This document shows positions 1 to 64,000 of a DNA stretch of 64,000 nucleotides, one piece after another (the first letter of the stretch is position 1; each line of letters starts with the position of its first letter). The position numbers were made by a program, and so were the translations under genes. The notes below the pieces were generated by a model. The model worked only from the letters and a program-made list of their open reading frames with translations. It was not told the origin of the DNA and searched no databases. This DNA comes from Halomonas icarae (GTDB lineage Bacteria; Pseudomonadota; Gammaproteobacteria; Pseudomonadales; Halomonadaceae): NCBI RefSeq assembly GCF_009901955.1, contig NZ_WUTS01000001.1, positions 744,001 through 808,000 of the forward strand, in the 5' to 3' direction.

Positions 1-377
1 TTCCGGCGCCCTTCGGCGGCAGCGAGGCGGTGGGGCCCGAAACCTTCCCGCTGCTGCTCTCGGTGGTGCTGGTTCTCTCCAGCCTCTATCTCATCGTGCG
101 CCCCGATCCCGACAACGCCTGGCCCTGGAGTCGCACCGGCCTGGAGCTGGTGATTGCGGTGGTGGTGCTGGTGCTCTATGCGGCGCTGCTGCAGCCACTG
201 GGCTTTATCCTCAGCACCACCCTGGCGGTGGGTACCCTGTGCTGGCGGATGGGCAGCGCCCCGCTGCGCGCCTTCATCACCGGGGCGGCCTCCGGGGTGG
301 GCGTGTTTCTGCTGTTCAACTTTGCCCTCGACCTGGCCTTGCCGTTGGGGCTGCTCTCTTTCCTGGAGGTGAGTTGA
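1..377 (+). CDS. tctB: TctB-family small membrane subunit of a tripartite tricarboxylate transporter (5' truncated by window edge)
   Basis: The reading frame is open from the window start, so the true N-terminus lies outside. The visible ~124 residues contain three to four hydrophobic segments (LLLSVVLVLSSLYLIV, then VIAVVVLVLYAALL, then the C-terminal FLLFNFALDLALPLGLL), the pattern of the TctB/DUF1468 small membrane subunit of TTT carboxylate importers. Its stop overlaps the start of tctA in TGATG, so the two are translationally coupled. The periplasmic binding protein TctC is probably upstream of the window. The substrate cannot be told from the sequence. Confidence 0.85.
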   Translation, partial: PAPFGGSEAVGPETFPLLLSVVLVLSSLYLIVRPDPDNAWPWSRTGLELVIAVVVLVLYAALLQPLGFILSTTLAVGTLCWRMGSAPLRAFITGAASGVGVFLLFNFALDLALPLGLLSFLEVS

Positions 378-1906
378 TGGAGACCCTCGGCTATCTGATC
401 GACGGCTTCGGGGTAGCCCTGGCGCCGCATAATCTGATGTTCGCACTGCTCGGCGCCTTCCTGGGCACCCTGATCGGTGCCCTACCGGGCCTGGGGCCAG
501 CCAACGGGGTCGCGATTCTGATCCCGCTGGCCTTCAGCCTGGGGCTGGCGCCCGAAACGGCACTTATCATGCTGACCGCGGTCTACGCCGGGGCCATGTA
601 TGGTGGACGGATCTCCTCGATCCTGCTCAATATCCCCGGCGACGAACCGGCGATGATGACCTGCCTGGATGGCTACCCCATGGCCCGTCAGGGCAAGGCC
701 GCCGAGGCGCTGGCAATCTCTGCGGTGGCGTCGTTCATCGGTAGCCTGATCGCCACCATCGGCCTGATCCTGCTGGCGCCGCTGCTGGCGCGGTTTGCCT
801 TGACCTTCGGCCCCGCGGAGTATTTCGCGCTGTTTCTGCTGGCGTTTGCCACCCTGGGGGGGATCACCGGCAAGAACCCCATGAAGACAGTGGTGGCGGC
901 CTGCATAGGCCTGATGATCGCGACGGTGGGCATCGATAACACCGGCGTGCAGCGCTATACCTTCGGTGTGCTGGAACTCTACGAAGGGGTGGACTTCATC
1001 ATCGCCATCGTCGGCCTGTTTGCCATCTCCGAGTTGCTGTTCTTCATCGAGGAGAAGGCCGGCGGCGGCAAGGAGAAGATGGTCGTCAACAAGCTGTCGC
1101 TGAAGTGGGCCGATATCCGCAATATCCTCCCGTCGAGCCTCAGGGGCGGTGTGCTGGGATTTATCGCGGGGGTGCTCCCGGGGGCTGGGGCGTCGCTGGG
1201 CAGCTTTATCGGCTATACCCTCGAGAAGAAGGTGGTCGGCAAGAAGGGCTATTTCGGCCAGGGTGACCCGCGCGGCGTGGCCGGCCCCGAAGCCGGCAAC
1301 AACGGGGCCTCCAGCGGTGCGCTGGTGCCCATGCTGACGCTGGGGGTGCCGGGAAGCGGTACCACGGCGGTACTGCTGGCGCTGCTGATCTCGCTGAACA
1401 TCACCCCCGGTCCGTTGATGTTCACCCAGAACGCCGACATCGTCTGGGGGGTGATCGCGGCGCTGCTTATCGGCAACTTCCTTCTGCTGTTGTTGAACAT
1501 TCCGCTGGTGGGTATCTTCGTGAAGCTGCTCTCGGTGCCGCCGATGTTCCTGCTGCCGGTGGTGACCATGATCGCCTTCGTGGGCATCTACTCGATCAGC
1601 AACACCACCTTCGATCTCTACTTCATGGTGGCCTTCGGCGTCGCCGGCTACCTCTTCCGCAAGCTGGAGATCCCGCTGGTGCCAATCATCCTCGGCCTGC
1701 TGCTGGGGCCGGAGATGGAGAAGAACCTGCGCCACGCCATGGATATCTCCGACGGTGACTGGGCCGTGCTGTGGGACAGCGGCCTGGCCATCGGCCTATG
1801 GGCGTTCGCCGGTCTGGGGCTGATTCTTCCCTATGTCGTTGGCCCTCTGCTGCGTCGACGCATGGGGGTCGCATCGGCATCTTCCGGCAATCCCGAAGGG
1901 GACTGA
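377..1906 (+). CDS. tctA: TctA-family large permease subunit of a tripartite tricarboxylate transporter
   Basis: A 509-residue polytopic membrane protein, the usual TctA length. Family hallmarks are visible: LPGLGPANGVAILIPL near residues 35-50, the GRISSILLNIPGDEPA stretch near 75-90, and GVLPGAGASLGSFIG near 265-280. TctA forms the main transport channel with TctB and works with a periplasmic TctC to import di- or tricarboxylates using an ion gradient. I chose the ATG at 377 because it overlaps the tctB stop and begins a normal hydrophobic N-terminus; an upstream in-frame start would lie inside tctB. The C-terminal tail (LRRRMGVASASSGNPEGD) is cytoplasmic-looking and low complexity. Substrate unknown. 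Confidence 0.93.
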   Translation: METLGYLIDGFGVALAPHNLMFALLGAFLGTLIGALPGLGPANGVAILIPLAFSLGLAPETALIMLTAVYAGAMYGGRISSILLNIPGDEPAMMTCLDGYPMARQGKAAEALAISAVASFIGSLIATIGLILLAPLLARFALTFGPAEYFALFLLAFATLGGITGKNPMKTVVAACIGLMIATVGIDNTGVQRYTFGVLELYEGVDFIIAIVGLFAISELLFFIEEKAGGGKEKMVVNKLSLKWADIRNILPSSLRGGVLGFIAGVLPGAGASLGSFIGYTLEKKVVGKKGYFGQGDPRGVAGPEAGNNGASSGALVPMLTLGVPGSGTTAVLLALLISLNITPGPLMFTQNADIVWGVIAALLIGNFLLLLLNIPLVGIFVKLLSVPPMFLLPVVTMIAFVGIYSISNTTFDLYFMVAFGVAGYLFRKLEIPLVPIILGLLLGPEMEKNLRHAMDISDGDWAVLWDSGLAIGLWAFAGLGLILPYVVGPLLRRRMGVASASSGNPEGD

Positions 1907-1925
1907 GCCTTCTCGAGGATGGCGA

Positions 1926-1956
1926 AGCGGGGCGTCGACTCGGTCGGCGCCCCGCT
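1926..1956 (+). terminator. Candidate terminator of the tctBA operon
   Basis: A 14-bp stem (AGCGGGGCGTCGAC with GTCGGCGCCCCGCT, one G-T wobble) closes on a TCG loop 20 bases after the tctA stop. The following T-tract is poor (CTGTC), so termination may be partial or Rho-assisted. Confidence 0.6.
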
Positions 1957-2057
1957 CTGTCATGCGAGGGGCATGGCTCGCGCACTGCGCTTTTCCTTGT
2001 ACACGGGTATGTTGGTCCGAGCATCAGCAGAGAGTGATTCATCGATGGGGACGGTAG

Positions 2058-3515
2058 ATGGTCAGGACGAGGGCGCGACGCATGGGGCTATGGTTTCTGG
2101 CGGTGCTGGTGCTGGTGCTGGCGTGGGGCGGCATGGGAGTCTGGCAGCGCGCCAAGCCACTCCCCGAAGGTGTTGGCATGGCATTTCCCGAGCGCCCCGC
2201 CGAACAGGTACGTTTTCTGGCCGACCGCACCTGGTATGACGCCCAAGGCAGGCGCCATCTCGACCAGGCCATCTTCGATGAGGCACTGGCGTTGATCGGG
2301 CAGGCACGTCGGCTGGTGGTGGCAGACATGTTCCTGTTCAATGACTTCGCCGGGAGTGCCTCCGGCGCGACGTTCCGCCCCCTCTCGGCGCAATTGACCC
2401 AGGCGCTGATCGAGCAGAAACGTGACTACCCCGAGCTCGATGCCGTGGTGATCACCGACCCGCTCAACACCCTCTACGGCGGCCTCGCGCTCGATCACTT
2501 CGAGCGCCTGCGTCAGGCAGGGGTGCAGGTGGTCGAGACCGATCTGGCCCGACTGCGTGCTTCCAATCCGCTCTGGTCCGGGCTCTGGCACCTGGGTCCG
2601 CGTTGGTTTGGCAATCGTGTCGATGACGGCTGGCTGCCCAATGTGCTGGGGCCCGGGCGCGTCACCCTGCGCAGCTATCTGGCCCTGCTCAACTTCAATG
2701 CCAATCATCGCAAGACGCTGGTGGTGGATCGTGGCGAAGAGTGGGCGGGGCTGGTGACCTCGGCCAATCCCCATGATGCCAGCAGCCTGCACGGCAATGT
2801 GGCGCTGGCCTTCCAGGGGGCGGCAGCACTGGATCTGCTGTCCAGTGAGCGGAGCGTGGCGTCCTGGTCGGGTGTCACCCTGGCCGACCCCGCACCCGGC
2901 CCGGCATCCCCGTCGCCGGCGGCCGGGGCTGGAGTGCAGTTGCTGACCGAGGGGGCGATTCGCGATGCCCTGCTGGCCGCCATTTCGGCCAGTGACCCCG
3001 ATGACCGCCTCGACGTGGCGGTGTTCTATCTGGCCCACCGCGGGGTGATCGAGGCACTGGTGCAGGCGAAAAGCCGTGGCGTGCGGGTGAGGGTGCTGCT
3101 CGATCCCAATCGCGACGCCTTCGGCATCGAGAAGGGGGGGATTCCCAATCGGCCGGTGGCCCTCGAGCTGCATCGGCAGGGGGTGGAGGTGCGCTGGTGC
3201 GTGACGCATGGCGAGCAGTGTCACACCAAGTTACTGCTGCGTCGTCCCGCCGGCGGCGGTCAGGGCGAGCTGATTCTGGGCTCGGCCAACTTCACGCGAC
3301 GCAACCTGGATAATCTCAACCTCGAGACCAGTGTGCGCTTGGTGGGGCCGGCCGATACGTCGGCTCTCCAGGAGGCCGGGGCCTTCTTCGATGAGCGCTG
3401 GAACAGTTCGCCCGAGCGTACCACCAGCGAGCCGTTTGGCGCCTTCGACAAGGCGCCGCTGTGGCAGCGTCTGCGCTACCGTGCCATGGAGGCGACGGGG
3501 CTATCCACCTTCTAG
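2058..3515 (+). CDS. Membrane-anchored phospholipase D-like protein
   Basis: 485 residues. An N-terminal signal-anchor (GLWFLAVLVLVLAWGGMGVW, residues ~10-29) is followed by two PLD-like halves. The first HKD motif is complete (NHRKTLVVD near residues 217-225: H-x-K-x4-D). The second has CHTKLLLRR near 388-396 followed by GSANFTRRNLDN, so His and Lys are present but the Asp position is Arg. PLD-fold enzymes act on phosphodiesters (phospholipids, cardiolipin synthesis or nucleic acid). The anchor places this one in the periplasm or inner membrane. Cardiolipin synthase is possible but unproved. It is a single gene, convergent with the YihY-family gene. The start at 2058 has a weak RBS; ATG 2091 is an alternative. 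Confidence 0.8.
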   Translation: MVRTRARRMGLWFLAVLVLVLAWGGMGVWQRAKPLPEGVGMAFPERPAEQVRFLADRTWYDAQGRRHLDQAIFDEALALIGQARRLVVADMFLFNDFAGSASGATFRPLSAQLTQALIEQKRDYPELDAVVITDPLNTLYGGLALDHFERLRQAGVQVVETDLARLRASNPLWSGLWHLGPRWFGNRVDDGWLPNVLGPGRVTLRSYLALLNFNANHRKTLVVDRGEEWAGLVTSANPHDASSLHGNVALAFQGAAALDLLSSERSVASWSGVTLADPAPGPASPSPAAGAGVQLLTEGAIRDALLAAISASDPDDRLDVAVFYLAHRGVIEALVQAKSRGVRVRVLLDPNRDAFGIEKGGIPNRPVALELHRQGVEVRWCVTHGEQCHTKLLLRRPAGGGQGELILGSANFTRRNLDNLNLETSVRLVGPADTSALQEAGAFFDERWNSSPERTTSEPFGAFDKAPLWQRLRYRAMEATGLSTF

Positions 3516-3545
3516 CATCGGCGACAGGCATCGCCTCGCTAGTCA

Positions 3546-4478
3546 TCAGTCCACATGGGTGACGGCCTGGCGACGAGCATCCAGGTGCCAGGGCAGGCCG
3601 AGACGGGCATTGCGCTCCAGCTCGGCGATCACCTGGGCACCCAGCAGCAGGATGATCGCGCCGACCTCCAGGCTCAGCAGTACCACGATCAGGGTGGCCA
3701 GGGAGCCGTAAACGGCGTTGACGAACGAGAGATTGGCGAAGTAGTAGACCAGCAGCAGGCGAACGCCCTCCCATAGCAGGGCGGCCACGAAGCCCCCTAT
3801 CAGGGCACGACGCAGGGCGATCCTGACGACCGGGAGCACCTTGTAGATGGCGCTGAACAGCAGGAACACCCCGACGAAGCTTGTCAGGTTGAGTAGTGGC
3901 TCGGAGAGCCCGGCCAGGGGCAGACCGTGTCCCGTCAATGCCAGTGTCAGGGTGTTGAGACCGCTGACCAGGCTGACCACCAGCGTGAGTGCCAGCAATC
4001 CCGCCCCCAGCACCACCATAAAGGCGTAGGGGAGCAGTACCGAGACCCAGACGCTCCTTCCCTGATGCTGGGAGTCCGGGGCGTGGAAGATGATCGCCAG
4101 GGCATCCTCGAGCATGCGGAAGGCGAACGAGCTGAACAGCAGCAGGACAGGAAAGCCCAGCAGGCCGATTACCTCGCGAGACTCGAGTAGGGCACGCACC
4201 GCTTCCAGCAGCACCTCGGCGTGGGCCGGTGCCAGGTGGCGGGCCTGGATCGAGAGCACCTCCAGCAGGTGCGCCTTGTCGACCACCTCGGCCAGCAGCA
4301 CCACCAGCAGGGCAAACAGCGGAACAATGGAGAGCAGGATGTTATAGCCTACCCCGCCGGCGAGCAGCACCCCGCGGTTGCGCAGAAAGGCACAGAGTAC
4401 CCGCCACAAGAAGCGTGTGACCCGCGGAAGCAGAGTGAGGGCAGGGGAGTGTGCAGGTGAGGGGGGTGTCATCGGCAT
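3546..4478 (-). CDS. YihY/virulence factor BrkB-family inner membrane protein
   Basis: 310 residues with about six transmembrane segments (for example NILLSIVPLFALLVVLLAEVV, VIGLLGFPVLLLFSSFAF, VLLPYAFMVVLGAGLLALTLV, and the C-terminal IVVLLSLEVGAIILLLGAQV). The N-terminal RNRGVLLAGGVGYNILLSIVP is a hallmark of this family, once wrongly called RNase BN. Molecular function is not firmly known; some members are proposed exporters or transporters. It stands alone between a convergent PLD-like gene and a divergent SAM-fold gene. The start MPMTPPSPAH was taken as the most upstream sensible ATG; the proline-rich first ~15 residues may not all be translated. Confidence 0.85.
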   Translation of the reverse strand: MPMTPPSPAHSPALTLLPRVTRFLWRVLCAFLRNRGVLLAGGVGYNILLSIVPLFALLVVLLAEVVDKAHLLEVLSIQARHLAPAHAEVLLEAVRALLESREVIGLLGFPVLLLFSSFAFRMLEDALAIIFHAPDSQHQGRSVWVSVLLPYAFMVVLGAGLLALTLVVSLVSGLNTLTLALTGHGLPLAGLSEPLLNLTSFVGVFLLFSAIYKVLPVVRIALRRALIGGFVAALLWEGVRLLLVYYFANLSFVNAVYGSLATLIVVLLSLEVGAIILLLGAQVIAELERNARLGLPWHLDARRQAVTHVD

Positions 4479-4675
4479 GGCGATCCGCGGCAGTTACCTC
4501 ATCATACGCCCGCTCGGCCATCTGTCGTCAACGCGACATTTCGGAGTCAACCCTGCATCTCTTGCGGGGAATGCGCATGGCGGTGTGCTAGTGGAGGCCG
4601 CATAATGCGGTGGAGCCTTTACCGGTGACTCCCCGGTATTCTCGGTTACCCACCTTCTTTCGACACTGAGACTCC

Positions 4676-5350
4676 ATGACAAAATTCGAAGAGATCGGCA
4701 CCGCTTCCATTCCTGGCCAGGGCACCAGGCTGCGCCTGCTCAAGCGAAATGATGAGTTCTCCATTCGCATCGCAGGGTCTCCCGGTGAGCTGATGAACAC
4801 CCGCCTGCATGGCTCCGAGGATGCCCTGGCAGAGCTGGCGTGTCAGCGAGTTACCGAGCGTCCCGGTGCCCGGGTACTGGTGGGCGGGCTGGGAATGGGC
4901 TTTACCCTGGCGGCGGCCCTCGCCGGCCTGGGTGAGGATGCCGAGGTCGTGGTGGCCGAGCTGGTGCCCGGCGTGGTGGAGTGGAATCGAGGGCCGCTAG
5001 GTGCTGCCGCTGGCCATCCGTTGGACGATGCGAGAACGCGGGTCGTGGTGGGAGATGTCGGAGAGCTGCTGCGGGACGAGCCTGGCGGCTTCGATGCCAT
5101 CCTGCTCGATGTCGACAACGGCCCCGAGGGTCTGACACGCCGCGAGAATGACTGGCTTTACTCGCCTGAGGGGCTGGCCGCCGCTCAGCGGGCGCTGCGT
5201 CCCAACGGGGTGCTGGCGGTGTGGTCAGCGGGCGAGGATTCGGCCTTCACCGAGCGCCTGCGGCGGGTCGGGCTGCTGGTCGAGACGGTCACGGTCCGGG
5301 CCCAGCGCTCGGGCAAGGGGGCCAGGCACTGCATCTGGCTGGCTTGCTGA
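4676..5350 (+). CDS. Spermidine/spermine synthase-like SAM-fold protein
   Basis: 224 residues with a Rossmann-type SAM or decarboxylated-SAM pocket: VLVGGLGMGF (about 67-76), acidic VVVAELVPGVVEWNRG (about 97-112), GDVGELL and FDAILLDVDNGPEGLTR (about 140-156). This resembles the short proteins annotated as spermidine synthase-like in Gammaproteobacteria. It is shorter than SpeE (about 290 residues) and lacks an obvious polyamine-site signature, so a true aminopropyltransferase role is doubtful; methyltransferase-type chemistry is equally possible. It is followed 87 bases later by an S4-domain protein on the same strand. Confidence 0.7.
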   Translation: MTKFEEIGTASIPGQGTRLRLLKRNDEFSIRIAGSPGELMNTRLHGSEDALAELACQRVTERPGARVLVGGLGMGFTLAAALAGLGEDAEVVVAELVPGVVEWNRGPLGAAAGHPLDDARTRVVVGDVGELLRDEPGGFDAILLDVDNGPEGLTRRENDWLYSPEGLAAAQRALRPNGVLAVWSAGEDSAFTERLRRVGLLVETVTVRAQRSGKGARHCIWLAC

Positions 5351-5437
5351 AATGTCGGACAGGCGAGTCGCAGTGGTGCTTCCTTGCCTGACCCGGCAGC
5401 TTGCGAACAGAATCTTACTCCCAGGGAGAACCCCACG

Positions 5438-6169
5438 ATGAATGAAACGGTTGGCGGGGAGCGACTCTCCAAGCGGCTGGCTCGTGAGCTGCCCTGCTCA
5501 CGCCGCGAGGCCGAGCTCTATATTGCCGGAGGCTGGGTGAGCGTTGACGGCCGGGTCGTCGAGGAGCCCCAGTTCAAGGTCGTCGACCAGGCGGTCACGC
5601 TGCTGCCGGGAGCCACCCCCCGGGAGATTTCGCCGGCGACGCTGCTCTACCACTGTCCTGCCGATATGGACGCTAGCGAGGGAGAGGATCTGGCAAGACG
5701 CGTGATTCGCAAGGCCACCCACTGGTCGGAGGACCCTGCCGGAAAGGGGGTGTTGAAGGCGCACTTTCGGGGCCTGGTCACCTGCCTGCCGCTGGGGCCC
5801 GCGGAAGCGGGCTTGCTGGTGTTCACCCAGGATCGTGGTGTTATCCGACGCCTCGAGGAGAAGCGCTCGCGGCTTGAGGAGGAGTGGTTGGTGGATGTGA
5901 CCGGCAGCCTGGACGAGCATGGCTTAGCGGCACTGAGAGATGGCCCTGGGCTACCGGGCCAGCGCATGGCAGCGTGCAAGGTCAGCTGGCAAAGCGAGAA
6001 TCGGCTACGCTTCGCCGTGAAGGGGGCGACCCCGGGTCAGTTCGAGTCGATGTGTCGGGCCGTGGGGTTAGGCGTGGTGGCTAGCCGGCGCCTGCGCATT
6101 GGTGGCGTGTCACTGGGTGCGGTGCCGGCCGGGCGATGGCGCTACCTGCGTCGCGACGAGCGCTTCTAA
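5438..6169 (+). CDS. RluB/RluF-type pseudouridine synthase homologue lacking the catalytic Asp
   Basis: 243 residues from ATG 5438 (GGGAGAACCCCACG precedes it). Residues ~8-55 are an S4 RNA-binding domain (RLSKRLARELPCSRREAELY, then GGWVSVDGRVV). The remainder aligns by eye with the RsuA/RluF catalytic domain, ending in the typical LRIGGVSLGAVPAGRWRYLRRDE. The usual GRLDxDSxGL catalytic loop reads LPLGPAEAGLLVFTQD here, so the catalytic Asp is Gly. The usual NRQIRRM segment reads PGQFESM. It probably binds rRNA or another structured RNA without isomerising uridine. The frame is open with normal codon use, so it is not a pseudogene. Confidence 0.82.
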   Translation: MNETVGGERLSKRLARELPCSRREAELYIAGGWVSVDGRVVEEPQFKVVDQAVTLLPGATPREISPATLLYHCPADMDASEGEDLARRVIRKATHWSEDPAGKGVLKAHFRGLVTCLPLGPAEAGLLVFTQDRGVIRRLEEKRSRLEEEWLVDVTGSLDEHGLAALRDGPGLPGQRMAACKVSWQSENRLRFAVKGATPGQFESMCRAVGLGVVASRRLRIGGVSLGAVPAGRWRYLRRDERF

Positions 6170-6316
6170 GGCCCGGCGGCGGCACACGGAGGCTCTTTCC
6201 CCGGTGGGTGCCGCTCTGTATGCTGATTCTGAGAACTGGCCTCAGCCTGACTTCGGCCATCGCTTGCCGAGTGGGTGTCGACCCCTGGCTGAATCGATAA
6301 CGAAAAGGATGCATCC

Positions 6317-7582
6317 ATGTCGGAAACCAATCAGACATCACCGTTCAAGGACAACCGCGTGCGTGGCCTCGCCGGGGTGGCAGCCGTCGGCATCGTCTGG
6401 GCGATCATCGCCCAGTCCAGTGCTGGCAGCCACAAGGACGCACGGGAAGCGTTGGAAGAAGAGATGGCGGTGCTCGAGTCGCGCAACCAGGCATTGAGCA
6501 CGCAACTGGAGGAGCGCAGGCAGGCCGGCGAGGAGGTCGAGGCGCTGGAGGCCGAGATCGCCGAGCTCGAGCAGCGTCGCCAGGCCCTGGAAGACGATGT
6601 TCAGGCGCGTGAGGCCGAGGCACAGGAGCGCCTGGAAGCCGTTCAGGCCGAGATCAGCAGCGCCGAGAGCCGGCTTGAGGAGCTGCAGGAGTCCCAGAAG
6701 GCTCTGGAGACCAGTATCGCGACCCTCGAAGAGGAGCAGGCGACGCTCGAGCAGGCCCTGACGGAGCTGCAGCAGGAGCACGATGCCGTGGCGCAGGCGC
6801 GCAGCGATGCCGAAGAGGCACGTGAATCCGCCGAGAGCGCCCGCCAGGAGGCCGAAGCCCAGCGCCAAGAGGCCGAACAGGCGCGCCAGACCGCGGTGGA
6901 GGAGCGCCAGGCGGCTGAGGAGGCGCGTCAGCAGGCAGAGGCCCGTCTGGATAGCCTGAACGAAGAGATCGTCTCTCTAGAGGAGAACAAGGCGACGCTC
7001 AAGGATGAGGTTGAGTCCAGCAAGGCCGAGCTCGATGAGCTGCAGGCTCGGCTGAGGGAGCTTGGCGAAGAGCGTAATGCCCTGACCCAGGAGCTCGAAT
7101 CTCTGCGCAGTGAGCGTGATGCGGCCGAGCAGGCGGTCAAAGACGCCCAAGGGCAGCTCGAGGATACCAAGCTTGCCATCGGCATCGGTCGTGATGAGCT
7201 GGCCAGCGTGAAGAGCAAGGTCGAGAGCCGGGAGACGCAGCTTCAGGAGCTGGAGTCCCAGCTGGCCTCCTGGCGCCGCAAGCTCGAGTCGCTGCAGATC
7301 GGTAGTGAGGCGTCAAGCGGCGAGGAGGCAGCGTCCTCGGCTAACCAGAGTGAAACCGGCATGGAAACCGAGGCCGCAAGTACGCAGCAGAATGGTAACG
7401 CTCCGAATCGGGATGGCGAGGAGGCATCGTCCCCTACCGAGACCGATATCGGCCATGATGCCGAGGCCGGTAGTGTGCCACAGGGCGATGGCGATGCCCC
7501 GAGCCAGGGCGATCAGGGTGAAGCCACCGACACGGGGGCGAGCGTCGAGTCGGACGCAGAGGCCTCTACCCGGCAGGAGTAA
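6317..7582 (+). CDS. Membrane-anchored long coiled-coil protein of unknown function
   Basis: 421 residues. A short cytoplasmic N-terminus is followed by one hydrophobic segment (GLAGVAAVGIVWAIIAQSS, ~15-33). Residues ~40-335 form one long Glu/Gln/Ala/Arg-rich heptad region with no proline, a continuous coiled coil of roughly 300 residues. The last ~85 residues are Ser/Glu/Gly/Asp-rich and look disordered. I recognise no enzymatic domain. The repetitive heptads resemble many unrelated coiled-coil proteins, so similarity-based naming (for example SMC-like) would be unsafe. It is transcribed alone, with a good terminator just after it. Confidence 0.85.
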   Translation: MSETNQTSPFKDNRVRGLAGVAAVGIVWAIIAQSSAGSHKDAREALEEEMAVLESRNQALSTQLEERRQAGEEVEALEAEIAELEQRRQALEDDVQAREAEAQERLEAVQAEISSAESRLEELQESQKALETSIATLEEEQATLEQALTELQQEHDAVAQARSDAEEARESAESARQEAEAQRQEAEQARQTAVEERQAAEEARQQAEARLDSLNEEIVSLEENKATLKDEVESSKAELDELQARLRELGEERNALTQELESLRSERDAAEQAVKDAQGQLEDTKLAIGIGRDELASVKSKVESRETQLQELESQLASWRRKLESLQIGSEASSGEEAASSANQSETGMETEAASTQQNGNAPNRDGEEASSPTETDIGHDAEAGSVPQGDGDAPSQGDQGEATDTGASVESDAEASTRQE

Positions 7583-7606
7583 GACAGGGCGATATCGCGT
7601 CGCGAG

Positions 7607-7633
7607 AACGGCGGGCCAGCAAGGCCCGCCGTT
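7607..7633 (+). terminator. Intrinsic terminator after the coiled-coil gene
   Basis: An 11-bp perfect stem, AACGGCGGGCC with GGCCCGCCGTT, loop AGCAA, followed by CGTTTAT. It lies 25 bases after the stop codon. Confidence 0.75.
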
Positions 7634-7646
7634 CGTTTATGGCGGG

Positions 7647-7675
7647 TTCGGTCGCCTTGCCCCAGGGCGTATAAT
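7647..7675 (+). promoter_or_regulatory. Candidate sigma-70 promoter for mrp
   Basis: A perfect -10 box TATAAT at 7670-7675 lies 59 bases before the mrp GTG start. The -35 position 17 bases upstream (TTCGGT, 7647-7652) is a poor match. Confidence 0.5.
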
Positions 7676-7734
7676 GGTACTCAGCGCGTCGGCCGCGAGC
7701 CGGCCCGAAGAATCCAAGAGAGAAGGAGCAGGAC

Positions 7735-8538
7735 GTGATCGAAGGGGTCAAGCATATTGTCGCCGTGGCATCCGGCAAGGGCGGGGTCGGCAAGTCCACC
7801 GTCACCGTGAACCTGGCCCTGGCAATGGCCGCGGAAGGCTATCGCGTGGGCATCCTGGATGCCGATATCCACGGCCCCAGCCAGGCCCAGATGCTTGGTG
7901 TGGGCGAAGGCGTGCGTCCTCAGGGCGCCGGTGAGAATGCCATGCATCCGCTCCAGGCCCATGGCATTCAGGCCATGTCCATGGCCTTCATGGTGGATAT
8001 CCGTGAGCCCATGGTGTGGCGCGGGCCGATGGTGGCGGGTGCCTTCCAGCAGCTCATGAATCAGACCGTCTGGGACAACCTGGACTACCTGTTTGTCGAC
8101 ATGCCCCCGGGCACCGGCGATATTCAGCTGACCCTGGCCCAGAAGGTACCGGTGGATGGCGCGGTGATCGTCACCACGCCCCAGGATATCGCGCTGCTGG
8201 ACGCTCGCAAGGGCATCGAGATGTTCCGCAAGGTCAATGTGCCGGTGCTTGGGGTGGTGGAGAACATGTCGCTGCATACCTGCTCGAACTGCGGGCATGC
8301 GGAGCCGATCTTCGGCGAGGGGGGCGGCGAGCGTATCGCCCAGGAGTACGAAACCCGAGTGCTGGGGCGTCTGCCACTCTCGCTCTCCATTCGCGAGCAG
8401 GTTGATGGTGGCCGGCCCACTGTGGTGGCCGAGCCGGAGGGCGAGGTGACCGGCACCTTCCGGGACATGGCGCGCCAGGTGGCCGCACAGCTGCAGGGTA
8501 AGACCAGCGACGGACCGAGCATCTCGTTCAGCGACTGA
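7735..8538 (+). CDS. mrp: Mrp/ApbC/NBP35-type P-loop ATPase, iron-sulfur cluster carrier
   Basis: 267 residues beginning with GTG, chosen because AGAAGGAG sits 6 bases upstream. A deviant Walker A, SGKGGVGKST (~14-23), is followed by LDADIHGPSQ and DMPPGTGDIQL. The C-terminal CSNCGH (~184-189) supplies the CxxC used to bridge a [4Fe-4S] cluster in Mrp dimers. The family transfers Fe-S clusters to apo-proteins in the cytoplasm. It is short: the N-terminal MIP18/DUF59 domain or extension present in many homologues (350-370 residues) is absent, which is the minimal carrier architecture. Confidence 0.92.
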   Translation: MIEGVKHIVAVASGKGGVGKSTVTVNLALAMAAEGYRVGILDADIHGPSQAQMLGVGEGVRPQGAGENAMHPLQAHGIQAMSMAFMVDIREPMVWRGPMVAGAFQQLMNQTVWDNLDYLFVDMPPGTGDIQLTLAQKVPVDGAVIVTTPQDIALLDARKGIEMFRKVNVPVLGVVENMSLHTCSNCGHAEPIFGEGGGERIAQEYETRVLGRLPLSLSIREQVDGGRPTVVAEPEGEVTGTFRDMARQVAAQLQGKTSDGPSISFSD

Positions 8539-8560
8539 ACCCTTGAACAGGCACAGCGGC

Positions 8561-8603
8561 GTGACGCCCATGCCCGGGGCCGTTATCATGGCAGCCCCGG
8601 GCA
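8561..8603 (+). promoter_or_regulatory. Candidate dcd promoter overlapped by a GC-rich inverted repeat
   Basis: A -35-like GTGACG (8561-8566) and a -10-like TATCAT (8584-8589) are 17 bases apart. The perfect 10-bp inverted repeat TGCCCGGGGC (8571-8580) and GCCCCGGGCA (8594-8603) brackets the -10 box. It could be an operator or an RNA hairpin at the end of the mrp transcript. Confidence 0.45.
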
Positions 8604-8643
8604 CCGTCTGCCCCCGACTTTCACAGCCGCAGGATAGGTTTCG

Positions 8644-9210
8644 ATGAGCATCAAGTCCGACAACTGGATTCGCCGCATGGCCGAGCAGGAGGGGATGATT
8701 GAACCCTTCGAGGCCGATCAGGTTCGCTATGTGAACGAGCGTCGGGTGATCTCCTACGGAACGTCCAGCTACGGGTACGATGTGCGTTGTGCCGACGAGT
8801 TCAAGGTGTTCACCAATATTCATTCGGCGGTCGTGGATCCCAAGGCCTTCGACGACAAGAGCTTCGTCGATGTGAAGGGAGACGTCTGCGTGATCCCGCC
8901 GAACTCCTTTGCCCTGGCGCGTACCGTGGAGTACTTCCGCATCCCGCGCAGCGTGCTGACCATCTGCCTGGGAAAATCCACCTATGCTCGTTGTGGCATC
9001 ATCGTCAACGTGACTCCGCTGGAGCCTGAGTGGGAGGGGCATGTCACCCTGGAGTTTTCCAACACCACCAACCTGCCGGCCAAGATCTACGCCAATGAGG
9101 GCGTGGCACAGATGCTGTTCCTGGAGTCCGACGAGGTGTGTGCGACCTCCTACAAGGATCGTGGCGGAAAATATATGGGCCAGCGGGGTGTGACCCTGCC
9201 GCGTACCTGA
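8644..9210 (+). CDS. dcd: dCTP deaminase
   Basis: 188 residues, the usual length for the enterobacterial-type enzyme. It deaminates dCTP to dUTP, the main route to dTMP precursors in Gram-negative bacteria. Family segments are visible: [19 protein letters not shown] (~38-56), the catalytic-loop region [22 protein letters not shown] (~115-136, containing the active Glu), and the C-terminal [18 protein letters not shown] that closes over the nucleotide. It lies 105 bases after mrp on the same strand; a candidate promoter separates them. Confidence 0.96.
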
Positions 9211-9244
9211 CCCGGCTTCGCCGGGCCAGGAGCCTGAGGAGCGG

Positions 9245-9276
9245 CGCTTCGCGCCTGGAAGCCTGAAGCTGGAAGA
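9245..9276. repeat. Dispersed 32-bp intergenic repeat, copy 1
   Basis: Begins CGCTTCGCGCCTGGAAGC and ends GAAGCTGGAAGA. It matches 15777-15808 at 29 of 32 positions. Both copies lie in the gap between convergent genes, just after a + strand stop codon and a CGGG-type short hairpin. Confidence 0.7.
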
Positions 9277-9277
9277 A

Positions 9278-9311
9278 GAATCGCCCCCACGGCCTTGCCA
9301 TGGGGCGATTC
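9278..9311. terminator. Bidirectional terminator between dcd and purN
   Basis: A perfect 10-bp stem, GAATCGCCCC (9278-9287) with GGGGCGATTC (9302-9311), lies between the convergent dcd and purN genes. Confidence 0.6.
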
Positions 9312-9331
9312 ACATTAGGCTGCTATCCAGC

Positions 9332-10065
9332 TTACGGTTCCAGATCCTCGTCCAGCTCCTCGGCGGCATCGGCATGGGACATGCGCAGGCCATGAGGCGG
9401 CAGCGGCGTGCCATCGAGGGTCCCCCCCTGACCCGTGAACTGCAGGCGTCCCTCGAGGCACCACTTCACGGCGATGGGGTAGATCAGGTGCTCCCGGGCA
9501 TGCACCTTCTCCTTCAGCGTTTCCTCGCTCTCCTCTCCGGCGAGTTCGACCACGGCCTGCATCAGGACCGGTCCGCCGTCGAGCTCCTCGGTAACGAAGT
9601 GCACGCTGCAGCCGTGCTGGGTGACGCCGTCGGCCAGTGCCCGGGCATGGGTATTGAGGCCCTGGTAGTCGGGCAGCAGCGACGGGTGGATATTGATCAG
9701 CCGCCCCATGAAGCGTTGCACGAAACGCGGGGTGAGAATACGCATGAAGCCGGCGAGGACGACCAGGTCCGGCTCGTGGCGCTCGATCACCTTGATCAGG
9801 GCGCCATCGTAGGCGTCGCGACTCTCGTACTCGCGGTGGGGCAGGACCACGGCATCGATACCCGCCTCCCGAGCACGGGTCAGTCCGTAGGCCTCGGGCT
9901 CGTTGGAGACGACCGCGACGATTTCGCCACCCAGCTCGTCGTGAGTCTGAGCATCGATCAACGCCTGAAGGTTGCTGCCGTTGCCGGAGATCAGCACCAC
10001 CACCCGGCGGATGTCGGCGGGTTCTGGGGTGAAGTCCTGCAAGGTGTCGCTCTCGTAACGCTCGC

Positions 10066-10069
<4 letters not shown>
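9332..10069 (-). CDS. purN: Phosphoribosylglycinamide formyltransferase (10-formyl-THF dependent)
   Basis: 245 residues. It transfers a formyl group to GAR in de novo purine synthesis. Visible signatures are [16 protein letters not shown] (~25-40), the active-site [13 protein letters not shown] (~105-117) and the signature [21 protein letters not shown] (~126-146) with the catalytic Asn and His, followed by [15 protein letters not shown]. It is about 30 residues longer than E. coli PurN, with an N-terminal leader of ~20 residues and an acidic C-terminal tail ([12 protein letters not shown]). Its ATG overlaps the purM stop by four bases (ATGA), so it is translationally coupled to purM. Confidence 0.95.
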
Positions 10070-11130
<1,061 letters not shown>

Positions 11131-11255
11131 CGGGAGTCCTGTCGGGTAGTCGATGCAGCGAGAGTCGCCGCATGGTAGGCAAATCAGGGCCAGAATTGTA
11201 GCATCACCGCGAACGGCTGGCAGCCCGTCGGCGGTCGCGAAACAAGGAGGTAGCA

Positions 11256-12335
11256 ATGCGCAGGCAATGGTGGGTTGCAGCCGGGGTGGCAGCGCTGGCG
11301 TTGTGGTTCTTTATCAGTATCGAGCCGGTGTTGATGCCGTTCTTCGTCAGCATGGTGCTGGCCTATCTCGGTGACCCCCTGGCCGACCGCCTGGAGGCAC
11401 TGGGCCTGTCCCGCCGGCTCTCCGTATCGCTTGTGTTCCTGTTGCTGACACTGGTCATCGTGGTTGCCCTGCTGCTGGTCGTGCCGGTGCTGGGGCGTCA
11501 GCTCGGCCAGCTGGTGGAGTCGCTGCCGGCGGTGCTCAACTGGGTGCAGCAGACGATGGTGCCGAGGGTCCAGTCGCTGACCGGGCTGGACCTCACCACC
11601 GATATCGACGCCCTGCGTCAGGCGGTGGTGGACAACTGGAAGGAGACCGGCACCTTCGCGGCGACCCTGCTCTCGGGGGTGTCGCGCTCGGGTCTGGCGC
11701 TGGTCGGCTGGATCGGCAATCTGGCGCTGATTCCAGTCGTCACCTTCTACCTGCTGCTCGACTGGGACGTCCTGGTGGCCAAGGTGCGTGACTGGCTGCC
11801 GAGACGCTGGGAAAATACCGCGAAGCGCCTGGCTGGCCAGTGTGACGAGGTGCTGTCATCGTTCCTGCGCGGTCAGCTGATCGTGATGCTGTGCCTGGGC
11901 ATCATCTATGCCATCGGTCTGACGCTGCTGGGCGTGCGTTTCGGCCTGTTGATCGGACTGCTGTCGGGGCTGGCCAGCATCGTGCCCTATCTGGGCGTGA
12001 TCGTAGGCATCAGCGTGGCGGGGGTGGTGGCCTTCTTCCAGAGCGGTGAGTGGTGGATGCTGCTGGGCGTGGCAGCCGTGTTCGGTTTCGGCCAGCTGGT
12101 CGAAAGCGTGGTGCTGCAGCCCAAGCTCCTGGGCGACAAGATAGGCCTGCATCCGGTGGCGGTGATCTTCGCGGTACTGGCCGGTGGCAATCTGTTCGGC
12201 TTTACCGGAGTGCTGCTGGCGCTGCCGGCCGCTGCTGTGATCATGGTACTCTTGCGGGAACTCAATGCCCGCTACAAGAGCAGTGCCTTGTACGACGAGA
12301 CCGTCAATCATCGCCACGACAAGGAGTCACCATGA
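11256..12335 (+). CDS. AI-2E/PerM-family permease
   Basis: 359 residues with about seven to eight transmembrane segments: [29 protein letters not shown] at the N-terminus, a hydrophilic coil region (~80-150), then paired helices including [39 protein letters not shown] (~206-245). The [18 protein letters not shown] motif is the family hallmark. Members are proposed exporters or ion-driven transporters; PerM itself has no settled substrate. Its stop overlaps the hda start (ATGA), the same permease-hda pairing seen in other Gammaproteobacteria. It is divergent from purM, sharing a 125-bp upstream region. Confidence 0.88.
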
Positions 12336-13033
12336 GCCGTGCGCCCGCGCAGCTGCCACTGGGCGTGGGGCTGCGTGACGATGCTACCTTCGTCAACTTT
12401 CACGCCGGCCCCAATGCCACCCTGGTGGGGCGCCTGACCCAGCAGCTGGAACAGGAGGGGGAGCCCTTCCTCTACCTGTGGGGCGCGCCGGGCGTGGGGC
12501 GGAGCCATCTTCTTCAAGCGGCTTGCCATGGGGCCTCGGATCAGGATCGGCGTGCGCTGTATCTACCGCTGGAGGAGCTTGGCCACTTCCCCCCGCTGAT
12601 GCTCGAGGATATCGAGCGCCTGGATCTGGTGGCCATCGATGATCTGGATCGGGTGGTGGGGCGGCCACGCTGGGAGGAGGCCTTGTTTCACGCCTTCAAT
12701 CGTCTGCGTGATGCCGGCAAGCGGCTGGTTGTGGCCGCCGAGGCGCCCCCACGCCAGCTCCCCGTGAAGCTGCCCGACCTGGCCTCGCGCCTGACCTGGG
12801 GCGTGACCTTTCATGTCCAGGGGCTGGATGATGCGGGACGCCTGGCTGCCCTCCAGCTGCGTGCCCGGGTGCGTGGCATGCTGCTCACCGATGACGTGGC
12901 TCGCTACATCCTGCACCGCGGACCGCGTCGCCTCGACGAGCTGTTCCGCCTGCTGGAGGAGCTGGATCGGGCCTCGCTCTCCGCCCAGCGCAAGCTGACC
13001 ATTCCCTTCGTCAAGCAGGCGCTGGGCTGGTAG
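12332..13033 (+). CDS. hda: Hda, DnaA regulatory inactivator
   Basis: 233 residues, a DnaA-like AAA+ module without the DNA-binding domain. The N-terminus PAQLPLGVGLRDDATFVNF contains the QLPLGV-type clamp-binding segment expected in Hda. A P-loop-like GAPGVGRSHLLQA (~50-62) carries Arg where Walker A normally has Lys, and DLVAIDDLDRV is the Walker B region. Hda binds the sliding clamp and stimulates ATP hydrolysis by DnaA after initiation. The start ATG 12332 overlaps the upstream permease stop and is preceded by AAGGAG. Confidence 0.93.
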   Translation: MSRAPAQLPLGVGLRDDATFVNFHAGPNATLVGRLTQQLEQEGEPFLYLWGAPGVGRSHLLQAACHGASDQDRRALYLPLEELGHFPPLMLEDIERLDLVAIDDLDRVVGRPRWEEALFHAFNRLRDAGKRLVVAAEAPPRQLPVKLPDLASRLTWGVTFHVQGLDDAGRLAALQLRARVRGMLLTDDVARYILHRGPRRLDELFRLLEELDRASLSAQRKLTIPFVKQALGW

Positions 13034-13046
13034 AACCACTGAGGTG

Positions 13047-13598
13047 TCAGCGTGAGAGTGGCACCTCTCGCTGCTGTCCGTTGCCCAGCGAGATCTGGCG
13101 GATTACCACCCGGGGCTTGCCAGTCCGGGGGTCGGGGCCGGCGCCCGAGACGTAGAACTCGCCGGCTGGCAGGCCGGCGATCCGGAAATAGCCATTGCCA
13201 TCGGTGCGCGTGGTGTGGGTGTACTCCCTCGCCCTGGGGTCGGCGGGTTTCACGGCGATCCCGGCCAGGGCCTTCTCGGCAGCTTCCGCCGAGTAGCTGG
13301 TGACCGGTGCCACCGAGACGCCGGCATCCGGAATGGGTTGCCCGCTCAGCGTCAGCCGACCGGATACCACCGCGCTGCCCTGCTTCTCGAGCCTGGCATA
13401 CTCGCTCTCCGGGAAGGCGACCTCCCGGTTGGCGCGGGCTGGAGTGGCGTCACGCTGTGCCTCGCGAGTTTCCTGCGGGGCGTCGCGCTGGGTTTCACCT
13501 CGCTCGATGACCTCGATGCGCTCTGTGGGGGCGGGGGGGACGACCTCGCAGCCAGCCAGCACCAGTGCCGCCAGAACGAGGGGGATATGGCGTTTCAT
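13047..13598 (-). CDS. Lipoprotein with a carboxypeptidase-regulatory-like domain
   Basis: 183 residues from ATG 13598. The N-terminal signal MKRHIPLVLAALVLAGC ends in a lipobox (LAGC), so it is lipid-anchored. Residues ~30-70 are a polar Arg/Glu/Thr linker. The C-terminal ~110 residues contain GRLTLSGQPIPDAGVSVAP and TTRTDGNGYFRIAGLPAGEFYVSG, typical of the transthyretin-like CarboxypepD_reg fold. The specific role is unknown. It is convergent with hda (13-base gap) and lies downstream of the phasin gene behind a terminator. Confidence 0.8.
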   Translation of the reverse strand: MKRHIPLVLAALVLAGCEVVPPAPTERIEVIERGETQRDAPQETREAQRDATPARANREVAFPESEYARLEKQGSAVVSGRLTLSGQPIPDAGVSVAPVTSYSAEAAEKALAGIAVKPADPRAREYTHTTRTDGNGYFRIAGLPAGEFYVSGAGPDPRTGKPRVVIRQISLGNGQQREVPLSR

Positions 13599-13695
13599 GA
13601 TGAGCTTCCTATCCGGTTTCGTGTCGATGGGGCGCCCCGTGCCTCGACCAAGGGTAGCGTAAAAGGGGCGCCGAAGGCAGGTCGTAACCAACGCA

Positions 13696-13722
13696 AACCG
13701 CCGCCCTGATGGGGCGGCGGTT
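13696..13722 (-). terminator. Terminator downstream of the phasin gene
   Basis: An 11-bp perfect stem, AACCGCCGCCC (13696-13706) with GGGCGGCGGTT (13712-13722) and a 5-base loop. In the minus direction it ends in a short TTTG tract. It separates the phasin gene from the lipoprotein gene. Confidence 0.65.
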
Positions 13723-13770
13723 CAGGCTCTCGAGGAGCGCGGGGAGGGCAGCCCCCCCTGGTGTCAGCGC

Positions 13771-14166
13771 TTACTGGCTGGCCTTGGTGCTGGCCGCCTG
13801 AGCCTGCTTGACACTCTCCTCGGTCAGCTTCTGGCTCTGCTGGACAAAGTCCTGCTGCAGGGAAGCGACCTTTTCGGCATCACCCTTGAGACGCTCGGCG
13901 AGGTCCTTGGCGACTTTCTGCTGGCCTTCCATGTAGGAGCGCAGGCCTTCGGCATCCTTGACGCTCATCAGGCTGCGAAGCTGGGCCAGGCCGGTATCGG
14001 TGTAGGCCTTGGTGGCGTCCAGTTGGGCGTGGGCCAGCTTCTCGCTGTAGTCCACCGCCAGGTTGGCATAGGCGCGTGCCGGGGCGAAGAAGATGGACTC
14101 GAACTGCTTGGTGTCGAAGGCCTTGGTGTCGAAGGCCTTGGTGTCGAAGTTGAAGGCGTTCATCAT
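13771..14166 (-). CDS. Phasin-family protein (polyhydroxyalkanoate granule-associated)
   Basis: 131 residues from ATG 14166, chosen because a GGAGG (CCTCC on the + strand at 14174-14178) lies 7 bases upstream. The middle region (FFAPARAYANLAVDYSEKLAHAQLDATKAYTDTGLAQL) and the helical C-terminus match short phasins, amphipathic proteins that coat PHA granules. It implies PHA storage in the host, though no PHA synthase is in this window. The N-terminus has the pentapeptide repeat FDTKA-FDTKA-FDTKQ, coded by a 15-bp tandem repeat. Confidence 0.88.
   Translation of the reverse strand: MMNAFNFDTKAFDTKAFDTKQFESIFFAPARAYANLAVDYSEKLAHAQLDATKAYTDTGLAQLRSLMSVKDAEGLRSYMEGQQKVAKDLAERLKGDAEKVASLQQDFVQQSQKLTEESVKQAQAASTKASQ
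14111..14155 (-). repeat. 15-bp tandem repeat inside the phasin 5' coding end
   Basis: Two identical units (GTGTCGAAGGCCTTG on the + strand, 14111-14125 and 14126-14140) are followed by a diverged third (14141-14155). They encode the FDTKA pentapeptide repeats. Confidence 0.85.
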
Positions 14167-14224
14167 GGTGGAACCTCCTGGTTTCACTGTGCACATGGGA
14201 GCGATTTCTGCTCTGTTGCAATGC

Positions 14225-14253
14225 ACAATAGCAGAGCGTCTTGTGCAGCGCAA
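14225..14253 (-). promoter_or_regulatory. Candidate sigma-70 promoter for the phasin gene
   Basis: On the minus strand, TTGCGC (14253-14248), a 17-base spacer and TATTGT (14230-14225) lie about 60 bases upstream of the phasin ATG. Confidence 0.5.
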
Positions 14254-14367
14254 CATCGATATCGCCGATTATCTCGACGAGCGCAGGGAGAGGCGGGCCT
14301 TGCCGAATTCGTCCGGCGGCACCATGGTGGGAGGGAGTCATTCACTACCCACATCAGGAGGCGAGAG

Positions 14368-15747
14368 ATGAGCGCGACGCGTAGCGAACGTGACAGCATG
14401 GGGACACTGGAGGTGCCGGCGGAGGCGCTCTATGGGGCCCAGACCCAGCGTGCGGTCAATAACTTCCCGGTCTCGGGTCAGGCGATGCCGCCCCCCTTCA
14501 TCCATGCCATCGCCCGCATCAAGCTGGCCGCTGCGCGGGTAAATGCCGAGCTGGGCCTGCTCGATGCCGAACGCGCGGAGGCGATCGTCACCGCCGCCGA
14601 GGAGGTGATTCGTGGTGAGCATGATGATCACTTCCCGGTGGATGTCTTTCAGACAGGCTCCGGCACCTCCAGCAACATGAATGTCAACGAGGTGCTGGCC
14701 AACCTTGCCAGCCGTGAGGAGGTAGAGGTGGGCCCCAATGACCATGTCAATATGGGGCAGTCCAGCAACGACGTGATTCCCACCGCCATTCATGTCGCGG
14801 CGTCGCTGGAGGTGACCAACCGGCTACGGCCCGCCCTGGTGCATCTACGTGAGACCATCGACCATCGCGCCACTGAGCTCGATGGTGTGGTCAAGACCGG
14901 TCGCACGCATCTGATGGACGCCATGCCCTTGCGCATGAGCCAGGAGCTGGGTGGTTGGTCGAGCCAGCTGGGGCAGGCGATCGAGCGGTTCGATAGTGCC
15001 CTGGTCAGGCTCTGTCGGCTGGCCCAGGGAGGCACGGCGGTGGGAACCGGGATCAATGCCCATCCGGAATTTGCCACTCGCATGGCCGCGGAACTCTCCG
15101 CCCAGACCGGTCTCGCCTTTACCCCCAATGACAGCTTCTTCGCCAGCCTGGGCTCACAGGATGCGGCGGTGGAACTCTCCGGCCAGCTCAGGGGCCTGGC
15201 CTGCGTGATCATGAAGATCGCCAATGACCTGCGCTGGATGAACTCCGGTCCTCTGGCGGGCCTCGGCGAGATCGAACTGGAGGCCCTGCAGCCGGGCAGC
15301 TCGATCATGCCGGGCAAGGTCAACCCGGTCATTCCGGAGTCGGCGGCCCAGGCGGCCGCTCAGGTGATCGGGCACGATACCGCGATTACCGTTGCCGGGC
15401 AGAGCGGCAATTTCCAGCTCAATGTGATGCTGCCGCTGGTGGCTCACAACCTGCTGAGCTCGATCACCCTGATGAGCAACACCGCCTGGCTGCTCGGCAA
15501 TCGGACCATCGCCACTTTCCAGGTGCGTGAAGATAATCTCGCCGAGCCGCTGTCACGCAACCCCATCCTGGTCACGGCGCTGAACTCGGTGATCGGCTAC
15601 AACGCTGCGGCGGCCATCGCCAAGCAGGCCTATCAAGCCGGCAGGCCGATCATCGAGGTGGCAGAGGAGCAGACCGATCTCTCCCGCGAGGAGCTGGAAC
15701 GTCTGCTGGACCCCGTGGCACTGACGCGAGGGGGGATTCCGGAATAG
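14368..15747 (+). CDS. fumC: Class II fumarate hydratase
   Basis: 459 residues from ATG 14368 with GGAGGCGAG upstream. It interconverts fumarate and malate in the TCA cycle. Diagnostic stretches are TGSGTSSNMNVNEV (~96-109), GQSSNDVIPTAIHVA (~131-145), KTGRTHLMDAMPLRMSQE (~179-196) and the superfamily signature GSSIMPGKVNP (~310-320). The iron-independent class II enzyme is stable to oxygen. It is a single gene; the upstream region is shared with the divergent phasin gene. Confidence 0.97.
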   Translation: MSATRSERDSMGTLEVPAEALYGAQTQRAVNNFPVSGQAMPPPFIHAIARIKLAAARVNAELGLLDAERAEAIVTAAEEVIRGEHDDHFPVDVFQTGSGTSSNMNVNEVLANLASREEVEVGPNDHVNMGQSSNDVIPTAIHVAASLEVTNRLRPALVHLRETIDHRATELDGVVKTGRTHLMDAMPLRMSQELGGWSSQLGQAIERFDSALVRLCRLAQGGTAVGTGINAHPEFATRMAAELSAQTGLAFTPNDSFFASLGSQDAAVELSGQLRGLACVIMKIANDLRWMNSGPLAGLGEIELEALQPGSSIMPGKVNPVIPESAAQAAAQVIGHDTAITVAGQSGNFQLNVMLPLVAHNLLSSITLMSNTAWLLGNRTIATFQVREDNLAEPLSRNPILVTALNSVIGYNAAAAIAKQAYQAGRPIIEVAEEQTDLSREELERLLDPVALTRGGIPE

Positions 15748-15776
15748 CCGGGCGAAGCCCGAAGCTGGAAGAGCGT

Positions 15777-15808
15777 CGCTTCGCTCCTGGAAGCGAGAAG
15801 CTGGAAGA
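15777..15808. repeat. Dispersed 32-bp intergenic repeat, copy 2
   Basis: Begins CGCTTCGCTCCTGGAAGC and ends GAAGCTGGAAGA; 29 of 32 positions match the copy at 9245-9276. It lies between the convergent fumC and EEP genes. A further AAGCTGGAAG (from ~15762) and an inverted CTTCCAGCTT (ending ~15861) flank it, so the whole gap can fold. Confidence 0.7.
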
Positions 15809-15859
15809 GCCCCTCCTGACCCAATGCCGGTGGGTTCCTGCTGTTTTCCAGCTTCCAGC

Positions 15860-16924
15860 TTACTCTTGCTGCTCTTTCACCTTGCCCAGGCGGGCGGTTT
15901 CCCGAGCCTCGCGGTGCTCGGCCTGTTCGGCGTCGGGGGTATCATGCTCATCGGCTCGGACAGGCCGGAAGCAGAGCGTGCTCAGGATCGGAAAGTGGTC
16001 CGAGCCGAATCCGTCGAGTCGTTTCAGCTCGCGCAGGGTGAAGTGTTCACTGGTGAAGACGTGGTCCAGCGGCCAGCGTAGCAGGGGATACTTGGCATGG
16101 AAGCTGCTGAACATGCCGCGACCACGGCGCGGGTCGAGCATGCCACTGACCCGGCAGAACAGCCGGGTGGTACGTGACCAGGCGACATCGTTGAGATCTC
16201 CGGCCACCAGTGTCGGTACCGGGTCCGCGTGAATGGCCCTGCCGACCAGCAGCAGTTCGGCGTCGCGCCACAGGGACTCCTTGCTCTCACCGGGGGCAGG
16301 TGGACGCGGATGCAGGGCATGGAAGCGGATCTCGTCGCCGCAGCGTAGCCGGACGCCGGCCAGAATCGACGGAATGTCGTCCTGAATCAACCACTCGACC
16401 CGGGGTGAGATCAGGGGCAGGCGGGAGTAGAGATGCATGCCATAGAGGTTATCCAGCGGAATCCGCACGGCATGGGGCCATTCATGGTTCAGGGCGGCAT
16501 CCAGCTGCTCCTGCCACCAGCCATCCGACTCCAGCGTCAGCACGATATCGGGTCGGTGATTGTGTATCTGGGTGATCAGATCCCGGGCATTGCGGTTGGG
16601 GGTGAGCACATTGGCGATCATCAGCGTCAGGCAGCGATCATCGTTGCCCGGCTCGGCTGCTTTAACCTGCACCGGCCAGAGCGGGGTCCACGGCAGCACA
16701 TAGGCGAGCTGGATCGCCACGACCAGCAGACAGGCGCTCAGGCCGACCCACGACCAGGGGCCGTCGGAGAATGCCCCGATGGGCAGCAGCAGCAGGGCGA
16801 CACTGGCCAGCTGCACGCGAGGGAATTCGGCGATGCGAATCCACCACCAGGTGACGCGCAGCCGGGCCGCCAGGGTAATGACGAGCAACAGCAGGGCAAG
16901 CGCGGCGTAGAGAATGGAGATCAT
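15860..16924 (-). CDS. Membrane-anchored endonuclease/exonuclease/phosphatase (EEP) superfamily protein
   Basis: 354 residues. Three N-terminal transmembrane segments (ISILYAALALLLLVITLA, VQLASVALLLLPIGAFS, WVGLSACLLVVAIQLAYVLP) are followed by an EEP hydrolase domain. Metal and catalytic landmarks are visible: IANVLTPNR, LTLESDGWW, HALHPRPPAPG, VAGDLNDVAWS and the terminal GSDHFPIL. EEP enzymes cleave phosphodiester or phosphomonoester bonds using Mg2+. The membrane-anchored form is commonly annotated by domain only, and the substrate is unknown. The last ~35 residues are charged and probably disordered. Confidence 0.82.
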   Translation of the reverse strand: MISILYAALALLLLVITLAARLRVTWWWIRIAEFPRVQLASVALLLLPIGAFSDGPWSWVGLSACLLVVAIQLAYVLPWTPLWPVQVKAAEPGNDDRCLTLMIANVLTPNRNARDLITQIHNHRPDIVLTLESDGWWQEQLDAALNHEWPHAVRIPLDNLYGMHLYSRLPLISPRVEWLIQDDIPSILAGVRLRCGDEIRFHALHPRPPAPGESKESLWRDAELLLVGRAIHADPVPTLVAGDLNDVAWSRTTRLFCRVSGMLDPRRGRGMFSSFHAKYPLLRWPLDHVFTSEHFTLRELKRLDGFGSDHFPILSTLCFRPVRADEHDTPDAEQAEHREARETARLGKVKEQQE

Positions 16925-16975
16925 GGCGCTGGCTCACTTGTGGGTTGTGGCACCAGCATACCCTGTCGCGTTTCC

Positions 16976-17035
16976 TGGCTCGACTGTTGCTGGCACGACG
17001 TTAATTGGCCCGACGTTTGTTGGCTCGATCATTGC
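16976..17035. repeat. Four tandem 15-bp units between the EEP and phnE genes
   Basis: Units TGGCTCGACTGTTGC, TGGCACGACGTTAAT, TGGCCCGACGTTTGT and TGGCTCGATCATTGC follow each other without gaps. All begin TGGCNCGA, and the period is exactly 15. It is noncoding as far as I can see. Confidence 0.8.
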
Positions 17036-17062
17036 CGCTTCGCCTGGGGCACGCGGACTCGA

Positions 17063-17872
17063 CTACATGACGCGGCGGCGCAGCAGGGCGGTAATGGCCT
17101 CCCCAACCAGGACCAGCAGGATGATGGCGACCAGGATAGTCGCCACCGTCTGCCAGGCGAAGGTGTCGATGGAGCCCTGCAGGATCACGCCGATGCCGCC
17201 GGCCCCGACCAGCCCCAGCACCGTGGATTCCCGGATATTGATGTCCCAGCGCAGGATGACGATGGCGAAGAAGGCCGGGACCACCTGAGGGACGATGGCA
17301 TAGACGATCACCTTCGCCTTCGAGGCACCGGTGGCCTCCATGGCCTCCACCGGGCGGCGGTCGATCTCCTCGATGGCCTCGCCCATCAGCTTGCCGATGA
17401 ATCCCACCGAACGACACATGATGGCGAGTATTCCGGCCAGCACGCCGGGGCCGAAGATCGCCACAAACAGGAGTGCCCAGATGATGGTATTGACCGAGCG
17501 ACTCGCCACCAGGATGAAGCGACCTAGCCACAGGCAGGCACGATTGGGCGTGGTGTTCTGGGCGGCAATATAGGAGACCGGCAGAGCGATGAAGATGGTC
17601 AGCATGGTGGCAAGGGTGGCGATATGCACGGTCTCGACCATGGCATCGAGGATCTCGCCGAGTCGGCTCGGGTCCGGCGGCCACATGCGAGACCCCAGGC
17701 TCGAGATCTGGTTGGGCGCATCCCACACCCAGGGCCAGAAGATGTCGATATCGCGTACCGCCCAGACCACCAGCATCAGCGTCACCAGCATCACGCCGTA
17801 GCGGACAAGCTGTTCCCGAGGGGTATGGCGTCGCCAGATGCGAGCGGCCAGCAGGTCGTCGTTGTCTACCAT
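17063..17872 (-). CDS. phnE: PhnE-type ABC transporter permease (second copy)
   Basis: 269 residues with about six transmembrane segments. The binding-protein-dependent permease EAA region reads EEIDRRPVEAMEATGASKAKVIVYAIVPQVVPAF (~155-188), and the C-terminal region has NIRESTVLGLVGAGGIGVILQGSID, both typical of PhnE. It overlaps the upstream permease gene by 7 bases and is the last gene of phnD-phnC-phnE-phnE. The system imports a phosphorus oxyanion such as phosphonate or phosphite. No C-P lyase or phosphite oxidation genes are in the window, so the substrate is open. Confidence 0.9.
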   Translation of the reverse strand: MVDNDDLLAARIWRRHTPREQLVRYGVMLVTLMLVVWAVRDIDIFWPWVWDAPNQISSLGSRMWPPDPSRLGEILDAMVETVHIATLATMLTIFIALPVSYIAAQNTTPNRACLWLGRFILVASRSVNTIIWALLFVAIFGPGVLAGILAIMCRSVGFIGKLMGEAIEEIDRRPVEAMEATGASKAKVIVYAIVPQVVPAFFAIVILRWDINIRESTVLGLVGAGGIGVILQGSIDTFAWQTVATILVAIILLVLVGEAITALLRRRVM

Positions 17873-18681
17873 ATCCTCTTCCTTACCCAGCCGCTGACGC
17901 CCTCGCTGATGAGTATTACCGCGATGATCACCAGCAGGATGGCGAAGGCGAAGTCATAGTCGTAGCGTCCGAAGGCATTCATCAGGGTACTGCCGATGCC
18001 CCCCGCTCCGACGATCCCTACCACCGCAGAGGCGCGCAGATTGCTGTCGAGCTGATACATGGAGAGCCCCACCTGACGCGGCAGGATCTGGGGGAAGACG
18101 GCATAGTAGAGCGTTGCCAGGTAACCGGCGCCGGTGGAGCGCATGGCTTCCACCTGGCCCCAGTCGATCTCCTCGATCTCCTCGGCGAGCAGCTTGCCGA
18201 CGAAGCCGATGGAGTAGAGGGTCAGGGTCAGGATCCCTGCCAGGGGGCCGAAGCCGACGGCAGCCACGAAGAGGATGGCGACGATCACCGGGTGGAAGCT
18301 GCGAGACACGATGATCACCGTGCGGCCCAGCAGGTAGATCGGCAAGGGAGCGATGTTGCGTGCCGCCATTACCGCGAAGGGGATCGACAGCAGGACCCCG
18401 AGCAGCGTGGCGAGAATGGCGATCTGCAGGCTCTCCGTAAAGCCGGTCAGCAGCAGGTCGAAGCGGGAGAAGTTCGGCGGAAAGCCTCCACCGAAGATGC
18501 GCGCCGCCCGTGGCAGCCCTTCGCCGATGCGCTCCCAGTTGAAGGGCAGGGTGGCCAGTGCCCAGCTCAGATAGCCAGCCAGCAGGACCAGCAGGCCATA
18601 GCGCAACAGGGGGTTGGCGATAAAGGATGGCTTGCGCCAGGCGCGGGCGCCGCGCTTCTCGCCGGGATCAGGTCCGGTCAT
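17866..18681 (-). CDS. phnE: PhnE-type ABC transporter permease (first copy)
   Basis: 271 residues from ATG 18681 (MTGPDPGEKRGARAW), preferred because the upstream extension is a basic non-conserved stretch lying within phnC. It has six hydrophobic segments, with the EAA loop EEIEEIDWGQVEAMRSTGAGYLATLYYAVFPQ and C-terminal NLRASAVVGIVGAGGIGSTLMNAFG. It overlaps the end of phnC by 14 bases and the next permease by 7. The two permeases share sequence landmarks and probably form a heterodimeric channel. Confidence 0.9.
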   Translation of the reverse strand: MTGPDPGEKRGARAWRKPSFIANPLLRYGLLVLLAGYLSWALATLPFNWERIGEGLPRAARIFGGGFPPNFSRFDLLLTGFTESLQIAILATLLGVLLSIPFAVMAARNIAPLPIYLLGRTVIIVSRSFHPVIVAILFVAAVGFGPLAGILTLTLYSIGFVGKLLAEEIEEIDWGQVEAMRSTGAGYLATLYYAVFPQILPRQVGLSMYQLDSNLRASAVVGIVGAGGIGSTLMNAFGRYDYDFAFAILLVIIAVILISEGVSGWVRKRIW

Positions 18682-19477
18682 GATCGGTCTCCCGCTCCTC
18701 CGTGCCCGTCTCGGGTGTCGTGGTCGCGTCTTCCGGCGACTCGATGCCGCCGTAGATGGCGTCCAGTGCCTCCTTTTCGAACTCGCCGGGCGTGCCATCG
18801 AAGATCATGGTGCCGTGTCTCAGGCCGACGATACGGTCGGTGTAGCTCCTGGCCTGGGCCACGTTATGGATATTGATCAGTACCGGGAGTGATAGCTCGC
18901 TGGCCAGGCTCTGCAGCAGCATCATGATCTGTTCCGAGGTGCGTGGGTCCAGTGATGCCGTGGGCTCGTCGGCCAGCAGCACCTCCGGTTCCTGCATCAA
19001 CGCACGCACCACCCCTACCCGTTGGCGCTCACCACCGGAGAGTTCGTCGGCACGCTTGTTGGCATAGTGAGCGATCCCCACGCGTTCCATCAGTACGAAG
19101 GCGCGCTCGATATCCTCCGCCGGAAAACGACGTGTCACGGCCTGGAAGAGGCTGACGTAGCCCAGTCGGCCGGCCAGCACGTTCTCCATCACGGTGAGGC
19201 GGTCGATCAGGTTGAAGCCCTGGAAGACCATGCCTATCTTGCGTCGCACGCGGCGGAGCTCCCGCTGGCGCAGGTTGATGATCTCGGTGCCGTTGAGCCT
19301 GATCGACCCCGAGGTGGGCTCCACGAGGCGGTTGATGCAGCGCAGCAGGGTGCTCTTCCCTGCGCCTGAGGCGCCGACGATGGCGACGACACTATCGCCC
19401 TCCACGGCAAGATCGAGCCCCTTGAGCACGGGCTCGTCCTGACCGTAACGCTTGATCAGGTTGGTTATCTCCAGCAT
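18668..19477 (-). CDS. phnC: PhnC-type ABC transporter ATPase
   Basis: 269 residues. Walker A GASGAGKST (~35-43), Q-loop region IGMVFQGFNLIDRLTVMENV, signature LSGGERQRVGVVRAL (~144-158) and Walker B VLLADEPTASLD are intact. It energises the PhnE permeases at the cytoplasmic face. The C-terminus has an acidic Thr/Glu-rich extension (ESPEDATTTPETGTEERETDHDRT) beyond the usual fold, part of which overlaps the next gene. Confidence 0.93.
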   Translation of the reverse strand: MLEITNLIKRYGQDEPVLKGLDLAVEGDSVVAIVGASGAGKSTLLRCINRLVEPTSGSIRLNGTEIINLRQRELRRVRRKIGMVFQGFNLIDRLTVMENVLAGRLGYVSLFQAVTRRFPAEDIERAFVLMERVGIAHYANKRADELSGGERQRVGVVRALMQEPEVLLADEPTASLDPRTSEQIMMLLQSLASELSLPVLINIHNVAQARSYTDRIVGLRHGTMIFDGTPGEFEKEALDAIYGGIESPEDATTTPETGTEERETDHDRT

Positions 19478-19517
19478 CGGCGGATCCAGGCAGGCGAAGG
19501 AGCGACGGAGTGACAGA

Positions 19518-19545
19518 GACGCCGGCCTTAGAGCCGGCCGGCGTC
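19518..19545 (-). terminator. Intercistronic hairpin between phnD and phnC
   Basis: A 10-bp perfect stem, GACGCCGGCC (19518-19527) with GGCCGGCGTC (19536-19545). It sits just after the phnD stop in the direction of transcription and has no T-tract. Hairpins here often protect or attenuate, giving more binding protein than ATPase (inference). Confidence 0.5.
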
Positions 19546-19561
19546 GTCTTGTCAGCGAGGA

Positions 19562-20566
19562 TTACTCGAGGTTATCGGGGGTGTACTCGACCCCGTTGGC
19601 ACTCTGGATGGTGCGGATCACCTTCCAGTGCTCCTGATAGTTGATGGGGATAAACTTCTCGACCCCCTCGAACTCCTCGCCCAGCTCGGTGCCGGCGAAG
19701 TCGAAGCTGAAGAAGGCCTCCTCGATCCTGTCGACCAGGTCCGGGTGCAGGTTATGGGCGTAGTTGTAGGAGGTGGTCGGGAAGCTGTCCGACTCATAGA
19801 GGATCTTGACGTCATCCGGGTCATACAGGCCACGAGCGGCCATGCGCTCGACGACCTCCGAGGCGACCGGGGCGGCGTCGTAGTCCTGGGCCACCACGCC
19901 GAGCATGGACTGGTCGTGGCTTCCGGAGTAGACCACCTCATAGTCTTCGCCAGGGACGATGCCCATCTCGGGGAACAGGGCTCGCGGCGCCTGGTTGCCG
20001 GAGTTGGAGGTGGGCGAGGTATGGGCGACCCGCTTGCCCTTGAGATCCTCCAGCTCGTCGATGCCGGAGTCGACGTGGGTATAGAGCTGAAGGGTATAAC
20101 CGAAACGCCCGTCGTCGGAGCCCATCAGCGCGAAGGGCACGGCCCCCGCCAGGTTGACGGCGAAGGGGGTGGGGCCGGTGGAGAAGCCGGCAATATGCAG
20201 GCGACCGCTGCGCATCGCCTCGACCTGAGCCGAGTTGGACTGCACGGCGAAGAAGCGCACATCGCGTCCGGTCACCTCCTCGAGGTGTTCGATGAATGGC
20301 TGCCAGATATCGGAATAGATCGCCGGATCTTCCACCGGGGTGTAGGCGAAGATCAGGGTGTCGGGGTCGGCCCACTCGGACTCGTCGGTCGGCCGGTCGG
20401 CGACCATGTCGCCGTTCTCGTCGCAGTAGATGGCATCCAGGGCGCCGCGTTCGCACTCCTCCTGAGCCTGGGCCTGGGTCGTGGCCAGCAGGGAGAGGGG
20501 CAGCAGCGAGGAGAGGGCCAGCGTGGCGAGCGGGAGCTTTCGAGACCGGAAAGGATGGTGGATCAT
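19562..20566 (-). CDS. phnD: PhnD-type periplasmic phosphate/phosphite/phosphonate binding protein
   Basis: 334 residues from ATG 20566. A Sec signal peptide (LPLATLALSSLLPLSLLATTQAQA) is followed by a short acidic N-terminal segment. The fold then begins at LIFAYTPVEDPAIYSDIWQPFIEHLEEVTGRDVRFFAVQSNSAQVEAMRSGRLHIAGFSTGP, the normal PhnD opening. HTSPTSNSGNQAPRALF matches the conserved STSGY/N-type ligand loop. It captures the ligand in the periplasm and delivers it to PhnCE. First gene of the operon. Confidence 0.9.
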   Translation of the reverse strand: MIHHPFRSRKLPLATLALSSLLPLSLLATTQAQAQEECERGALDAIYCDENGDMVADRPTDESEWADPDTLIFAYTPVEDPAIYSDIWQPFIEHLEEVTGRDVRFFAVQSNSAQVEAMRSGRLHIAGFSTGPTPFAVNLAGAVPFALMGSDDGRFGYTLQLYTHVDSGIDELEDLKGKRVAHTSPTSNSGNQAPRALFPEMGIVPGEDYEVVYSGSHDQSMLGVVAQDYDAAPVASEVVERMAARGLYDPDDVKILYESDSFPTTSYNYAHNLHPDLVDRIEEAFFSFDFAGTELGEEFEGVEKFIPINYQEHWKVIRTIQSANGVEYTPDNLE

Positions 20567-20669
20567 GGTGTGCCTCGTGAGATTATTGTTGTGTGACGCG
20601 TTCGGAAGTCGACATGTGAATGATTGATTCCGAATACCATCAACCCAATCTAGAGTTCGGGATGAAAGC

Positions 20670-21287
20670 ATGTCAACCACTTTCCCTGCCGTGACAGATC
20701 AGTGGCAGAACCGTTACCTGCTGATGCGCCATGGCCACAGCCTGGCCAACCAGCAGGGGGTGATCATCAGCTCGCCGGAGCGCGGGCTGGCCGATTACGG
20801 CCTCTCCCGCCAGGGGCAGCAGCAGCTCGATCGTCTGCTGTCTATCTGGCACTGGGCGGTCCCCGACCGCATTCTGCATTCGGACTTCCGGCGTACCAGC
20901 GAGACGGCAGAGCGCATCGCAGGGCACTTCGGGCTCGCGCTCGACGCCGAGCCGCGCCTGCGGGAACGCCACTTCGGCAGCCTCGAGGGCGAACAGGATG
21001 ACCGCTATGCCGAGGTCTGGGCCAGTGATTCCCGCGACCCGGGCCACCACCAGGCGGGGGTCGAGAGCGTGGTCGAGGTGGCGGCACGGATGCGGGCGGT
21101 GATCGCCGAGCTGGAGCGGCGCCATAACGGGGAGAGCATCCTGCTGGTCAGCCACGGAGATCCGTTGCAGATCCTGCTGACCGCCCTGGAGGGGCGTGAG
21201 CTGAGCCGGCATCGCGAGCGCGAGCCGCTCAGCCCGGCGAGCATCATCCCCTTGCCGTCGGCGCCTGCTGTTCCGGGTGGCGGCTGA
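20670..21287 (+). CDS. Histidine phosphatase (phosphoglycerate-mutase-like) family protein
   Basis: 205 residues. The catalytic LMRHGHSLANQQG (RHG motif, ~18-30) and later LLVSHGDPLQILL (second catalytic His, ~155-167) define the family. DFRRTSETAERIAGHFGL and LRERHFGSLEG are the usual supporting segments. Members remove or move phosphate on small molecules or proteins; the substrate here is unknown. It is divergent from phnD, with 103 bases between starts. Its 3' end overlaps the 3' end of glpD by 44 bases on the opposite strand. Confidence 0.88.
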   Translation: MSTTFPAVTDQWQNRYLLMRHGHSLANQQGVIISSPERGLADYGLSRQGQQQLDRLLSIWHWAVPDRILHSDFRRTSETAERIAGHFGLALDAEPRLRERHFGSLEGEQDDRYAEVWASDSRDPGHHQAGVESVVEVAARMRAVIAELERRHNGESILLVSHGDPLQILLTALEGRELSRHREREPLSPASIIPLPSAPAVPGGG

Positions 21288-22770
21288 TCCGTCGGGCCAG
21301 GTAGTGATCCAGCTGCTGTTGCTGGTCGGCTGTCAGGCTCAGTCCGAGCTTGGTTCGCCGCCACAGGATGTCATCGAGGGAGCGCGCCCACTCCCGTTCG
21401 ATAAGGTAGTCCACCTCGGCGGCCGTCAGTCCGGCGCCGAACGCCTCGCCGAGAGCGGCCTGGGAGTCCTTGCCGTCGAGAAAGGTGTGGCACAGGCTGC
21501 CATAGGTGCGTGCAAAGCGCCGCGCCTGGGCGGTGTCCAGAAAGGGGTAGGTCGTCAGCAGGCGTGCCTCGAAGCCGGCCTGGTCGCCGATATCCCCCCC
21601 GGGCAGTGGGGTGGCGGCGGTCCAGGCGGCGGCCATCCTTGGGAGATATGGGCTCAGGGCCGTCAGGGCCGCCTCGGCGAGCTTTCGGTAGGTGGTGATC
21701 TTGCCGCCGAATACCGAGAGCAAGGGGGCGCCCCGGGTATCCAGGTCGAGGGTGTAGTCTCGGGTCATGGCCGAAGGATCCGCCGACTCGTCGTCGCAGA
21801 GTGGGCGTACGCCGGAGAAGGTGCGGATTACGTCATCACGGGTAAGCCGGGCGGTGAAGTGAGCGTTGATCACCGAGAGCAGGTAGTCGACCTCCTCCTC
21901 GCTGGCTTCGACCTTGGCGGGGTCGCCCCGGTAGCGCCGGTCGGTGGTGCCGATCAGGCTGAACCCCTCATCATAGGGCAGCACGAAGACGATGCGTCCG
22001 TCGCTGTTCTGAAGGATAAAGGCGCGCTCATCCTGGTTGAGGCGGGGCACCACCAGATGGCTGCCCTGGATCAGGCGCACCCCGTAGCGTGAAGTCCTTC
22101 TGGCCTGGCGACTTACCACCTCTTCCACCCATGGGCCGGCGGCGTTGACCAGGGTGCGGCAACGCCGGGTCAGGCGTCGGCCCGAATCGGACTCTTCCAG
22201 CTCGATCTCCCATTGACCCTCCGCCTCCTTGATCCCGATACAGCGTGTGCCGACCAAGATCTCGGCGCCGTTGTCGCGGGCCTGGATGGCATTTAGCACC
22301 ACCAGGCGGGCGTCATCCACCCAGCAGTCGGAGTATTCGAATCCGCGAGTGATCTCTGGAATCAGGCCCAGGTCTGGGGTAAGCGTGATGGCCCGTGAGC
22401 CAGGCAGTTTCTTGCGCTTGCCGAGATGATCGTAAAGGAACAGCCCGGCACGCAGCATCCAGGTCGGGCGCAGGTGAGAGCGGTGCGGGAGGATGAAGCG
22501 CAGTGGCCAGATGATATGCGGGGCCTTGGCGAGCAGCACCTCACGCTCGCGCAGGGCCTCGCGCACCAGGCGAAACTCGTGATGCTCCAGATAGCGCAAG
22601 CCACCGTGGATCAGCTTGCTGCTGGCCGACGAGGTGGCGCCGGCGAGGTCCCCCTGCTCGCACAGGCCGACCGTCAGGCCACGGCCGGCGGCATCGTTGG
22701 CAATGCCGCTGCCGTTGATGCCGCCGCCGATCACGAAGAGGTCGAGCACCTCATCGGACGTATCGTTCAT
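21244..22770 (-). CDS. glpD: Aerobic glycerol-3-phosphate dehydrogenase
   Basis: 508 residues from ATG 22770 (MNDTSDEVLDLFVIGGGING). The FAD-binding GGGINGSGIANDAAGRGLTVGLCEQGDLAGATSS is at the N-terminus, followed by SKLIHGGLRYLEHHEFRLV. The enzyme oxidises glycerol 3-phosphate to dihydroxyacetone phosphate and passes electrons to quinone at the inner membrane. The length matches E. coli GlpD (about 500). The upstream region carries a GlpR-like operator. The C-terminal coding end overlaps the convergent phosphatase gene. Confidence 0.96.
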   Translation of the reverse strand: MNDTSDEVLDLFVIGGGINGSGIANDAAGRGLTVGLCEQGDLAGATSSASSKLIHGGLRYLEHHEFRLVREALREREVLLAKAPHIIWPLRFILPHRSHLRPTWMLRAGLFLYDHLGKRKKLPGSRAITLTPDLGLIPEITRGFEYSDCWVDDARLVVLNAIQARDNGAEILVGTRCIGIKEAEGQWEIELEESDSGRRLTRRCRTLVNAAGPWVEEVVSRQARRTSRYGVRLIQGSHLVVPRLNQDERAFILQNSDGRIVFVLPYDEGFSLIGTTDRRYRGDPAKVEASEEEVDYLLSVINAHFTARLTRDDVIRTFSGVRPLCDDESADPSAMTRDYTLDLDTRGAPLLSVFGGKITTYRKLAEAALTALSPYLPRMAAAWTAATPLPGGDIGDQAGFEARLLTTYPFLDTAQARRFARTYGSLCHTFLDGKDSQAALGEAFGAGLTAAEVDYLIEREWARSLDDILWRRTKLGLSLTADQQQQLDHYLARRISRHPEQQAPTARG

Positions 22771-22802
22771 GGGGCTTCCTTCCGGAGTATCCGGCGTCGC
22801 AT

Positions 22803-22822
22803 GATGTTTGAATTCGAAAATA
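22803..22822. promoter_or_regulatory. Candidate GlpR operator upstream of glpD
   Basis: On the minus strand, TATTTTCGAATTCAAACATC matches 16 of 20 positions of the E. coli GlpR consensus WATKTTCGWTAWCGAAMATW (consensus from memory). A further half-site CGAACATC lies at 22836-22843. It is 33-52 bases upstream of the glpD ATG. Confidence 0.6.
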
Positions 22823-22920
22823 TACGAAAGCAAAACGAACATCAAGGCGCGGCCTTGCCCCTGGCCAGGCGGGTCACCGTGTACATCTCGGGCGAGAGGC
22901 GTCGGGCGAGAAAGGGGGAG

Positions 22921-23679
22921 TCAGGCGATATGCAGTGCTACATCATGCTGCTCGAGCAGGCGGCAGATGGCGTCGGGTGGTGTGCGGTCGGTAAACAGGG
23001 CGTCGAGCTGGGTCAGGTTGCCCTGTCGAACCACCGGGTTGCGCTGGAACTTGGAGTGGTCGGTGGCCAGAAAGATCTTGCGGGAGTTGCGGATGATGGC
23101 CTGTGCGACACGCACTTCCTGATAGTCGAACTCCAGCAGTGAGCCATCCTCGTCGATGCCGCTGATGCCGATGATGCCGAAGTCGACCTTGAACTGGTTG
23201 ATGAAGTCGATGGTCGCCTCGCCGATGATGCCGCCATCGCGGGAGCGGACCTGACCGCCGGCGATGATCACGTTGAAGTCCTCCTTGTGCTGGAGAATCG
23301 CCGCCACATTGAGATTGTTGGTGATCACCTCCAGCCCCTGGTGGGCGAGCAGTGCCTCGGCGATCACCTCGTTGCTGGTACCGATGTTGATGAACAGCGA
23401 GGAGTGGTCGGGCACGTGTCGGGCGAGCAGGGCAGCGATACGCTGCTTGGCCTCGAGGTTGAGGGTCTTGCGGGTCGAGTAGGCGGTATTGACGGTGCTC
23501 GACTCCAGCCCAGCCCCACCATGGACGCGGCGGATGCGCCCCTCGGCGGAGAGGGTGTTGAGGTCGCGGCGGATGGTCTGGGGCGTGACCGCGAAGTGTT
23601 CGGTGAGCTGCTCGATACTGGCATAGCCCTGGCGACGCACCAGCTCGATGATCGCGTCCTGGCGTTGCTGTTGGTTCAT
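22921..23679 (-). CDS. glpR: DeoR-family glycerol-3-phosphate regulon repressor
   Basis: 252 residues. The N-terminal DeoR helix-turn-helix is [41 protein letters not shown] (~14-55). The sensor domain contains [16 protein letters not shown] (~96-111), where DeoR proteins bind a phosphorylated sugar or polyol, and [30 protein letters not shown]. In this family GlpR represses glp genes and is released by glycerol 3-phosphate. It lies between glpD and glpK and is divergent from glpK, which supports the assignment. GlpR-like sites occur upstream of glpD, glpK and the broken glycerol transporter operon. Confidence 0.93.
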
Positions 23680-23782
23680 GGGGTCTCCTCGGCTTCCCGG
23701 ATTCTATGTCATCGCCACGGCCCTCGCGGGTGGCGTGTCGGTGCGTTGGCGTTTGAGCGCGGTGATCGACTGGAGTAGTCTG

Positions 23783-23802
23783 AATGATCATAAACGAACA
23801 TT
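23783..23802. promoter_or_regulatory. Candidate GlpR operator between glpR and glpK
   Basis: AATGATCATAAACGAACATT matches 17 of 20 positions of the E. coli GlpR consensus as I remember it; the right half CGAACATT is perfect. It lies 54-73 bases upstream of the preferred glpK start. Confidence 0.65.
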
Positions 23803-23855
23803 GCCATCAGGGCTTCGCCCAGTTTTGCCATTAACCCCGTCACAGGATGCTTGCC

Positions 23856-25340
23856 ATGGCTTCTTACCTTCTAGCCATTGACCAGGGCACTACCAGCTCC
23901 CGCGCAATCCTCTTCGATCGCCATGGGGAGTGCGTGGCTTCGGCACAGCGTGAGTTTCCCCAGCACTTTCCCCACGATGGCTGGATTGAGCATGACCCCG
24001 AGGATATCTGGGAGAGCGTGCTCGCCACCTGTCGCGAGGTGCTGGCCGAGGCGGGGGTGCCCCCCCAGGCGATCGCCGGGGTCGGTATTACCAATCAGCG
24101 CGAGACGACCCTGGTGTGGGATCGGAACACCGGGCAGCCGCTATACAACGCCATCGTCTGGCAGGACCGCCGCACCGACGAGGCGTGCCATGCCTTGCGC
24201 CGGGCGGGGCATCTTGATGATGTTCAGGCGCGAACGGGTTTGCTGATCGACCCCTACTTCTCGGCCACCAAGCTGGCCTGGCTGCTCGACGAGGTGCCTG
24301 ATGCCCGGGCCCGGGCCGAGCGTGGCGAGCTGGCCTTCGGCACCGTCGATACTTTCCTGATCTGGCGTCTGACCGGTGGTCGAGTGCATGCCACCGATGC
24401 CACCAACGCCTCGCGTACGGCCCTGTTCAATATTCATGAACAGTGCTGGGACGAGGCGCTGCTGGCCCTGTTCGATATTCCGGCGAGCCTGCTGCCCGAG
24501 GTCAAGGACTCCAGCGACGACTTTGGTGTGCTGGAGCGCCAGTGGCTGGGGCATGAGCTGCCCATCGCGGGGGTGGCGGGCGACCAGCAGGCCGCCCTGG
24601 TCGGACAGGCCTGCTTCTCGCCGGGCATGGGCAAGAGTACCTATGGCACCGGCTGCTTCATGATCGTCAACACCGGGGAGAGCCCCGAGGTCTCGCGCAA
24701 TCGCCTGCTGACCACGGTGGCCTACCGGTTGAATGGCAAGCCCACCTACGCCATGGAGGGCAGCATCTTCGTGGCGGGGGCCACCGTGCAGTGGTTGCGA
24801 GACGGCCTGCGGCTGTTTGCCGATGCCGCCGAGACGGAAGCCCTGGCCTGCCAGACCCGCAGTGGGCACAGCGTCTATCTGGTGCCGGCCTTTACCGGTC
24901 TCGGGGCACCGCACTGGGATCCCAGGGCACGAGGTGCCATTCTTGGTCTGACCCGGGACACCGGGATTGCAGAGATCGTGGCCGCCGGGCTGCAGGCCGT
25001 CTGCTATCAGACTCGGGACCTGCAGGCGTGCATGGATGACGATATGGCGGCATCCCCGGGCATCCTGAGGGTCGATGGCGGCATGGTCGCCAACAATTGG
25101 GTGATGCAGTTTCTCGCTGACATGCTCGGTGTCTCGGTGGATCGGCCGACGGTGCTGGAGACCACGGCACTCGGCGCGGCCTATCTTGCCGGCCTGCGCC
25201 TGGGTTGGTATCGCGACCTCGAGGAGATTGCCGGGCTCTGGCGGTGTGAAAGGCGATTTTCGCCGCAGATGGACGAAGGGGAGCGTGAGCGCCTCTATGC
25301 CGGCTGGAAGGAGGCCGTCGAGCGGGTGCGCACCCAGTAG
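23856..25340 (+). CDS. glpK: Glycerol kinase
   Basis: 494 residues. It phosphorylates glycerol to glycerol 3-phosphate. The N-terminal [17 protein letters not shown] (~4-20), the FGGY-family [10 protein letters not shown] (~97-106) and [32 protein letters not shown] (~236-267) are intact. ATG 23856 was chosen because CAGGA lies 9 bases upstream; ATG 23847, which overlaps that RBS, would add three residues. GlpK feeds GlpD (about 1 kb away on the other strand). No GlpF facilitator is in the window. Confidence 0.97.
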
Positions 25341-25392
25341 TCCTGTGCCGGGCCAAGATGCTGATTCCTCGGCCTTGGCGGGAATATTGGGC

Positions 25393-25420
25393 TTGCATTT
25401 TCGGAATGGATGGGTAGAAT
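25393..25420 (+). promoter_or_regulatory. Candidate sigma-70 promoter for tRNA-Val
   Basis: TTGCAT (25393-25398), a 16-base spacer and TAGAAT (25415-25420), about 45 bases before the mature tRNA. Confidence 0.65.
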
Positions 25421-25464
25421 ACGCATCCGTTGCCACGCATGATGCCATGCGGCAGACGAGATGC

Positions 25465-25541
25465 AGGACCATAGCTCAGTTGGTTAGAGCGCCACGTTGA
25501 CATCGTGGAGGTCGGCGGTTCAAATCCGCCTGGTCCTACCA
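25465..25541 (+). tRNA. tRNA-Val (anticodon GAC)
   Basis: A 77-base cloverleaf with encoded CCA. The acceptor stem AGGACCA pairs with TGGTCCT, the D-arm contains AGTTGGTTAGA, the anticodon stem-loop is CCACG-TTGACAT-CGTGG with GAC at the centre, and the T-arm is GGCGG-TTCAAAT-CCGCC. It reads GUC and GUU codons. It is a single tRNA, not part of a cluster. Confidence 0.97.
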
Positions 25542-25548
25542 GACTTCG

Positions 25549-25581
25549 AATCACCCCCGCAGCCTCGCTGCGGGGGTGATT
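25549..25581. terminator. Strong terminator after tRNA-Val (possibly bidirectional)
   Basis: A perfect 15-bp stem (25549-25563 with 25567-25581) closes on loop CTC and is followed by TTGCT; on the minus strand it is preceded by the end of the fRMsr gene at 25597. It may serve both. Confidence 0.8.
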
Positions 25582-25596
25582 TGCTATGCAGGCGTG

Positions 25597-26055
25597 CTAG
25601 GTGAGGTCGGTGCGCTCGATAAAGGTGGCGACCAGGGCCTCGACTCCCTCCCGGTCGGCGGCATTGAAGCGGGCTTGCCGCGGGCTGTCCAGATCAAGCA
25701 CGCCCCACAGGTGATCGTTCACGATGACCGGTACGACCAGCTCGGACCGCGATGCTGCATCGCAGGCGATATGGTCGACCACGGCGTGGACGTCATCCAC
25801 CCGCTGGGTGGTGCGAGTGCGTGCCGCGGCACCACACACCCCCTTGCTGAAGGGGATCGGGTGGCAGGCCGGCTTGCCCTGGAAGGGGCCCAGGGTAAGC
25901 AGTTCGGGCTCGCCCTGTAGATAGAAGCCGACCCAGTTAAGGTCGGCTACCTGCTCCATGATAAAGGCGCAGGTCTGGGCGCTATTGGTCAGCCAGTCAC
26001 GGGTATCCAGCAGCGCCGCCAGTTGGCGGTTCAGCAGCGAGTAGTCGGGTGTCAT
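25597..26055 (-). CDS. msrC: Free methionine-(R)-sulfoxide reductase (GAF domain)
   Basis: 152 residues from ATG 26055 (AAGGAG just upstream). A single GAF domain carries the three conserved cysteines of fRMsr: ACHPIPFSKGVC (about 75 and 85) and HIACDAASRSE (about 109). The enzyme reduces free L-methionine-(R)-sulfoxide using thioredoxin. It lies directly downstream of metQ on the same strand, which fits a role in methionine supply, though a repeat element and hairpins separate them. Confidence 0.92.
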   Translation of the reverse strand: MTPDYSLLNRQLAALLDTRDWLTNSAQTCAFIMEQVADLNWVGFYLQGEPELLTLGPFQGKPACHPIPFSKGVCGAAARTRTTQRVDDVHAVVDHIACDAASRSELVVPVIVNDHLWGVLDLDSPRQARFNAADREGVEALVATFIERTDLT

Positions 26056-26073
26056 CTTGGCTCCTTGAAACGC

Positions 26074-26099
26074 AAGGGCCGGCCTTGCGGCCGGCCCTT
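26074..26099 (-). terminator. Hairpin upstream of msrC, possible metNIQ terminator
   Basis: An 11-bp perfect stem, AAGGGCCGGCC with GGCCGGCCCTT, and loop TTGC, lies in the metQ-msrC gap 19 bases before the msrC start. No clear T-tract in the minus direction. Confidence 0.5.
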
Positions 26100-26148
26100 T
26101 AGCTATCCGAGTCATTCGTCACTCGGGGCTGATCCGTCGCCAAGCCTT

Positions 26149-26237
26149 CGAGGAGGCGCTGTGAACCCTTCCCTGGGCGCTACCGACGCCGTCCATGGCC
26201 TAGGACCTCCTCTTCGGCTTGCCCCCGGCGCCCCTCG
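26149..26237 (-). repeat. 89-bp dispersed element with inverted termini, copy 1
   Basis: It matches 41975-42063 at 74 of 89 positions with no gaps. The ends are inverted: on the minus strand it starts CGAGGGGCGCC and ends GCGCCTCCTCG. It lies 20 bases after the metQ stop in the direction of metQ transcription. It could be a MITE-like or REP-like unit; it has no coding capacity. Confidence 0.85.
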
Positions 26238-26257
26238 CGGCAGGCAATCAAGCTACC

Positions 26258-27052
26258 TTACTTCCAGCCGGGTACCGCCTGAGCGCCAAACAGCTCCTCG
26301 GCCTTGGCCTCGACCGCTTCGGTCTGATAGGCCTTGACCAGCTGCTGGATCGCCTCACGCTCCTCGTCACCGCCACGCACGGCGATCAGGTTGACGTAGG
26401 GGGACTCCGGACCCTCCTTGATCAGGGCATCATCCAGGGTCAGGCCGGCCGGCTGGGCGAAGGTGTTGTTGATAAAGGCCATGTCCACATCGGGCAGTAC
26501 CCGCGGCAGCTGGGCGGCCTCGATCTCGCGGAACTCGAAGTCGCGCGGATTGGCGGCGATATCCAGCGGGGTGGCTTCGAGGTTCTCGGGATCCGCCAGC
26601 TCCAGCAGTCCCAGATTATGCATCAGGATCAGAGAGCGACCCTCGTTCGAGGGGTCGTTGGGCAGGGCGATGGTGGCGCCGTCCGGGAGCTCCTCGATGC
26701 TGTCGTACTTGTCGGAGTAGGCGCCGATGGGGTAGACGAAGGTGTAGCCGGCGACGGCGAAGTCGTAGCCACGATCCTCCACCATGGAGCGCATGTAGGG
26801 CTCGTGCTGGTAGGCGTTGGCGTCGAGGCTGCCGTCGGCCAGGGCGGCATTGGGGGTGACATAGTCGGTGAACTCGATGATCTCAACTTCGAGGCCATAC
26901 TCGCGCTGGGCGATCTGGGCGGCGACCTCCATCACCTGGGTCTCGGGGCCGGCGACGGTGCCGACCTTGATGGCGTGATCGTCGGCGAGGACGGCGCCGG
27001 CGCCCAGGGCCAGGGCGGAAGCGAGGGCGGTAGTGAGCAGTGTCTTGTGCAT
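26258..27052 (-). CDS. metQ: MetQ-type methionine ABC transporter binding protein
   Basis: 264 residues from ATG 27052. The Sec signal peptide [19 protein letters not shown] has no lipobox Cys, unlike E. coli MetQ, so the protein is probably a free periplasmic protein. The NLPA fold is clear: IKVGTVAGPETQVMEVAAQIAQREYGLEVEIIEFTDYVTPNAALADGSLDANAYQHEPYM, then PNDPSNEGRSLILMHNLGLLEL and DMAFINNTFAQPAGL. It binds D/L-methionine for MetNI. It is 76 AT-rich bases after metI. Confidence 0.94.
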   Translation of the reverse strand: MHKTLLTTALASALALGAGAVLADDHAIKVGTVAGPETQVMEVAAQIAQREYGLEVEIIEFTDYVTPNAALADGSLDANAYQHEPYMRSMVEDRGYDFAVAGYTFVYPIGAYSDKYDSIEELPDGATIALPNDPSNEGRSLILMHNLGLLELADPENLEATPLDIAANPRDFEFREIEAAQLPRVLPDVDMAFINNTFAQPAGLTLDDALIKEGPESPYVNLIAVRGGDEEREAIQQLVKAYQTEAVEAKAEELFGAQAVPGWK

Positions 27053-27128
27053 GAAACGGAATCTCCAGGTCTCGAGTCGGTGTAGGTGATGATAACGAAA
27101 TAAGAATAAAAATTTAAATAGCATTTGG

Positions 27129-27762
27129 CTATTTATGATCGCTCTTGCGCACCAGATAATCCCCCAGGCTCTGAAAGCCCTGCACCATGACGACCAGGAT
27201 CGCCACGGTAATCAGCATGATGGTGGGGTTGAAGCGATTGTAGCCGTAGCGGATGCCCAGGTCGCCCAGGCCGCCGCCACCGACGGCACCGGCCATGGCC
27301 GAGTAGCTCACCAGGGTCACGATGGTAACGGTAAGGGCGGTGAAGATGCCGCCCCTGGCCTCCGGCAGCAGTACCTTGTGAATGATCTGCCAGGGAGTGG
27401 CGCCCATCGACTGGGCAGCCTCGACCAGGCCCGGGTTGATCTCGTTGAGCGCACCCTCCACCAGGCGTGCGATAAAGGGAATCGCGGCGATGGTCAGTGG
27501 CACCGCGGCGGCGTTGGTGCCGATGGAGGTGCCCACGAGCATGCGCGTGAAGGGGATGATCGCCACCATCAGGATGATGAAGGGGATGGAACGGCCGATA
27601 TTGGTGACGATGCCCAGTACACTGTTGAGCACCGGCTGGGCCAGCACCTGGCCAGGACGGGTGACATAGAGCAGCACTCCCAGCGGGATGCCCGCCAGGG
27701 CTGAGATCACCCCCGAGATGCCCACCATATAGAGGGTGTCGAGTGTTGCCTTGAGAATCAGT

Positions 27763-27782
<20 letters not shown>
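27129..27782 (-). CDS. metI: MetI-type methionine ABC transporter permease
   Basis: 217 residues with five transmembrane segments. The EAA-type loop reads EAAQSMGATPWQIIHKVLLPEARGGIF (~124-150), followed by the glycine-rich AMAGAVGGGGLGDLGIRYGYNRF that is diagnostic for MetI. It forms the channel with the MetN ATPase. It overlaps the metN 3' end by 20 bases, so translation is coupled. Confidence 0.96.
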
Positions 27783-28824
<1,042 letters not shown>

Positions 28825-28871
28825 GGATGCCACCGCTGGGGGCGCCGAGGCGGGCGGTGCAGGATGGGGGC

Positions 28872-28898
28872 AAAAAAAGGCCACCCTGGCGGGTGGCC
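28872..28898 (-). terminator. Intrinsic terminator in the metN leader
   Basis: On the minus strand GGCCACCC-GCCA-GGGTGGCC is followed directly by TTTTTTT (28878-28872), a textbook terminator 48 bases before the metN start. It is promoter-proximal to a gene, so it must be conditional. It follows the SAM-II-like aptamer. Confidence 0.88.
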
Positions 28899-28914
28899 AT
28901 CAACGCTGGACACA

Positions 28915-28988
28915 CCCTTTTAGCTGCACTTCACGGCTTGATCGAGTCATGCCGCGGGCGCCCGCAAGCCGGGTTCAAATCGGCGCCG
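28915..28988 (-). ncRNA. SAM-II (SAM-alpha) riboswitch controlling metNIQ
   Basis: On the minus strand the leader has the SAM-II order of elements: a P1 arm (CGGCGCC), GATTTGAACC, then CTTGC, the P1 partner (GGCGCCCG), an extra hairpin CGGCATGA-CTCGA-TCAAGCCG with one A-A mismatch, then GTGCAGCTAAAAGGG. From memory the structurally solved SAM-II RNA has GAUUUAACC, UUGC and GUAGCUAAAAAGGG in the same places. The pseudoknot helix can form: TTGCG pairs with TGCAG, where the known RNA pairs UUGCA with UGUAG, so it covaries. A terminator follows 17 bases downstream. Its GGGTG tail could pair with the CACCC arm of that terminator as an antiterminator (inference). SAM should switch the operon off. 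Confidence 0.82.
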
Positions 28989-29208
28989 TTCAATGTAGCC
29001 GGCAAGCATAGGGGCAGGCCTTCGACCTGTCAATCCTGCCGCATGGCATCCTGTTGGATGCCGCCTGGTGCCACAACATGCTTTGTCGATGGCGTGTTTT
29101 CCAGTGGATATTGTGGAATTGCACGGCGATGGACGGGGAGGGGAAGAATTTCCTACACTCATGCCTCTTTCCGCCCCGTACGGGGGCACCAGCAGCCAAG
29201 GAGACATC

Positions 29209-29841
29209 ATGTTCACTGGCATCGTGCAGGGCACCGCCGAGGTGGTGGCCATCCATGAGGCCGAGGCCTTCCGAACCCATGTTGTCCTGTTGCCGGAAGC
29301 GCTGCGCAGTGGGCTGGAGGTCGGCGCCTCGGTGGCCCACAACGGGGTCTGCCTGACGGTAACCGCCATCGCCGAGGAAGGGGTGAGCTTCGATCTGATG
29401 CGCGAGACGCTGCGGGTCACCAATCTCGGCACTCTGGGGGTGGGGGATCGCGTCAATATCGAGCGGGCCGCGCGCTTCGGTGATGAGGTCGGTGGCCACG
29501 CGATGTCGGGGCATATCATGGCGCAGGCTGAGCTGGTCGAGCTCGATGAGGCGCCCAACAACCGCCGGCTATGGTTCGAGCTGCCGCATGCCCTGGGACG
29601 CTTCCTGTTCGACAAGGGGTATATCGGTGTGGATGGGGCGAGCCTTACCATCGGTGAGGTACGCCGGGCCACCGGCGGGCAGGGGCCGCGCTTCTGTGTC
29701 GACCTGATTCCCGAGACACTGCAGCGCACCACCCTGGGGGAGCGTGTGCCGGGTGACTGGGTCAATATCGAGATCGATCCCCAGACCCAGGCGATCGTCG
29801 AGACGGTCGAGCGGGTGCTGGCGACCAGGGCGACCGAATAG
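29209..29841 (+). CDS. ribE: Riboflavin synthase, alpha chain
   Basis: 210 residues from ATG 29209 (AAGGAG upstream). It converts two lumazine molecules into riboflavin. The start [12 protein letters not shown] is the family signature. Two lumazine-binding repeats follow: [14 protein letters not shown] with [24 protein letters not shown], and [14 protein letters not shown] with GDWVNIEID. It is a single gene here, with no other rib genes in the window. Confidence 0.95.
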
Positions 29842-29914
29842 TGACGTCGAGAAGGCGTTGGTGGACGGACTGGCGATTGCCCCATGAGTTGCTTATACAG
29901 AGTGCAGGATTGAA

Positions 29915-29933
29915 GACCGCCGAATAGGCGGTC
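29915..29933 (+). terminator. Short hairpin after ribE
   Basis: A 7-bp stem, GACCGCC with GGCGGTC and loop GAATA, about 75 bases after the ribE stop and 93 bases before the NCS2 permease start. No T-tract; weak support. Confidence 0.3.
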
Positions 29934-30025
29934 GCCTCGCATCAACGGAGGGCTTTGGGTACCATGTGCCGCTTTTCCCGCCCCCCGGAACTCCCATACC
30001 GTCCACGCGCGCAGGAACGAGCCCC

Positions 30026-31327
30026 ATGAAGAGCCTGATAGACAAGCATTTCAAGCTAGCCGAGCACAGCACCAGCATCAAGACCGAGGTCATCGCGGGG
30101 ATCACCACCTTCCTGACGATGGCCTATATCATCTTCGTCAACCCCAGCATCCTCTCCGAGGCCGGCATGGACTATGGTGCGGTCTTCGTGGCGACCTGCC
30201 TGGCTGCGGCACTGGGCTGTCTGGTGATGGGGCTGTGGGCCAACTACCCCATCGCCCAGGCGCCGGGCATGGGACTCAACGCCTTCTTTACCTACGGTGT
30301 GGTGCTCGGCATGGGCTACACCTGGGAGGCGGCCCTCGGGGCGGTGTTCTTCTCGGGGCTTATCTTCCTGCTGCTCAGCATCTTCCGGGTGCGTGAATGG
30401 ATCATCAACTCGATTCCGCTCTCGCTGCGTCTTGGCATCGCGGCCGGTATCGGCCTGTTCCTGGCAATGATCGCCATGAAGAATGCCGGCATCGTGGTCG
30501 CCAATCCGGCCACCTACGTGTCGGTGGGGGACCTCTCCGAGCCCTCGGCACTATATGCCTTGCTGGGCTTCTTCGTGATAACCGCGCTTTCTTACATGCG
30601 GGTCACCGGCGCGGTGATGATCGGTATCCTCGGCATCACCGTGCTCTCCATGCTGCTGGGGCATAACGAGTATGGTGGCCTGATGTCCATGCCGCCCTCC
30701 ATCCTGCCCACCTTCATGGCGCTGGACCTGGCCGGGGCGCTGGATATCGCCATGCTGAGCGTGATCTTCGCCTTCCTGTTCGTCGATCTGTTCGACACCT
30801 CCGGCACCCTGATCGGCGTGGCCCACAAGGGGGGACTGCTGGACAAGGAGGGCAAGCTGCCGCGCATCGGTCGCGCCATGATGGCCGACAGTACGGCCTC
30901 CATGGCCGGCGCCGTGCTGGGTACCTCCACCACCACCAGTTATGTGGAGTCCACCGCCGGCATCGTCTCGGGCGGGCGCACCGGCCTCACCGCCGTGGTG
31001 GTGGCCGTGCTGTTCCTGATCAGCCTGTTCTTCGCCCCGCTGGCGGGTTCCATCCCGGCCTATGCCACCGCCGGCGCACTGCTCTATGTGGCGGTGTTGA
31101 TGGCCAGCAGCCTGGCTCACGCCAACTGGGATGATCCCACGGATGCCGCGCCGGTGTTGATCGCTGCCCTGGCCATGCCGCTGACCTTCTCCATCGCGGA
31201 AGGGATTGCGCTGGGCTTCATCAGCTTCGTTGCCATCAAGGCGTTGTCGGGCCGCTTCCGCGATCTCAACCCCGCGGTGATCGTGCTGGCCCTGCTGTTT
31301 GCCGCCAAGTTCCTGTTCCTCGACTGA
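30026..31327 (+). CDS. NCS2-family purine permease (AzgA/PbuG-like)
   Basis: 433 residues from ATG 30026, with AGGAACGA upstream. About 12-14 hydrophobic segments. The opening [33 protein letters not shown] and [23 protein letters not shown] are typical of the hypoxanthine/guanine/adenine branch (COG2252). The [21 protein letters not shown] segment and [25 protein letters not shown] carry the substrate-site Glu and Thr residues. It imports purine bases that apt and gpt, immediately downstream, convert to nucleotides. Confidence 0.92.
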
Positions 31328-31353
31328 ACGAACACTCACTACCGAGAACCGTC

Positions 31354-31899
31354 ATGAGCATCTACGGCGACTATATCAAGTCCGTCATTCGCACCGTTCC
31401 CGACTGGCCCAACCCAGGGGTGAACTTCCGCGATATCACCCCGCTGCTGCAGAACAGTGCGGCCTTTCGCAAACTGATCGACAGTTTCGTGCATCGCTAC
31501 CAGGAGATGGACATCGATGCCGTGGCGGCCATCGATGCACGCGGCTTCATCGTCGGTGCACCGCTGGCCTATGAGCTGGGATGCAGCTTCGTGCCGGTGC
31601 GCAAGAAGGGCAAGCTGCCGTTTCGTACCATCAGCGAGACCTATACCCTGGAGTACGGCGAGGCCGAGGTGGAACTGCACTCCGACGCCTTTCAGAGCGG
31701 TGATCGCATCCTGATCGTCGATGACCTGATCGCTACCGGCGGTACCATGCTGGCCGCGGCCAAGCTGATCAGCCGCAGCGGTGGCCAGGTGGTGGAGACC
31801 GCCACCATCGTCGATCTGCCTGATCTCGGTGGGTCGCAGCGCATCCGCGAGGCCAAGTACAGCGTCTTCGCCGTCTGCTCCTTCACCGAGGACGAGTAA
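31354..31899 (+). CDS. apt: Adenine phosphoribosyltransferase
   Basis: 181 residues. It makes AMP from adenine and PRPP. The opening [25 protein letters not shown] is the Apt signature, [16 protein letters not shown] (~61-76) binds purine, and [20 protein letters not shown] (~121-140) is the PRPP loop. It starts 26 bases after the NCS2 permease and is followed 4 bases later by gpt, forming a salvage operon. Confidence 0.97.
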
Positions 31900-31903
31900 C
31901 GTC

Positions 31904-32383
31904 ATGAGCACCAACCGCTACCACCAACACTTCACCGTCTCCTGGGATCAGCTGCACCGCGACGTGCGCGAGCTCTGCCGCCGCCTGGTGGAGCGCGACT
32001 TCAAAGGGGTCATCGCCATCACGCGCGGCGGCCTGATTCCCGCAGCGCTGATTGCCCGCGAACTCAATGTTCGCGTGATCGACACCGTCTGCATCAAGAG
32101 CTATGACCATATGGAACAGGGCGGACTCGATGTCCTGAAGGGTGTCGACCATGACGGCGACGGCTGGCTGCTGGTCGATGATCTGGTGGATACCGGCAAG
32201 ACCGCACGCAAGGTGCGCGAGATGCTGCCGCGTGCGCACTTCGTGACCGTCTACGCCAAGCCCGAGGGCAAGCCCCTGGTCGACCAGTATCTGACCGAGG
32301 TGGCTCAGGAGTGCTGGATCCAGTTCCCATGGGATATGGGTGTGGCCTATGTCGAGCCGCTGGTCGATCAGGTCAAGCGCTGA
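31904..32383 (+). CDS. gpt: Xanthine-guanine phosphoribosyltransferase
   Basis: 159 residues from ATG 31904, just after the apt stop. It converts xanthine, guanine and hypoxanthine to nucleotides. [23 protein letters not shown] matches the E. coli Gpt opening, [21 protein letters not shown] is the base-side segment, [23 protein letters not shown] (~85-107) is the PRPP loop, and [16 protein letters not shown] (~140-155) is the purine-ring-stacking C-terminus. Confidence 0.96.
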
Positions 32384-32400
32384 GGCGAGGAGGGCCGGGG

Positions 32401-33099
32401 ATGGCTGCACCATTACCCGCCAGCTGGCAGCAGTGGCTGGAGGAGGAGTTTCAGGCGCCCTACATGCAGGCGCTGCGCGACTTCCTGGCCGCCGAGAAGG
32501 CGGCCAGAAAGGTGATCTACCCGCACTCCTCGGAGTGGTTTCGAGCCTTCGAACTGACACCGCTGGAGAGGGTCAAGGTCGTGATCCTCGGCCAGGACCC
32601 CTATCACGGCCCCGGTCAGGCGCATGGACTGTGCTTCTCGGTGAAGCCTGGCGTGCGCACACCGCCCTCCCTTGTCAATATCTACAAGGAGCTCGAGGCA
32701 GACGTCGGTTTCACACCCGTGTCCCACGGTAACCTGGAGCACTGGGCGCGCCAGGGCGTGCTGTTGCTCAACACCTCGTTGACGGTGGAGCAGGGCTGCG
32801 CCGGCTCGCATCGGGGACGTGGCTGGGAGGCCTTCACCGATCGTGCGATTGAAACGGTCAGTGCCCACGCCGAGCCCTCGGTATTCCTGCTGTGGGGCAG
32901 CCATGCCCGTCAGAAGAGAACGCTGGTGGACCGCTCGCGCCATCTGGTGCTGGAGTCGCCACACCCTTCGCCGCTCTCGGCCTACCGCGGCTTCTTCGGT
33001 AACCATCACTTCTCCCGGGCCAATGCGTTTCTCGCCGAACACGGCCGTGAGCCCATCGACTGGCAGCTACCCGAGCGCATCGATGAGAGTACGCCTTAA
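32401..33099 (+). CDS. ung: Uracil-DNA glycosylase (family 1)
   Basis: 232 residues from ATG 32401. It removes uracil from DNA. The catalytic water-activating loop [22 protein letters not shown] (~60-81) and the minor-groove [13 protein letters not shown] (~190-202) are intact, with [12 protein letters not shown] between. It follows gpt by 17 bases, so repair is co-transcribed with base salvage. Confidence 0.97.
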
Positions 33100-33124
33100 C
33101 CTCAACGCAGGATGCGAGTAGAAT
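33096..33124 (+). promoter_or_regulatory. Candidate sigma-70 promoter for upp
   Basis: TTAACC (33096-33101), a 17-base spacer and TAGAAT (33119-33124), about 92 bases before the upp ATG. The -35 overlaps the ung stop region. Confidence 0.6.
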
Positions 33125-33215
33125 GGCGCGCAATTTGTCGCCCGGGTCCATGCGACCAAGGTCGATGGGTTCCGCCGCCCGTAACTCTCGCTGTACTACC
33201 TAAGAGGTTCCGCCC

Positions 33216-33845
33216 ATGAGCGTCCATGCCATCCAGCACCCCCTGGTCCAGCACAAGCTGGGCCTGATGCGTGAAGCCGGTATCAGCACCAAGAGCTTTC
33301 GTGAACTGGCCGGTGAACTGGCCAAGCTGCTCACCTACGAGGCGACCCAGGATCTGGAGCTTCAGACCCAGGATATCGATGGCTGGAGTGGCGAGAAGAT
33401 CCCGGTTCAACTGCTCAAGGGCAAGAAGGTCACCATCGTGCCGATCCTGCGTGCCGGTCTGGGCATGCTTGATGGTGTCACCGACCTGATTCCCAGTGCC
33501 CGGATCAGCGTGGTAGGCCTCTACCGGGACGAGGAGACCCTCGAGCCGGTGCCCTATTTCGCCAAGTTCGCCAAGGGGCTCGACGAGCGCATGGCCATCG
33601 TCATCGACCCCATGCTGGCCACCGGCGGCACCATGGTGGCAACGCTGGACATGCTGCGGGAGCGGGGCTGCAAGCATATGAAGGTGATCGTGCTGGTGGC
33701 CGCCCCCGAGGGTATCAAGCGGGTACAGGACGCCTACCCCGATATCGAGATCTATACCGCCGGGGTGGATGAGCGCCTCGACGAGAACGGCTATATCGTC
33801 CCGGGGCTGGGCGATGCCGGAGACAAGATCTTCGGTACTCGTTGA
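33216..33845 (+). CDS. upp: Uracil phosphoribosyltransferase
   Basis: 209 residues. It makes UMP from uracil and [41 protein letters not shown] is the Upp opening, [34 protein letters not shown] the central region, [22 protein letters not shown] (~126-147) the PRPP loop, and [17 protein letters not shown] the uracil-binding C-terminus. It probably has its own promoter. The matching uracil permease (uraA) is 6 kb downstream, not adjacent. Confidence 0.97.
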
Positions 33846-34212
33846 ACGGCCTTACGTCTCTACCGAGTTACCCCTGATGCCGACACCCGTTACCCGTCCG
33901 TGGTAGCGGGCGTCGTGTGTGTCGCTTCCTATCTACCGTGCTTCGTTAAGTTCTCGATGCTGCGAAATGTTCGTTTTCGATCATGTCGCGGAATCGACGG
34001 CCCCGCCTTTTCTCCTCTAAACGTCTATTGGACGAAAGTTTAGTAATTAAAAAAGCATGCACTAACAGAGTGCTCTTCGCGCGTCCTGGCCTATCGGTGG
34101 GTCGGTGGCGTCATTTTCGGTTGGTGACATTTGTGTTTGAAACCGAATTTCGGCTACGTTGTATTCAGCAGACACTGAAAACAAGCGATAACAACGAACG
34201 GTCGAGATCTGT
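33846..34212. other. 367-bp intergenic region upstream of the glycerol ABC operon
   Basis: It is clearly more AT-rich than its surroundings, especially around 34010-34060. It holds a GlpR-like operator (33966-33985) and an imperfect hairpin (CTAAAC at 34017-34022 with GTTTAG at 34038-34043). I see no credible gene. The promoter of glpS should lie here, but no single -35/-10 pair stands out. Confidence 0.6.
33966..33985. promoter_or_regulatory. Candidate GlpR operator upstream of glpS
   Basis: AATGTTCGTTTTCGATCATG matches 17 of 20 positions of the E. coli GlpR consensus as I remember it; the left half AATGTTCG is perfect. It is 228 bases upstream of the glpS start. Confidence 0.6.
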
Positions 34213-35301
34213 ATGTCATTGATTTTAGAAAACATCGATCAGGTGATCGGTGGTGCCACTCATATCTCGGGCGTGAACCTGGAGCTCCAGCCGGGCTCGT
34301 TCAATGTCCTGTTGGGACGAACGCTGGCGGGAAAGACCACACTGATGCGGCTGATGGCCGGGCTGGATGCGCCTGCCCGGGGTCGCATCCTGATGAACGG
34401 CGAAGACGTGACCGGACGCTCTGTTCGCAAGCGTAACGTCTCGATGGTCTATCAGCAGTTCATCAACTACCCGACCCTCACCGTCTACGACAATATCGCT
34501 TCCCCCCTCAGGCTGGCCAAGGTCGCCACCGCCGAGATCGATCGGCGTGTGCGGGAAGTCGCCGAGATGTTGCATATCGAGCACCTTCTCGATCGCCTGC
34601 CTCTCGAGCTCTCCGGCGGTCAGCAGCAACGGACCGCCATGGGGCGAGCGCTGGCGAAGGATGCCGATGTGGTGCTCTTCGATGAGCCGCTGGTCAACCT
34701 CGATTACAAGCTTCGAGAGGAATTTCGCGACGAGCTGCGTTCGGTGTTCAGTGAGCGCAACTGTATCGCGGTATATGCCACGACAGAGCCCGGGGAGGCC
34801 CTGGCTCTGGGTGGCAATACCGCTGTCCTGCATGAAGGACGCCTGGTGCAGTATGGCCGGACAGAAGATGTCTATCATCGTCCACGTGACATCCTGGCCG
34901 CAGAGCTGTTTTCCGAGCCCCCGATCAATATCGTGAAGTGGGTTGTCTCTGGCGGGGAGGTGACCTTCGACAAGACGCTGCATTTTCCCATCAATGATGA
35001 TCTGCGCGGTCTTGCCCCCGGGGAGTACCGCTTTGGCGTACGTGCTTCCCATATCTCTCTCCTGCCGCGGGCCGAGAGTGATATCGAGCTGAAGATGACA
35101 GTCGACCTGGCGGAGATCAGCGGGTCCGAGACGTTTCTTCATGTGCACAACGATCTGTATCACATGACGGCGCACCTCGAGGGGGTTCACGAATTTCGTG
35201 ACGATGCGCCCGTAACGCTCTATTTTCCTACCCACAAGATCTATGCCTTCGATCATGAGGGTGCGGTGGTGCATATACCGAGCCACCTGGGAGGAGTCTG
35301 A
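34213..35301 (+). CDS. glpS: GlpS-type glycerol ABC transporter ATPase
   Basis: 362 residues. The family's unusual Walker [21 protein letters not shown] (~31-50), is present. Known GlpS-like proteins have Thr-Leu-Ala-Gly-Lys-Thr in place of Ser-Gly-Ser-Gly-Lys-Ser. The signature is [39 protein letters not shown], and residues ~240-362 form a regulatory TOBE/OB-like domain. With GlpT it would energise glycerol uptake through GlpPQ and the binding protein GlpV. This gene is intact, but all four downstream partners are damaged, so it is probably without function now. Confidence 0.88.
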
Positions 35302-35302
35302 C

Positions 35303-36401
35303 ATGGCCGAGATCACCCTGAAGTCCCTGGCACATACCTACCTTCCTGACCCTCGCTCGCCTGAGGACTACGCCATCCGCGAGATGGACCATGTGTGGCA
35401 TCAGGGGGGCGCCTATGCCCTCCTGGGGCCTTCGGGCTGCGGTAAATCGACGCTTCTCAATATTATTTCGGGCTTGCTGGAGCCCTCCAGCGGCGAGGTT
35501 CTCTTCGACGGTGAGGTGGTCAATTACCTGCCTCCCGAGGCGCAATATCGCTCAGGTTTTCCAGTTTCCCGTGGTCTACGACACCATGACGGTCTACGAC
35601 AACCTGGCCTTTCCACTGCGCAACGTGAAGACACCGGCACGGCGTATCCATGAGCGTGTCATGGAGGTCGCCGAGGTGCTGGAGCTTACGCCACAGCTCA
35701 AGCGCAGGGCCAGGAACCTTACCGCGGACGAAAAGCAGAAGGTCTCCATGGGCAGGGGGCTTGTGCGAGAAGATGTCTCCGCCATCCTCTTCGACGAGCC
35801 GCTCACCGTTATCGACCCACAGCTCAAGTGGAAGCTGCGTCGCAAGCTGAAGGAGATCCACCAGCGTTTCGAGATCACCATGGTCTACGTGACCCATGAC
35901 CAGCTCGAGGCCTCTACCTTTGCCGACAAGATCGCCGTCATGTACGAGGGTCAGGTCGTGCAGTTTGGAACCCCAAGGGAGCTGTTCGAGAGGCCTAACC
36001 ATACCTTCGTGGGGTACTTCATCGGCAGCCCTGGCATGAACTTTCTGGAGGTGGAGGCCAGGGGCGGGAACGTGATGGCCGGAAGCGTCGAGCTGGCGGT
36101 CGAGCAGGCCATTCATGATGCGGTGAGCCATGCCACGTCCACCAACATCAAGCTAGGTATTCGCCCGGAGTTCATCGAGGTGCTCGCCGAGCGGGTCGAG
36201 GGGGGGATGGAGGCGAGGGTGAATCACGTTCAGGACTTCGGGACCTATTCGATCGTCTACCTGACATTGGGCAGGATAGAGCTGAAGGCGCGTATCGAAG
36301 AGGATCAGGTTGCGCCGACCGGCCAGGCCTGGCTGCGTTTTCCCAATGAGCGACTCGGCCTTTACATCGATGAGTTCCGCGTGGAGGTCGGCCATGAATA
36401 A
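35303..36401 (+). pseudogene. glpT: GlpT-type glycerol ABC transporter ATPase, frameshifted
   Basis: The first frame gives [17 protein letters not shown] with Walker [43 protein letters not shown], then turns into unrelated sequence after ~35540. From there the adjacent frame carries on the same protein: [26 protein letters not shown], Walker B AILFDEPLTVIDPQLKWKLRRKL and the TOBE domain, to a stop at 36401. The break lies in GAGGCGCAATATCG (35537-35550). One inserted G, or a missing CG from GCGCGC, explains it. Either two fragments are made or none is useful. Confidence 0.85.
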
Positions 36402-37275
36402 GGTTTACAACAACCGCGCCTAATGGCTGATTCTGCCGATGCTCCTGCTGGTGGCCTTTTCGGCCGTTATCCCCCTGATGACGGTGGTGAACTACTCGGT
36501 ACAGGACGTCTTCGATGCCAATACCCGCTTCTTCACGGGCACCGAATGGTTCAGGGAGATGCTCAATGATCCGGCGCTGCAGGCCGCCGTATTGCGTCAG
36601 TTCGCCTTCTCGCTGACCGTGCTGGCCATCGAGGTGCCACTGGGGATCGGCATCGCCCTGATAATGCCCAGGAAGGGGTGGCAGGCCTCGGCCGTGCTGA
36701 TCCTGGTGACCATGCCACTGCTGATTCCATGGAACGTGGTCGGCAGCATCTGGCAGATTTTCTCGCGGGGGGACATCGGCCTGCTGGGCTGGAGCCTGCG
36801 GGAGCTTGGCTATGGCTACAACATCACCTCGAGCCCGGTAGATGCCTGGGCGACCATCATCCTGATGGATGTCTGGCACTGGACGCCACTGATCGCACTG
36901 CTTTGCTACAGCGGTCTGCGTTCTATCCCCGATGCCTACTACCAGGCGGCGCGTATCGACCGTGCCTCGAAATGGTCCGTGTTCCGCTACATTCAGCTGC
37001 CCAAGCTTACCAATGTGCTGGTGATAGGGGTGCTGCTGCGTTTCATGCACTCCTTCATGATCTATGCCGAACCCTTTGTGCTTACGGGGGGAGGCCCCGG
37101 CAGCTCCACGACCTTCCTGAGCCAGTCGTTGACGACCATGGCGATCGGTCAGCAGGACCTGGGCCCCTCGGCGGCGTTCTCGCTGATCTATTTCCTGATC
37201 ATCCTGCTGGTCACCTGGGTGTTCTATACGGCGATCATGAATATGCAAAAAGATGATTACAATAGGGAGGCATGA
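36394..37275 (+). pseudogene. glpP: GlpP-type glycerol ABC transporter permease, early in-frame stop
   Basis: ATG 36394 overlaps the glpT stop and opens MNKVYNNRA, the expected N-terminus, but codon 10 (36421-36423) is TAA. The same frame then continues WLILPMLLLVAFSAVIPLMTVVNYSVQD and the whole permease, including RSIPDAYYQAARIDRASKWSVFRYIQLPKL (EAA loop), to 37275. About six transmembrane segments. ATG 36439 could restart translation but has no visible Shine-Dalgarno and would cut into the first membrane helix. Confidence 0.85.
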
Positions 37276-37276
37276 T

Positions 37277-37680
37277 ATGCGCGACTCAGTGCCCACCACC
37301 CCGGATGCGGTACGCCAGCAGGCGGCAGCCGCCAACAACCGTCGGCGTCGCAAGGCGCGTCCGGCCTCTCGCCAGTGGCGCCGTCGGGCACTGATGACCG
37401 CCTATATCCTTTTCGTTCTGTTGCCTATCTACTGGCTGCTGAACATGTCCTTTCAGTCCAATACCGAAATCCTTGGTGGACTGACCCTGTGGCCCGACAA
37501 CTTCACCATCGAGCATTACGCCAAGATCCTGACCGAATCCAGCTGGTATATGGGCTACGTGAACTCGATCACCTATGTGTTGATGAACATGTTGATCAGC
37601 ATTGCGGTCGCGCTTCCAGCCGCCTATGCCTTCAGCCGGTACCGGTTCATCGGCGACAAGCATCTCTTCTTCTGGCTGCC
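37277..37680 (+). pseudogene. glpQ: GlpQ-type glycerol ABC transporter permease, 3' half deleted
   Basis: From ATG 37277 the frame reads a normal GlpQ start: a basic N-terminus, then ALMTAYILFVLLPIYWLLNMSFQSNTEILGGLTLWPDNFTIEHYAKIL and ALPAAYAFSRYRFIGDKHLFFWL. At ~37680 similarity ends abruptly and the next bases encode the signal peptide of the binding protein in another frame. The remaining part of GlpQ, with its EAA loop, is gone. So is the small DUF2160-type gene I would expect between glpQ and glpV. The residual reading frame runs on to 37873 as nonsense. Confidence 0.85.
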
Positions 37681-39384
37681 AGCATCACGCTGGCCAGTAC
37701 GGCCTTGCATGCCGATGATCATGATGCACGCGCCATTGCCGAACGCCTTGTCGATGAGCATTTCCAGAACTCGACGCTATCCCGTGAGGAGCAGATCGAA
37801 GAGCTGCTGTGGTTCGCCAAGGCGGCCGAACCCTTCCGTGACATGGAGATCAACACCGTCGCCGAGGGCCTGACCACCCATATCTACGAGCGGGATGTAC
37901 TGGCCGAGGCATTCAGCGAACTGACGGGTATCGAGGTCACCCATAACATCATCGGTGAGGGTGATGTGGTCAATAACATGCAGACCCAGATGCAGTCAGG
38001 GCGAAATATCTACGATGCCTATGTGAATGACTCCGACGCTATCGGGACGCATATTCGTTACGGCACCACCATCAATATCTCCGATGCCATGCAGAATGAG
38101 TGGGCCGACTATACTCTGCCGACCCTGGACCTGGACGACTTTATCGGCCTGCAGTATGGCACTGGTCCAGATGGCAGCATCTACCAGCTACCCACCCAAC
38201 AGTTCGCCAACCTCTACTGGTTCCGCCATGACTGGTTCCAGCGGGAGGATCTCCAGGCGCAGTTCCGTGACATCTATGGTTATGACCTGGGGGTGCCGAC
38301 GAACTGGACCGCCTACGAGGATATCGCCGAGTTCTTTACCGAACATGTCGGTGAGATCGACGGTACCAAGGTCTATGGGCATATGGATTATGGGCGCCGT
38401 GATCCATCGCTTGGCTGGCGCTTCCATGACTCCTGGCTCTCCATGGCGGGCATGGGCAGTCCCGGGGTGCCCTTCGGCAATCCCGTGGATGACTGGGGTA
38501 TTCGCGTCAATGAGGAGAGCCAGCCGGTCGGCGCCAGCGTGTCACGTGGAGGCGCCACCAACTCGCCGGCATCGGTGTTCGCCGTGACCAAGATGGTGGA
38601 GTGGCTCAAGAAGTACGCACCTCCTGAAGCCAGTGGCATGACCTTCGGTGAAGCGGGGCCGGTGCCTGCTCAAGGCAATGTCGCACAGCAGATGTTCTGG
38701 TACACCGCCTTTACTGCCGATATGACGGACCCGGGCCTGCCGGTCACCGATGACGAGGGCAATCCCAAGTGGCGCATGGCACCGTCGCCCACCGGCCCCT
38801 ACTGGGAGGAGGGCATGAAGGTAGGTTACCAGGATGTGGGCTCCTGGACGTTCTTCGACTCCACGCCGGAGGAGCGACGCACCGCGGCCTGGCTGTTCGC
38901 TCAGTTCACCGTCTCCAAGACGGTGTCGCTGGAGAAACTCATGGAGGGACTCACGCCAATTCGCGAGTCGGATGTCTTCTCACAACAGATGACCGAGATG
39001 GCGCCCAGACTCGGTGGACTGGTGGAGTTCTACCGCAGCCCGAATGAGTCGAACTGGACGCCTTCCTCCACCAACGTGCCGGATTATCCGCGCATGGCCC
39101 CGTTGTGGTGGCAGAATCTGGCGCCGGCCGTCAGCGGTGATATCGCGCCTCAGGAGGCGCTCGACAACCTGGCAGGTGACCTCGACAGCATCATGGCGCG
39201 CTTGGCGCGAGCCAAGGTCTTCACGACCTATGCTCCCAACCTCAACGACGAGCAGGACCCGCAGTACTGGCTCGACCAGCCAGGCTCCCCCAAGGCGAAG
39301 CTCGACAACGAGATGCCACAGGGGTCGACGGTGCCTTACGACGAGATGATGGAGGCCTGGATGGCCGCGGGGTCTCGCGAGTGA
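37675..39384 (+). pseudogene. glpV: GlpV-type glycerol-binding protein, start deleted
   Basis: The frame begins inside a Sec signal peptide (LLLAASITLASTALHADDHD) with no start codon or RBS of its own, because the deletion that ended glpQ also removed the first codons. The rest is complete: VDEHFQNSTLSREEQIEELLWFAKAAEPFRDMEINTVAEGLTTHIYERDVLAEAFSELTGIEVTHNIIGEGDVVNNMQ through to WMAAGSRE, about 565 residues, typical of the periplasmic component of the Rhizobium-type glycerol ABC system. It is out of frame with glpQ. Its reading frame has stayed open, which argues that the deletion is recent. Confidence 0.85.
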
Positions 39385-39723
39385 CCAGGGAAGGAGTCGC
39401 CTGACGCGAAGTTCGCCTGCGCTGGCCTTGCCTGAGACACCCAGCACCCTGCCACTGCTTGTCGGCACCCACGACCTTTCAACCAGGAGCGAGCCCGGTT
39501 CGGCGTCTGCCGAGTCGGGCTCATTGCCTTTCTGAAGATAACGGCGAGCAACAGGTGACAGGCTGGCTCGATTCACAGCTTCCGACGCATGGCCTCGTCG
39601 GGTTCATGGTGGAGGGACGTGATGCCAATGGGGGATGGCCGGAAATGGTCGTCCCCCAAGGGAGGACCACCTGCTAGAATGCCGCGCGAGCATACGCTAG
39701 CCACCCATTCCAGGAGCCTTGTC
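39385..39723. other. 339-bp gap between glpV and uraA
   Basis: It contains the terminator at 39491-39533 and a -10-like TAGAAT (39675-39680) for uraA without a clear -35. No gene is apparent; in-frame extensions of uraA upstream of 39724 are not conserved-looking. Confidence 0.6.
39491..39533 (+). terminator. Terminator of the glycerol ABC operon
   Basis: A 14-bp stem, GAGCCCGGTTCGGC (39491-39504) with GCCGAGTCGGGCTC (39509-39522), two G-T wobbles, loop GTCT, followed by ATTGCCTTTCT. Confidence 0.75.
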
Positions 39724-40962
39724 ATGCCAATTTCCGCGGCCTCGCGACCCGCCACCTCCCTGCCACGTACGTTGCTGACCGGCGTGCAGATGCTGTTTGT
39801 TGCCTTTGGCGCCCTGGTGCTGGTGCCCTTGCTCACCGGTCTGGATCCCAGCGTGGCGCTGTTCACCGCAGGTATCGGGACACTTCTGTTCCACGGTGTG
39901 ACAAGAGTGACGGTACCGGTCTTTCTGGCGTCGTCGTTCGCCTTTATCGCGCCGATCCAGGGCTCGATCGCCAACTTCGGGGTATCGGCGACCCTGGGCG
40001 GGCTGATGGCTGCCGGCTTCGTGTATGTGGTCATCTCCCAGGCGGTGCGCCTCAAGGGAACCGCCTGGCTGCATCGGCTGCTGCCGCCGGTGGTGGTAGG
40101 GCCGGTGATCATGGTGATCGGCCTGGCCCTGGCGCCGGTGGCGGTGAGCATGGCGACCGGCGAGACCAGCGACCATATCGACTATGGCCCGGCGCTGTTT
40201 CTCTCCATGGCCAGCCTGCTGGTGACCCTGGTGCTGGCGGTCTTTGGCCGCGGGATCGTGCGCCTGATACCGATCATGGGAGGCATCGTCACCGGCTACG
40301 GACTGGCGCTGCTCATGGGGCTGGTGGACTTCACGCCGGTGCATGAATCGGCCTGGCTGGCGATTCCCGAATTTACCGCGCCGAGCTTCCACTGGGCGGC
40401 GATCCTGTTCATGATTCCGGTGGCGATCGCACCGGCGGTGGAGCATATCGGTGACATGGTCGCCATCGGGTCGGTGACCCGCAGGAACTACCTGGAGAAG
40501 CCCGGCCTGCACCGTACCCTGCTGGGCGATGGCCTGGCCACCGTCGCGGCGGCGCTGTTTGGCGGCCCACCCAACACCACCTATTCCGAGGTCACCGGAG
40601 CGGTGACCCTGACCCGCGCCTTCGACCCGCGCATCATGCTGGTGGCGGCCTGCACCGCCATCGCCCTTGCCTTCGTCGCCAAGTTGGGCGCACTGCTCCA
40701 GACCATTCCGGGGCCTGTGATGGGGGGCATCATGACCCTGCTGTTCGGCTCCATCGCCGTGGTGGGCATGAATACCCTGGTGCGCGCGGGTCACTCGCTG
40801 ACGGCGCCGCGCAACCTGGTGGTGATTTCGCTGATCCTGGTATTCGGTATCGGCGGGATGCAGGTGGGGGGCGGTCAGTTTACCCTGCAGGGGGTGAGTC
40901 TGGCCGCCCTGGTCGGCATTGTCCTCAACTGGGTGCTGCCCCGCGTCGAGGAAGATGAATAA
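39724..40962 (+). CDS. uraA: Uracil permease, NCS2 family
   Basis: 412 residues from ATG 39724 (CCAGGAGCC upstream). About 14 hydrophobic segments. ASSFAFIAPIQGSIANFGV, VAIAPAVEHIGDMVAIGSVTRRNYLEKPGLHRTLLGDGLATVAAALFGGPPNTTYSEVTGAVTLTRAF carry the UraA substrate Glu residues and the NxTxYxExxG-type motif. It imports uracil by proton symport for Upp. It is convergent with the aguB gene, separated only by a duplicated fragment of the aguB 3' end. Confidence 0.93.
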   Translation: MPISAASRPATSLPRTLLTGVQMLFVAFGALVLVPLLTGLDPSVALFTAGIGTLLFHGVTRVTVPVFLASSFAFIAPIQGSIANFGVSATLGGLMAAGFVYVVISQAVRLKGTAWLHRLLPPVVVGPVIMVIGLALAPVAVSMATGETSDHIDYGPALFLSMASLLVTLVLAVFGRGIVRLIPIMGGIVTGYGLALLMGLVDFTPVHESAWLAIPEFTAPSFHWAAILFMIPVAIAPAVEHIGDMVAIGSVTRRNYLEKPGLHRTLLGDGLATVAAALFGGPPNTTYSEVTGAVTLTRAFDPRIMLVAACTAIALAFVAKLGALLQTIPGPVMGGIMTLLFGSIAVVGMNTLVRAGHSLTAPRNLVVISLILVFGIGGMQVGGGQFTLQGVSLAALVGIVLNWVLPRVEEDE

Positions 40963-40964
40963 TC

Positions 40965-41084
40965 AGTCTCGATAACGACGGGTGAGATCAACATAGGCGC
41001 CGACGCGACGGCCGCGGCAGCCCTAGTCTCGATAGCGACGGGTGAGATCGCGATAGGCGTCAACGCGACGGTCACGGAGGTACG
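40965..41084 (-). repeat. 60-bp direct duplication of the aguB 3' end
   Basis: Copy A (from 40965) and copy B (from 41025) are exactly 60 bases apart, and the first ~52 bases of each are nearly the same. Copy B is the real C-terminal coding end of aguB (DRRVDAYRDLTRRYRD-stop). Copy A, downstream of the stop, would encode RGRRVGAYVDLTRRYRD-stop. Confidence 0.85.
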
Positions 41085-41922
41085 GCCAGATACGCCTCAC
41101 CTCCTCGCCGCGACCCATGTCCAGGGTGACCATCAGGCGCTCGGCCTGGCAGCCGGCATGAGCCAGCAGTTCCCCCTGGGGGCCGGCGATAAAGCTGCCG
41201 CCCCAGAAGTCGATGCCACGACCAACACCGGAGTGGTCGGGCTCGTGGTCGATGCGGTTGGCCACCATGACCGGCACGCCATTGGCGACGGCATGGCTGC
41301 GCTGGATCAGTGTCCAGGCATCCTTCTGCCGCTGCTTCTCGTCATCGTCATCGGCAGGGTCCCAGCCGATGGCGGTGGGGTAGAGCAGCAGCTCGGCGCC
41401 GGCCAGGGCCATCAGTCGCGCCGCTTCCGGATACCACTGATCCCAGCACACCAGCACACCGAGCCGGCCGATCGAGGTATCGATGGGCGCGAAGCCCTGT
41501 CCGTCCCCGTCGGCGTCTCCTGGAGTGAAATAGAACTTCTCATAGAAGCCCGGGTCGTCGGGGATATGCATCTTGCGGTAGTGGCCGACGGCGCCGAGCT
41601 TGCCGTCATAGACCACGGCGGTATTGTGGTAGAGACCGGCGGCGCGGCGCTCGAACAGCGAGCCGACCAGCACGATGTCGAGTTCGGCGGCCAGTGCCGC
41701 CAGTCGGCTGCCGGTAGGGCCATCCAGGGGTTCGGCCAGATCGAACAGCTCGGTCTCCTCGTACTGGCAGAAATAGTGGGTGGCATGCAGTTCCTGCAGC
41801 ATCACCAGCTCGGCGCCGGCGGCGGCCAGCTCACGAATGCCGGCCTCGCTCTCGGCGAGGCTTCTGGCCTTGTCGGGCCAGCCGGGTTGCTGGACCAGGC
41901 CGACTTTCAGATGGCGGGACAT
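41023..41922 (-). CDS. aguB: N-carbamoylputrescine amidase (nitrilase superfamily)
   Basis: 299 residues from ATG 41922. It hydrolyses N-carbamoylputrescine to putrescine, CO2 and ammonia. The nitrilase triad is visible: Glu in LVMLQELHATHYFCQYEE (~44), Lys in GHYRKMHIPDDPGFYEKFYF (~117) and Cys in GVLVCWDQWYPEAARLM (~154). HYFCQ and GWDP are typical of AguB. It lies downstream of aguA on the same strand, separated by the 89-bp repeat. Together they make putrescine from agmatine. Confidence 0.95.
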   Translation of the reverse strand: MSRHLKVGLVQQPGWPDKARSLAESEAGIRELAAAGAELVMLQELHATHYFCQYEETELFDLAEPLDGPTGSRLAALAAELDIVLVGSLFERRAAGLYHNTAVVYDGKLGAVGHYRKMHIPDDPGFYEKFYFTPGDADGDGQGFAPIDTSIGRLGVLVCWDQWYPEAARLMALAGAELLLYPTAIGWDPADDDDEKQRQKDAWTLIQRSHAVANGVPVMVANRIDHEPDHSGVGRGIDFWGGSFIAGPQGELLAHAGCQAERLMVTLDMGRGEEVRRIWPYLRDRRVDAYRDLTRRYRD

Positions 41923-41974
41923 GGTGATTTCTCCTCGGTACTTGTTTCTCGTGGCTTCTCCGGTGACAGGTTTC

Positions 41975-42063
41975 CGAGGGGGCGCTGTGAATACTTCCCT
42001 GTACGCTACCGACGCCATCCCTGGCGTAGGACCCCCTCTTCAACCTATCCCCGGCGCCTCTCG
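41975..42063 (-). repeat. 89-bp dispersed element with inverted termini, copy 2
   Basis: Same length as and 83% identical to 26149-26237. On the minus strand it begins CGAGAGGCGCCGGGG and ends CAGCGCCCCCTCG. An internal palindrome ACGCCA-TCCC-TGGCGT is present. It begins 2 bases after the aguA stop, inside the aguA-aguB transcription unit. Confidence 0.85.
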
Positions 42064-42065
42064 CT

Positions 42066-43121
42066 TCAGATCTCTACGGTCGCCTGGATGTTTAGGCTGC
42101 CGCGGGGCAGCTGCATGGTCAGGCAGTGCAGGCTGCCGTGCTGGCGGATCACGCTTCGACAGTCGATGGGCACGATATCGCGGTCCGGAAACGCCTCGGC
42201 CAGGGCGGCGAGGGCCCGGGTGTCGGCGGCGTCGGCGTAGGTAGGCACCAGCACGGCGCCGTTGATGATCAGGAAGTTGGCATAGGTGGCCGGCAGTCGA
42301 TGGCCATCCTCGGGATCCCAGCATGGGGCCGGCCAGGGCAGGGGCACCAGCCGGTAGGGCTGGCCGTCGGCGCGCCTGAGTGTCTCGAGTTCAGCCTCCA
42401 TGGCCGCCAGCGCCGGGTAGTGTGGGTCCTGCTCGTCGTCGCAGCGTACATAGGCGATGGTGCGGGGGTCGCAGAAGCGTGCCAGGGTGTCGATGTGGCT
42501 ATCGGTATCATCGCCCTCCAGGTGGCCGTTGGACAGCCACAGGACTCGGGTGACACCGAAATCTCGATGGAGCCATGCCTCCACGCTGCGGCGGTCGAGA
42601 CCGGGGTTGCGGTTGGGATTGAGCAGGCAGGCCTCGGTGGTCAGCAGAGTGCCTGCACCATCGCTCTCGATGGCGCCTCCCTCCAGTACCAGGCCGCGTT
42701 CGCTGACGGGGCAGGCGAAGATACCGGCCTCGGCAAGGCGACGGGTCAGGGTGTTGTCCCGGTTGGCGGGAAACTTGCCGCCCCAGCCGGTGAACGCATA
42801 GTCGTGCAGCAGCAGCTGGCCATCGCGCTCCACCGCCAGGGGGCCATGGTCGCGGGCCCAGGTGTCGTCCGCCTCGGCGACCACCAGCCTCAGGCGATCG
42901 TCGGGAACACCGAGAAGGGCGAAGCGTCGCGTGAGGTGGTTGCGGGTCTGGGGGGAGGGTACGCTGATCAGTACCCGCTGGTAGCGCGCGATGGCGACCA
43001 CCATCGCCTCCAGCGTCGCCTCGATACGCTCAAGCATCGAGGCCCAGTCGCTCTCCAGCCCGGGCCAGGTCAGTTGGATGGCATCCTGAGGGTGCCATTC
43101 GGGGAGCAGGCGTGTCGCCAT
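42066..43121 (-). CDS. aguA: Agmatine deiminase
   Basis: 351 residues from ATG 43121 (CCAGGAC upstream). It converts agmatine to N-carbamoylputrescine. PEWHPQDAIQLTWPGLESDWASML is the opening, DDTWARDHGPLAVE (~84-97) and GHLEGDDTDSHIDTLARF (~196-213) hold catalytic Asp and His, and RQHGSLHCLTMQLPRG near the C-terminus supplies the nucleophilic Cys. The DNA between this gene and aguB is occupied by the 89-bp repeat. Confidence 0.95.
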   Translation of the reverse strand: MATRLLPEWHPQDAIQLTWPGLESDWASMLERIEATLEAMVVAIARYQRVLISVPSPQTRNHLTRRFALLGVPDDRLRLVVAEADDTWARDHGPLAVERDGQLLLHDYAFTGWGGKFPANRDNTLTRRLAEAGIFACPVSERGLVLEGGAIESDGAGTLLTTEACLLNPNRNPGLDRRSVEAWLHRDFGVTRVLWLSNGHLEGDDTDSHIDTLARFCDPRTIAYVRCDDEQDPHYPALAAMEAELETLRRADGQPYRLVPLPWPAPCWDPEDGHRLPATYANFLIINGAVLVPTYADAADTRALAALAEAFPDRDIVPIDCRSVIRQHGSLHCLTMQLPRGSLNIQATVEI

Positions 43122-43273
43122 CGATCTTGTCCTGGTCATTGGGGTGTCAGGACGCGAATGTAGGTGCCCCGGACCCGCTATGCAAGGGCAGCGGAGCCGG
43201 CGTTGATACCCTTGTCGTCGAGGGTGGTATCCTTCATTCACCAACAACCGCTCTCGGTTGGCTAAGGAGTGGC

Positions 43274-44110
43274 ATGCGTGCCCATTACGCGTTTTCAGTG
43301 ATAGCCCTGTCTGGCCTGATTCTCGCCGGCTGTTCAACGCTTCCCGGTGATGACGGGGTGGCGGCCACCACCGGTGAGTGGTTGACCCGTTCGGGCGAGG
43401 CGATCGGTGCACAGAGTCGGCGCCTGGCTGAGTGGTTCGGGCGTGATGAAGCCTCGGACGACGAGGCGATGCGTCCCGAACTCCTCGAGGAGCGCCAGAC
43501 GCTGCTAGATCAGCCCTATATCGACCCGTTGACCCGGTACCTGGAGACTCATGCCGAGGACCCTCGTTATGCCGACGTGTTGACCGATCTCTCCCATGAG
43601 CGTGATCGACGTTGTGCCGCGATCGCCAACAAGTATGCCGAGCGTCCCGCCAGCCGTGAGAACCTGGCCCTCTATCGACGTGGGTACCTGTACTCCTGTC
43701 CTGCCGAGGTCAATGCCTTCTATGCGCGTGTACGAAAAGAGGAAGTGCGCCGCCCTGTTGCCCGCCCCCAGCCCGAGAGCGCGCCGGAGCCCGAAACGGA
43801 CGATGCCCCCCTGGCAGAGCACGACGAACAGGTCGAAGAGGTGCTTGACCGGCGCAAGAGTAACGACTGCTACCTGCTTTTCACCATACGCAACCTGGGT
43901 GAGGCAAAAGAGGTCTGTCGCACGCCCGCCGAGCAGGGGGATGCCCGTGCCCAGCGTCATATGGGCAGCATGGCCGAGCTGGAAGGCCAGCTGGAGGAGG
44001 CGATGCGCTGGTATCGGCGTGCCGCCGATAATGGCGATGCCCAGGCCCGCGAGCGGCTTGAGGCGGTCGCGGCCTCGAGCCGCGATGCCGGTGACGAGGA
44101 TGCCCGATGA
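43274..44110 (+). CDS. Lipoprotein with Sel1-type repeat
   Basis: 278 residues from ATG 43274 (AAGGAG 8 bases upstream). The signal MRAHYAFSVIALSGLILAGC ends in a lipobox. The middle is charged with paired Cys residues (RRCAAIANKYAERP, YLYSCPAEVNAFY, DCYLLF, KEVCRTPAEQGD). The C-terminal EGQLEEAMRWYRRAADNGDAQARERLE is a Sel1/TPR-like repeat. Its stop overlaps the start of the c-di-GMP gene by four bases (ATGA), so the two products are probably made together. Function unknown; a periplasmic partner of the sensor domain next door is plausible (inference). Confidence 0.78.
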   Translation: MRAHYAFSVIALSGLILAGCSTLPGDDGVAATTGEWLTRSGEAIGAQSRRLAEWFGRDEASDDEAMRPELLEERQTLLDQPYIDPLTRYLETHAEDPRYADVLTDLSHERDRRCAAIANKYAERPASRENLALYRRGYLYSCPAEVNAFYARVRKEEVRRPVARPQPESAPEPETDDAPLAEHDEQVEEVLDRRKSNDCYLLFTIRNLGEAKEVCRTPAEQGDARAQRHMGSMAELEGQLEEAMRWYRRAADNGDAQARERLEAVAASSRDAGDEDAR

Positions 44111-46404
44111 GGCGTCGGCGCGTCCTCCTTGGACGCCGGCCCACGATCATGTTACTGCTGGCGCTGCTGGTACTGCTGTTCTTTGGCGGCATGTGGCTGC
44201 TCTCTTCGCTTAACTTGCGCCATGCCGAGGGGGCCCTCACCGAGCTGCGTGAGCGGCAGATTGCAGATACCTTCAATGCCAACCTCGACCGCATCGATGC
44301 CCATCATCGACGCATGGAGCAGAATGGCTGGGGATTGTCCCGGGCCGCCGTGCTGCTGACCGAGATGGAGGCAGGTGAGGCCGACGTCTCCGGCATCCTG
44401 AAGCAGACCCTGGAGGAGTTCACCGACGCCAGTGGGGCCACCCTGTGGCTTCCTCGACTGTCACGGCCGATTGCCATGTTTGCTCATCGTGATGGCACAC
44501 AGGTGGTCGTCGAGCCTCTGGAGCGAGGCTGGATGCAGCCGGAGGCGTTACAGTCCCGTCTCGATACCTGGCGTGAAGGCAGTCCCCAGCCCCACTGGAC
44601 CGGGGCCTACTTCAAGCCGAATATCAACGACGCGGTGGTCAGTGTCAGTGTGCCGGTACGTGATGGTGTGGGGCGAGTGGTGGGCATGGCGGGCAGCGAC
44701 TGGGTCGCCGACGATATCATCAGCATGGTCAGCGGCATAAAGGTCACGCCGAACACCTTCGCCTTCCTGGTGGACAAGGACAATCGAAACCTCTCCAGCC
44801 TGGCGGTCGCCGAGGATCTGCAGCGGGCACAGCGATTGATCGATGAGGTGTCGGCCCTGGAACTGCATCGAGAGGTTGATGCCCTCTCGGCGGGAGAGGG
44901 CATGAAGCGCCTCGATATCACCCTGGCGGGGCAGCGCTGGTCGCTCTATCACGACGCGACCCGTGCCGGAATGGTGTTCGGCATTGCGGTGCCCCAGGCG
45001 GAAATCGATGCCGTTCTGGCGCCCATGCGCGGGGTCAACTTTCGCCTGCTGGCCGGCATCGGGCTGGTCCTGTTACTGCTGGCGGGGGTGATCCTCTTCC
45101 TGGTGGCGGGATTGCTTCGCCAGTTGCGCACGCTCTATACCGATCCGCTGACCGGGCTACCCAACCGAGCACGCCTGTTGACCGATCTCGAGGGCGCGCG
45201 CGAGGGCTCACTGATGCTGGTCAATGTCGACGGCTTCAAGCAGATCAACGATCTGTTTGGCCATCAGTGTGGCGATCGCGTGATCCAGCGCCTGGCGGCC
45301 AGTCTTCAGGCGCTTCTGGAGGCGCACGGCTGTCATCATGGCCAGCTGTATCGCATGCCGGGAGATGAGCATGCGGTCTGGTTGCCCGGCACCATGACGG
45401 ACAGCTCCCTGCGTAGCACGGTAGAGGCTCTGCACCAGGCGCTGAGCGGGCTGCGGGTCGATTGGCGAGGACAGGAGCTCCCGGTGCAGCTATCCCTCGG
45501 GGTGGCCTCGACCTGGCGGCTCGAGGCGGGCCAGGACACCCTGTTGTCCTCGGCCAGCATCGCCCTCAAGCAGGCGCGTGTCGAATCACGCCCCTATGTG
45601 TTCTATGACCCGGCCGTGCAGGTACGGCGCAACTATGAGCGCAACCTGGCCTGGGCCAATCGGCTGGGAGAGGCCCTGGATGAGAGCCGGATCGTATCCT
45701 ATTTTCAGCCGATCATGGATACGGTGAGCGGGCGTGTCGAAAAGTTCGAATGTCTGGTGCGCATGGTGGAACGGGATGGTGAGGTAATCGGCCCCGGTGC
45801 CTTCCTGGAGGTGGCCCGACGCAGCCGACTCTATCATCGCCTGACGCTGACCATGGTCGATCGCTGCCTGGTGGCGGTGGACGAGACGCCCCACGAGTTC
45901 TCATTGAACCTCTCAAGCGAGGATATCGTCGATCCGGAAATCAGCGAGGCACTGTTGGCGCGGGTGGCCGACAGTGGCGCCGGCGATCGACTCATCTTCG
46001 AGATCCTCGAGTCCGAGGGGGTCGACAACTATGCCGCCGTGAGCGCCTTTATCGTTCGCGCCAAGGCGCTGGGGGTACGGATCGCCATCGATGACTTCGG
46101 CAGTGGGTATTCGAGCTTCGAGCATCTGCTGCGTCTCGACGTGGACCTGCTCAAGATCGACGGAAGCCTGGTGCGTCAGCTCGACACCGACAGCGATGCC
46201 GAGACCCTGATCCGGGGTATCGTAAGCTTTGCCCGCGAGATGGGCATCGTTACGGTAGCGGAGTTCGTTCACAACGTCGCGGTACTGGAGAGGGTGCAGG
46301 CATTGGGCGTGGACTTCGCCCAGGGGGCCTGCATCGGCATGCCCGGGCCTCACCCGGAATTCGCGACCCCTATCGGCGGGGTCCGTGCAAATCCTGTGAA
46401 TTAG
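44107..46404 (+). CDS. Membrane sensor with degenerate GGDEF and intact EAL domain (c-di-GMP phosphodiesterase)
   Basis: 765 residues. One N-terminal transmembrane helix (~13-34), a periplasmic dCache-like sensor (~35-310), a second helix (~316-337), then GGDEF (~345-500) and EAL (~525-750). The GGDEF active site reads MPGDEHAV (~417), so cyclase activity is unlikely. The EAL domain has ECLVRM in place of EALVR, but the metal and catalytic residues are present: Glu of ECL, Asn of NLS, Glu of FEILES, DDFGSG, KIDGSLV, Glu of AEFVHN and Gln of AQGACIG. It should therefore hydrolyse c-di-GMP. Confidence 0.9.
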   Translation: MRRRRVLLGRRPTIMLLLALLVLLFFGGMWLLSSLNLRHAEGALTELRERQIADTFNANLDRIDAHHRRMEQNGWGLSRAAVLLTEMEAGEADVSGILKQTLEEFTDASGATLWLPRLSRPIAMFAHRDGTQVVVEPLERGWMQPEALQSRLDTWREGSPQPHWTGAYFKPNINDAVVSVSVPVRDGVGRVVGMAGSDWVADDIISMVSGIKVTPNTFAFLVDKDNRNLSSLAVAEDLQRAQRLIDEVSALELHREVDALSAGEGMKRLDITLAGQRWSLYHDATRAGMVFGIAVPQAEIDAVLAPMRGVNFRLLAGIGLVLLLLAGVILFLVAGLLRQLRTLYTDPLTGLPNRARLLTDLEGAREGSLMLVNVDGFKQINDLFGHQCGDRVIQRLAASLQALLEAHGCHHGQLYRMPGDEHAVWLPGTMTDSSLRSTVEALHQALSGLRVDWRGQELPVQLSLGVASTWRLEAGQDTLLSSASIALKQARVESRPYVFYDPAVQVRRNYERNLAWANRLGEALDESRIVSYFQPIMDTVSGRVEKFECLVRMVERDGEVIGPGAFLEVARRSRLYHRLTLTMVDRCLVAVDETPHEFSLNLSSEDIVDPEISEALLARVADSGAGDRLIFEILESEGVDNYAAVSAFIVRAKALGVRIAIDDFGSGYSSFEHLLRLDVDLLKIDGSLVRQLDTDSDAETLIRGIVSFAREMGIVTVAEFVHNVAVLERVQALGVDFAQGACIGMPGPHPEFATPIGGVRANPVN

Positions 46405-46514
46405 CCCCTGTCGGCGATGCAGTGGCAGCGCAAAAGCCTTACCATGAGCGCCCGCCGCCTTACAGCAGGCTCACCCGCCTTGCCATGGGGCCCTCGCCGA
46501 CAAGGAATGCCATC

Positions 46515-47756
46515 ATGCTGGATAGACTGCCCTTCCTGATCGGGTTGCGCTATGTGCGCGCCAAGCGCCGCAACCACTTTATCTCCTTTATCTCGCTGAC
46601 CTCCATGCTGGGGCTGATGCTCGGCGTGGCCGTGTTGATCCTGGTGCTCTCGGTGATGAACGGCTTCGATCATGAATTGCGCACGCGCATCCTGGGCATG
46701 GTACCCCATACCAAGATCGAGTCGCGCACAGGCATGGTGGAGTGGGAGGCGCTGGCCGAGCGGCTGATGGAGCGTGAACGGGTCATCGGCGCGGCTCCCT
46801 ATGTGGAGCAACAGGGGATGTTCTCGGTGGGGGGGCGCAATGAAGGTGCCATGGTCAACGGCATCCACCCTGAGTGGGAAGACAGGGTATCGATCATCGG
46901 TGATAACATGCAGCAGGGCAGCCTTGCCGATCTCGAGCCCGGCGAATGGAATATCGTGCTCGGCTCCATCCTGGCGCGGCGTCTGGGGGTCGGGGTCGGC
47001 GATCGCGTTACCCTGCTGGTGCCCGAGGCCTCGATCACTCCGGCCGGCGTCTTCCCGCGACTCAAGCGTTTCACCGTCAGCGGTATCTTCAGCGTCGGGG
47101 CCGATCTCGACGCCGCCCTGGCCTATGCCCATATCGAGGATATGCAGACCCTGGCGCGACTGGGGGATGCGGTGGGAGGGCTGCGCCTGGAGCTCGATGA
47201 CCTGTTCGCCGCCAGCGCCGAGACACGCACGATCGTCAACGAGCTGGGGGCTGGCTACCGCGGCTACGACTGGACCTTCTCCCACGGCAATCTCTTCCAG
47301 GCAATCCAGATGGAGAAGCGCATGATCGCGCTGCTGTTGACGGTGATCATCGCCGTGGCGGCCTTCAATATCGTCTCGACGCTGGTCATGGTGGTCACCG
47401 ACAAGCACGCCGATATCGCCATCCTGCGCACCATCGGGGCCACGCCTCGGTCGATCATGGGCATCTTCGTGGTCCAGGGTCTGGCCATCGGCATCATCGG
47501 CATTCTGGTGGGGGTGGGGCTTGGCGTGCTGCTTGCGCTGACCATCTCCGACATCATCGACTGGGTCGAGACGGTGTTCGGGATCCAGTTCCTCGACGCC
47601 GGTGTCTACTTTATCAGCAACCTCCCTTCGCGACTCCACTGGGATGATGTGGGCAATATCGTCGCCTCGGCCCTGGTGCTGACCTTCTTCTCTACCCTCT
47701 ATCCGGCATGGCGGGCTGCCCGCGTGCAGCCGGCGGAGGTGTTGCGCTATGAGTAA
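46515..47756 (+). CDS. lolC: LolC/LolE-family lipoprotein-releasing ABC permease
   Basis: 413 residues from ATG 46515. Four transmembrane helices in the MacB/LolCE layout: one at ~22-48, a large periplasmic domain, then three at ~272-300, ~318-350 and ~376-397. The opening FLIGLRYVRAKRRNHFISFISLTSMLGLMLGVAVLI is diagnostic. It extracts outer-membrane lipoproteins for LolA. Only one such permease is encoded here beside lolD, so it may be LolC, LolE or the single LolF type, depending on the rest of the genome. Confidence 0.9.
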   Translation: MLDRLPFLIGLRYVRAKRRNHFISFISLTSMLGLMLGVAVLILVLSVMNGFDHELRTRILGMVPHTKIESRTGMVEWEALAERLMERERVIGAAPYVEQQGMFSVGGRNEGAMVNGIHPEWEDRVSIIGDNMQQGSLADLEPGEWNIVLGSILARRLGVGVGDRVTLLVPEASITPAGVFPRLKRFTVSGIFSVGADLDAALAYAHIEDMQTLARLGDAVGGLRLELDDLFAASAETRTIVNELGAGYRGYDWTFSHGNLFQAIQMEKRMIALLLTVIIAVAAFNIVSTLVMVVTDKHADIAILRTIGATPRSIMGIFVVQGLAIGIIGILVGVGLGVLLALTISDIIDWVETVFGIQFLDAGVYFISNLPSRLHWDDVGNIVASALVLTFFSTLYPAWRAARVQPAEVLRYE

Positions 47757-47784
47757 CGCTTCGAGCCTCAATCAGGAGATTTCC

Positions 47785-48486
47785 ATGCAACGTACCTTCG
47801 GGCAGACGATGCTGGAGTGTCACGACCTGACGCGTATCTACCGCGAGGGTCCCCAGGACATCACCGTGCTCGATGGTCTTTCCCTTACCGTCAATGCCGG
47901 CGAGCGGGTCGCCGTCGTCGGCAGTTCGGGGTCGGGCAAGACCACCCTGCTCAACCTGTTGGGGGGGCTGGACCTGCCGAGCCGCGGTGAGGTACGCATC
48001 GCCGGAGAGTCACTGTCGAACCTTGGCGAGGCGGCACTCGGACGGTTTCGCAATCAGCATATCGGCTTCGTCTATCAGTTCCACCATCTGCTGGCCGAGT
48101 TCACCGCCGTCGAGAATGCGGCCTTGCCCCTGATCGTGCGTGGTCAGCGCAAGAGGGTTGCAGAAGACGCTGCCATGCAGCTGCTGGAGAAGGTGGGCAT
48201 GGCATCACGTGCCGACCACAAGCCCGGCGAGCTCTCGGGCGGCGAGCGCCAACGGGTGGCGATCGCCCGGGCGCTGGTCACCGACCCCAGCCTGGTGCTG
48301 ATGGATGAACCCACCGGCAATCTGGATCAGCACACTGCGGCCGGGATTCTGGCTCTGATGGACGAGCTGGCCCGTACCGCCGCCTGCGCCTTTGTCATCG
48401 TCACCCACGACCCGGCCCTGGCGGCCCATCAGGACCGTGTCCTGCGCCTCGATGATGGACGCCTGAGCGAGCAGCCACGCGGGTAG
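47785..48486 (+). CDS. lolD: LolD lipoprotein-releasing ABC ATPase
   Basis: 233 residues from ATG 47785, preferred because CAGGAG lies 8 bases upstream. ATG 47749, overlapping the lolC stop, would add 12 residues. Walker A GSSGSGKTT, the LolD motif FVYQFHHLLAEFTAVENAALPL, signature LSGGERQRVAIARAL and Walker B VLMDEPTGNLD are present. It powers release of lipoproteins by the upstream permease. Confidence 0.95.
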   Translation: MQRTFGQTMLECHDLTRIYREGPQDITVLDGLSLTVNAGERVAVVGSSGSGKTTLLNLLGGLDLPSRGEVRIAGESLSNLGEAALGRFRNQHIGFVYQFHHLLAEFTAVENAALPLIVRGQRKRVAEDAAMQLLEKVGMASRADHKPGELSGGERQRVAIARALVTDPSLVLMDEPTGNLDQHTAAGILALMDELARTAACAFVIVTHDPALAAHQDRVLRLDDGRLSEQPRG

Positions 48487-48519
48487 GCGACCCTGTGGGT
48501 CAAGTTTGGCCAGGATTGC

Positions 48520-48545
48520 AGCGGCCGCCTCTCGAGGCGGCCGCT
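48520..48545. terminator. Bidirectional terminator between lolD and the DUF2062 gene
   Basis: A perfect 11-bp stem, AGCGGCCGCCT with AGGCGGCCGCT, loop CTCG, lies in the convergent gap. Confidence 0.6.
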
Positions 48546-48593
48546 CGCGTTGGGGCGAAGGAGACGGTGATCCCGGACAGGCTGATGGGTACC

Positions 48594-49133
48594 CTAGAGG
48601 GTCTCGTCACAGCAGGTTCTGCGCCGGCGCCGATGGCGAGCCTTCCAGCTTCGCGAGACCTGCCAGCGCCACAATAGCCGCACCGCCAGGTTGCCAACGA
48701 GGGCCAATATCACCGCCATGACCACCGATCCCAATGCAAGCGCCGGCAGGATATCGCCGAGACGCTCGGCGACCCAGTGGGGGGAGAGGCGCTCGGGAGC
48801 CTCCCGGCCAGGGATGTTCATCAACCAGGCGCCGAGGCGATAGTTGGCATAGAAGATCAGCGGCATGGTCAGCGGATTGGTGACCCATACCAGCCCCACC
48901 GAGAGGGGCAGATTGCAGCGCGCCAGCTTGGCACCCCCGGCGGCGATGGCCATCTGCAAGGGGATCGGCAGCATGGCGCTGAACAGGCCCACCGAGAAGG
49001 CATTGGCCACGCTGCGACGGCTCAGCACCCATAGTGCGGGGTCGCCGATCAAGGCGCTCATGAAGCGTAGCGAGCGCTGACGCCTCAGGGCGTCCGGATG
49101 TGGCATATAGCGCTGTAGCAGGCGGCGCGGCAT
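48594..49133 (-). CDS. DUF2062-domain membrane protein
   Basis: 179 residues from ATG 49133 (a GTG two codons upstream is possible). Basic N-terminus, then SVANAFSVGLFSAMLPIPLQMAIAAGGAKLARCNLPLSVGLVWVTNPLTMPLIFYANYRLGAWLM, the DUF2062 core, and a C-terminal helix ILPALALGSVVMAVILALVGNLAVRLLW. Function unknown. I remember a DUF2062 gene in the same place in Pseudomonas, between lolD and comEC. The C-terminal tail is highly basic (HRRRRRTCCDETL). Confidence 0.85.
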   Translation of the reverse strand: MPRRLLQRYMPHPDALRRQRSLRFMSALIGDPALWVLSRRSVANAFSVGLFSAMLPIPLQMAIAAGGAKLARCNLPLSVGLVWVTNPLTMPLIFYANYRLGAWLMNIPGREAPERLSPHWVAERLGDILPALALGSVVMAVILALVGNLAVRLLWRWQVSRSWKARHRRRRRTCCDETL

Positions 49134-49245
49134 GGGCACTGGTTCGTGGCATCGTGACCTGTCCTATTATCCATACAAGACTGTGGGGCCGCACCTGTGG
49201 TCTTCCTCGTTATGGGGCCTAGGCCCCGATTGCCGGAGCCAGGCA

Positions 49246-51528
49246 ATGCCAAGAGGATGGGCTCTTCCCCTGGCCCTTGCCGTGCTGTCGGGTATCGGGC
49301 TGGGGGCCAATCCGCCGCCGGGTCTCGCCGAAGGGGTGGGCCTGGCGCTGCTGGTGGCGCTGGCCCTGCGCTGGCGAGGTGCGGTGGCGGGTGTGTTGAC
49401 GGTGGCCTGGATGGCGAGCGCCGTGCTGATCGTGCAGGGCGGGCAGCTTCCCCCCGGGCTGGGCGGGGTCGACCTGATGCTGGAGGGCCGGCTCGAGTCG
49501 GTGGTCGAGCGGGGCAGGGTGACACGACTCGGCGTCAGCGTGGAGCGTTGCCAACCCCTTCGCTCACACCGGCTACCCTGTCGGCACCTGCACCGGGTTC
49601 GTCTCAACGCCTATGCGCCGCCTCCCATGATGACCGGTGAACGCTGGCGGTTCACCGTCAGGCTGAGGCCGCCCGGCGGGCTCGCCAATCCCGGCGCCTT
49701 CGACTATCGCGCCTGGTTATGGCGCGAGGGCATCCAGGCCACCGGTTATGTTCGTCAGTCTCCGGCGCCTCAGCGACTCTCGGCAGCCTCTGTCGATCCG
49801 CGGCAGATGGCGCTGGCGCTGCTCGACCACCAGGAGCTTCCTGCCCGGCCGGGTCGCTGGCTGGCCGCCCTGACTCTGGGAGCCAGCGAGCGACTCTCCG
49901 ATGGCGATTGGGCGTTGCTCAATGCCAGCGGCACCACCCACCTGATGGTGATCTCCGGGCTTCATGTGAGCCTGGTAGCGGGCGTCGTGCTGCTGCTGGG
50001 GCGAGGCGTGGCACGCCTGCTGACACCGGGACGCTGGCGTCTGGCGGTGTGGCCCTGGTGGTTGGCGGCGTTGGGAGCGAGCGGCTATGCGCTGCTGGCG
50101 GGGCTCGAGCCGCCGGCGCTGCGAGCCCTGATCATGGCCCTGGTGGGCCTCTGGGTGGCCAGCGGGCGCCATGCACCGGGACCCTGGCAGGGGTGGTGGC
50201 TGGCACTCGCCGTGGTGCTGTTGCTCGACCCGCTCAGTGCCTGGCGACCGGGGCTGTGGCTCTCCTTCGCTGCGGTGGCCATGCTGATTCTTCTCTGGCA
50301 GGGCAGGCCGCGCCCCCGGGGGATACGTGGCTGGTTGTGGGGGCTGGTGCGCACTCAGCTGATGTTGGCCCCGGCGATGGCGGGTGCCGTGCTGCTGGCC
50401 TTCGAGCGCCTGGCGCCGGCCGCGCCGCTGGTCAACCTCATCGCGGTGCCGTTGGTGAGCGGCCTGCTGGTTCCCCTGGGGCTCCTGGGCTGGCTGTTGG
50501 CGCCCCTGCCGGGGGTGATGGCTGCCTGCTGGTGGCTGTTTGCCCGGCTGACGGATGGCCTGGCCCGGCTGCTGGAGGCGATGGTCGCACGGCTGCCGCT
50601 CTGGTATCCCGAACCGGGGCAGACATTGCCGGTGGCGCTGTCGCTGTTGGCGTTGGCCATGCTGTGGGGAGTGCCCGGCCTCGATAGGCGCCTGCGGATT
50701 GTCGCCACCCTGCTGCTGGGGCTGGTCCCGCTGCTCTGGCAAGCCCCACGCCTGCCGCCAGGAGAGGTGGAGGTCAGGGTCCATGACGTGGGTCAAGGGC
50801 TGCTGGTGGAGCTGCGTACCCGGAGTTATCGACTGCTCTATGATACCGGGCCACGTTTCGCGTCGGGGTTCACACCGCTGGAGTCGCTGTGGCCAGGGGC
50901 GCAAGCCTTCGACATGGTGATCGTCAGCCACGACGACAACGACCATGCCGGCGGGGTGGCGACTCTCGACGCGCTGCATGAGGTCGAGCGCTACCTGGGG
51001 CCACCGGCCGCGCTGCCGGGGGAGAGGGTCGAGCCCTGTCTGGCTGGTCGTCAGTGGCGGCGTGATGACGTCGATTTTCGTCTGCTGTGGCCGCCGGCCT
51101 CGGCCCAGGGGCTTCCGGACAATGACCGCTCCTGCGTGCTGGAGGTCACGGCGGGTGATCACCGCCTGCTTCTCAGCGGCGACCTGGGCAGGGAGCATGA
51201 GCGTCGCTTGCTCCACGAGGTAAGCGGCCCCGTGAGCGTGCTGCTGGCCGGACATCATGGCAGCGCAACCAGTTCCGGAGCAGAGCTGGTCAAGGCGCTC
51301 GTGCCTCGCCACCTGGTGTACAGCGTGGGGCGGCATAACCCCTTCGGCCATCCCGCCCCCGAGGTGGTCAGGCGCTTTCGACGTGTCGGGGCCTGCCAGT
51401 GGAGTACCGGCTTGGACGGTGCCCTGACGTTTCGTCTCGGTGGGGGCGAGCTGGCAGGGCCGAATGCGGCACGCGCCGGCATCCGGCCCGGTGTCGATTG
51501 CGGGCAGCTTGCGTTAGAATCGCCGTAA
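49246..51528 (+). CDS. comEC: ComEC/Rec2-family DNA uptake channel
   Basis: 761 residues from ATG 49246, chosen because CCGGAGCCAGGCA precedes it. Longer upstream starts give a non-hydrophobic extension. The N-terminal OB-like region is followed by the competence domain with many transmembrane helices, including ASGTTHLMVISGLHVSLVAGVVLLL (~225-250). The C-terminal metallo-beta-lactamase-like domain has VHDVGQGLLVELRTRSYRLLYDTG, MVIVSHDDNDHAGG (~565-578) and LLAGHHGSATSSG. ComEC conducts single-stranded DNA across the inner membrane in natural transformation. Confidence 0.92.
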   Translation: MPRGWALPLALAVLSGIGLGANPPPGLAEGVGLALLVALALRWRGAVAGVLTVAWMASAVLIVQGGQLPPGLGGVDLMLEGRLESVVERGRVTRLGVSVERCQPLRSHRLPCRHLHRVRLNAYAPPPMMTGERWRFTVRLRPPGGLANPGAFDYRAWLWREGIQATGYVRQSPAPQRLSAASVDPRQMALALLDHQELPARPGRWLAALTLGASERLSDGDWALLNASGTTHLMVISGLHVSLVAGVVLLLGRGVARLLTPGRWRLAVWPWWLAALGASGYALLAGLEPPALRALIMALVGLWVASGRHAPGPWQGWWLALAVVLLLDPLSAWRPGLWLSFAAVAMLILLWQGRPRPRGIRGWLWGLVRTQLMLAPAMAGAVLLAFERLAPAAPLVNLIAVPLVSGLLVPLGLLGWLLAPLPGVMAACWWLFARLTDGLARLLEAMVARLPLWYPEPGQTLPVALSLLALAMLWGVPGLDRRLRIVATLLLGLVPLLWQAPRLPPGEVEVRVHDVGQGLLVELRTRSYRLLYDTGPRFASGFTPLESLWPGAQAFDMVIVSHDDNDHAGGVATLDALHEVERYLGPPAALPGERVEPCLAGRQWRRDDVDFRLLWPPASAQGLPDNDRSCVLEVTAGDHRLLLSGDLGREHERRLLHEVSGPVSVLLAGHHGSATSSGAELVKALVPRHLVYSVGRHNPFGHPAPEVVRRFRRVGACQWSTGLDGALTFRLGGGELAGPNAARAGIRPGVDCGQLALESP
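51515..51520 (+). promoter_or_regulatory. Candidate -10 box upstream of exbB
   Basis: TAGAAT lies inside the end of comEC, 49 bases before the exbB start. No convincing -35. Confidence 0.35.
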
Positions 51529-51568
51529 ACGCGGTGGGATGACCGCGGCTACCGGAGAGGATGTGCGC

Positions 51569-52267
51569 ATGGACATGATGGAGGCCCTGATCGCCGGGGG
51601 CTGGCTGATGCTGCCGCTGCTGGGTTGCTCGTTGCTGGCCACGGTCATCATCATCGAGCGACTGTGGACCCTGCGCGCCGGGCGCATCGCCCCGCACGGG
51701 CTGGGCCAGGAGGTGTGTAGCCTGATTACCCGTGGCCAGGTCAACCTCTACTGGCTGGAGAGTCACTCACCCCTGGGCGGCGTGCTTGCCGCTGGCCTGC
51801 GCAACGCCGGACTCGGCCATGAGCAGGTCAGGTCGCGACTGACCGAGGCCGCCACCGCGGTGATTCACGATATGGAGCGTTTCCTCAACCCGCTGGGTAC
51901 CATCGCGGCCATCGCTCCGTTGATCGGCCTGCTCGGTACCGTGGTCGGCATGATCGAGGTCTTTGCGGTGATCGTTGCGGGTGATGGGGCGAGTCGTACC
52001 GCCGATCTGGCCGGTGGCATTTCCCAGGCGCTGGTGACCACCGCCGCGGGCCTTACCGTGGCGATTCCTGCGCTGATGTTTCACCGCTACTTTCAGCGCC
52101 GGGTCGAGGATATCACCGTACGCATGGAGGAACAGGCCGGCCAGGTGGTGGAGTTCCTGGCTCACCATGGCAGCGCCATCAGCCTGGCCGAAGGCCAGAC
52201 CCCGGCCCGCGATGCCGAGCGCGTGGAGGCCGATGGTCGCCTGGCGCCAGAGGTGAGGCACCCGTGA
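51569..52267 (+). CDS. exbB: MotA/TolQ/ExbB-family proton channel protein
   Basis: 232 residues from ATG 51569 (GGAGAGG 9 bases upstream). Three transmembrane helices: ~8-30, ~107-135 and ~150-175. The conserved core LNPLGTIAAIAPLIGLLGTVVGMIEVF and GGISQALVTTAAGLTVAIPALMFHRYF are ExbB/TolQ hallmarks. With ExbD it forms a proton-driven motor in the inner membrane. No tonB is present; it sits between comEC and lipid A genes. The DUF2062-comEC-exbBD-lpxK order is familiar from Pseudomonas. Confidence 0.9.
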   Translation: MDMMEALIAGGWLMLPLLGCSLLATVIIIERLWTLRAGRIAPHGLGQEVCSLITRGQVNLYWLESHSPLGGVLAAGLRNAGLGHEQVRSRLTEAATAVIHDMERFLNPLGTIAAIAPLIGLLGTVVGMIEVFAVIVAGDGASRTADLAGGISQALVTTAAGLTVAIPALMFHRYFQRRVEDITVRMEEQAGQVVEFLAHHGSAISLAEGQTPARDAERVEADGRLAPEVRHP

Positions 52268-52701
52268 GGTTTCCGCGACGACGGCGTGATCCGGTGGAGG
52301 TGAACCTCACCCCACTGATCGATGTGGTGTTTCTGCTGCTCATCTTCTTCATGGTATCGACGACCTTCGAGACGCGCCAGGCGCTCGAACTCACCCTGCC
52401 GGAGTCGCTCTCCGGCAGTGCCGCCGAGCCTTCGCCGGTGACGCTGGTGGTCACCGCCGAGGGGGGCTACCGGCTTGGGACGCGCGATCTGGATGCCGAA
52501 TCCCTGGGGCCTGCCCTGGCCGACGAGGCGGATCAGGGACGCGAGCATGGCCTGGTGATAGAGGCGGATGCCCAGGCCCGCCATGCCGACGTGGTACGAG
52601 CCCTCGACCAGGCTGGCCTGAACGGTATTCAGCGTGTACGTATCGCCACCACGGAGCGTGCAGCGCACATTGCCTCACCCAGACCAGCGGAGACACCGTG
52701 A
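52264..52701 (+). CDS. exbD: ExbD/TolR-family protein
   Basis: 145 residues with a GTG start overlapping the exbB stop by four bases. One transmembrane helix near the N-terminus: VEVNLTPLIDVVFLLLIFFMVSTTF (~12-36), with the conserved Asp of LIDVVF that carries protons. The periplasmic part is the usual ExbD alpha/beta fold. It partners ExbB. Its stop overlaps the msbA GTG start. Confidence 0.92.
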   Translation: MRFPRRRRDPVEVNLTPLIDVVFLLLIFFMVSTTFETRQALELTLPESLSGSAAEPSPVTLVVTAEGGYRLGTRDLDAESLGPALADEADQGREHGLVIEADAQARHADVVRALDQAGLNGIQRVRIATTERAAHIASPRPAETP

Positions 52702-54470
52702 CTCCCATCGGGACTTCTCAACACGCTTCCCAGCAGTCGAGCCTGACGCTCTATCGCCGTCTGCTGCGCTATGTGCGCCCCTACTGGCGCTCCTTTGCCC
52801 TGGCCATCTTCGGCTATGCCATCTATGCCGCCTCCAGTACAGCCCTGGCGGAGATGATGAAGCGCCTGATCGACGGGATTCAGGAGCCCGATGCCGCCTT
52901 TCGGCTGTTCCTGCCGCTCTTCGTGGTGGGGATGTTTGCCGCACGAGGGCTGGGGACCTTCCTCGGGACCTACTTCATGAGCAATGTGGCACGCAACGTC
53001 GTGCATGTGTTGCGCTGCGATGTCTTCAATCACATGTTGCATCTGCCGGGTCGTTTCTTCGATAGCCACTCCAGCGGCCATCTGATCTCGCGGGTGACCT
53101 ACCACGTCGAGCAGGTCACCGGCGCGGCCACCAAGGCGGTGACCATACTGCTTCGCGAGGGGCTCTTCGTGATCGGCCTGGTCATCTACCTGCTGTGGAC
53201 CAACTGGATGCTGACCCTGCTGTTTCTGGCGGTGACGCCATTGATCGGCGGGGTGGTGAGCTACACGAGCAAGCGCTTCCGACGCCTCTCGGGGCGTATC
53301 CAGGCCTCCATGGGCGAGGTGACCCATGTGGCGTCAGAGGCGCTCTCGGGTTACCGGGTAGTGCGTACCCATGGTGCCGAGGCCTATGAGAAGGCCCGCT
53401 TCGCCAAGGTGAGTGACTACAATCGTCAGCAGAGCCTCAAGGAGGCACTGACCAAGGCGGTCAGCACCCCGGTGATCCAGCTGCTGGTGGCCCTGGCCCT
53501 GGCGGTGCTGGTGTGGCTGGCCATGTCACCGGCGCTGATGGCCAACATGACCGCCGGCGAGTTCGTGGCCTTCATTACCGCCGCCTCACTGATGGCCAAG
53601 CCGGTGAGACAGCTCACCGAGGTCAACAGCGAGATCCAGAAGGGTCTGGCCGCCTCGTCGGAGCTGTTCGGCCTGCTCGAGGAGCCGGCCGAGCCCGACG
53701 AGGGGACCCATGAGCCCGCAAGGCTTGCCGGCCGAGTCACGCTGGAAGGGGTGTCCTTTCGCTACGCCGAGGGGCAGCCGGAGGTGCTGAAGGGCATCGA
53801 TCTCGAGGTGGCCGAAGGCGAGATGGTGGCGATCGTCGGCCGCTCGGGCAGCGGCAAGTCGACCCTGGTGGGGTTGCTGCCGCGGTTCTATCGCCCGAGT
53901 GCCGGCCGGGTCCTGATCGATGATGTTCCCCTGGATGCGTACCGCCTGGCGCCGCTGCGCCGCCAGATCGCGCTGGTCTCCCAGCAGGTGACACTGTTCA
54001 ACTCAAGCATCGCCGCGAATATTGCCTATGGGGTGGAAAACCCCGATCCGGCGGCCATCGAGGCGGCGGCACGCTCTGCCCATGCCCATGAATTTATCGA
54101 GCGCCTGCCCCAGGGATATGCAACGGTCGTCGGCGACAACGGCGTGATGCTCTCCGGCGGGCAGCGCCAACGGCTGGCCATCGCCCGGGCGATCTTCAAG
54201 GATGCGCCGCTGCTGATCCTCGATGAGGCCACCTCGGCGCTGGATACGGAGTCCGAGCGTCATATCCAGGCGGCACTGGAAGAGGTCTGCAGGGGGCGCA
54301 CGACGCTGGTGATCGCCCATCGTCTCTCCACCATCGAGCGCGCCGACCGCATCCTGGTCATGGAGCAGGGCGAGATCATCGAGCAGGGCAGTCATGCCGA
54401 ACTGCTGGCGCGTGACGGAGCCTATGCGGCCCTGCATCGCCTGCAGTTCCAGGAGGTTGATCCGGCATGA
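52698..54470 (+). CDS. msbA: Lipid A export ABC transporter MsbA
   Basis: 590 residues, a full half-transporter. The transmembrane domain with six helices spans ~25-325, including the typical FFDSHSSGHLISRVTYHVEQV and MGEVTHVASEALSGYRVVRTHGAE. The ATPase domain has Walker A GRSGSGKST (~385-393), signature LSGGQRQRLAIARAIFKDAPLLILDEATSALDTESE (~485-520) and H-loop VIAHRLST. It flips lipid A-core across the inner membrane. GTG start, coupled to exbD; lpxK follows with a four-base overlap. Confidence 0.96.
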   Translation: MTPIGTSQHASQQSSLTLYRRLLRYVRPYWRSFALAIFGYAIYAASSTALAEMMKRLIDGIQEPDAAFRLFLPLFVVGMFAARGLGTFLGTYFMSNVARNVVHVLRCDVFNHMLHLPGRFFDSHSSGHLISRVTYHVEQVTGAATKAVTILLREGLFVIGLVIYLLWTNWMLTLLFLAVTPLIGGVVSYTSKRFRRLSGRIQASMGEVTHVASEALSGYRVVRTHGAEAYEKARFAKVSDYNRQQSLKEALTKAVSTPVIQLLVALALAVLVWLAMSPALMANMTAGEFVAFITAASLMAKPVRQLTEVNSEIQKGLAASSELFGLLEEPAEPDEGTHEPARLAGRVTLEGVSFRYAEGQPEVLKGIDLEVAEGEMVAIVGRSGSGKSTLVGLLPRFYRPSAGRVLIDDVPLDAYRLAPLRRQIALVSQQVTLFNSSIAANIAYGVENPDPAAIEAAARSAHAHEFIERLPQGYATVVGDNGVMLSGGQRQRLAIARAIFKDAPLLILDEATSALDTESERHIQAALEEVCRGRTTLVIAHRLSTIERADRILVMEQGEIIEQGSHAELLARDGAYAALHRLQFQEVDPA

Positions 54471-55480
54471 GCCAGCTTGGCGAGCGTTGGCTCAGGGCCG
54501 CCTACCGTGGGGACGCCTGGCTGGCGGCGCTGAGACCACTGGAGCTGCTCTATCGCTGGGGGGTGCGTCGGCGTGCCGCCGCCTATGCCAGCGGTCGCAA
54601 GCCGGTCTGGCGGGCGCCGGTGCCGGTGGTCGTGGTGGGCAACTTGACCCTGGGTGGAACCGGCAAGTCGCCGCTGGTGGCCTGGCTGGTGGAGCACCTG
54701 ATCGGGCAGGGCTGGCGGCCGGGTATCCTGTCGCGGGGCTATGGCGGGCAAGGGGCGGTGTATCCGCAGCTGGTCGAAGCGACCACGCCAGCCACCGTCT
54801 GCGGAGATGAGCCGCGCATGCTGGCCGACCAGACCGGGGTGCCGGTGGTCGTTGACCCCGAGCGCCCCCGCGGTGCACGACGCCTGATCGAGGTCGGCTG
54901 CGATATTCTGGTCAGCGATGATGGCTTGCAGCATCTGGCCCTGGGGCGTGATCTTGAGCTGGTGGTGGTGGATGGGGTGCGCGGTTTCGGCAACGGTCGC
55001 TGCCTGCCGGCGGGGCCGCTGCGCGAGCCGCTGTCGCGACTGGAGAGCATCGATGCGATGCTGGTCAATGGCGCGCCTCGGATAGCGTTGCCCTCGGATG
55101 GCCGGCGCATGGCGCTGGTGCCATCCGGCTGGCGCCGACTCGCCGATGGTAGGCGCTACCCCATCGATGAAACGCCCTTTACGGGGCCGGTCCATGCGGT
55201 GGCCGGCATCGGTCGGCCGGCGCGTTTCTTCGACACCCTGAGGGGGCTTGGCGTCGAGGTGATCCCGCATCCGTTTGGCGACCACCATCTCTTTCGCGCC
55301 GATGAGCTGTGCTTCGAGGATGGACGCCCGCTGGTGATGACCGCCAAGGATGCCGTCAAGTGCCGCGACCTGGCACCCGATGACAGCTGGGTGCTGGAGG
55401 TCGAGGCCTTGCCCGAGCCAGCCTTCGTGGACTGGTTCGACGACTGGCTGGCGGGTGCGGGTGCCATGCCGCCCCGGTAG
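54467..55480 (+). CDS. lpxK: Tetraacyldisaccharide 4'-kinase
   Basis: 337 residues, start overlapping the msbA stop. It phosphorylates the lipid A disaccharide at the 4' position at the inner membrane. The N-terminal membrane-associated segment is followed by the P-loop VVVVGNLTLGGTGKSPLVAWLVE (~50-72), RGYGGQ and DILVSDDGLQHLALGRDLELVVVDGVRGFGNGRCLPAGPLREPLSRL (~145-190). All LpxK landmarks are intact. Confidence 0.96.
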   Translation: MSQLGERWLRAAYRGDAWLAALRPLELLYRWGVRRRAAAYASGRKPVWRAPVPVVVVGNLTLGGTGKSPLVAWLVEHLIGQGWRPGILSRGYGGQGAVYPQLVEATTPATVCGDEPRMLADQTGVPVVVDPERPRGARRLIEVGCDILVSDDGLQHLALGRDLELVVVDGVRGFGNGRCLPAGPLREPLSRLESIDAMLVNGAPRIALPSDGRRMALVPSGWRRLADGRRYPIDETPFTGPVHAVAGIGRPARFFDTLRGLGVEVIPHPFGDHHLFRADELCFEDGRPLVMTAKDAVKCRDLAPDDSWVLEVEALPEPAFVDWFDDWLAGAGAMPPR

Positions 55481-55545
55481 CCGGGGAGTCACGAATTCGC
55501 GAGACGAGTCGATGTCGACTCGCCACAACAGTGAAGGGGAATACG

Positions 55546-55755
55546 ATGGACAAGGAGCTGCTGGCTTTGCTGGTCTGCCCGATGTGCAAGGGCAAACTCA
55601 AGTATCGTCGCGAGGAGGGAGAGTTGCACTGCCTCTATGATGGCCTGGCCTATCCGGTCCGCGACGGCATTCCGGTCATGCTGCCCGAGGAGGCGCGACA
55701 GCTCTCCGTCGACGAGAAGCTGCATGACTCTCCCGGACGCACGGGAGAGCGCTGA
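55546..55755 (+). CDS. Trm112-family small zinc-ribbon-like protein (YcaR-like)
   Basis: 69 residues from ATG 55546 (AAGGGGAA upstream). [47 protein letters not shown] is the Trm112/UPF0434 fold. The first CxxC is present, and the second pair is reduced to one Cys. In E. coli the gene lies between lpxK and kdsB as here. Role unknown in bacteria. Its stop overlaps the kdsB start by one base. Confidence 0.92.
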
Positions 55756-56603
55756 TGGCCGAGGCCAGGAGCAAGGCTGACCGAGAGTTCATTGCGGTCA
55801 TCCCGGCACGCTATGCCTCATCACGATTGCCCGGCAAGCCGTTGGCCGAGATCGCGGGTGAACCGATGGTCGCGCATGTCTGGCGGCGTGCCTGTCAGAG
55901 TGGTGCCAGCCGGGTCGTGGTGGCGACCGACGATCCGCGCATCGCCCAGACCATGGCGCCGCTGGGCGCCGAGGTGGTGATGACCCGGGCGGACCACCCC
56001 TCCGGTACCGACCGGCTGGCCGAGGTGGCCGAGCAGCTGCGACTCGATGGGGATGCCGTGCTGGTCAATGTTCAGGGCGATGAGCCGCTGATCCCGCCGG
56101 CATTGATCGACCAGGTCGCCGAACGGCTGTTCGACGATCCGGGTGCCTCGATCGCCACGCTGGCCGAGCCGATCAGCGAGGCGGCGGTCCTGTTCAACCC
56201 CAATGTGGTGAAGGTGGTGCATGGCCAGGATGGTCGCGCGCTCTACTTCTCTCGCTCCCCCATCCCCTGGGATAGAGAGTCCTGGGGCAGGGAGTTTTGG
56301 GATAGCGAATTCGGGGATCGCGAGGCCATCGCGGGGCGTCCCGAGGCGCTAGAGGGTGGCGCCTGGTTGCGCCATATTGGCCTCTATGCCTACCGGGTCG
56401 ACTTCCTCGCCGAGTATGGTGACTGGCTACCGTCGCCCCTGGAGCGTCTCGAGCAGCTGGAGCAGCTGCGAGCACTACATCATGGGCATGCCATCCAGGT
56501 GGCGCTGGCCCGTGAATCCCACCCTGCCGGTGTCGATACCGCAGAGGATCTGGCCCGGGTACGGGCACTGCTGGAGCGGGATAAGCCCCAAGGAGGAGTC
56601 TGA
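55755..56603 (+). CDS. kdsB: 3-deoxy-manno-octulosonate cytidylyltransferase with an internal insertion
   Basis: 282 residues (E. coli about 248). It activates Kdo as CMP-Kdo for LPS inner core synthesis. [61 protein letters not shown] and [15 protein letters not shown] are intact. Between [12 protein letters not shown] and [15 protein letters not shown] there is a Glu/Trp/Gly-rich stretch about 15 residues longer than in E. coli, coded by a 15-bp quasi-repeat. The next gene starts at the kdsB stop. Confidence 0.94.
56271..56330 (+). repeat. Four 15-bp quasi-repeat units inside kdsB
   Basis: Units GATAGAGAGTCCTGG, GGCAGGGAGTTTTGG, GATAGCGAATTCGGG and GATCGCGAGGCCATC encode [20 protein letters not shown]. 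They account for the insertion in KdsB. Confidence 0.65.
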
Positions 56604-57079
56604 TGCGCGTCTTGTTCGTTTGTCTGGGCAATATCTGTCGTTCGCCTACCGCCGAAGGGGTGTTTCGGCGCCAGCTCGAGGCTCGGGGGCTGGGCCAGCG
56701 TGTCGACGTCGACTCCTGTGGCATCGCCTCCTGGCACGAGGGCAAGGCGCCGGATCTCCGTTCTCAAGAAGCGGCTGCAAGACGCGGCATCGACCTCTCC
56801 TCACTGCGTGCCCGGCAGCTGAGAGGCGACGATTTCCACGCATTCGATTATCTGCTGGCGATGGATCATGACAACCTGCGAGCCATGCGTGAGCAGGCGC
56901 CCGAGGGGTTCGATGCTCATATGGGGCTCTTCCTCGAGTTTGCGGGTCATTCGGATGTTGCCGTTCCGGACCCCTACTATGGCGGCGAGGATGGCTTCGA
57001 GGAGGTGCTTGATCTGGTCGAGCGCGCCGCCGATGGTTTGCTCGAAGACATCGTTGCGCGCCTGGAGTCACGCCCTTGA
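56603..57079 (+). CDS. Low-molecular-weight protein tyrosine phosphatase
   Basis: 158 residues. The P-loop VLFVCLGNICRSPTAEGVFR (Cys-x5-Arg-Ser, ~3-22) and the general acid in VPDPYYGGEDGFEEVLDLVE (~118-137) define the family. In capsule systems such enzymes act on a tyrosine autokinase, but none is in this window. The kdsB-LMWPTP-murB order resembles Pseudomonas. It overlaps kdsB by one base and the murB start by one base. Confidence 0.93.
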   Translation: MRVLFVCLGNICRSPTAEGVFRRQLEARGLGQRVDVDSCGIASWHEGKAPDLRSQEAAARRGIDLSSLRARQLRGDDFHAFDYLLAMDHDNLRAMREQAPEGFDAHMGLFLEFAGHSDVAVPDPYYGGEDGFEEVLDLVERAADGLLEDIVARLESRP

Positions 57080-58089
57080 TGGCGACCATCAGGAGACAAT
57101 GGGACCTGAGCCATGCCAATACGCTGGGTCTGCCCTGTATTGCCGAACGCTTCGCGGCACCCGACAGTGTCGAGGCGCTCAGGGACACGCTGACCGGGGC
57201 GCGTGAGCAGGGTTGGCCGGTGACGTTGCTGGGTGGGGGAAGCAATCTGATCCTGCCTGAGCATCTTCCGGGCCTGGTGGTGCAGCCTGCCATGGCCGAC
57301 TGGTGGCAGGAGGAGTGTAGTAATGGGCGCGTGCGAATCCATGCCGAGGCCGGGGTCAACTGGCATCGGCTGGTGATGGCGCTGGCCGCTCGTGGCCTCT
57401 GGGGCATCGAGAACCTGGCGTTGATTCCCGGTCACTGTGGTGCCGCGCCGATCCAGAACATCGGCGCCTACGGGGTCGAGCTGGCCGATGTGCTCGAGGC
57501 CGTGGAAGTGCTTCATCTGGCGGATGGCAGCCTGACCTGGCTTTCCCCCGAGGCGTGCGAGTTTGGCTACCGCGAGAGCATCTTCAAGGGGGCGCTGGCA
57601 GGGCGAGTGGTGATCACGCGCCTGGTGCTGGGCCTGTCGCGTCAGGCAGGGCCTCGCCTGGGCTATGGTGACCTGTCGAGCCGTGTCGGGGTATCGCCCT
57701 CGCCCCAGGAGGTGGCCGAGGCGGTGTGTGCCATTCGCCGTGAAAAACTGCCCGACCCCGCAGAGCTTTGCAATGCCGGCAGCTTCTTCAAGAATCCACA
57801 GGTAGCGGCCGAGAAAGCCGAGCGCCTGCTGGGCGAATACCCCGAGATGCCACACTTTCCTCAGTCGGATGGCCGGGTCAAGCTGGCCGCCGGCTGGTTG
57901 ATCGACCGCTGTGGTCTCAAGGGGTGCCGCGATGGCCATTTCGGCGTTCACCAGCGCCAGGCGCTGGTGCTGGTCCACTTCGGTGGTGGCAGCGCTCGAG
58001 AGCTGCTCGACTTCGCGGCCCGGGTGGCGGATAGCGTTCGCGAGCGGTTCGGTGTCGAGCTCCAGCGTGAGCCGCGACTGGCTGGCTGA
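57079..58089 (+). CDS. murB: UDP-N-acetylenolpyruvoylglucosamine reductase
   Basis: 336 residues from ATG 57079, which overlaps the preceding stop (TGATG); a TTG one codon upstream is also in frame. It makes UDP-MurNAc with FAD and NADPH. PVTLLGGGSNLILPE (~49-63) binds FAD, IENLALIPGHCGAAPIQNIGAYGVEL (~110-135) and SFFKNP (~235-240, catalytic Ser) are present. Type I MurB by length. Last gene of the envelope operon. Confidence 0.96.
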   Translation: MATIRRQWDLSHANTLGLPCIAERFAAPDSVEALRDTLTGAREQGWPVTLLGGGSNLILPEHLPGLVVQPAMADWWQEECSNGRVRIHAEAGVNWHRLVMALAARGLWGIENLALIPGHCGAAPIQNIGAYGVELADVLEAVEVLHLADGSLTWLSPEACEFGYRESIFKGALAGRVVITRLVLGLSRQAGPRLGYGDLSSRVGVSPSPQEVAEAVCAIRREKLPDPAELCNAGSFFKNPQVAAEKAERLLGEYPEMPHFPQSDGRVKLAAGWLIDRCGLKGCRDGHFGVHQRQALVLVHFGGGSARELLDFAARVADSVRERFGVELQREPRLAG

Positions 58090-58114
58090 GCCCTCGTCTC
58101 AAGCCGAATAAACG

Positions 58115-58146
58115 ACAGCGCCCGCAGCCAAGGCTGCGGGCGCTGT
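58115..58146. terminator. Bidirectional terminator between murB and rne
   Basis: A 14-bp stem (58115-58128 with 58133-58146) and loop CAAG lie in the convergent gap, 26 bases after the murB stop. Confidence 0.7.
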
Positions 58147-58170
58147 TCGTGAGGCCTGGGAGTGTGGGCG

Positions 58171-61100
58171 TTAGCCCTGCTTGCCCTCCTGTGCCTTGGC
58201 CTCCTGTTCGCGACGCCGGATCTCGCGCGGGTCATTGTGGGCACGGCGACGACGGCGGCTGGCGCGGCTGGGTGCTGCACTCTCCTTGGCCTCGGCCTTG
58301 ACGGGCTCCTTCTCGACCGACTCATCGTCGGCCTTGTCGGACGGCTTCTCGGCAGGCTTGCTCTCAGCGGGCCTGTTATCGCCCGTTGCCTCGGCGGCCG
58401 GCTGCTTGGCGGCTACCGGCTCGGCCTTTGCCGACTTGGCGTCGGCCTTGGCGCTCGGCTTCTCGGCAGGCTGGCTCCTGGCCGACTGGCTGTCGCCCGC
58501 TGCCCCGGCGGCCGGCTGCTTGGCCGCTACCGGCCCGGCTTCTGCCGACTTGGTATCGGCCTTGGCGTTCGGCTTCTCGGCAGGCTGGCTCTTGGCCGAC
58601 TGGCTTCTGGCGGGTTGGCGGTCGCCCGCTGCCTCGGTGGCCGGCTGCTTGGCTTCTGCCGGCTTGGTGCCGGCCTTGGCGTTCGGCGTCTCGGCAGGCT
58701 GACTCTTGGCCGACTGGCTGTCGCCCACTGCCTCGGCGGCCGGCTGCTTGGCCGCTACCGGTTCGGCCTCTGCCGGCTTGGTGTCGACCTTGGCATTCGG
58801 CTTCTCGGCAGGCTGGCTCTTGGCCGACTGGCTGTCGCCCGCTGCCTCGGCGGCCGGCTGCTTGGCCGCTACCGGTTCGGCCTCTGCCGGCTTGGTGTCG
58901 GCCTTGGCATTCGGCGTCTCGGCAGGCTTGCTCTCAGCGGGCTTGTTGTCGCTCGCGGTCTCGGCGGCCGGCTGCTTGGCCGCTACCGGCTCGGCTTCTG
59001 CCGGCTTGGTGTCGGCCTTGGCATTCGGCGTCTCGGCAGGCTGGCTCTTGGCCGACTGGCTGTCGCCCGCTGCCTCGGAGGCCGGCTGCTTGGCGGCTAC
59101 CGGCTCGGCCTCTGCCGGCTTGGTGTCGGCCTTGGCGTTTGGCTTGTCCTGGGCGGTCGGCTGGGCCTCGGCTTCGGTGGTGGCCGGACTGGCTTCCTCG
59201 GCCTTGGCTGCCTCGGCCTGCAGGCGCTGCTGCTCTTCTAGCGCCTTGGGGCTGATGGCGTGCTGACGGCTACGCTTGCGCGGATTGTTGCGGGTGCGCT
59301 TGGGCTTGCCATCATCCACCGGTACCTGCGCGCCAGTCTCGGCCGGCTGTTGCTTTTCGGCTGACTTCTGAGGCTCGCCTTGCTTCTGAGACTCGCCTTG
59401 TTTCTGAGCCTCGCCTTGCTTACGGGTCTCGGCCGGCTTCTGGGCCGCACGCGGGTCCCGCTTCTCACCGCTGCTCTGGCGGCGGTTGTCATCGCGCCCC
59501 TTGCCGCCATCCTGCTGGCGACTCTTGGTGATCTCCTGCTGACGGCGATCCTCCTGACGACTGCTCTCCTGGCGATTCCGGCCGCGGTTCCCGCGATTGT
59601 TGCGGCTGTCGGAGTTGTCGCTGTCACTCGCCCTGCGGTCGCTCCGGTCGCTCTCCTGACGTGATGCATCACGCCGCTCGTCATTGCGCTGGCGACGCTG
59701 GCGATTGTTGCGTCCACCGCGCTCCTCTTCGCGACTGGCAGTCTTGCGCTCGCCCTTGTCACTGCCCGAGGGAGTGGCGCTGCTGCTCGACTTGCTGCCG
59801 GAAGCATCGCTCGATGGGAGCTCGTCGCCCCCCAGCAGCTTGCTCAAGCCCTTGACCAGGCGGCCGAACACGCCACCCTGGGACTCCACGCTTACCGGTG
59901 GGGTGCTGCGAGCGGGAGCGCTGGCCTTGCGGGAGGCGGGGGCCTCCTTCTTTGCCGCCGCGGGCTCCTGCTGCAGGGAGGCGGGGGCCGGTTCGTGGTG
60001 AATCACGGTCTTGACGGCAGCTTCGGCTCGCTGTGCCGGCTTGCCGAAGGAGGCCTCGGGCTCCTTGCCGACATCGGTCTCCAGGGAGAGCTCGAAACTG
60101 GACTTCTTGCTGCCGTCCTCTTCGACATGGTCGTCGCGCAGGCGCTGGACGTCGTAGTGTGGCGTGTCCATGTCGGGGCTGGGCAGCAGGACGACGCGCA
60201 CATCCTGGCGACGTTCGATGTCGGCCAGCACCCTGCGCTTCTCATTGAGCAGGTAGGTGGCCACCGGTACCGGCAGGATGGCGCGGATCTGGGCGCTACG
60301 CTCCTTCATCGCCTCCTCTTCGATAAGGCGCATGATGGAGAGCGAGATGGAGCGCACGTCACGAATCGTTCCCTGACCCTTGCAGCGCGGACAGACCACG
60401 CCGCTGGTTTCCCCCAGCGAGGGGCGCAGACGCTGACGCGACATCTCCATCAGGCCGAAGCGCGAGATGCGGCCGATCTGCACCCGGGCGCGATCGAGCT
60501 TGAGGGCATCGCGCATGCGATTCTCGACTTCACGCTGGTTGCGTGCAGGGCTCATGTCGATGAAGTCGATCACCACCAGGCCACCGATATCACGCAGGCG
60601 AAGCTGGCGAGCGGTCTCGTCGGCCGCCTCCAGGTTGGTCTGCAGGGCGGTCTCTTCGATATCGCTGCCGCGAGTCGCCCGCGCGGAGTTGATGTCGATG
60701 GAGACCAGTGCCTCGGTATGGTCGATGACGATGGAGCCACCGGAGGGCAGCTTGACCTCGCGTTCGTAGGCGGTCTCGATCTGTGACTCGATCTGGAAGC
60801 GCGAGAACAGCGGCACCTCGTCGACGTAGAGTTTTATCTTCTGCTGGTAGGAGGGCATCACCTGGCGAATGAAGGCGAGGGCTTCCTCGTGCACCGCGGG
60901 GCTGTCGATCAGCACCTCGCCGATATCCTGGCGCAGGTAGTCGCGCATGGCGCGGATGATGACATTGGATTCACGATAGATCAGGAAGGGCGCGGAGCGC
61001 TTGCTGGCCTCGGTGGTGATCGATTCCCACACCTGTACCAGGTAGTCCAGGTCCCACTGCAGCTCCTCTGGACTACGGCCGATACCGGCGGTGCGCACGA

Positions 61101-61593
61101 TCAGGCCCATGCGGTCCGGCACGCTGAGCTGATTCATGGCCTCCTTGAGCTGGCTGCGCTCCTCGCCCTCGATACGGCGCGAGATCCCGCCGGCCTTGGG
61201 GTTGTTGGGCATCAGCACCAGAAAGCGCCCGGCCAGCGAGATGAAGGTGGTCAGGGCCGCTCCCTTGTTGCCACGCTCCTCCTTGTCGACCTGGACGATC
61301 ACTTCCTGTCCTTCCTTCAGCACCTCCTTGATGCTGGGCCGCCCGTCCGGGTCCTTGACGAAGTAGTCGCGGGAGACCTCCTTGAGGGGCAGGAAACCGT
61401 GGCGGTCGGCGCCAAAGTCGACGAAGGCGGCTTCGAGGGAGGGTTCTATGCGGGTGATTTTGCCGCGATAGATGTTGGCTTTCTTCTGTTCTCGGGCGCC
61501 GGACTCGATATCCAGGTCGTAGAGGCGTTGTCCATCGACCAGCGCGACGCGCAGCTCTTCGGGCTGGGTCGCATTGATGAGCATCCGTTTCAT
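58171..61593 (-). CDS. rne: Ribonuclease E
   Basis: 1140 residues from ATG 61593, which gives the canonical opening [22 protein letters not shown]; longer starts are not conserved-looking. The catalytic half (~1-520) has the S1 domain ([24 protein letters not shown]), the DNase I-like acidic site ([25 protein letters not shown] and VVIDFIDM) and the zinc-link CPRCKGQG (~402-409). The rest is disordered scaffold: a basic Arg/Gln/Asp-rich region (~630-750), an Ala/Lys/Pro region with seven 38-residue repeats (~817-1082), and a terminal [27 protein letters not shown]. It organises mRNA decay at the membrane. No PNPase or helicase site could be recognised by eye. Confidence 0.97.
58348..59145 (-). 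repeat. Seven 114-bp in-frame repeats in the rne C-terminal region
   Basis: The length of 798 bp is exactly 7 x 114. Each unit encodes 38 residues of the type [20 protein letters not shown] followed by [18 protein letters not shown]. Unit 5 lacks EPVAA but has five extra residues later, keeping its length. Confidence 0.9.
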
Positions 61594-62162
61594 GTTGACT
61601 CGCACTGATAAAGTGCCGGCGAGCGCGACGTGGCGAACCGCTGTGTGCTGCGTGCCTGTGCTCAGCGCATGTCGCGGATGCGCAGCTGCGTCCGACCGCG
61701 TCGCTCCCGGTGGGGCAGCGCCGCGGCATGAGCCTGTTGAGTACGGGGCGGGGGCAGAACGTGTCTCGGTGGGTGTCACCCATCCGGCCCTGCGGTCACC
61801 GCCAACACCTGGCATTCATCGATTCGCCAACGCCGGCCTCCGGCACGCTGTTGAACGTGTCCCGTGGCCTGCCGCCGCTCCGTGACTGAGGACGCGGTGG
61901 GGGATACGGGCGTGGCGCGGTTATCGCGATATCACTTGTCTATTGCATTCTTGCAACCGGCGGCGAGACGCGCTGGCGTCGTCGCGGCCTGATGTCTCGC
62001 TCCGGCCTGCGTGTCTGTCGGGCAGGCGCTGTGGGGCACGATTTTGCCCATTGGAGCGATCTCGCAATATAACAGCAAGCGCTATAAGCAGCAATTGGCG
62101 CGGCGGGGCGAACACTGCGTTAGAATGCGCCTTTCGCAGGTTCTGAGCAGTGGAGTCTCGGC
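61594..62162. other. 569-bp divergent region between rne and rluC
   Basis: It should contain the long rne leader (in E. coli the 5' UTR mediates autoregulation by RNase E) and the rluC promoter. I see no conserved protein in it. GC content falls around 61920-62100. On the + strand TTGCCC (62044-62049) and TATAAC (62068-62073) form a candidate promoter, and TAGAAT occurs at 62121-62126. No rne promoter could be placed with confidence. Confidence 0.6.
62044..62073 (+). promoter_or_regulatory. Candidate sigma-70 promoter for rluC
   Basis: TTGCCC, an 18-base spacer, TATAAC, 90 bases before the rluC start. A second -10-like TAGAAT lies at 62121-62126 without a -35. Confidence 0.5.
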
Positions 62163-63110
62163 ATGGCCGAAGGGCGCGACGTACAGTGGGTTGAGGTAAC
62201 GGAAGGGCAGGACGGCCAGCGGGTCGATAACTTCCTGATGACCCGTATCAAGGGAGCGCCTCGGGCGTTGATCTATCGCATCGTGCGCAAGGGTGAGGTG
62301 CGCGTGAACAAGAAGCGCGTCAAGCCCGACACCCGGCTGGCGACGGGGGATCTGGTGCGGATCCCGCCATTAAAGCTGACACCCCGGGAGGCGGTGCGTG
62401 AGGTGAGTGACAACCTTCGCAACCTGCTGGCCGGCAGCGTGCTGGTAGAGGGGCGCGACTGGTTGGTGATCAACAAGCCATCGGGACTGGCCGTTCACGG
62501 TGGCAGCGGCGTCAAGATCGGGTTGATCGAGGCGTTGCGTCAGGTGCGTGAGGATCTCGACTTCCTGGAGCTGGTGCATCGGTTGGATCGCGACACCTCG
62601 GGCTGTTTGCTGCTGGCCAAGTCGCGTCCGGCCTTGCTGGCGCTCAATGCGTCGTTGAAGCAGCAGCAGATGGACAAGCGTTACCTGGCAATGGTGGCAG
62701 GGCGCTGGCCCGTGCGCCGCGACTTTGTGGCGGCTCGCCTGGATCGCTACACCCTGGGCAATGGTGAACGTCGGGTGCGTGTCGATGCCGAGGGCAAGGT
62801 GGCTCGCACGCGTTTCGCGGTGCGTGAGGCGCTGCCGAAGGTAACGCTGCTGGAGGCCGAGCCGGTTACCGGCCGCACCCACCAGATCCGTGTGCACGCG
62901 GCCCACGCCGGGCACCCGTTACTGGGCGACGACAAGTATGGCTCCCGCGAGAGCCAGCAGCTCGCCGCCCGGCTGGGCCTCTCGCGGCTCTTTCTGCACG
63001 CCGAGTCGCTGGCCTTTCCCGAGCCGACCAGCGGTCGCGAGGTGCGGATTCGCGCGCCGCTTCCCGATGATCTCGAGGCGGTGCAGGGTCGCGCACGCCA
63101 GGGCAATTGA
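62163..63110 (+). CDS. rluC: Ribosomal large subunit pseudouridine synthase C
   Basis: 315 residues. N-terminal S4 domain (QRVDNFLMTRIKGAPRALIYRIVRKGEVRVNKKRVKP, ~20-56). The catalytic loop LELVHRLDRDTSGCLLLAKS (~137-156) carries the active Asp, and VTGRTHQIRVHAAHAGHPLLGDDKYG (~238-263) the RQIR-type motif. It modifies 23S rRNA near the peptidyl transferase centre. Divergent from rne, a familiar pairing. It provides a useful contrast with the degenerate homologue at 5438-6169. Confidence 0.95.
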   Translation: MAEGRDVQWVEVTEGQDGQRVDNFLMTRIKGAPRALIYRIVRKGEVRVNKKRVKPDTRLATGDLVRIPPLKLTPREAVREVSDNLRNLLAGSVLVEGRDWLVINKPSGLAVHGGSGVKIGLIEALRQVREDLDFLELVHRLDRDTSGCLLLAKSRPALLALNASLKQQQMDKRYLAMVAGRWPVRRDFVAARLDRYTLGNGERRVRVDAEGKVARTRFAVREALPKVTLLEAEPVTGRTHQIRVHAAHAGHPLLGDDKYGSRESQQLAARLGLSRLFLHAESLAFPEPTSGREVRIRAPLPDDLEAVQGRARQGN

Positions 63111-63119
63111 GGAGACGAC

Positions 63120-63773
63120 ATGCGCTATCGACTGGTGATCTTCGACTGGGATGGAACCCTGATGGACTCCGTGGCGCGAATCGTCGCCTGCATGCAGGCG
63201 GCGTCCCATGACGCAGGGTGGGGGCATCTGGAGGAGGAGGCCATACGCAATATCATCGGCCTGGGGCTTCCCGAAGCCATCGCCACCCTGTGTCCGGGGA
63301 TCGATCCCGAGCGGGCCGAGCTGCTGCGCAGTCGTTATGCCTGGCACTTTGTCGAAGGCAATGACACGCCCATGAGCTTCTTTCCCGATGTAAGGAGCGG
63401 GTTGTCCGAGCTGCATGTCAGGCCCGGGCAGCGCCTGGCGGTGGCCACCGGAAAGAGTCGGCGTGGGCTCGACCGTGTGTTCCATGAGAGCAACAGCGGG
63501 CACTGGTTTCATGCCAGCCGCACGGCCGACGAGACCCGCTCCAAGCCTCACCCGCTGATGCTCGAGCAACTGCTGGAGGAGCTCGCCGTGCCGGTAACCG
63601 AGGCCGTGATGGTGGGGGATACCGAGTATGATCTCGAAATGGCGCGGGCCATCGGCATGGATCGCGTGGCGGTGACCTGGGGGGTGCATGCGCCCGCGAG
63701 GCTGGCGTCGAGCCGGCCCGCCTTCACCGCGCAGACGGTGCCCCAGCTGTTCGACTGGTTACAGGGAGGGTAG
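63120..63773 (+). CDS. HAD-family hydrolase (phosphoglycolate phosphatase-like)
   Basis: 217 residues. HAD motif I is VIFDWDGTLMDS (~6-17), motif II AVATGKSRRGLD (~108-119), motif III the Lys of SKPHPLML (~140-147) and motif IV MVGDTEYDLEMARAIGM (~162-178). A small helical cap places it in the Gph-like class. It starts 9 bases after rluC with GGAGACGAC upstream. The substrate cannot be told; the rluC-HAD-sppA order is shared with Pseudomonas as I recall. Confidence 0.9.
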   Translation: MRYRLVIFDWDGTLMDSVARIVACMQAASHDAGWGHLEEEAIRNIIGLGLPEAIATLCPGIDPERAELLRSRYAWHFVEGNDTPMSFFPDVRSGLSELHVRPGQRLAVATGKSRRGLDRVFHESNSGHWFHASRTADETRSKPHPLMLEQLLEELAVPVTEAVMVGDTEYDLEMARAIGMDRVAVTWGVHAPARLASSRPAFTAQTVPQLFDWLQGG

Positions 63774-63776
63774 GCA

Positions 63777-64000
63777 ATGACCGATAAGCGCAATGAGCAC
63801 GATGCAGATCTCGACCCCTGGACCCAGGGTCCGGAGCTAAGTCGCGACGAGGCGAAGGCTAGGCGCCAGGCGAGCGATCCGGGCGCGGTGTCGCCCGGAG
63901 AGGATGCCGAGACCCTGCGTGAGCGCCAGCGACTCGAACAGATGGCGATGATGGGGCGCTGGATAGATGGCGTGCTAGTGGAGCAGCGTCGTTCACGGCG
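63777..64000 (+). CDS. sppA: N-terminus of a probable signal peptide peptidase SppA (S49), cut by window edge
   Basis: ATG 63777 opens MTDKRNEHDADLDPWTQGPE and runs open to the window end (74 codons). The visible part is charged and ends in LEQMAMMGRWIDGVLVEQRRSRR, which looks like the cytoplasmic segment before a membrane helix. No catalytic motif is visible. The name rests on position after rluC-HAD, where SppA is found in relatives; it is an inference. Confidence 0.5.
   Translation, partial: MTDKRNEHDADLDPWTQGPELSRDEAKARRQASDPGAVSPGEDAETLRERQRLEQMAMMGRWIDGVLVEQRRSR

Follow-up and report, generated by a model that had tools for sequence, protein, structure and literature searches.

The closest described system to the leader analysed here is the SAM-II (SAM-alpha) riboswitch, filed in Rfam as RF00521. 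In PMC3764141, the pocket nucleotides U10-12, U20, U21, G22, C23, G42, C43, U44 and A45-47 are described as completely conserved, and the crystal register pairs U20-A46, U21-A45 and C23-G42. Terminators behind SAM-II aptamers are already known (PMC1273637, PMC2258182). With regard to taxonomy, Alpha-, Beta- and Gammaproteobacteria are named as the commonest SAM-II holders in PMC2704228, SAM-Alpha counts in PMC3766115 among the motifs seen in three taxonomic groups or fewer, and the gammaproteobacterial cases are called sporadic in PMC2258182. Moreover, in the 2014 survey PMC4239095, SAM_alpha is reported only from Rhizobiales and Rhodobacterales, although its table covers Oceanospirillales and Pseudomonadaceae. 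Tandem SAM-II leaders, of which 44 are reported, and SAM-II/SAM-V leaders have been described as well (PMC9481103).

The presence of a SAM-II aptamer in the metNIQ leader of the window (the whole stretch of 64,000 nt that was analysed) was confirmed. This leader extends from 28987 to 28872 on the minus strand. Along that strand, towards metN-metI-metQ, a sigma-70-like promoter comes first, then the SAM-II aptamer, next a linker and lastly a terminator of 8 perfect bp followed by seven T. The promoter was found in a consensus scan (10/12 matches, 17-nt spacing; one found vs. a shuffle mean of 0.1), with the -35 box TTGACA at 29028-29033 and, from the same match, the -10 box TATGCT at 29005-29010, from which we infer a transcription start a few nucleotides upstream of P1. 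Downstream, and also on the minus strand, metN (27763-28824) encodes the methionine importer ATPase, for which TIGR02314 was the best family (459 bits, E = 9.1e-138), albeit below its cut-off of 499.7. The permease gene metI (27129-27782) exceeded the cut-off of NF008049 (255 vs. 212 bits), and the substrate-binding lipoprotein gene metQ (26258-27124) exceeded that of TIGR00363 (262 vs. 228.85 bits). A methionine/SAM-related gene downstream, as expected of the SAM-II class, is thus present, and a MetN motif was found behind 111 of 117 leaders. The sequence blocks quoted in the first-pass annotation were all found on the minus strand at their place and in order, and its description of a SAM-II aptamer with an inserted hairpin and a terminator platform before metNIQ was supported by sequence comparison. 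It had also placed the 3′ end of the aptamer some 90 bases from the start codon, and the ATG of metN (28824-28822) indeed lies 90 nt downstream of the aptamer GGG. A Met-rich leader peptide was considered and rejected, as the frames across the platform (LMATRQGG..., SVDGHP...) had no run of Met codons and their frame relative to metN differs, judged by eye only.

All parts of the aptamer lie on the minus strand. The two GGCGCC strands of P1 (5′ strand at 28982-28987, 3′ strand at 28957-28962) are supported by covariation, which was followed in 117 distinct metN leaders. Between them are found L1 GATTTG (28976-28981), which holds U10-U12 of the SAM pocket as listed in PMC3764141 and whose T positions were invariant in 23/23 leaders, the P2a 5′ strand CCC (28971-28973), backed by one P2a column pair varying on both sides among 69 aptamers, and the P2b 5′ strand TTGC (28964-28967; U20, U21, G22 and C23), which was invariant in 69/69 aptamers, though the extraction pattern demanded TTGC. 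Further downstream, the P2b 3′ strand GCTAAA (28919-28924) corresponds to G42-A47, of which U44 and A47 contact SAM (PMC3764141), and was invariant in 23/23 leaders. The same holds for the GGG tail (28915-28917), which would be the P2a 3′ strand if SAM is bound and otherwise the 5′ end of an antiterminator. Overall, the window has 13 of the 13 pocket nucleotides, and none of them varies among the 23 same-genus leaders. The pocket numbers were assigned to the window on the basis of the crystal sequence and of the motif order. Given the crystal pairs U20-A46, U21-A45 and C23-G42, G22 would pair with C43, so that TTGC faces GC(U)AA and a short P2a (CCC:GGG) is added. Therefore, the pseudoknot TTGCG:TGCAG that had been proposed for the window is in the wrong register when compared with the crystal (PMC3764141), and TGCAG is not conserved, with TTCCC in its place in the sister leader L031. 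In L3, which in the SAM-II class is short, A-rich and docked on P1, the GAA before GTGC is kept in the window, but the hairpin lies ahead of it.

The leader was intact upstream of metN in 23 of 25 same-genus genomes, the exceptions being one with a degenerate leader (G003) and an incomplete assembly in which no metN leader was seen (G002). GATTTG, TTGC and GCTAAA were kept across the homologous leaders, as anticipated, but not the longer blocks quoted, since GATTTGA was mostly GATTTGT and CTTGC was ATTGC in 18/23. Two decaying copies before metN were also observed: L017, in which the terminator 3′ arm is altered and the T-run is absent, and L023, without TTGC and without the stretch after P1 (both by eye).

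The window itself is not filed as an RF00521 match, as it scored 17.6 bits against a gathering cut-off of 36, with only the P1-L1 half being aligned (model positions 10-42 of 79). A lack of a significant RF00521 match had been named in the first-pass annotation as grounds for refutation; that is literally what was found, yet the miss is probably explained by the L3 insert, a 25-nt hairpin between P1 and the GCTAAA strand that breaks the match. A covariance model built from 39 SAM-II aptamers, all of them outside Halomonadaceae (R2), found the window site at E = 1.7e-7 in 64 kb, the next match having E = 3.8, with a span of model positions 3-33 of 56, that is, the P1/L1 half. R2 also matched 24 of the 24 same-genus loci tested (E ≤ 1.6e-4), including the degenerate L023, mostly through the P1/L1 half only. 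Furthermore, sister genera carry an identical linker and terminator before metN, and there the aptamer has no insert. RF00521 scored these insert-free leaders at 47.8 bits (L031/L070) and 36.9 bits (L039/L076), both above 36, and at 29.6 bits (L055/L072), below it. Because of these insert-free sister leaders, the R2 match and the complete set of pocket nucleotides, the leader of the window is, judging by structure and homology, almost certainly a SAM-II riboswitch.

The first-pass annotation had suggested testing related metN leaders for covariation, which was found for P1 and for the inserted hairpin, both beyond shuffles, and for P2a over the 69 aptamers. In the 117 distinct metN leaders, 98.6% of the P1 cells were paired, compared to 94.5% with shuffled partners (maximum 95.6%). 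For P1 and P2 together, in 69 aptamers sampled across family, order and class, the paired cells amounted to 90.5% (84.1% shuffled), with 63 double changes (18.9 shuffled, 1-18 in slid versions), and covariation was scored at 0.192 (0.077 shuffled, 0.039-0.061 slid). P1 is thus supported by covariation, as would be expected of the SAM-II class. The P2 pseudoknot is likewise supported, with two P2a column pairs changing on both sides; in particular, columns 20/95 showed UA in 34 aptamers, CG in 17, GC in 5, UG in 3, GU in 1 and no pair in 9. The four P2b pairs are present but never vary, so covariation is uninformative on P2b, and two of the eight modelled P2 pairs were unpaired in 36/69 and 21/69 aptamers. 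The patterns of the leader set demanded GATTT, TTGC and GCTAAA, and the exact-scan set demanded the exact platform, so the conservation of those letters in these sets is not a result; moreover, the pattern rules drop degenerate leaders such as L023. When the window was folded without the pseudoknot, a P1-free structure in which the linker GCGTTG pairs with the P1 5′ strand was favoured by 0.6 kcal/mol. Across the leaders, P1 was part of the free minimum in 99/117, and only 18/117 had a minimum other than the P1 fold.

The hairpin in L3 (28932-28956, minus strand) is 25 nt long and begins directly after P1. An imperfect hairpin of 8 bp had been described there; the hairpin is present, but it folds with nine pairs instead of eight (six plus three around an A.A mismatch), with a z-score of -2.64 in the window. 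An insert of 17-45 nt was found in 112 of the 117 distinct metN leaders, with a mean folding z-score of -3.76 and 110/112 below -1 (mononucleotide shuffles). Its five closing pairs were formed in 87.7% of cells, compared to 63.4% when shuffled (maximum 67.7%), and most positions showed several kinds of pair. The folding of the insert and the covariation of its closing stem therefore indicate a real helix, largely unconstrained in sequence and in length, and the hairpin seems to act as a helical spacer beside P1, with no set sequence, and not as an element of ligand contact. SAM-II thus tolerates an extra helix in the P1-docking loop, near-universal in one family, so that the structural role of L3 can be put to the test.

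Inserts in L3 were also seen in order mates of the family f21, where SAM-II-like RNAs precede an orphan protein of ~102 aa (L139-L150) and 11 of 12 carry the insert (by eye). Two of these proteins were scanned; neither matched Pfam, and in NCBIfam one of them weakly matched MetW (E = 0.022, well under the cut-off). At these loci, R2 matched 12/12 (E ≤ 0.0077), while RF00521 gave no match at E ≤ 0.05 in the three tested.

The aptamer is followed by the terminator GGCCACCC-GCCA-GGGTGGCC with T7 (28898-28872, minus strand). The 8-bp stem-loop with the tetraloop GCCA (28879-28898) has a predicted energy of -17.6 kcal/mol and a z-score of -3.83 (0/200 shuffles), one being found in the scan vs. a shuffle mean of 0.4, and the U-tract occupies 28872-28878. 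The first-pass annotation had suggested a pairing of GGGTG with CACCC as an alternative to this stem, and the suggestion was supported: when isolated, the stretch from GGGTG to CACCC folds as an antiterminator that holds the entire terminator 5′ arm. This predicted antiterminator, GGGTGTGTCCAGCGTTGATGGCCACCC (28891-28917, minus strand), has -10.6 kcal/mol and a z-score of -1.48, with 19/200 shuffles as stable. A T-run was present in 118 of 123 distinct leaders, the other five having no run of five T, and the platform was recognisable in 117/118. The GGG..CCC pair closing the antiterminator can form in all 117 leaders with a recognisable platform.

This platform is widespread in the family. The linker motif GGGTGTGTCCAGCGTTGA, with one mismatch allowed, was found in 211 of 275 Halomonadaceae genomes and in 17 of 24 genera, with zero occurrences of a control pattern among the matches listed. 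An exact platform scan of named genomes found at least 118 stretches, with an aptamer in front in 117/118. Of these 117 aptamer-bearing loci, 116 had a run of five or more T and 111 had a MetN Walker motif within 900 nt. A total of 80 of the at least 118 stretches were listed by name (Halomonas, Vreelandella, Billgrantia, Chromohalobacter, Salinicola, Cobetia and others), which we recognise as Halomonadaceae. The outer CCA:TGG part of the antiterminator was considered as the cause of the linker conservation in all genera and was rejected, as it is broken in L031 and L055.

We propose that, with low SAM, the GGGUG tail would pair with CACCC, and the resulting antiterminator (GGGUG.G.CCA...UGGCCACCC) would sequester the whole terminator 5′ arm and let the polymerase continue into metN. 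With high SAM, the pocket would close, GCUAAA pairing with UUGC (P2b) and GGG with the CCC of L1 (P2a); the tail would then be occupied, GGCCACCC would pair with GGGUGGCC, and transcription would end ahead of metN. The same GGG serves as the P2a strand in the SAM-bound fold, and therefore the two states are mutually exclusive. The antiterminator probably has the exact form drawn here. Over the metN leaders, its mean z-score was -1.63 (mononucleotide shuffles), and a duplex test of the switching helix gave z < -1.5 in only 32/112. This helix is nearly invariant among metN leaders, and consequently covariation is uninformative on it. The GGG tail would alternate between the CCC of L1 and the antiterminator by way of this weak helix. 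Moreover, the terminator, the stronger of the two structures, is predicted by folding with the aptamer tail either free or engaged, and a switch would therefore have to be kinetic. Other SAM-II leaders show the switching helix more clearly, with GCTAAAGCG pairing with CGCTTTAGC or similar in the terminator 5′ arm. Among those with a T-run, this arm was complementary to GCUAAA and the tail (z < -1.5) in 22/26, 13/15 and 16/19 leaders of three groups, which are rough and overlapping (L123 and L127 stand in ‘order_other’, and L031 and other metN loci in ‘tandem’).

Overall, from sequence and comparison, the metNIQ leader would be a SAM-triggered transcription OFF switch acting by termination, to which we assign a probability of about 85%. 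The alternative that survives best, although improbable, is an action of the aptamer on translation at a distance, the AGGG serving as Shine-Dalgarno to the metN start, which lies 90 nt further on, and the terminator only limiting or shaping the transcript, as reported for Sinorhizobium meliloti metA. The geometry of that leader is the same: the Shine-Dalgarno of its SAM-II aptamer is reported to matter for initiation at a distance of 74 nt, with a terminator in between on which SAM was predicted to have no effect (PMC9373788); the invariance of GGG in the 23 leaders also fits an action on translation. However, that source predicts no SAM-II-driven antiterminator for metA, unlike the metN leaders, in which GGG can close one with the CCC of the terminator arm throughout the 117 platform leaders, and the retention of the linker motif across the family and of the T-run in 116/117 loci speaks against translational control too. 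Even less probable is a constitutive terminator in a leader that mainly yields a trans-acting small RNA with the invariant linker TGTGTCCAGCGTTGA as seed. Most of the family keeps the linker nearly unchanged, beyond what a weak antiterminator seems to need, the SAM-II leaders of S. meliloti give small RNAs (PMC9373788), and the terminator is predicted in both tail states; but the intact SAM pocket and the aptamer ahead of 117/118 platform loci would be left unexplained. Finally, a chance resemblance in a GC-rich leader, to which only the non-significant RF00521 score of the window lends itself, can be dismissed in view of the E-value of the outside-trained R2, the intact leader in 23/25 same-genus genomes and the covariation of P1, P2a and the L3 hairpin.

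Regarding the distribution beyond this platform, a covariance model built with family members (R1) matched 233/275 family genomes and 71/390 order genomes at E ≤ 0.01 (13 of the 71 belonging to the own family), and 162/321 sampled class genomes at E ≤ 0.001, some of these matches being weak and part of them inspected. The class as defined in GTDB takes in former betaproteobacteria. In contrast to R1, RF00521 reached its cut-off anywhere in only 9/275 family genomes (stricter filters), which points to an annotation gap in the family, and at E ≤ 1 its matches were mostly noise, found in 148/275 family genomes but also in 7/14 control genomes. SAM-II aptamers, mostly with a terminator, were observed across many families of the class before metZ/metY-like, metK, metF-like, metA and metN genes (L277-L305, L122-L138 and L154-L156), each gene being named by eye after the first long ORF. 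We incline, with some reserve, towards a distinct SAM-II branch with a free-sequence helix in L3 beside P1, which may have arisen more than once (in the metN leaders of Halomonadaceae and before the orphan ~102-aa protein of f21) and would be part of the reason why current annotation misses a large SAM-II regulon in Gammaproteobacteria (importers, metK, metA, metZ and orphan proteins).

Other SAM-II loci were met alongside. Tandem aptamers ~110 nt apart occur in the own genome (G000:C1:1885014-1885188; L061:1520-1689) and in relatives, e.g. L025, L030, L032, L035 and L040-L054, the first aptamer with a clear GCTAAAGCG:CGCTTTAGC antiterminator and a terminator, and the second without a nearby T-run. 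In L061, L064, L068 and L080, the tandem pair is followed by a small orphan ORF that encodes the motif D[IL]VRPELR[ND]D, behind which the own genome has azlC (PF03591, E = 1.2e-34) and then an ORF that by eye resembles azlD. A further protein family of 210-235 aa lies behind SAM-II at L063:929-1561, L066:2136-2813 and L125:730-1437; in L063 and L125, which were scanned, no Pfam or NCBIfam match was found at E ≤ 0.1, and in L066 the protein shares its coding stretch in part with the beginning of a metK-like ORF, which breaks off after 70 aa.

Moreover, RF02424 (Bp2_287, a Burkholderia sRNA) resembles the reverse complement of a SAM-II leader, as its consensus read backwards contains the SAM-II blocks. 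It matched the window at 28874-29019 on the plus strand, as well as L306-L315, in all cases below its cut-off. R2 found a SAM-II aptamer on the opposite strand in 10/10 of the fetched loci (E < 1e-16), the sites in L306 and L315 being also in its training set. The Bp2_287 sRNA is described as lying upstream of methionine genes in most genomes (PMC3521395). In addition, the ‘novel’ betaproteobacterial metXZ RNA of PMC4239095, which consists of a pseudoknot and then a terminator ahead of metX/metZ, may, as a guess, be SAM-II.

The comparison with known systems places the window as a variant within a known riboswitch class and not as a new class. With SAM-II (RF00521), it shares P1, L1 GATTTG, the P2a/P2b pseudoknot, all pocket nucleotides, a methionine-related target and a terminator platform, and it differs in the 25-nt L3 hairpin, in a score under the Rfam cut-off and in its target, the importer metNIQ, whereas the core target of SAM_alpha in the genomes of PMC4239095 is metY. 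The surprise expressed in the first-pass annotation was only partly justified. Termination had been considered unusual for SAM-II, but putative terminators are reported on many SAM-II RNAs (PMC1273637); likewise, SAM-II had been regarded as mainly alphaproteobacterial, but the cited papers mention Gammaproteobacteria, and R1 matched half of the sampled genomes of that class. Its presence in the class is thus not new, while its breadth there exceeds what the cited surveys suggest. In the literature, searched chiefly through titles and abstract openings among the matches listed, SAM-II before metN, SAM-II in Halomonas and an L3 hairpin were not found, and both metNIQ as a target in Halomonadaceae and the architecture with a covarying L3 hairpin seem to be new. 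The metNIQ operon of Halomonadaceae thereby gains a putative regulator, beyond the two alphaproteobacterial orders of the 2014 survey (PMC4239095). The family RF01726 (SAM-II long loops) is by name a SAM-II variant with longer loops and is listed in a table row of PMC2864571 for Bacteroidetes and marine samples; it had 0 matches across the whole own genome at E ≤ 10. As in the window, the tandem SAM-II and SAM-II/SAM-V leaders of PMC9481103 combine SAM-II with terminator platforms, but the metN leader has a single aptamer, unlike the tandem leaders, a tandem pair being found elsewhere in the own genome. Finally, the S. meliloti metA leader (PMC9373788) likewise presents an aptamer, a terminator and a distant start codon, and differs from the metN leader in that no antiterminator is reported to be predictable for metA.
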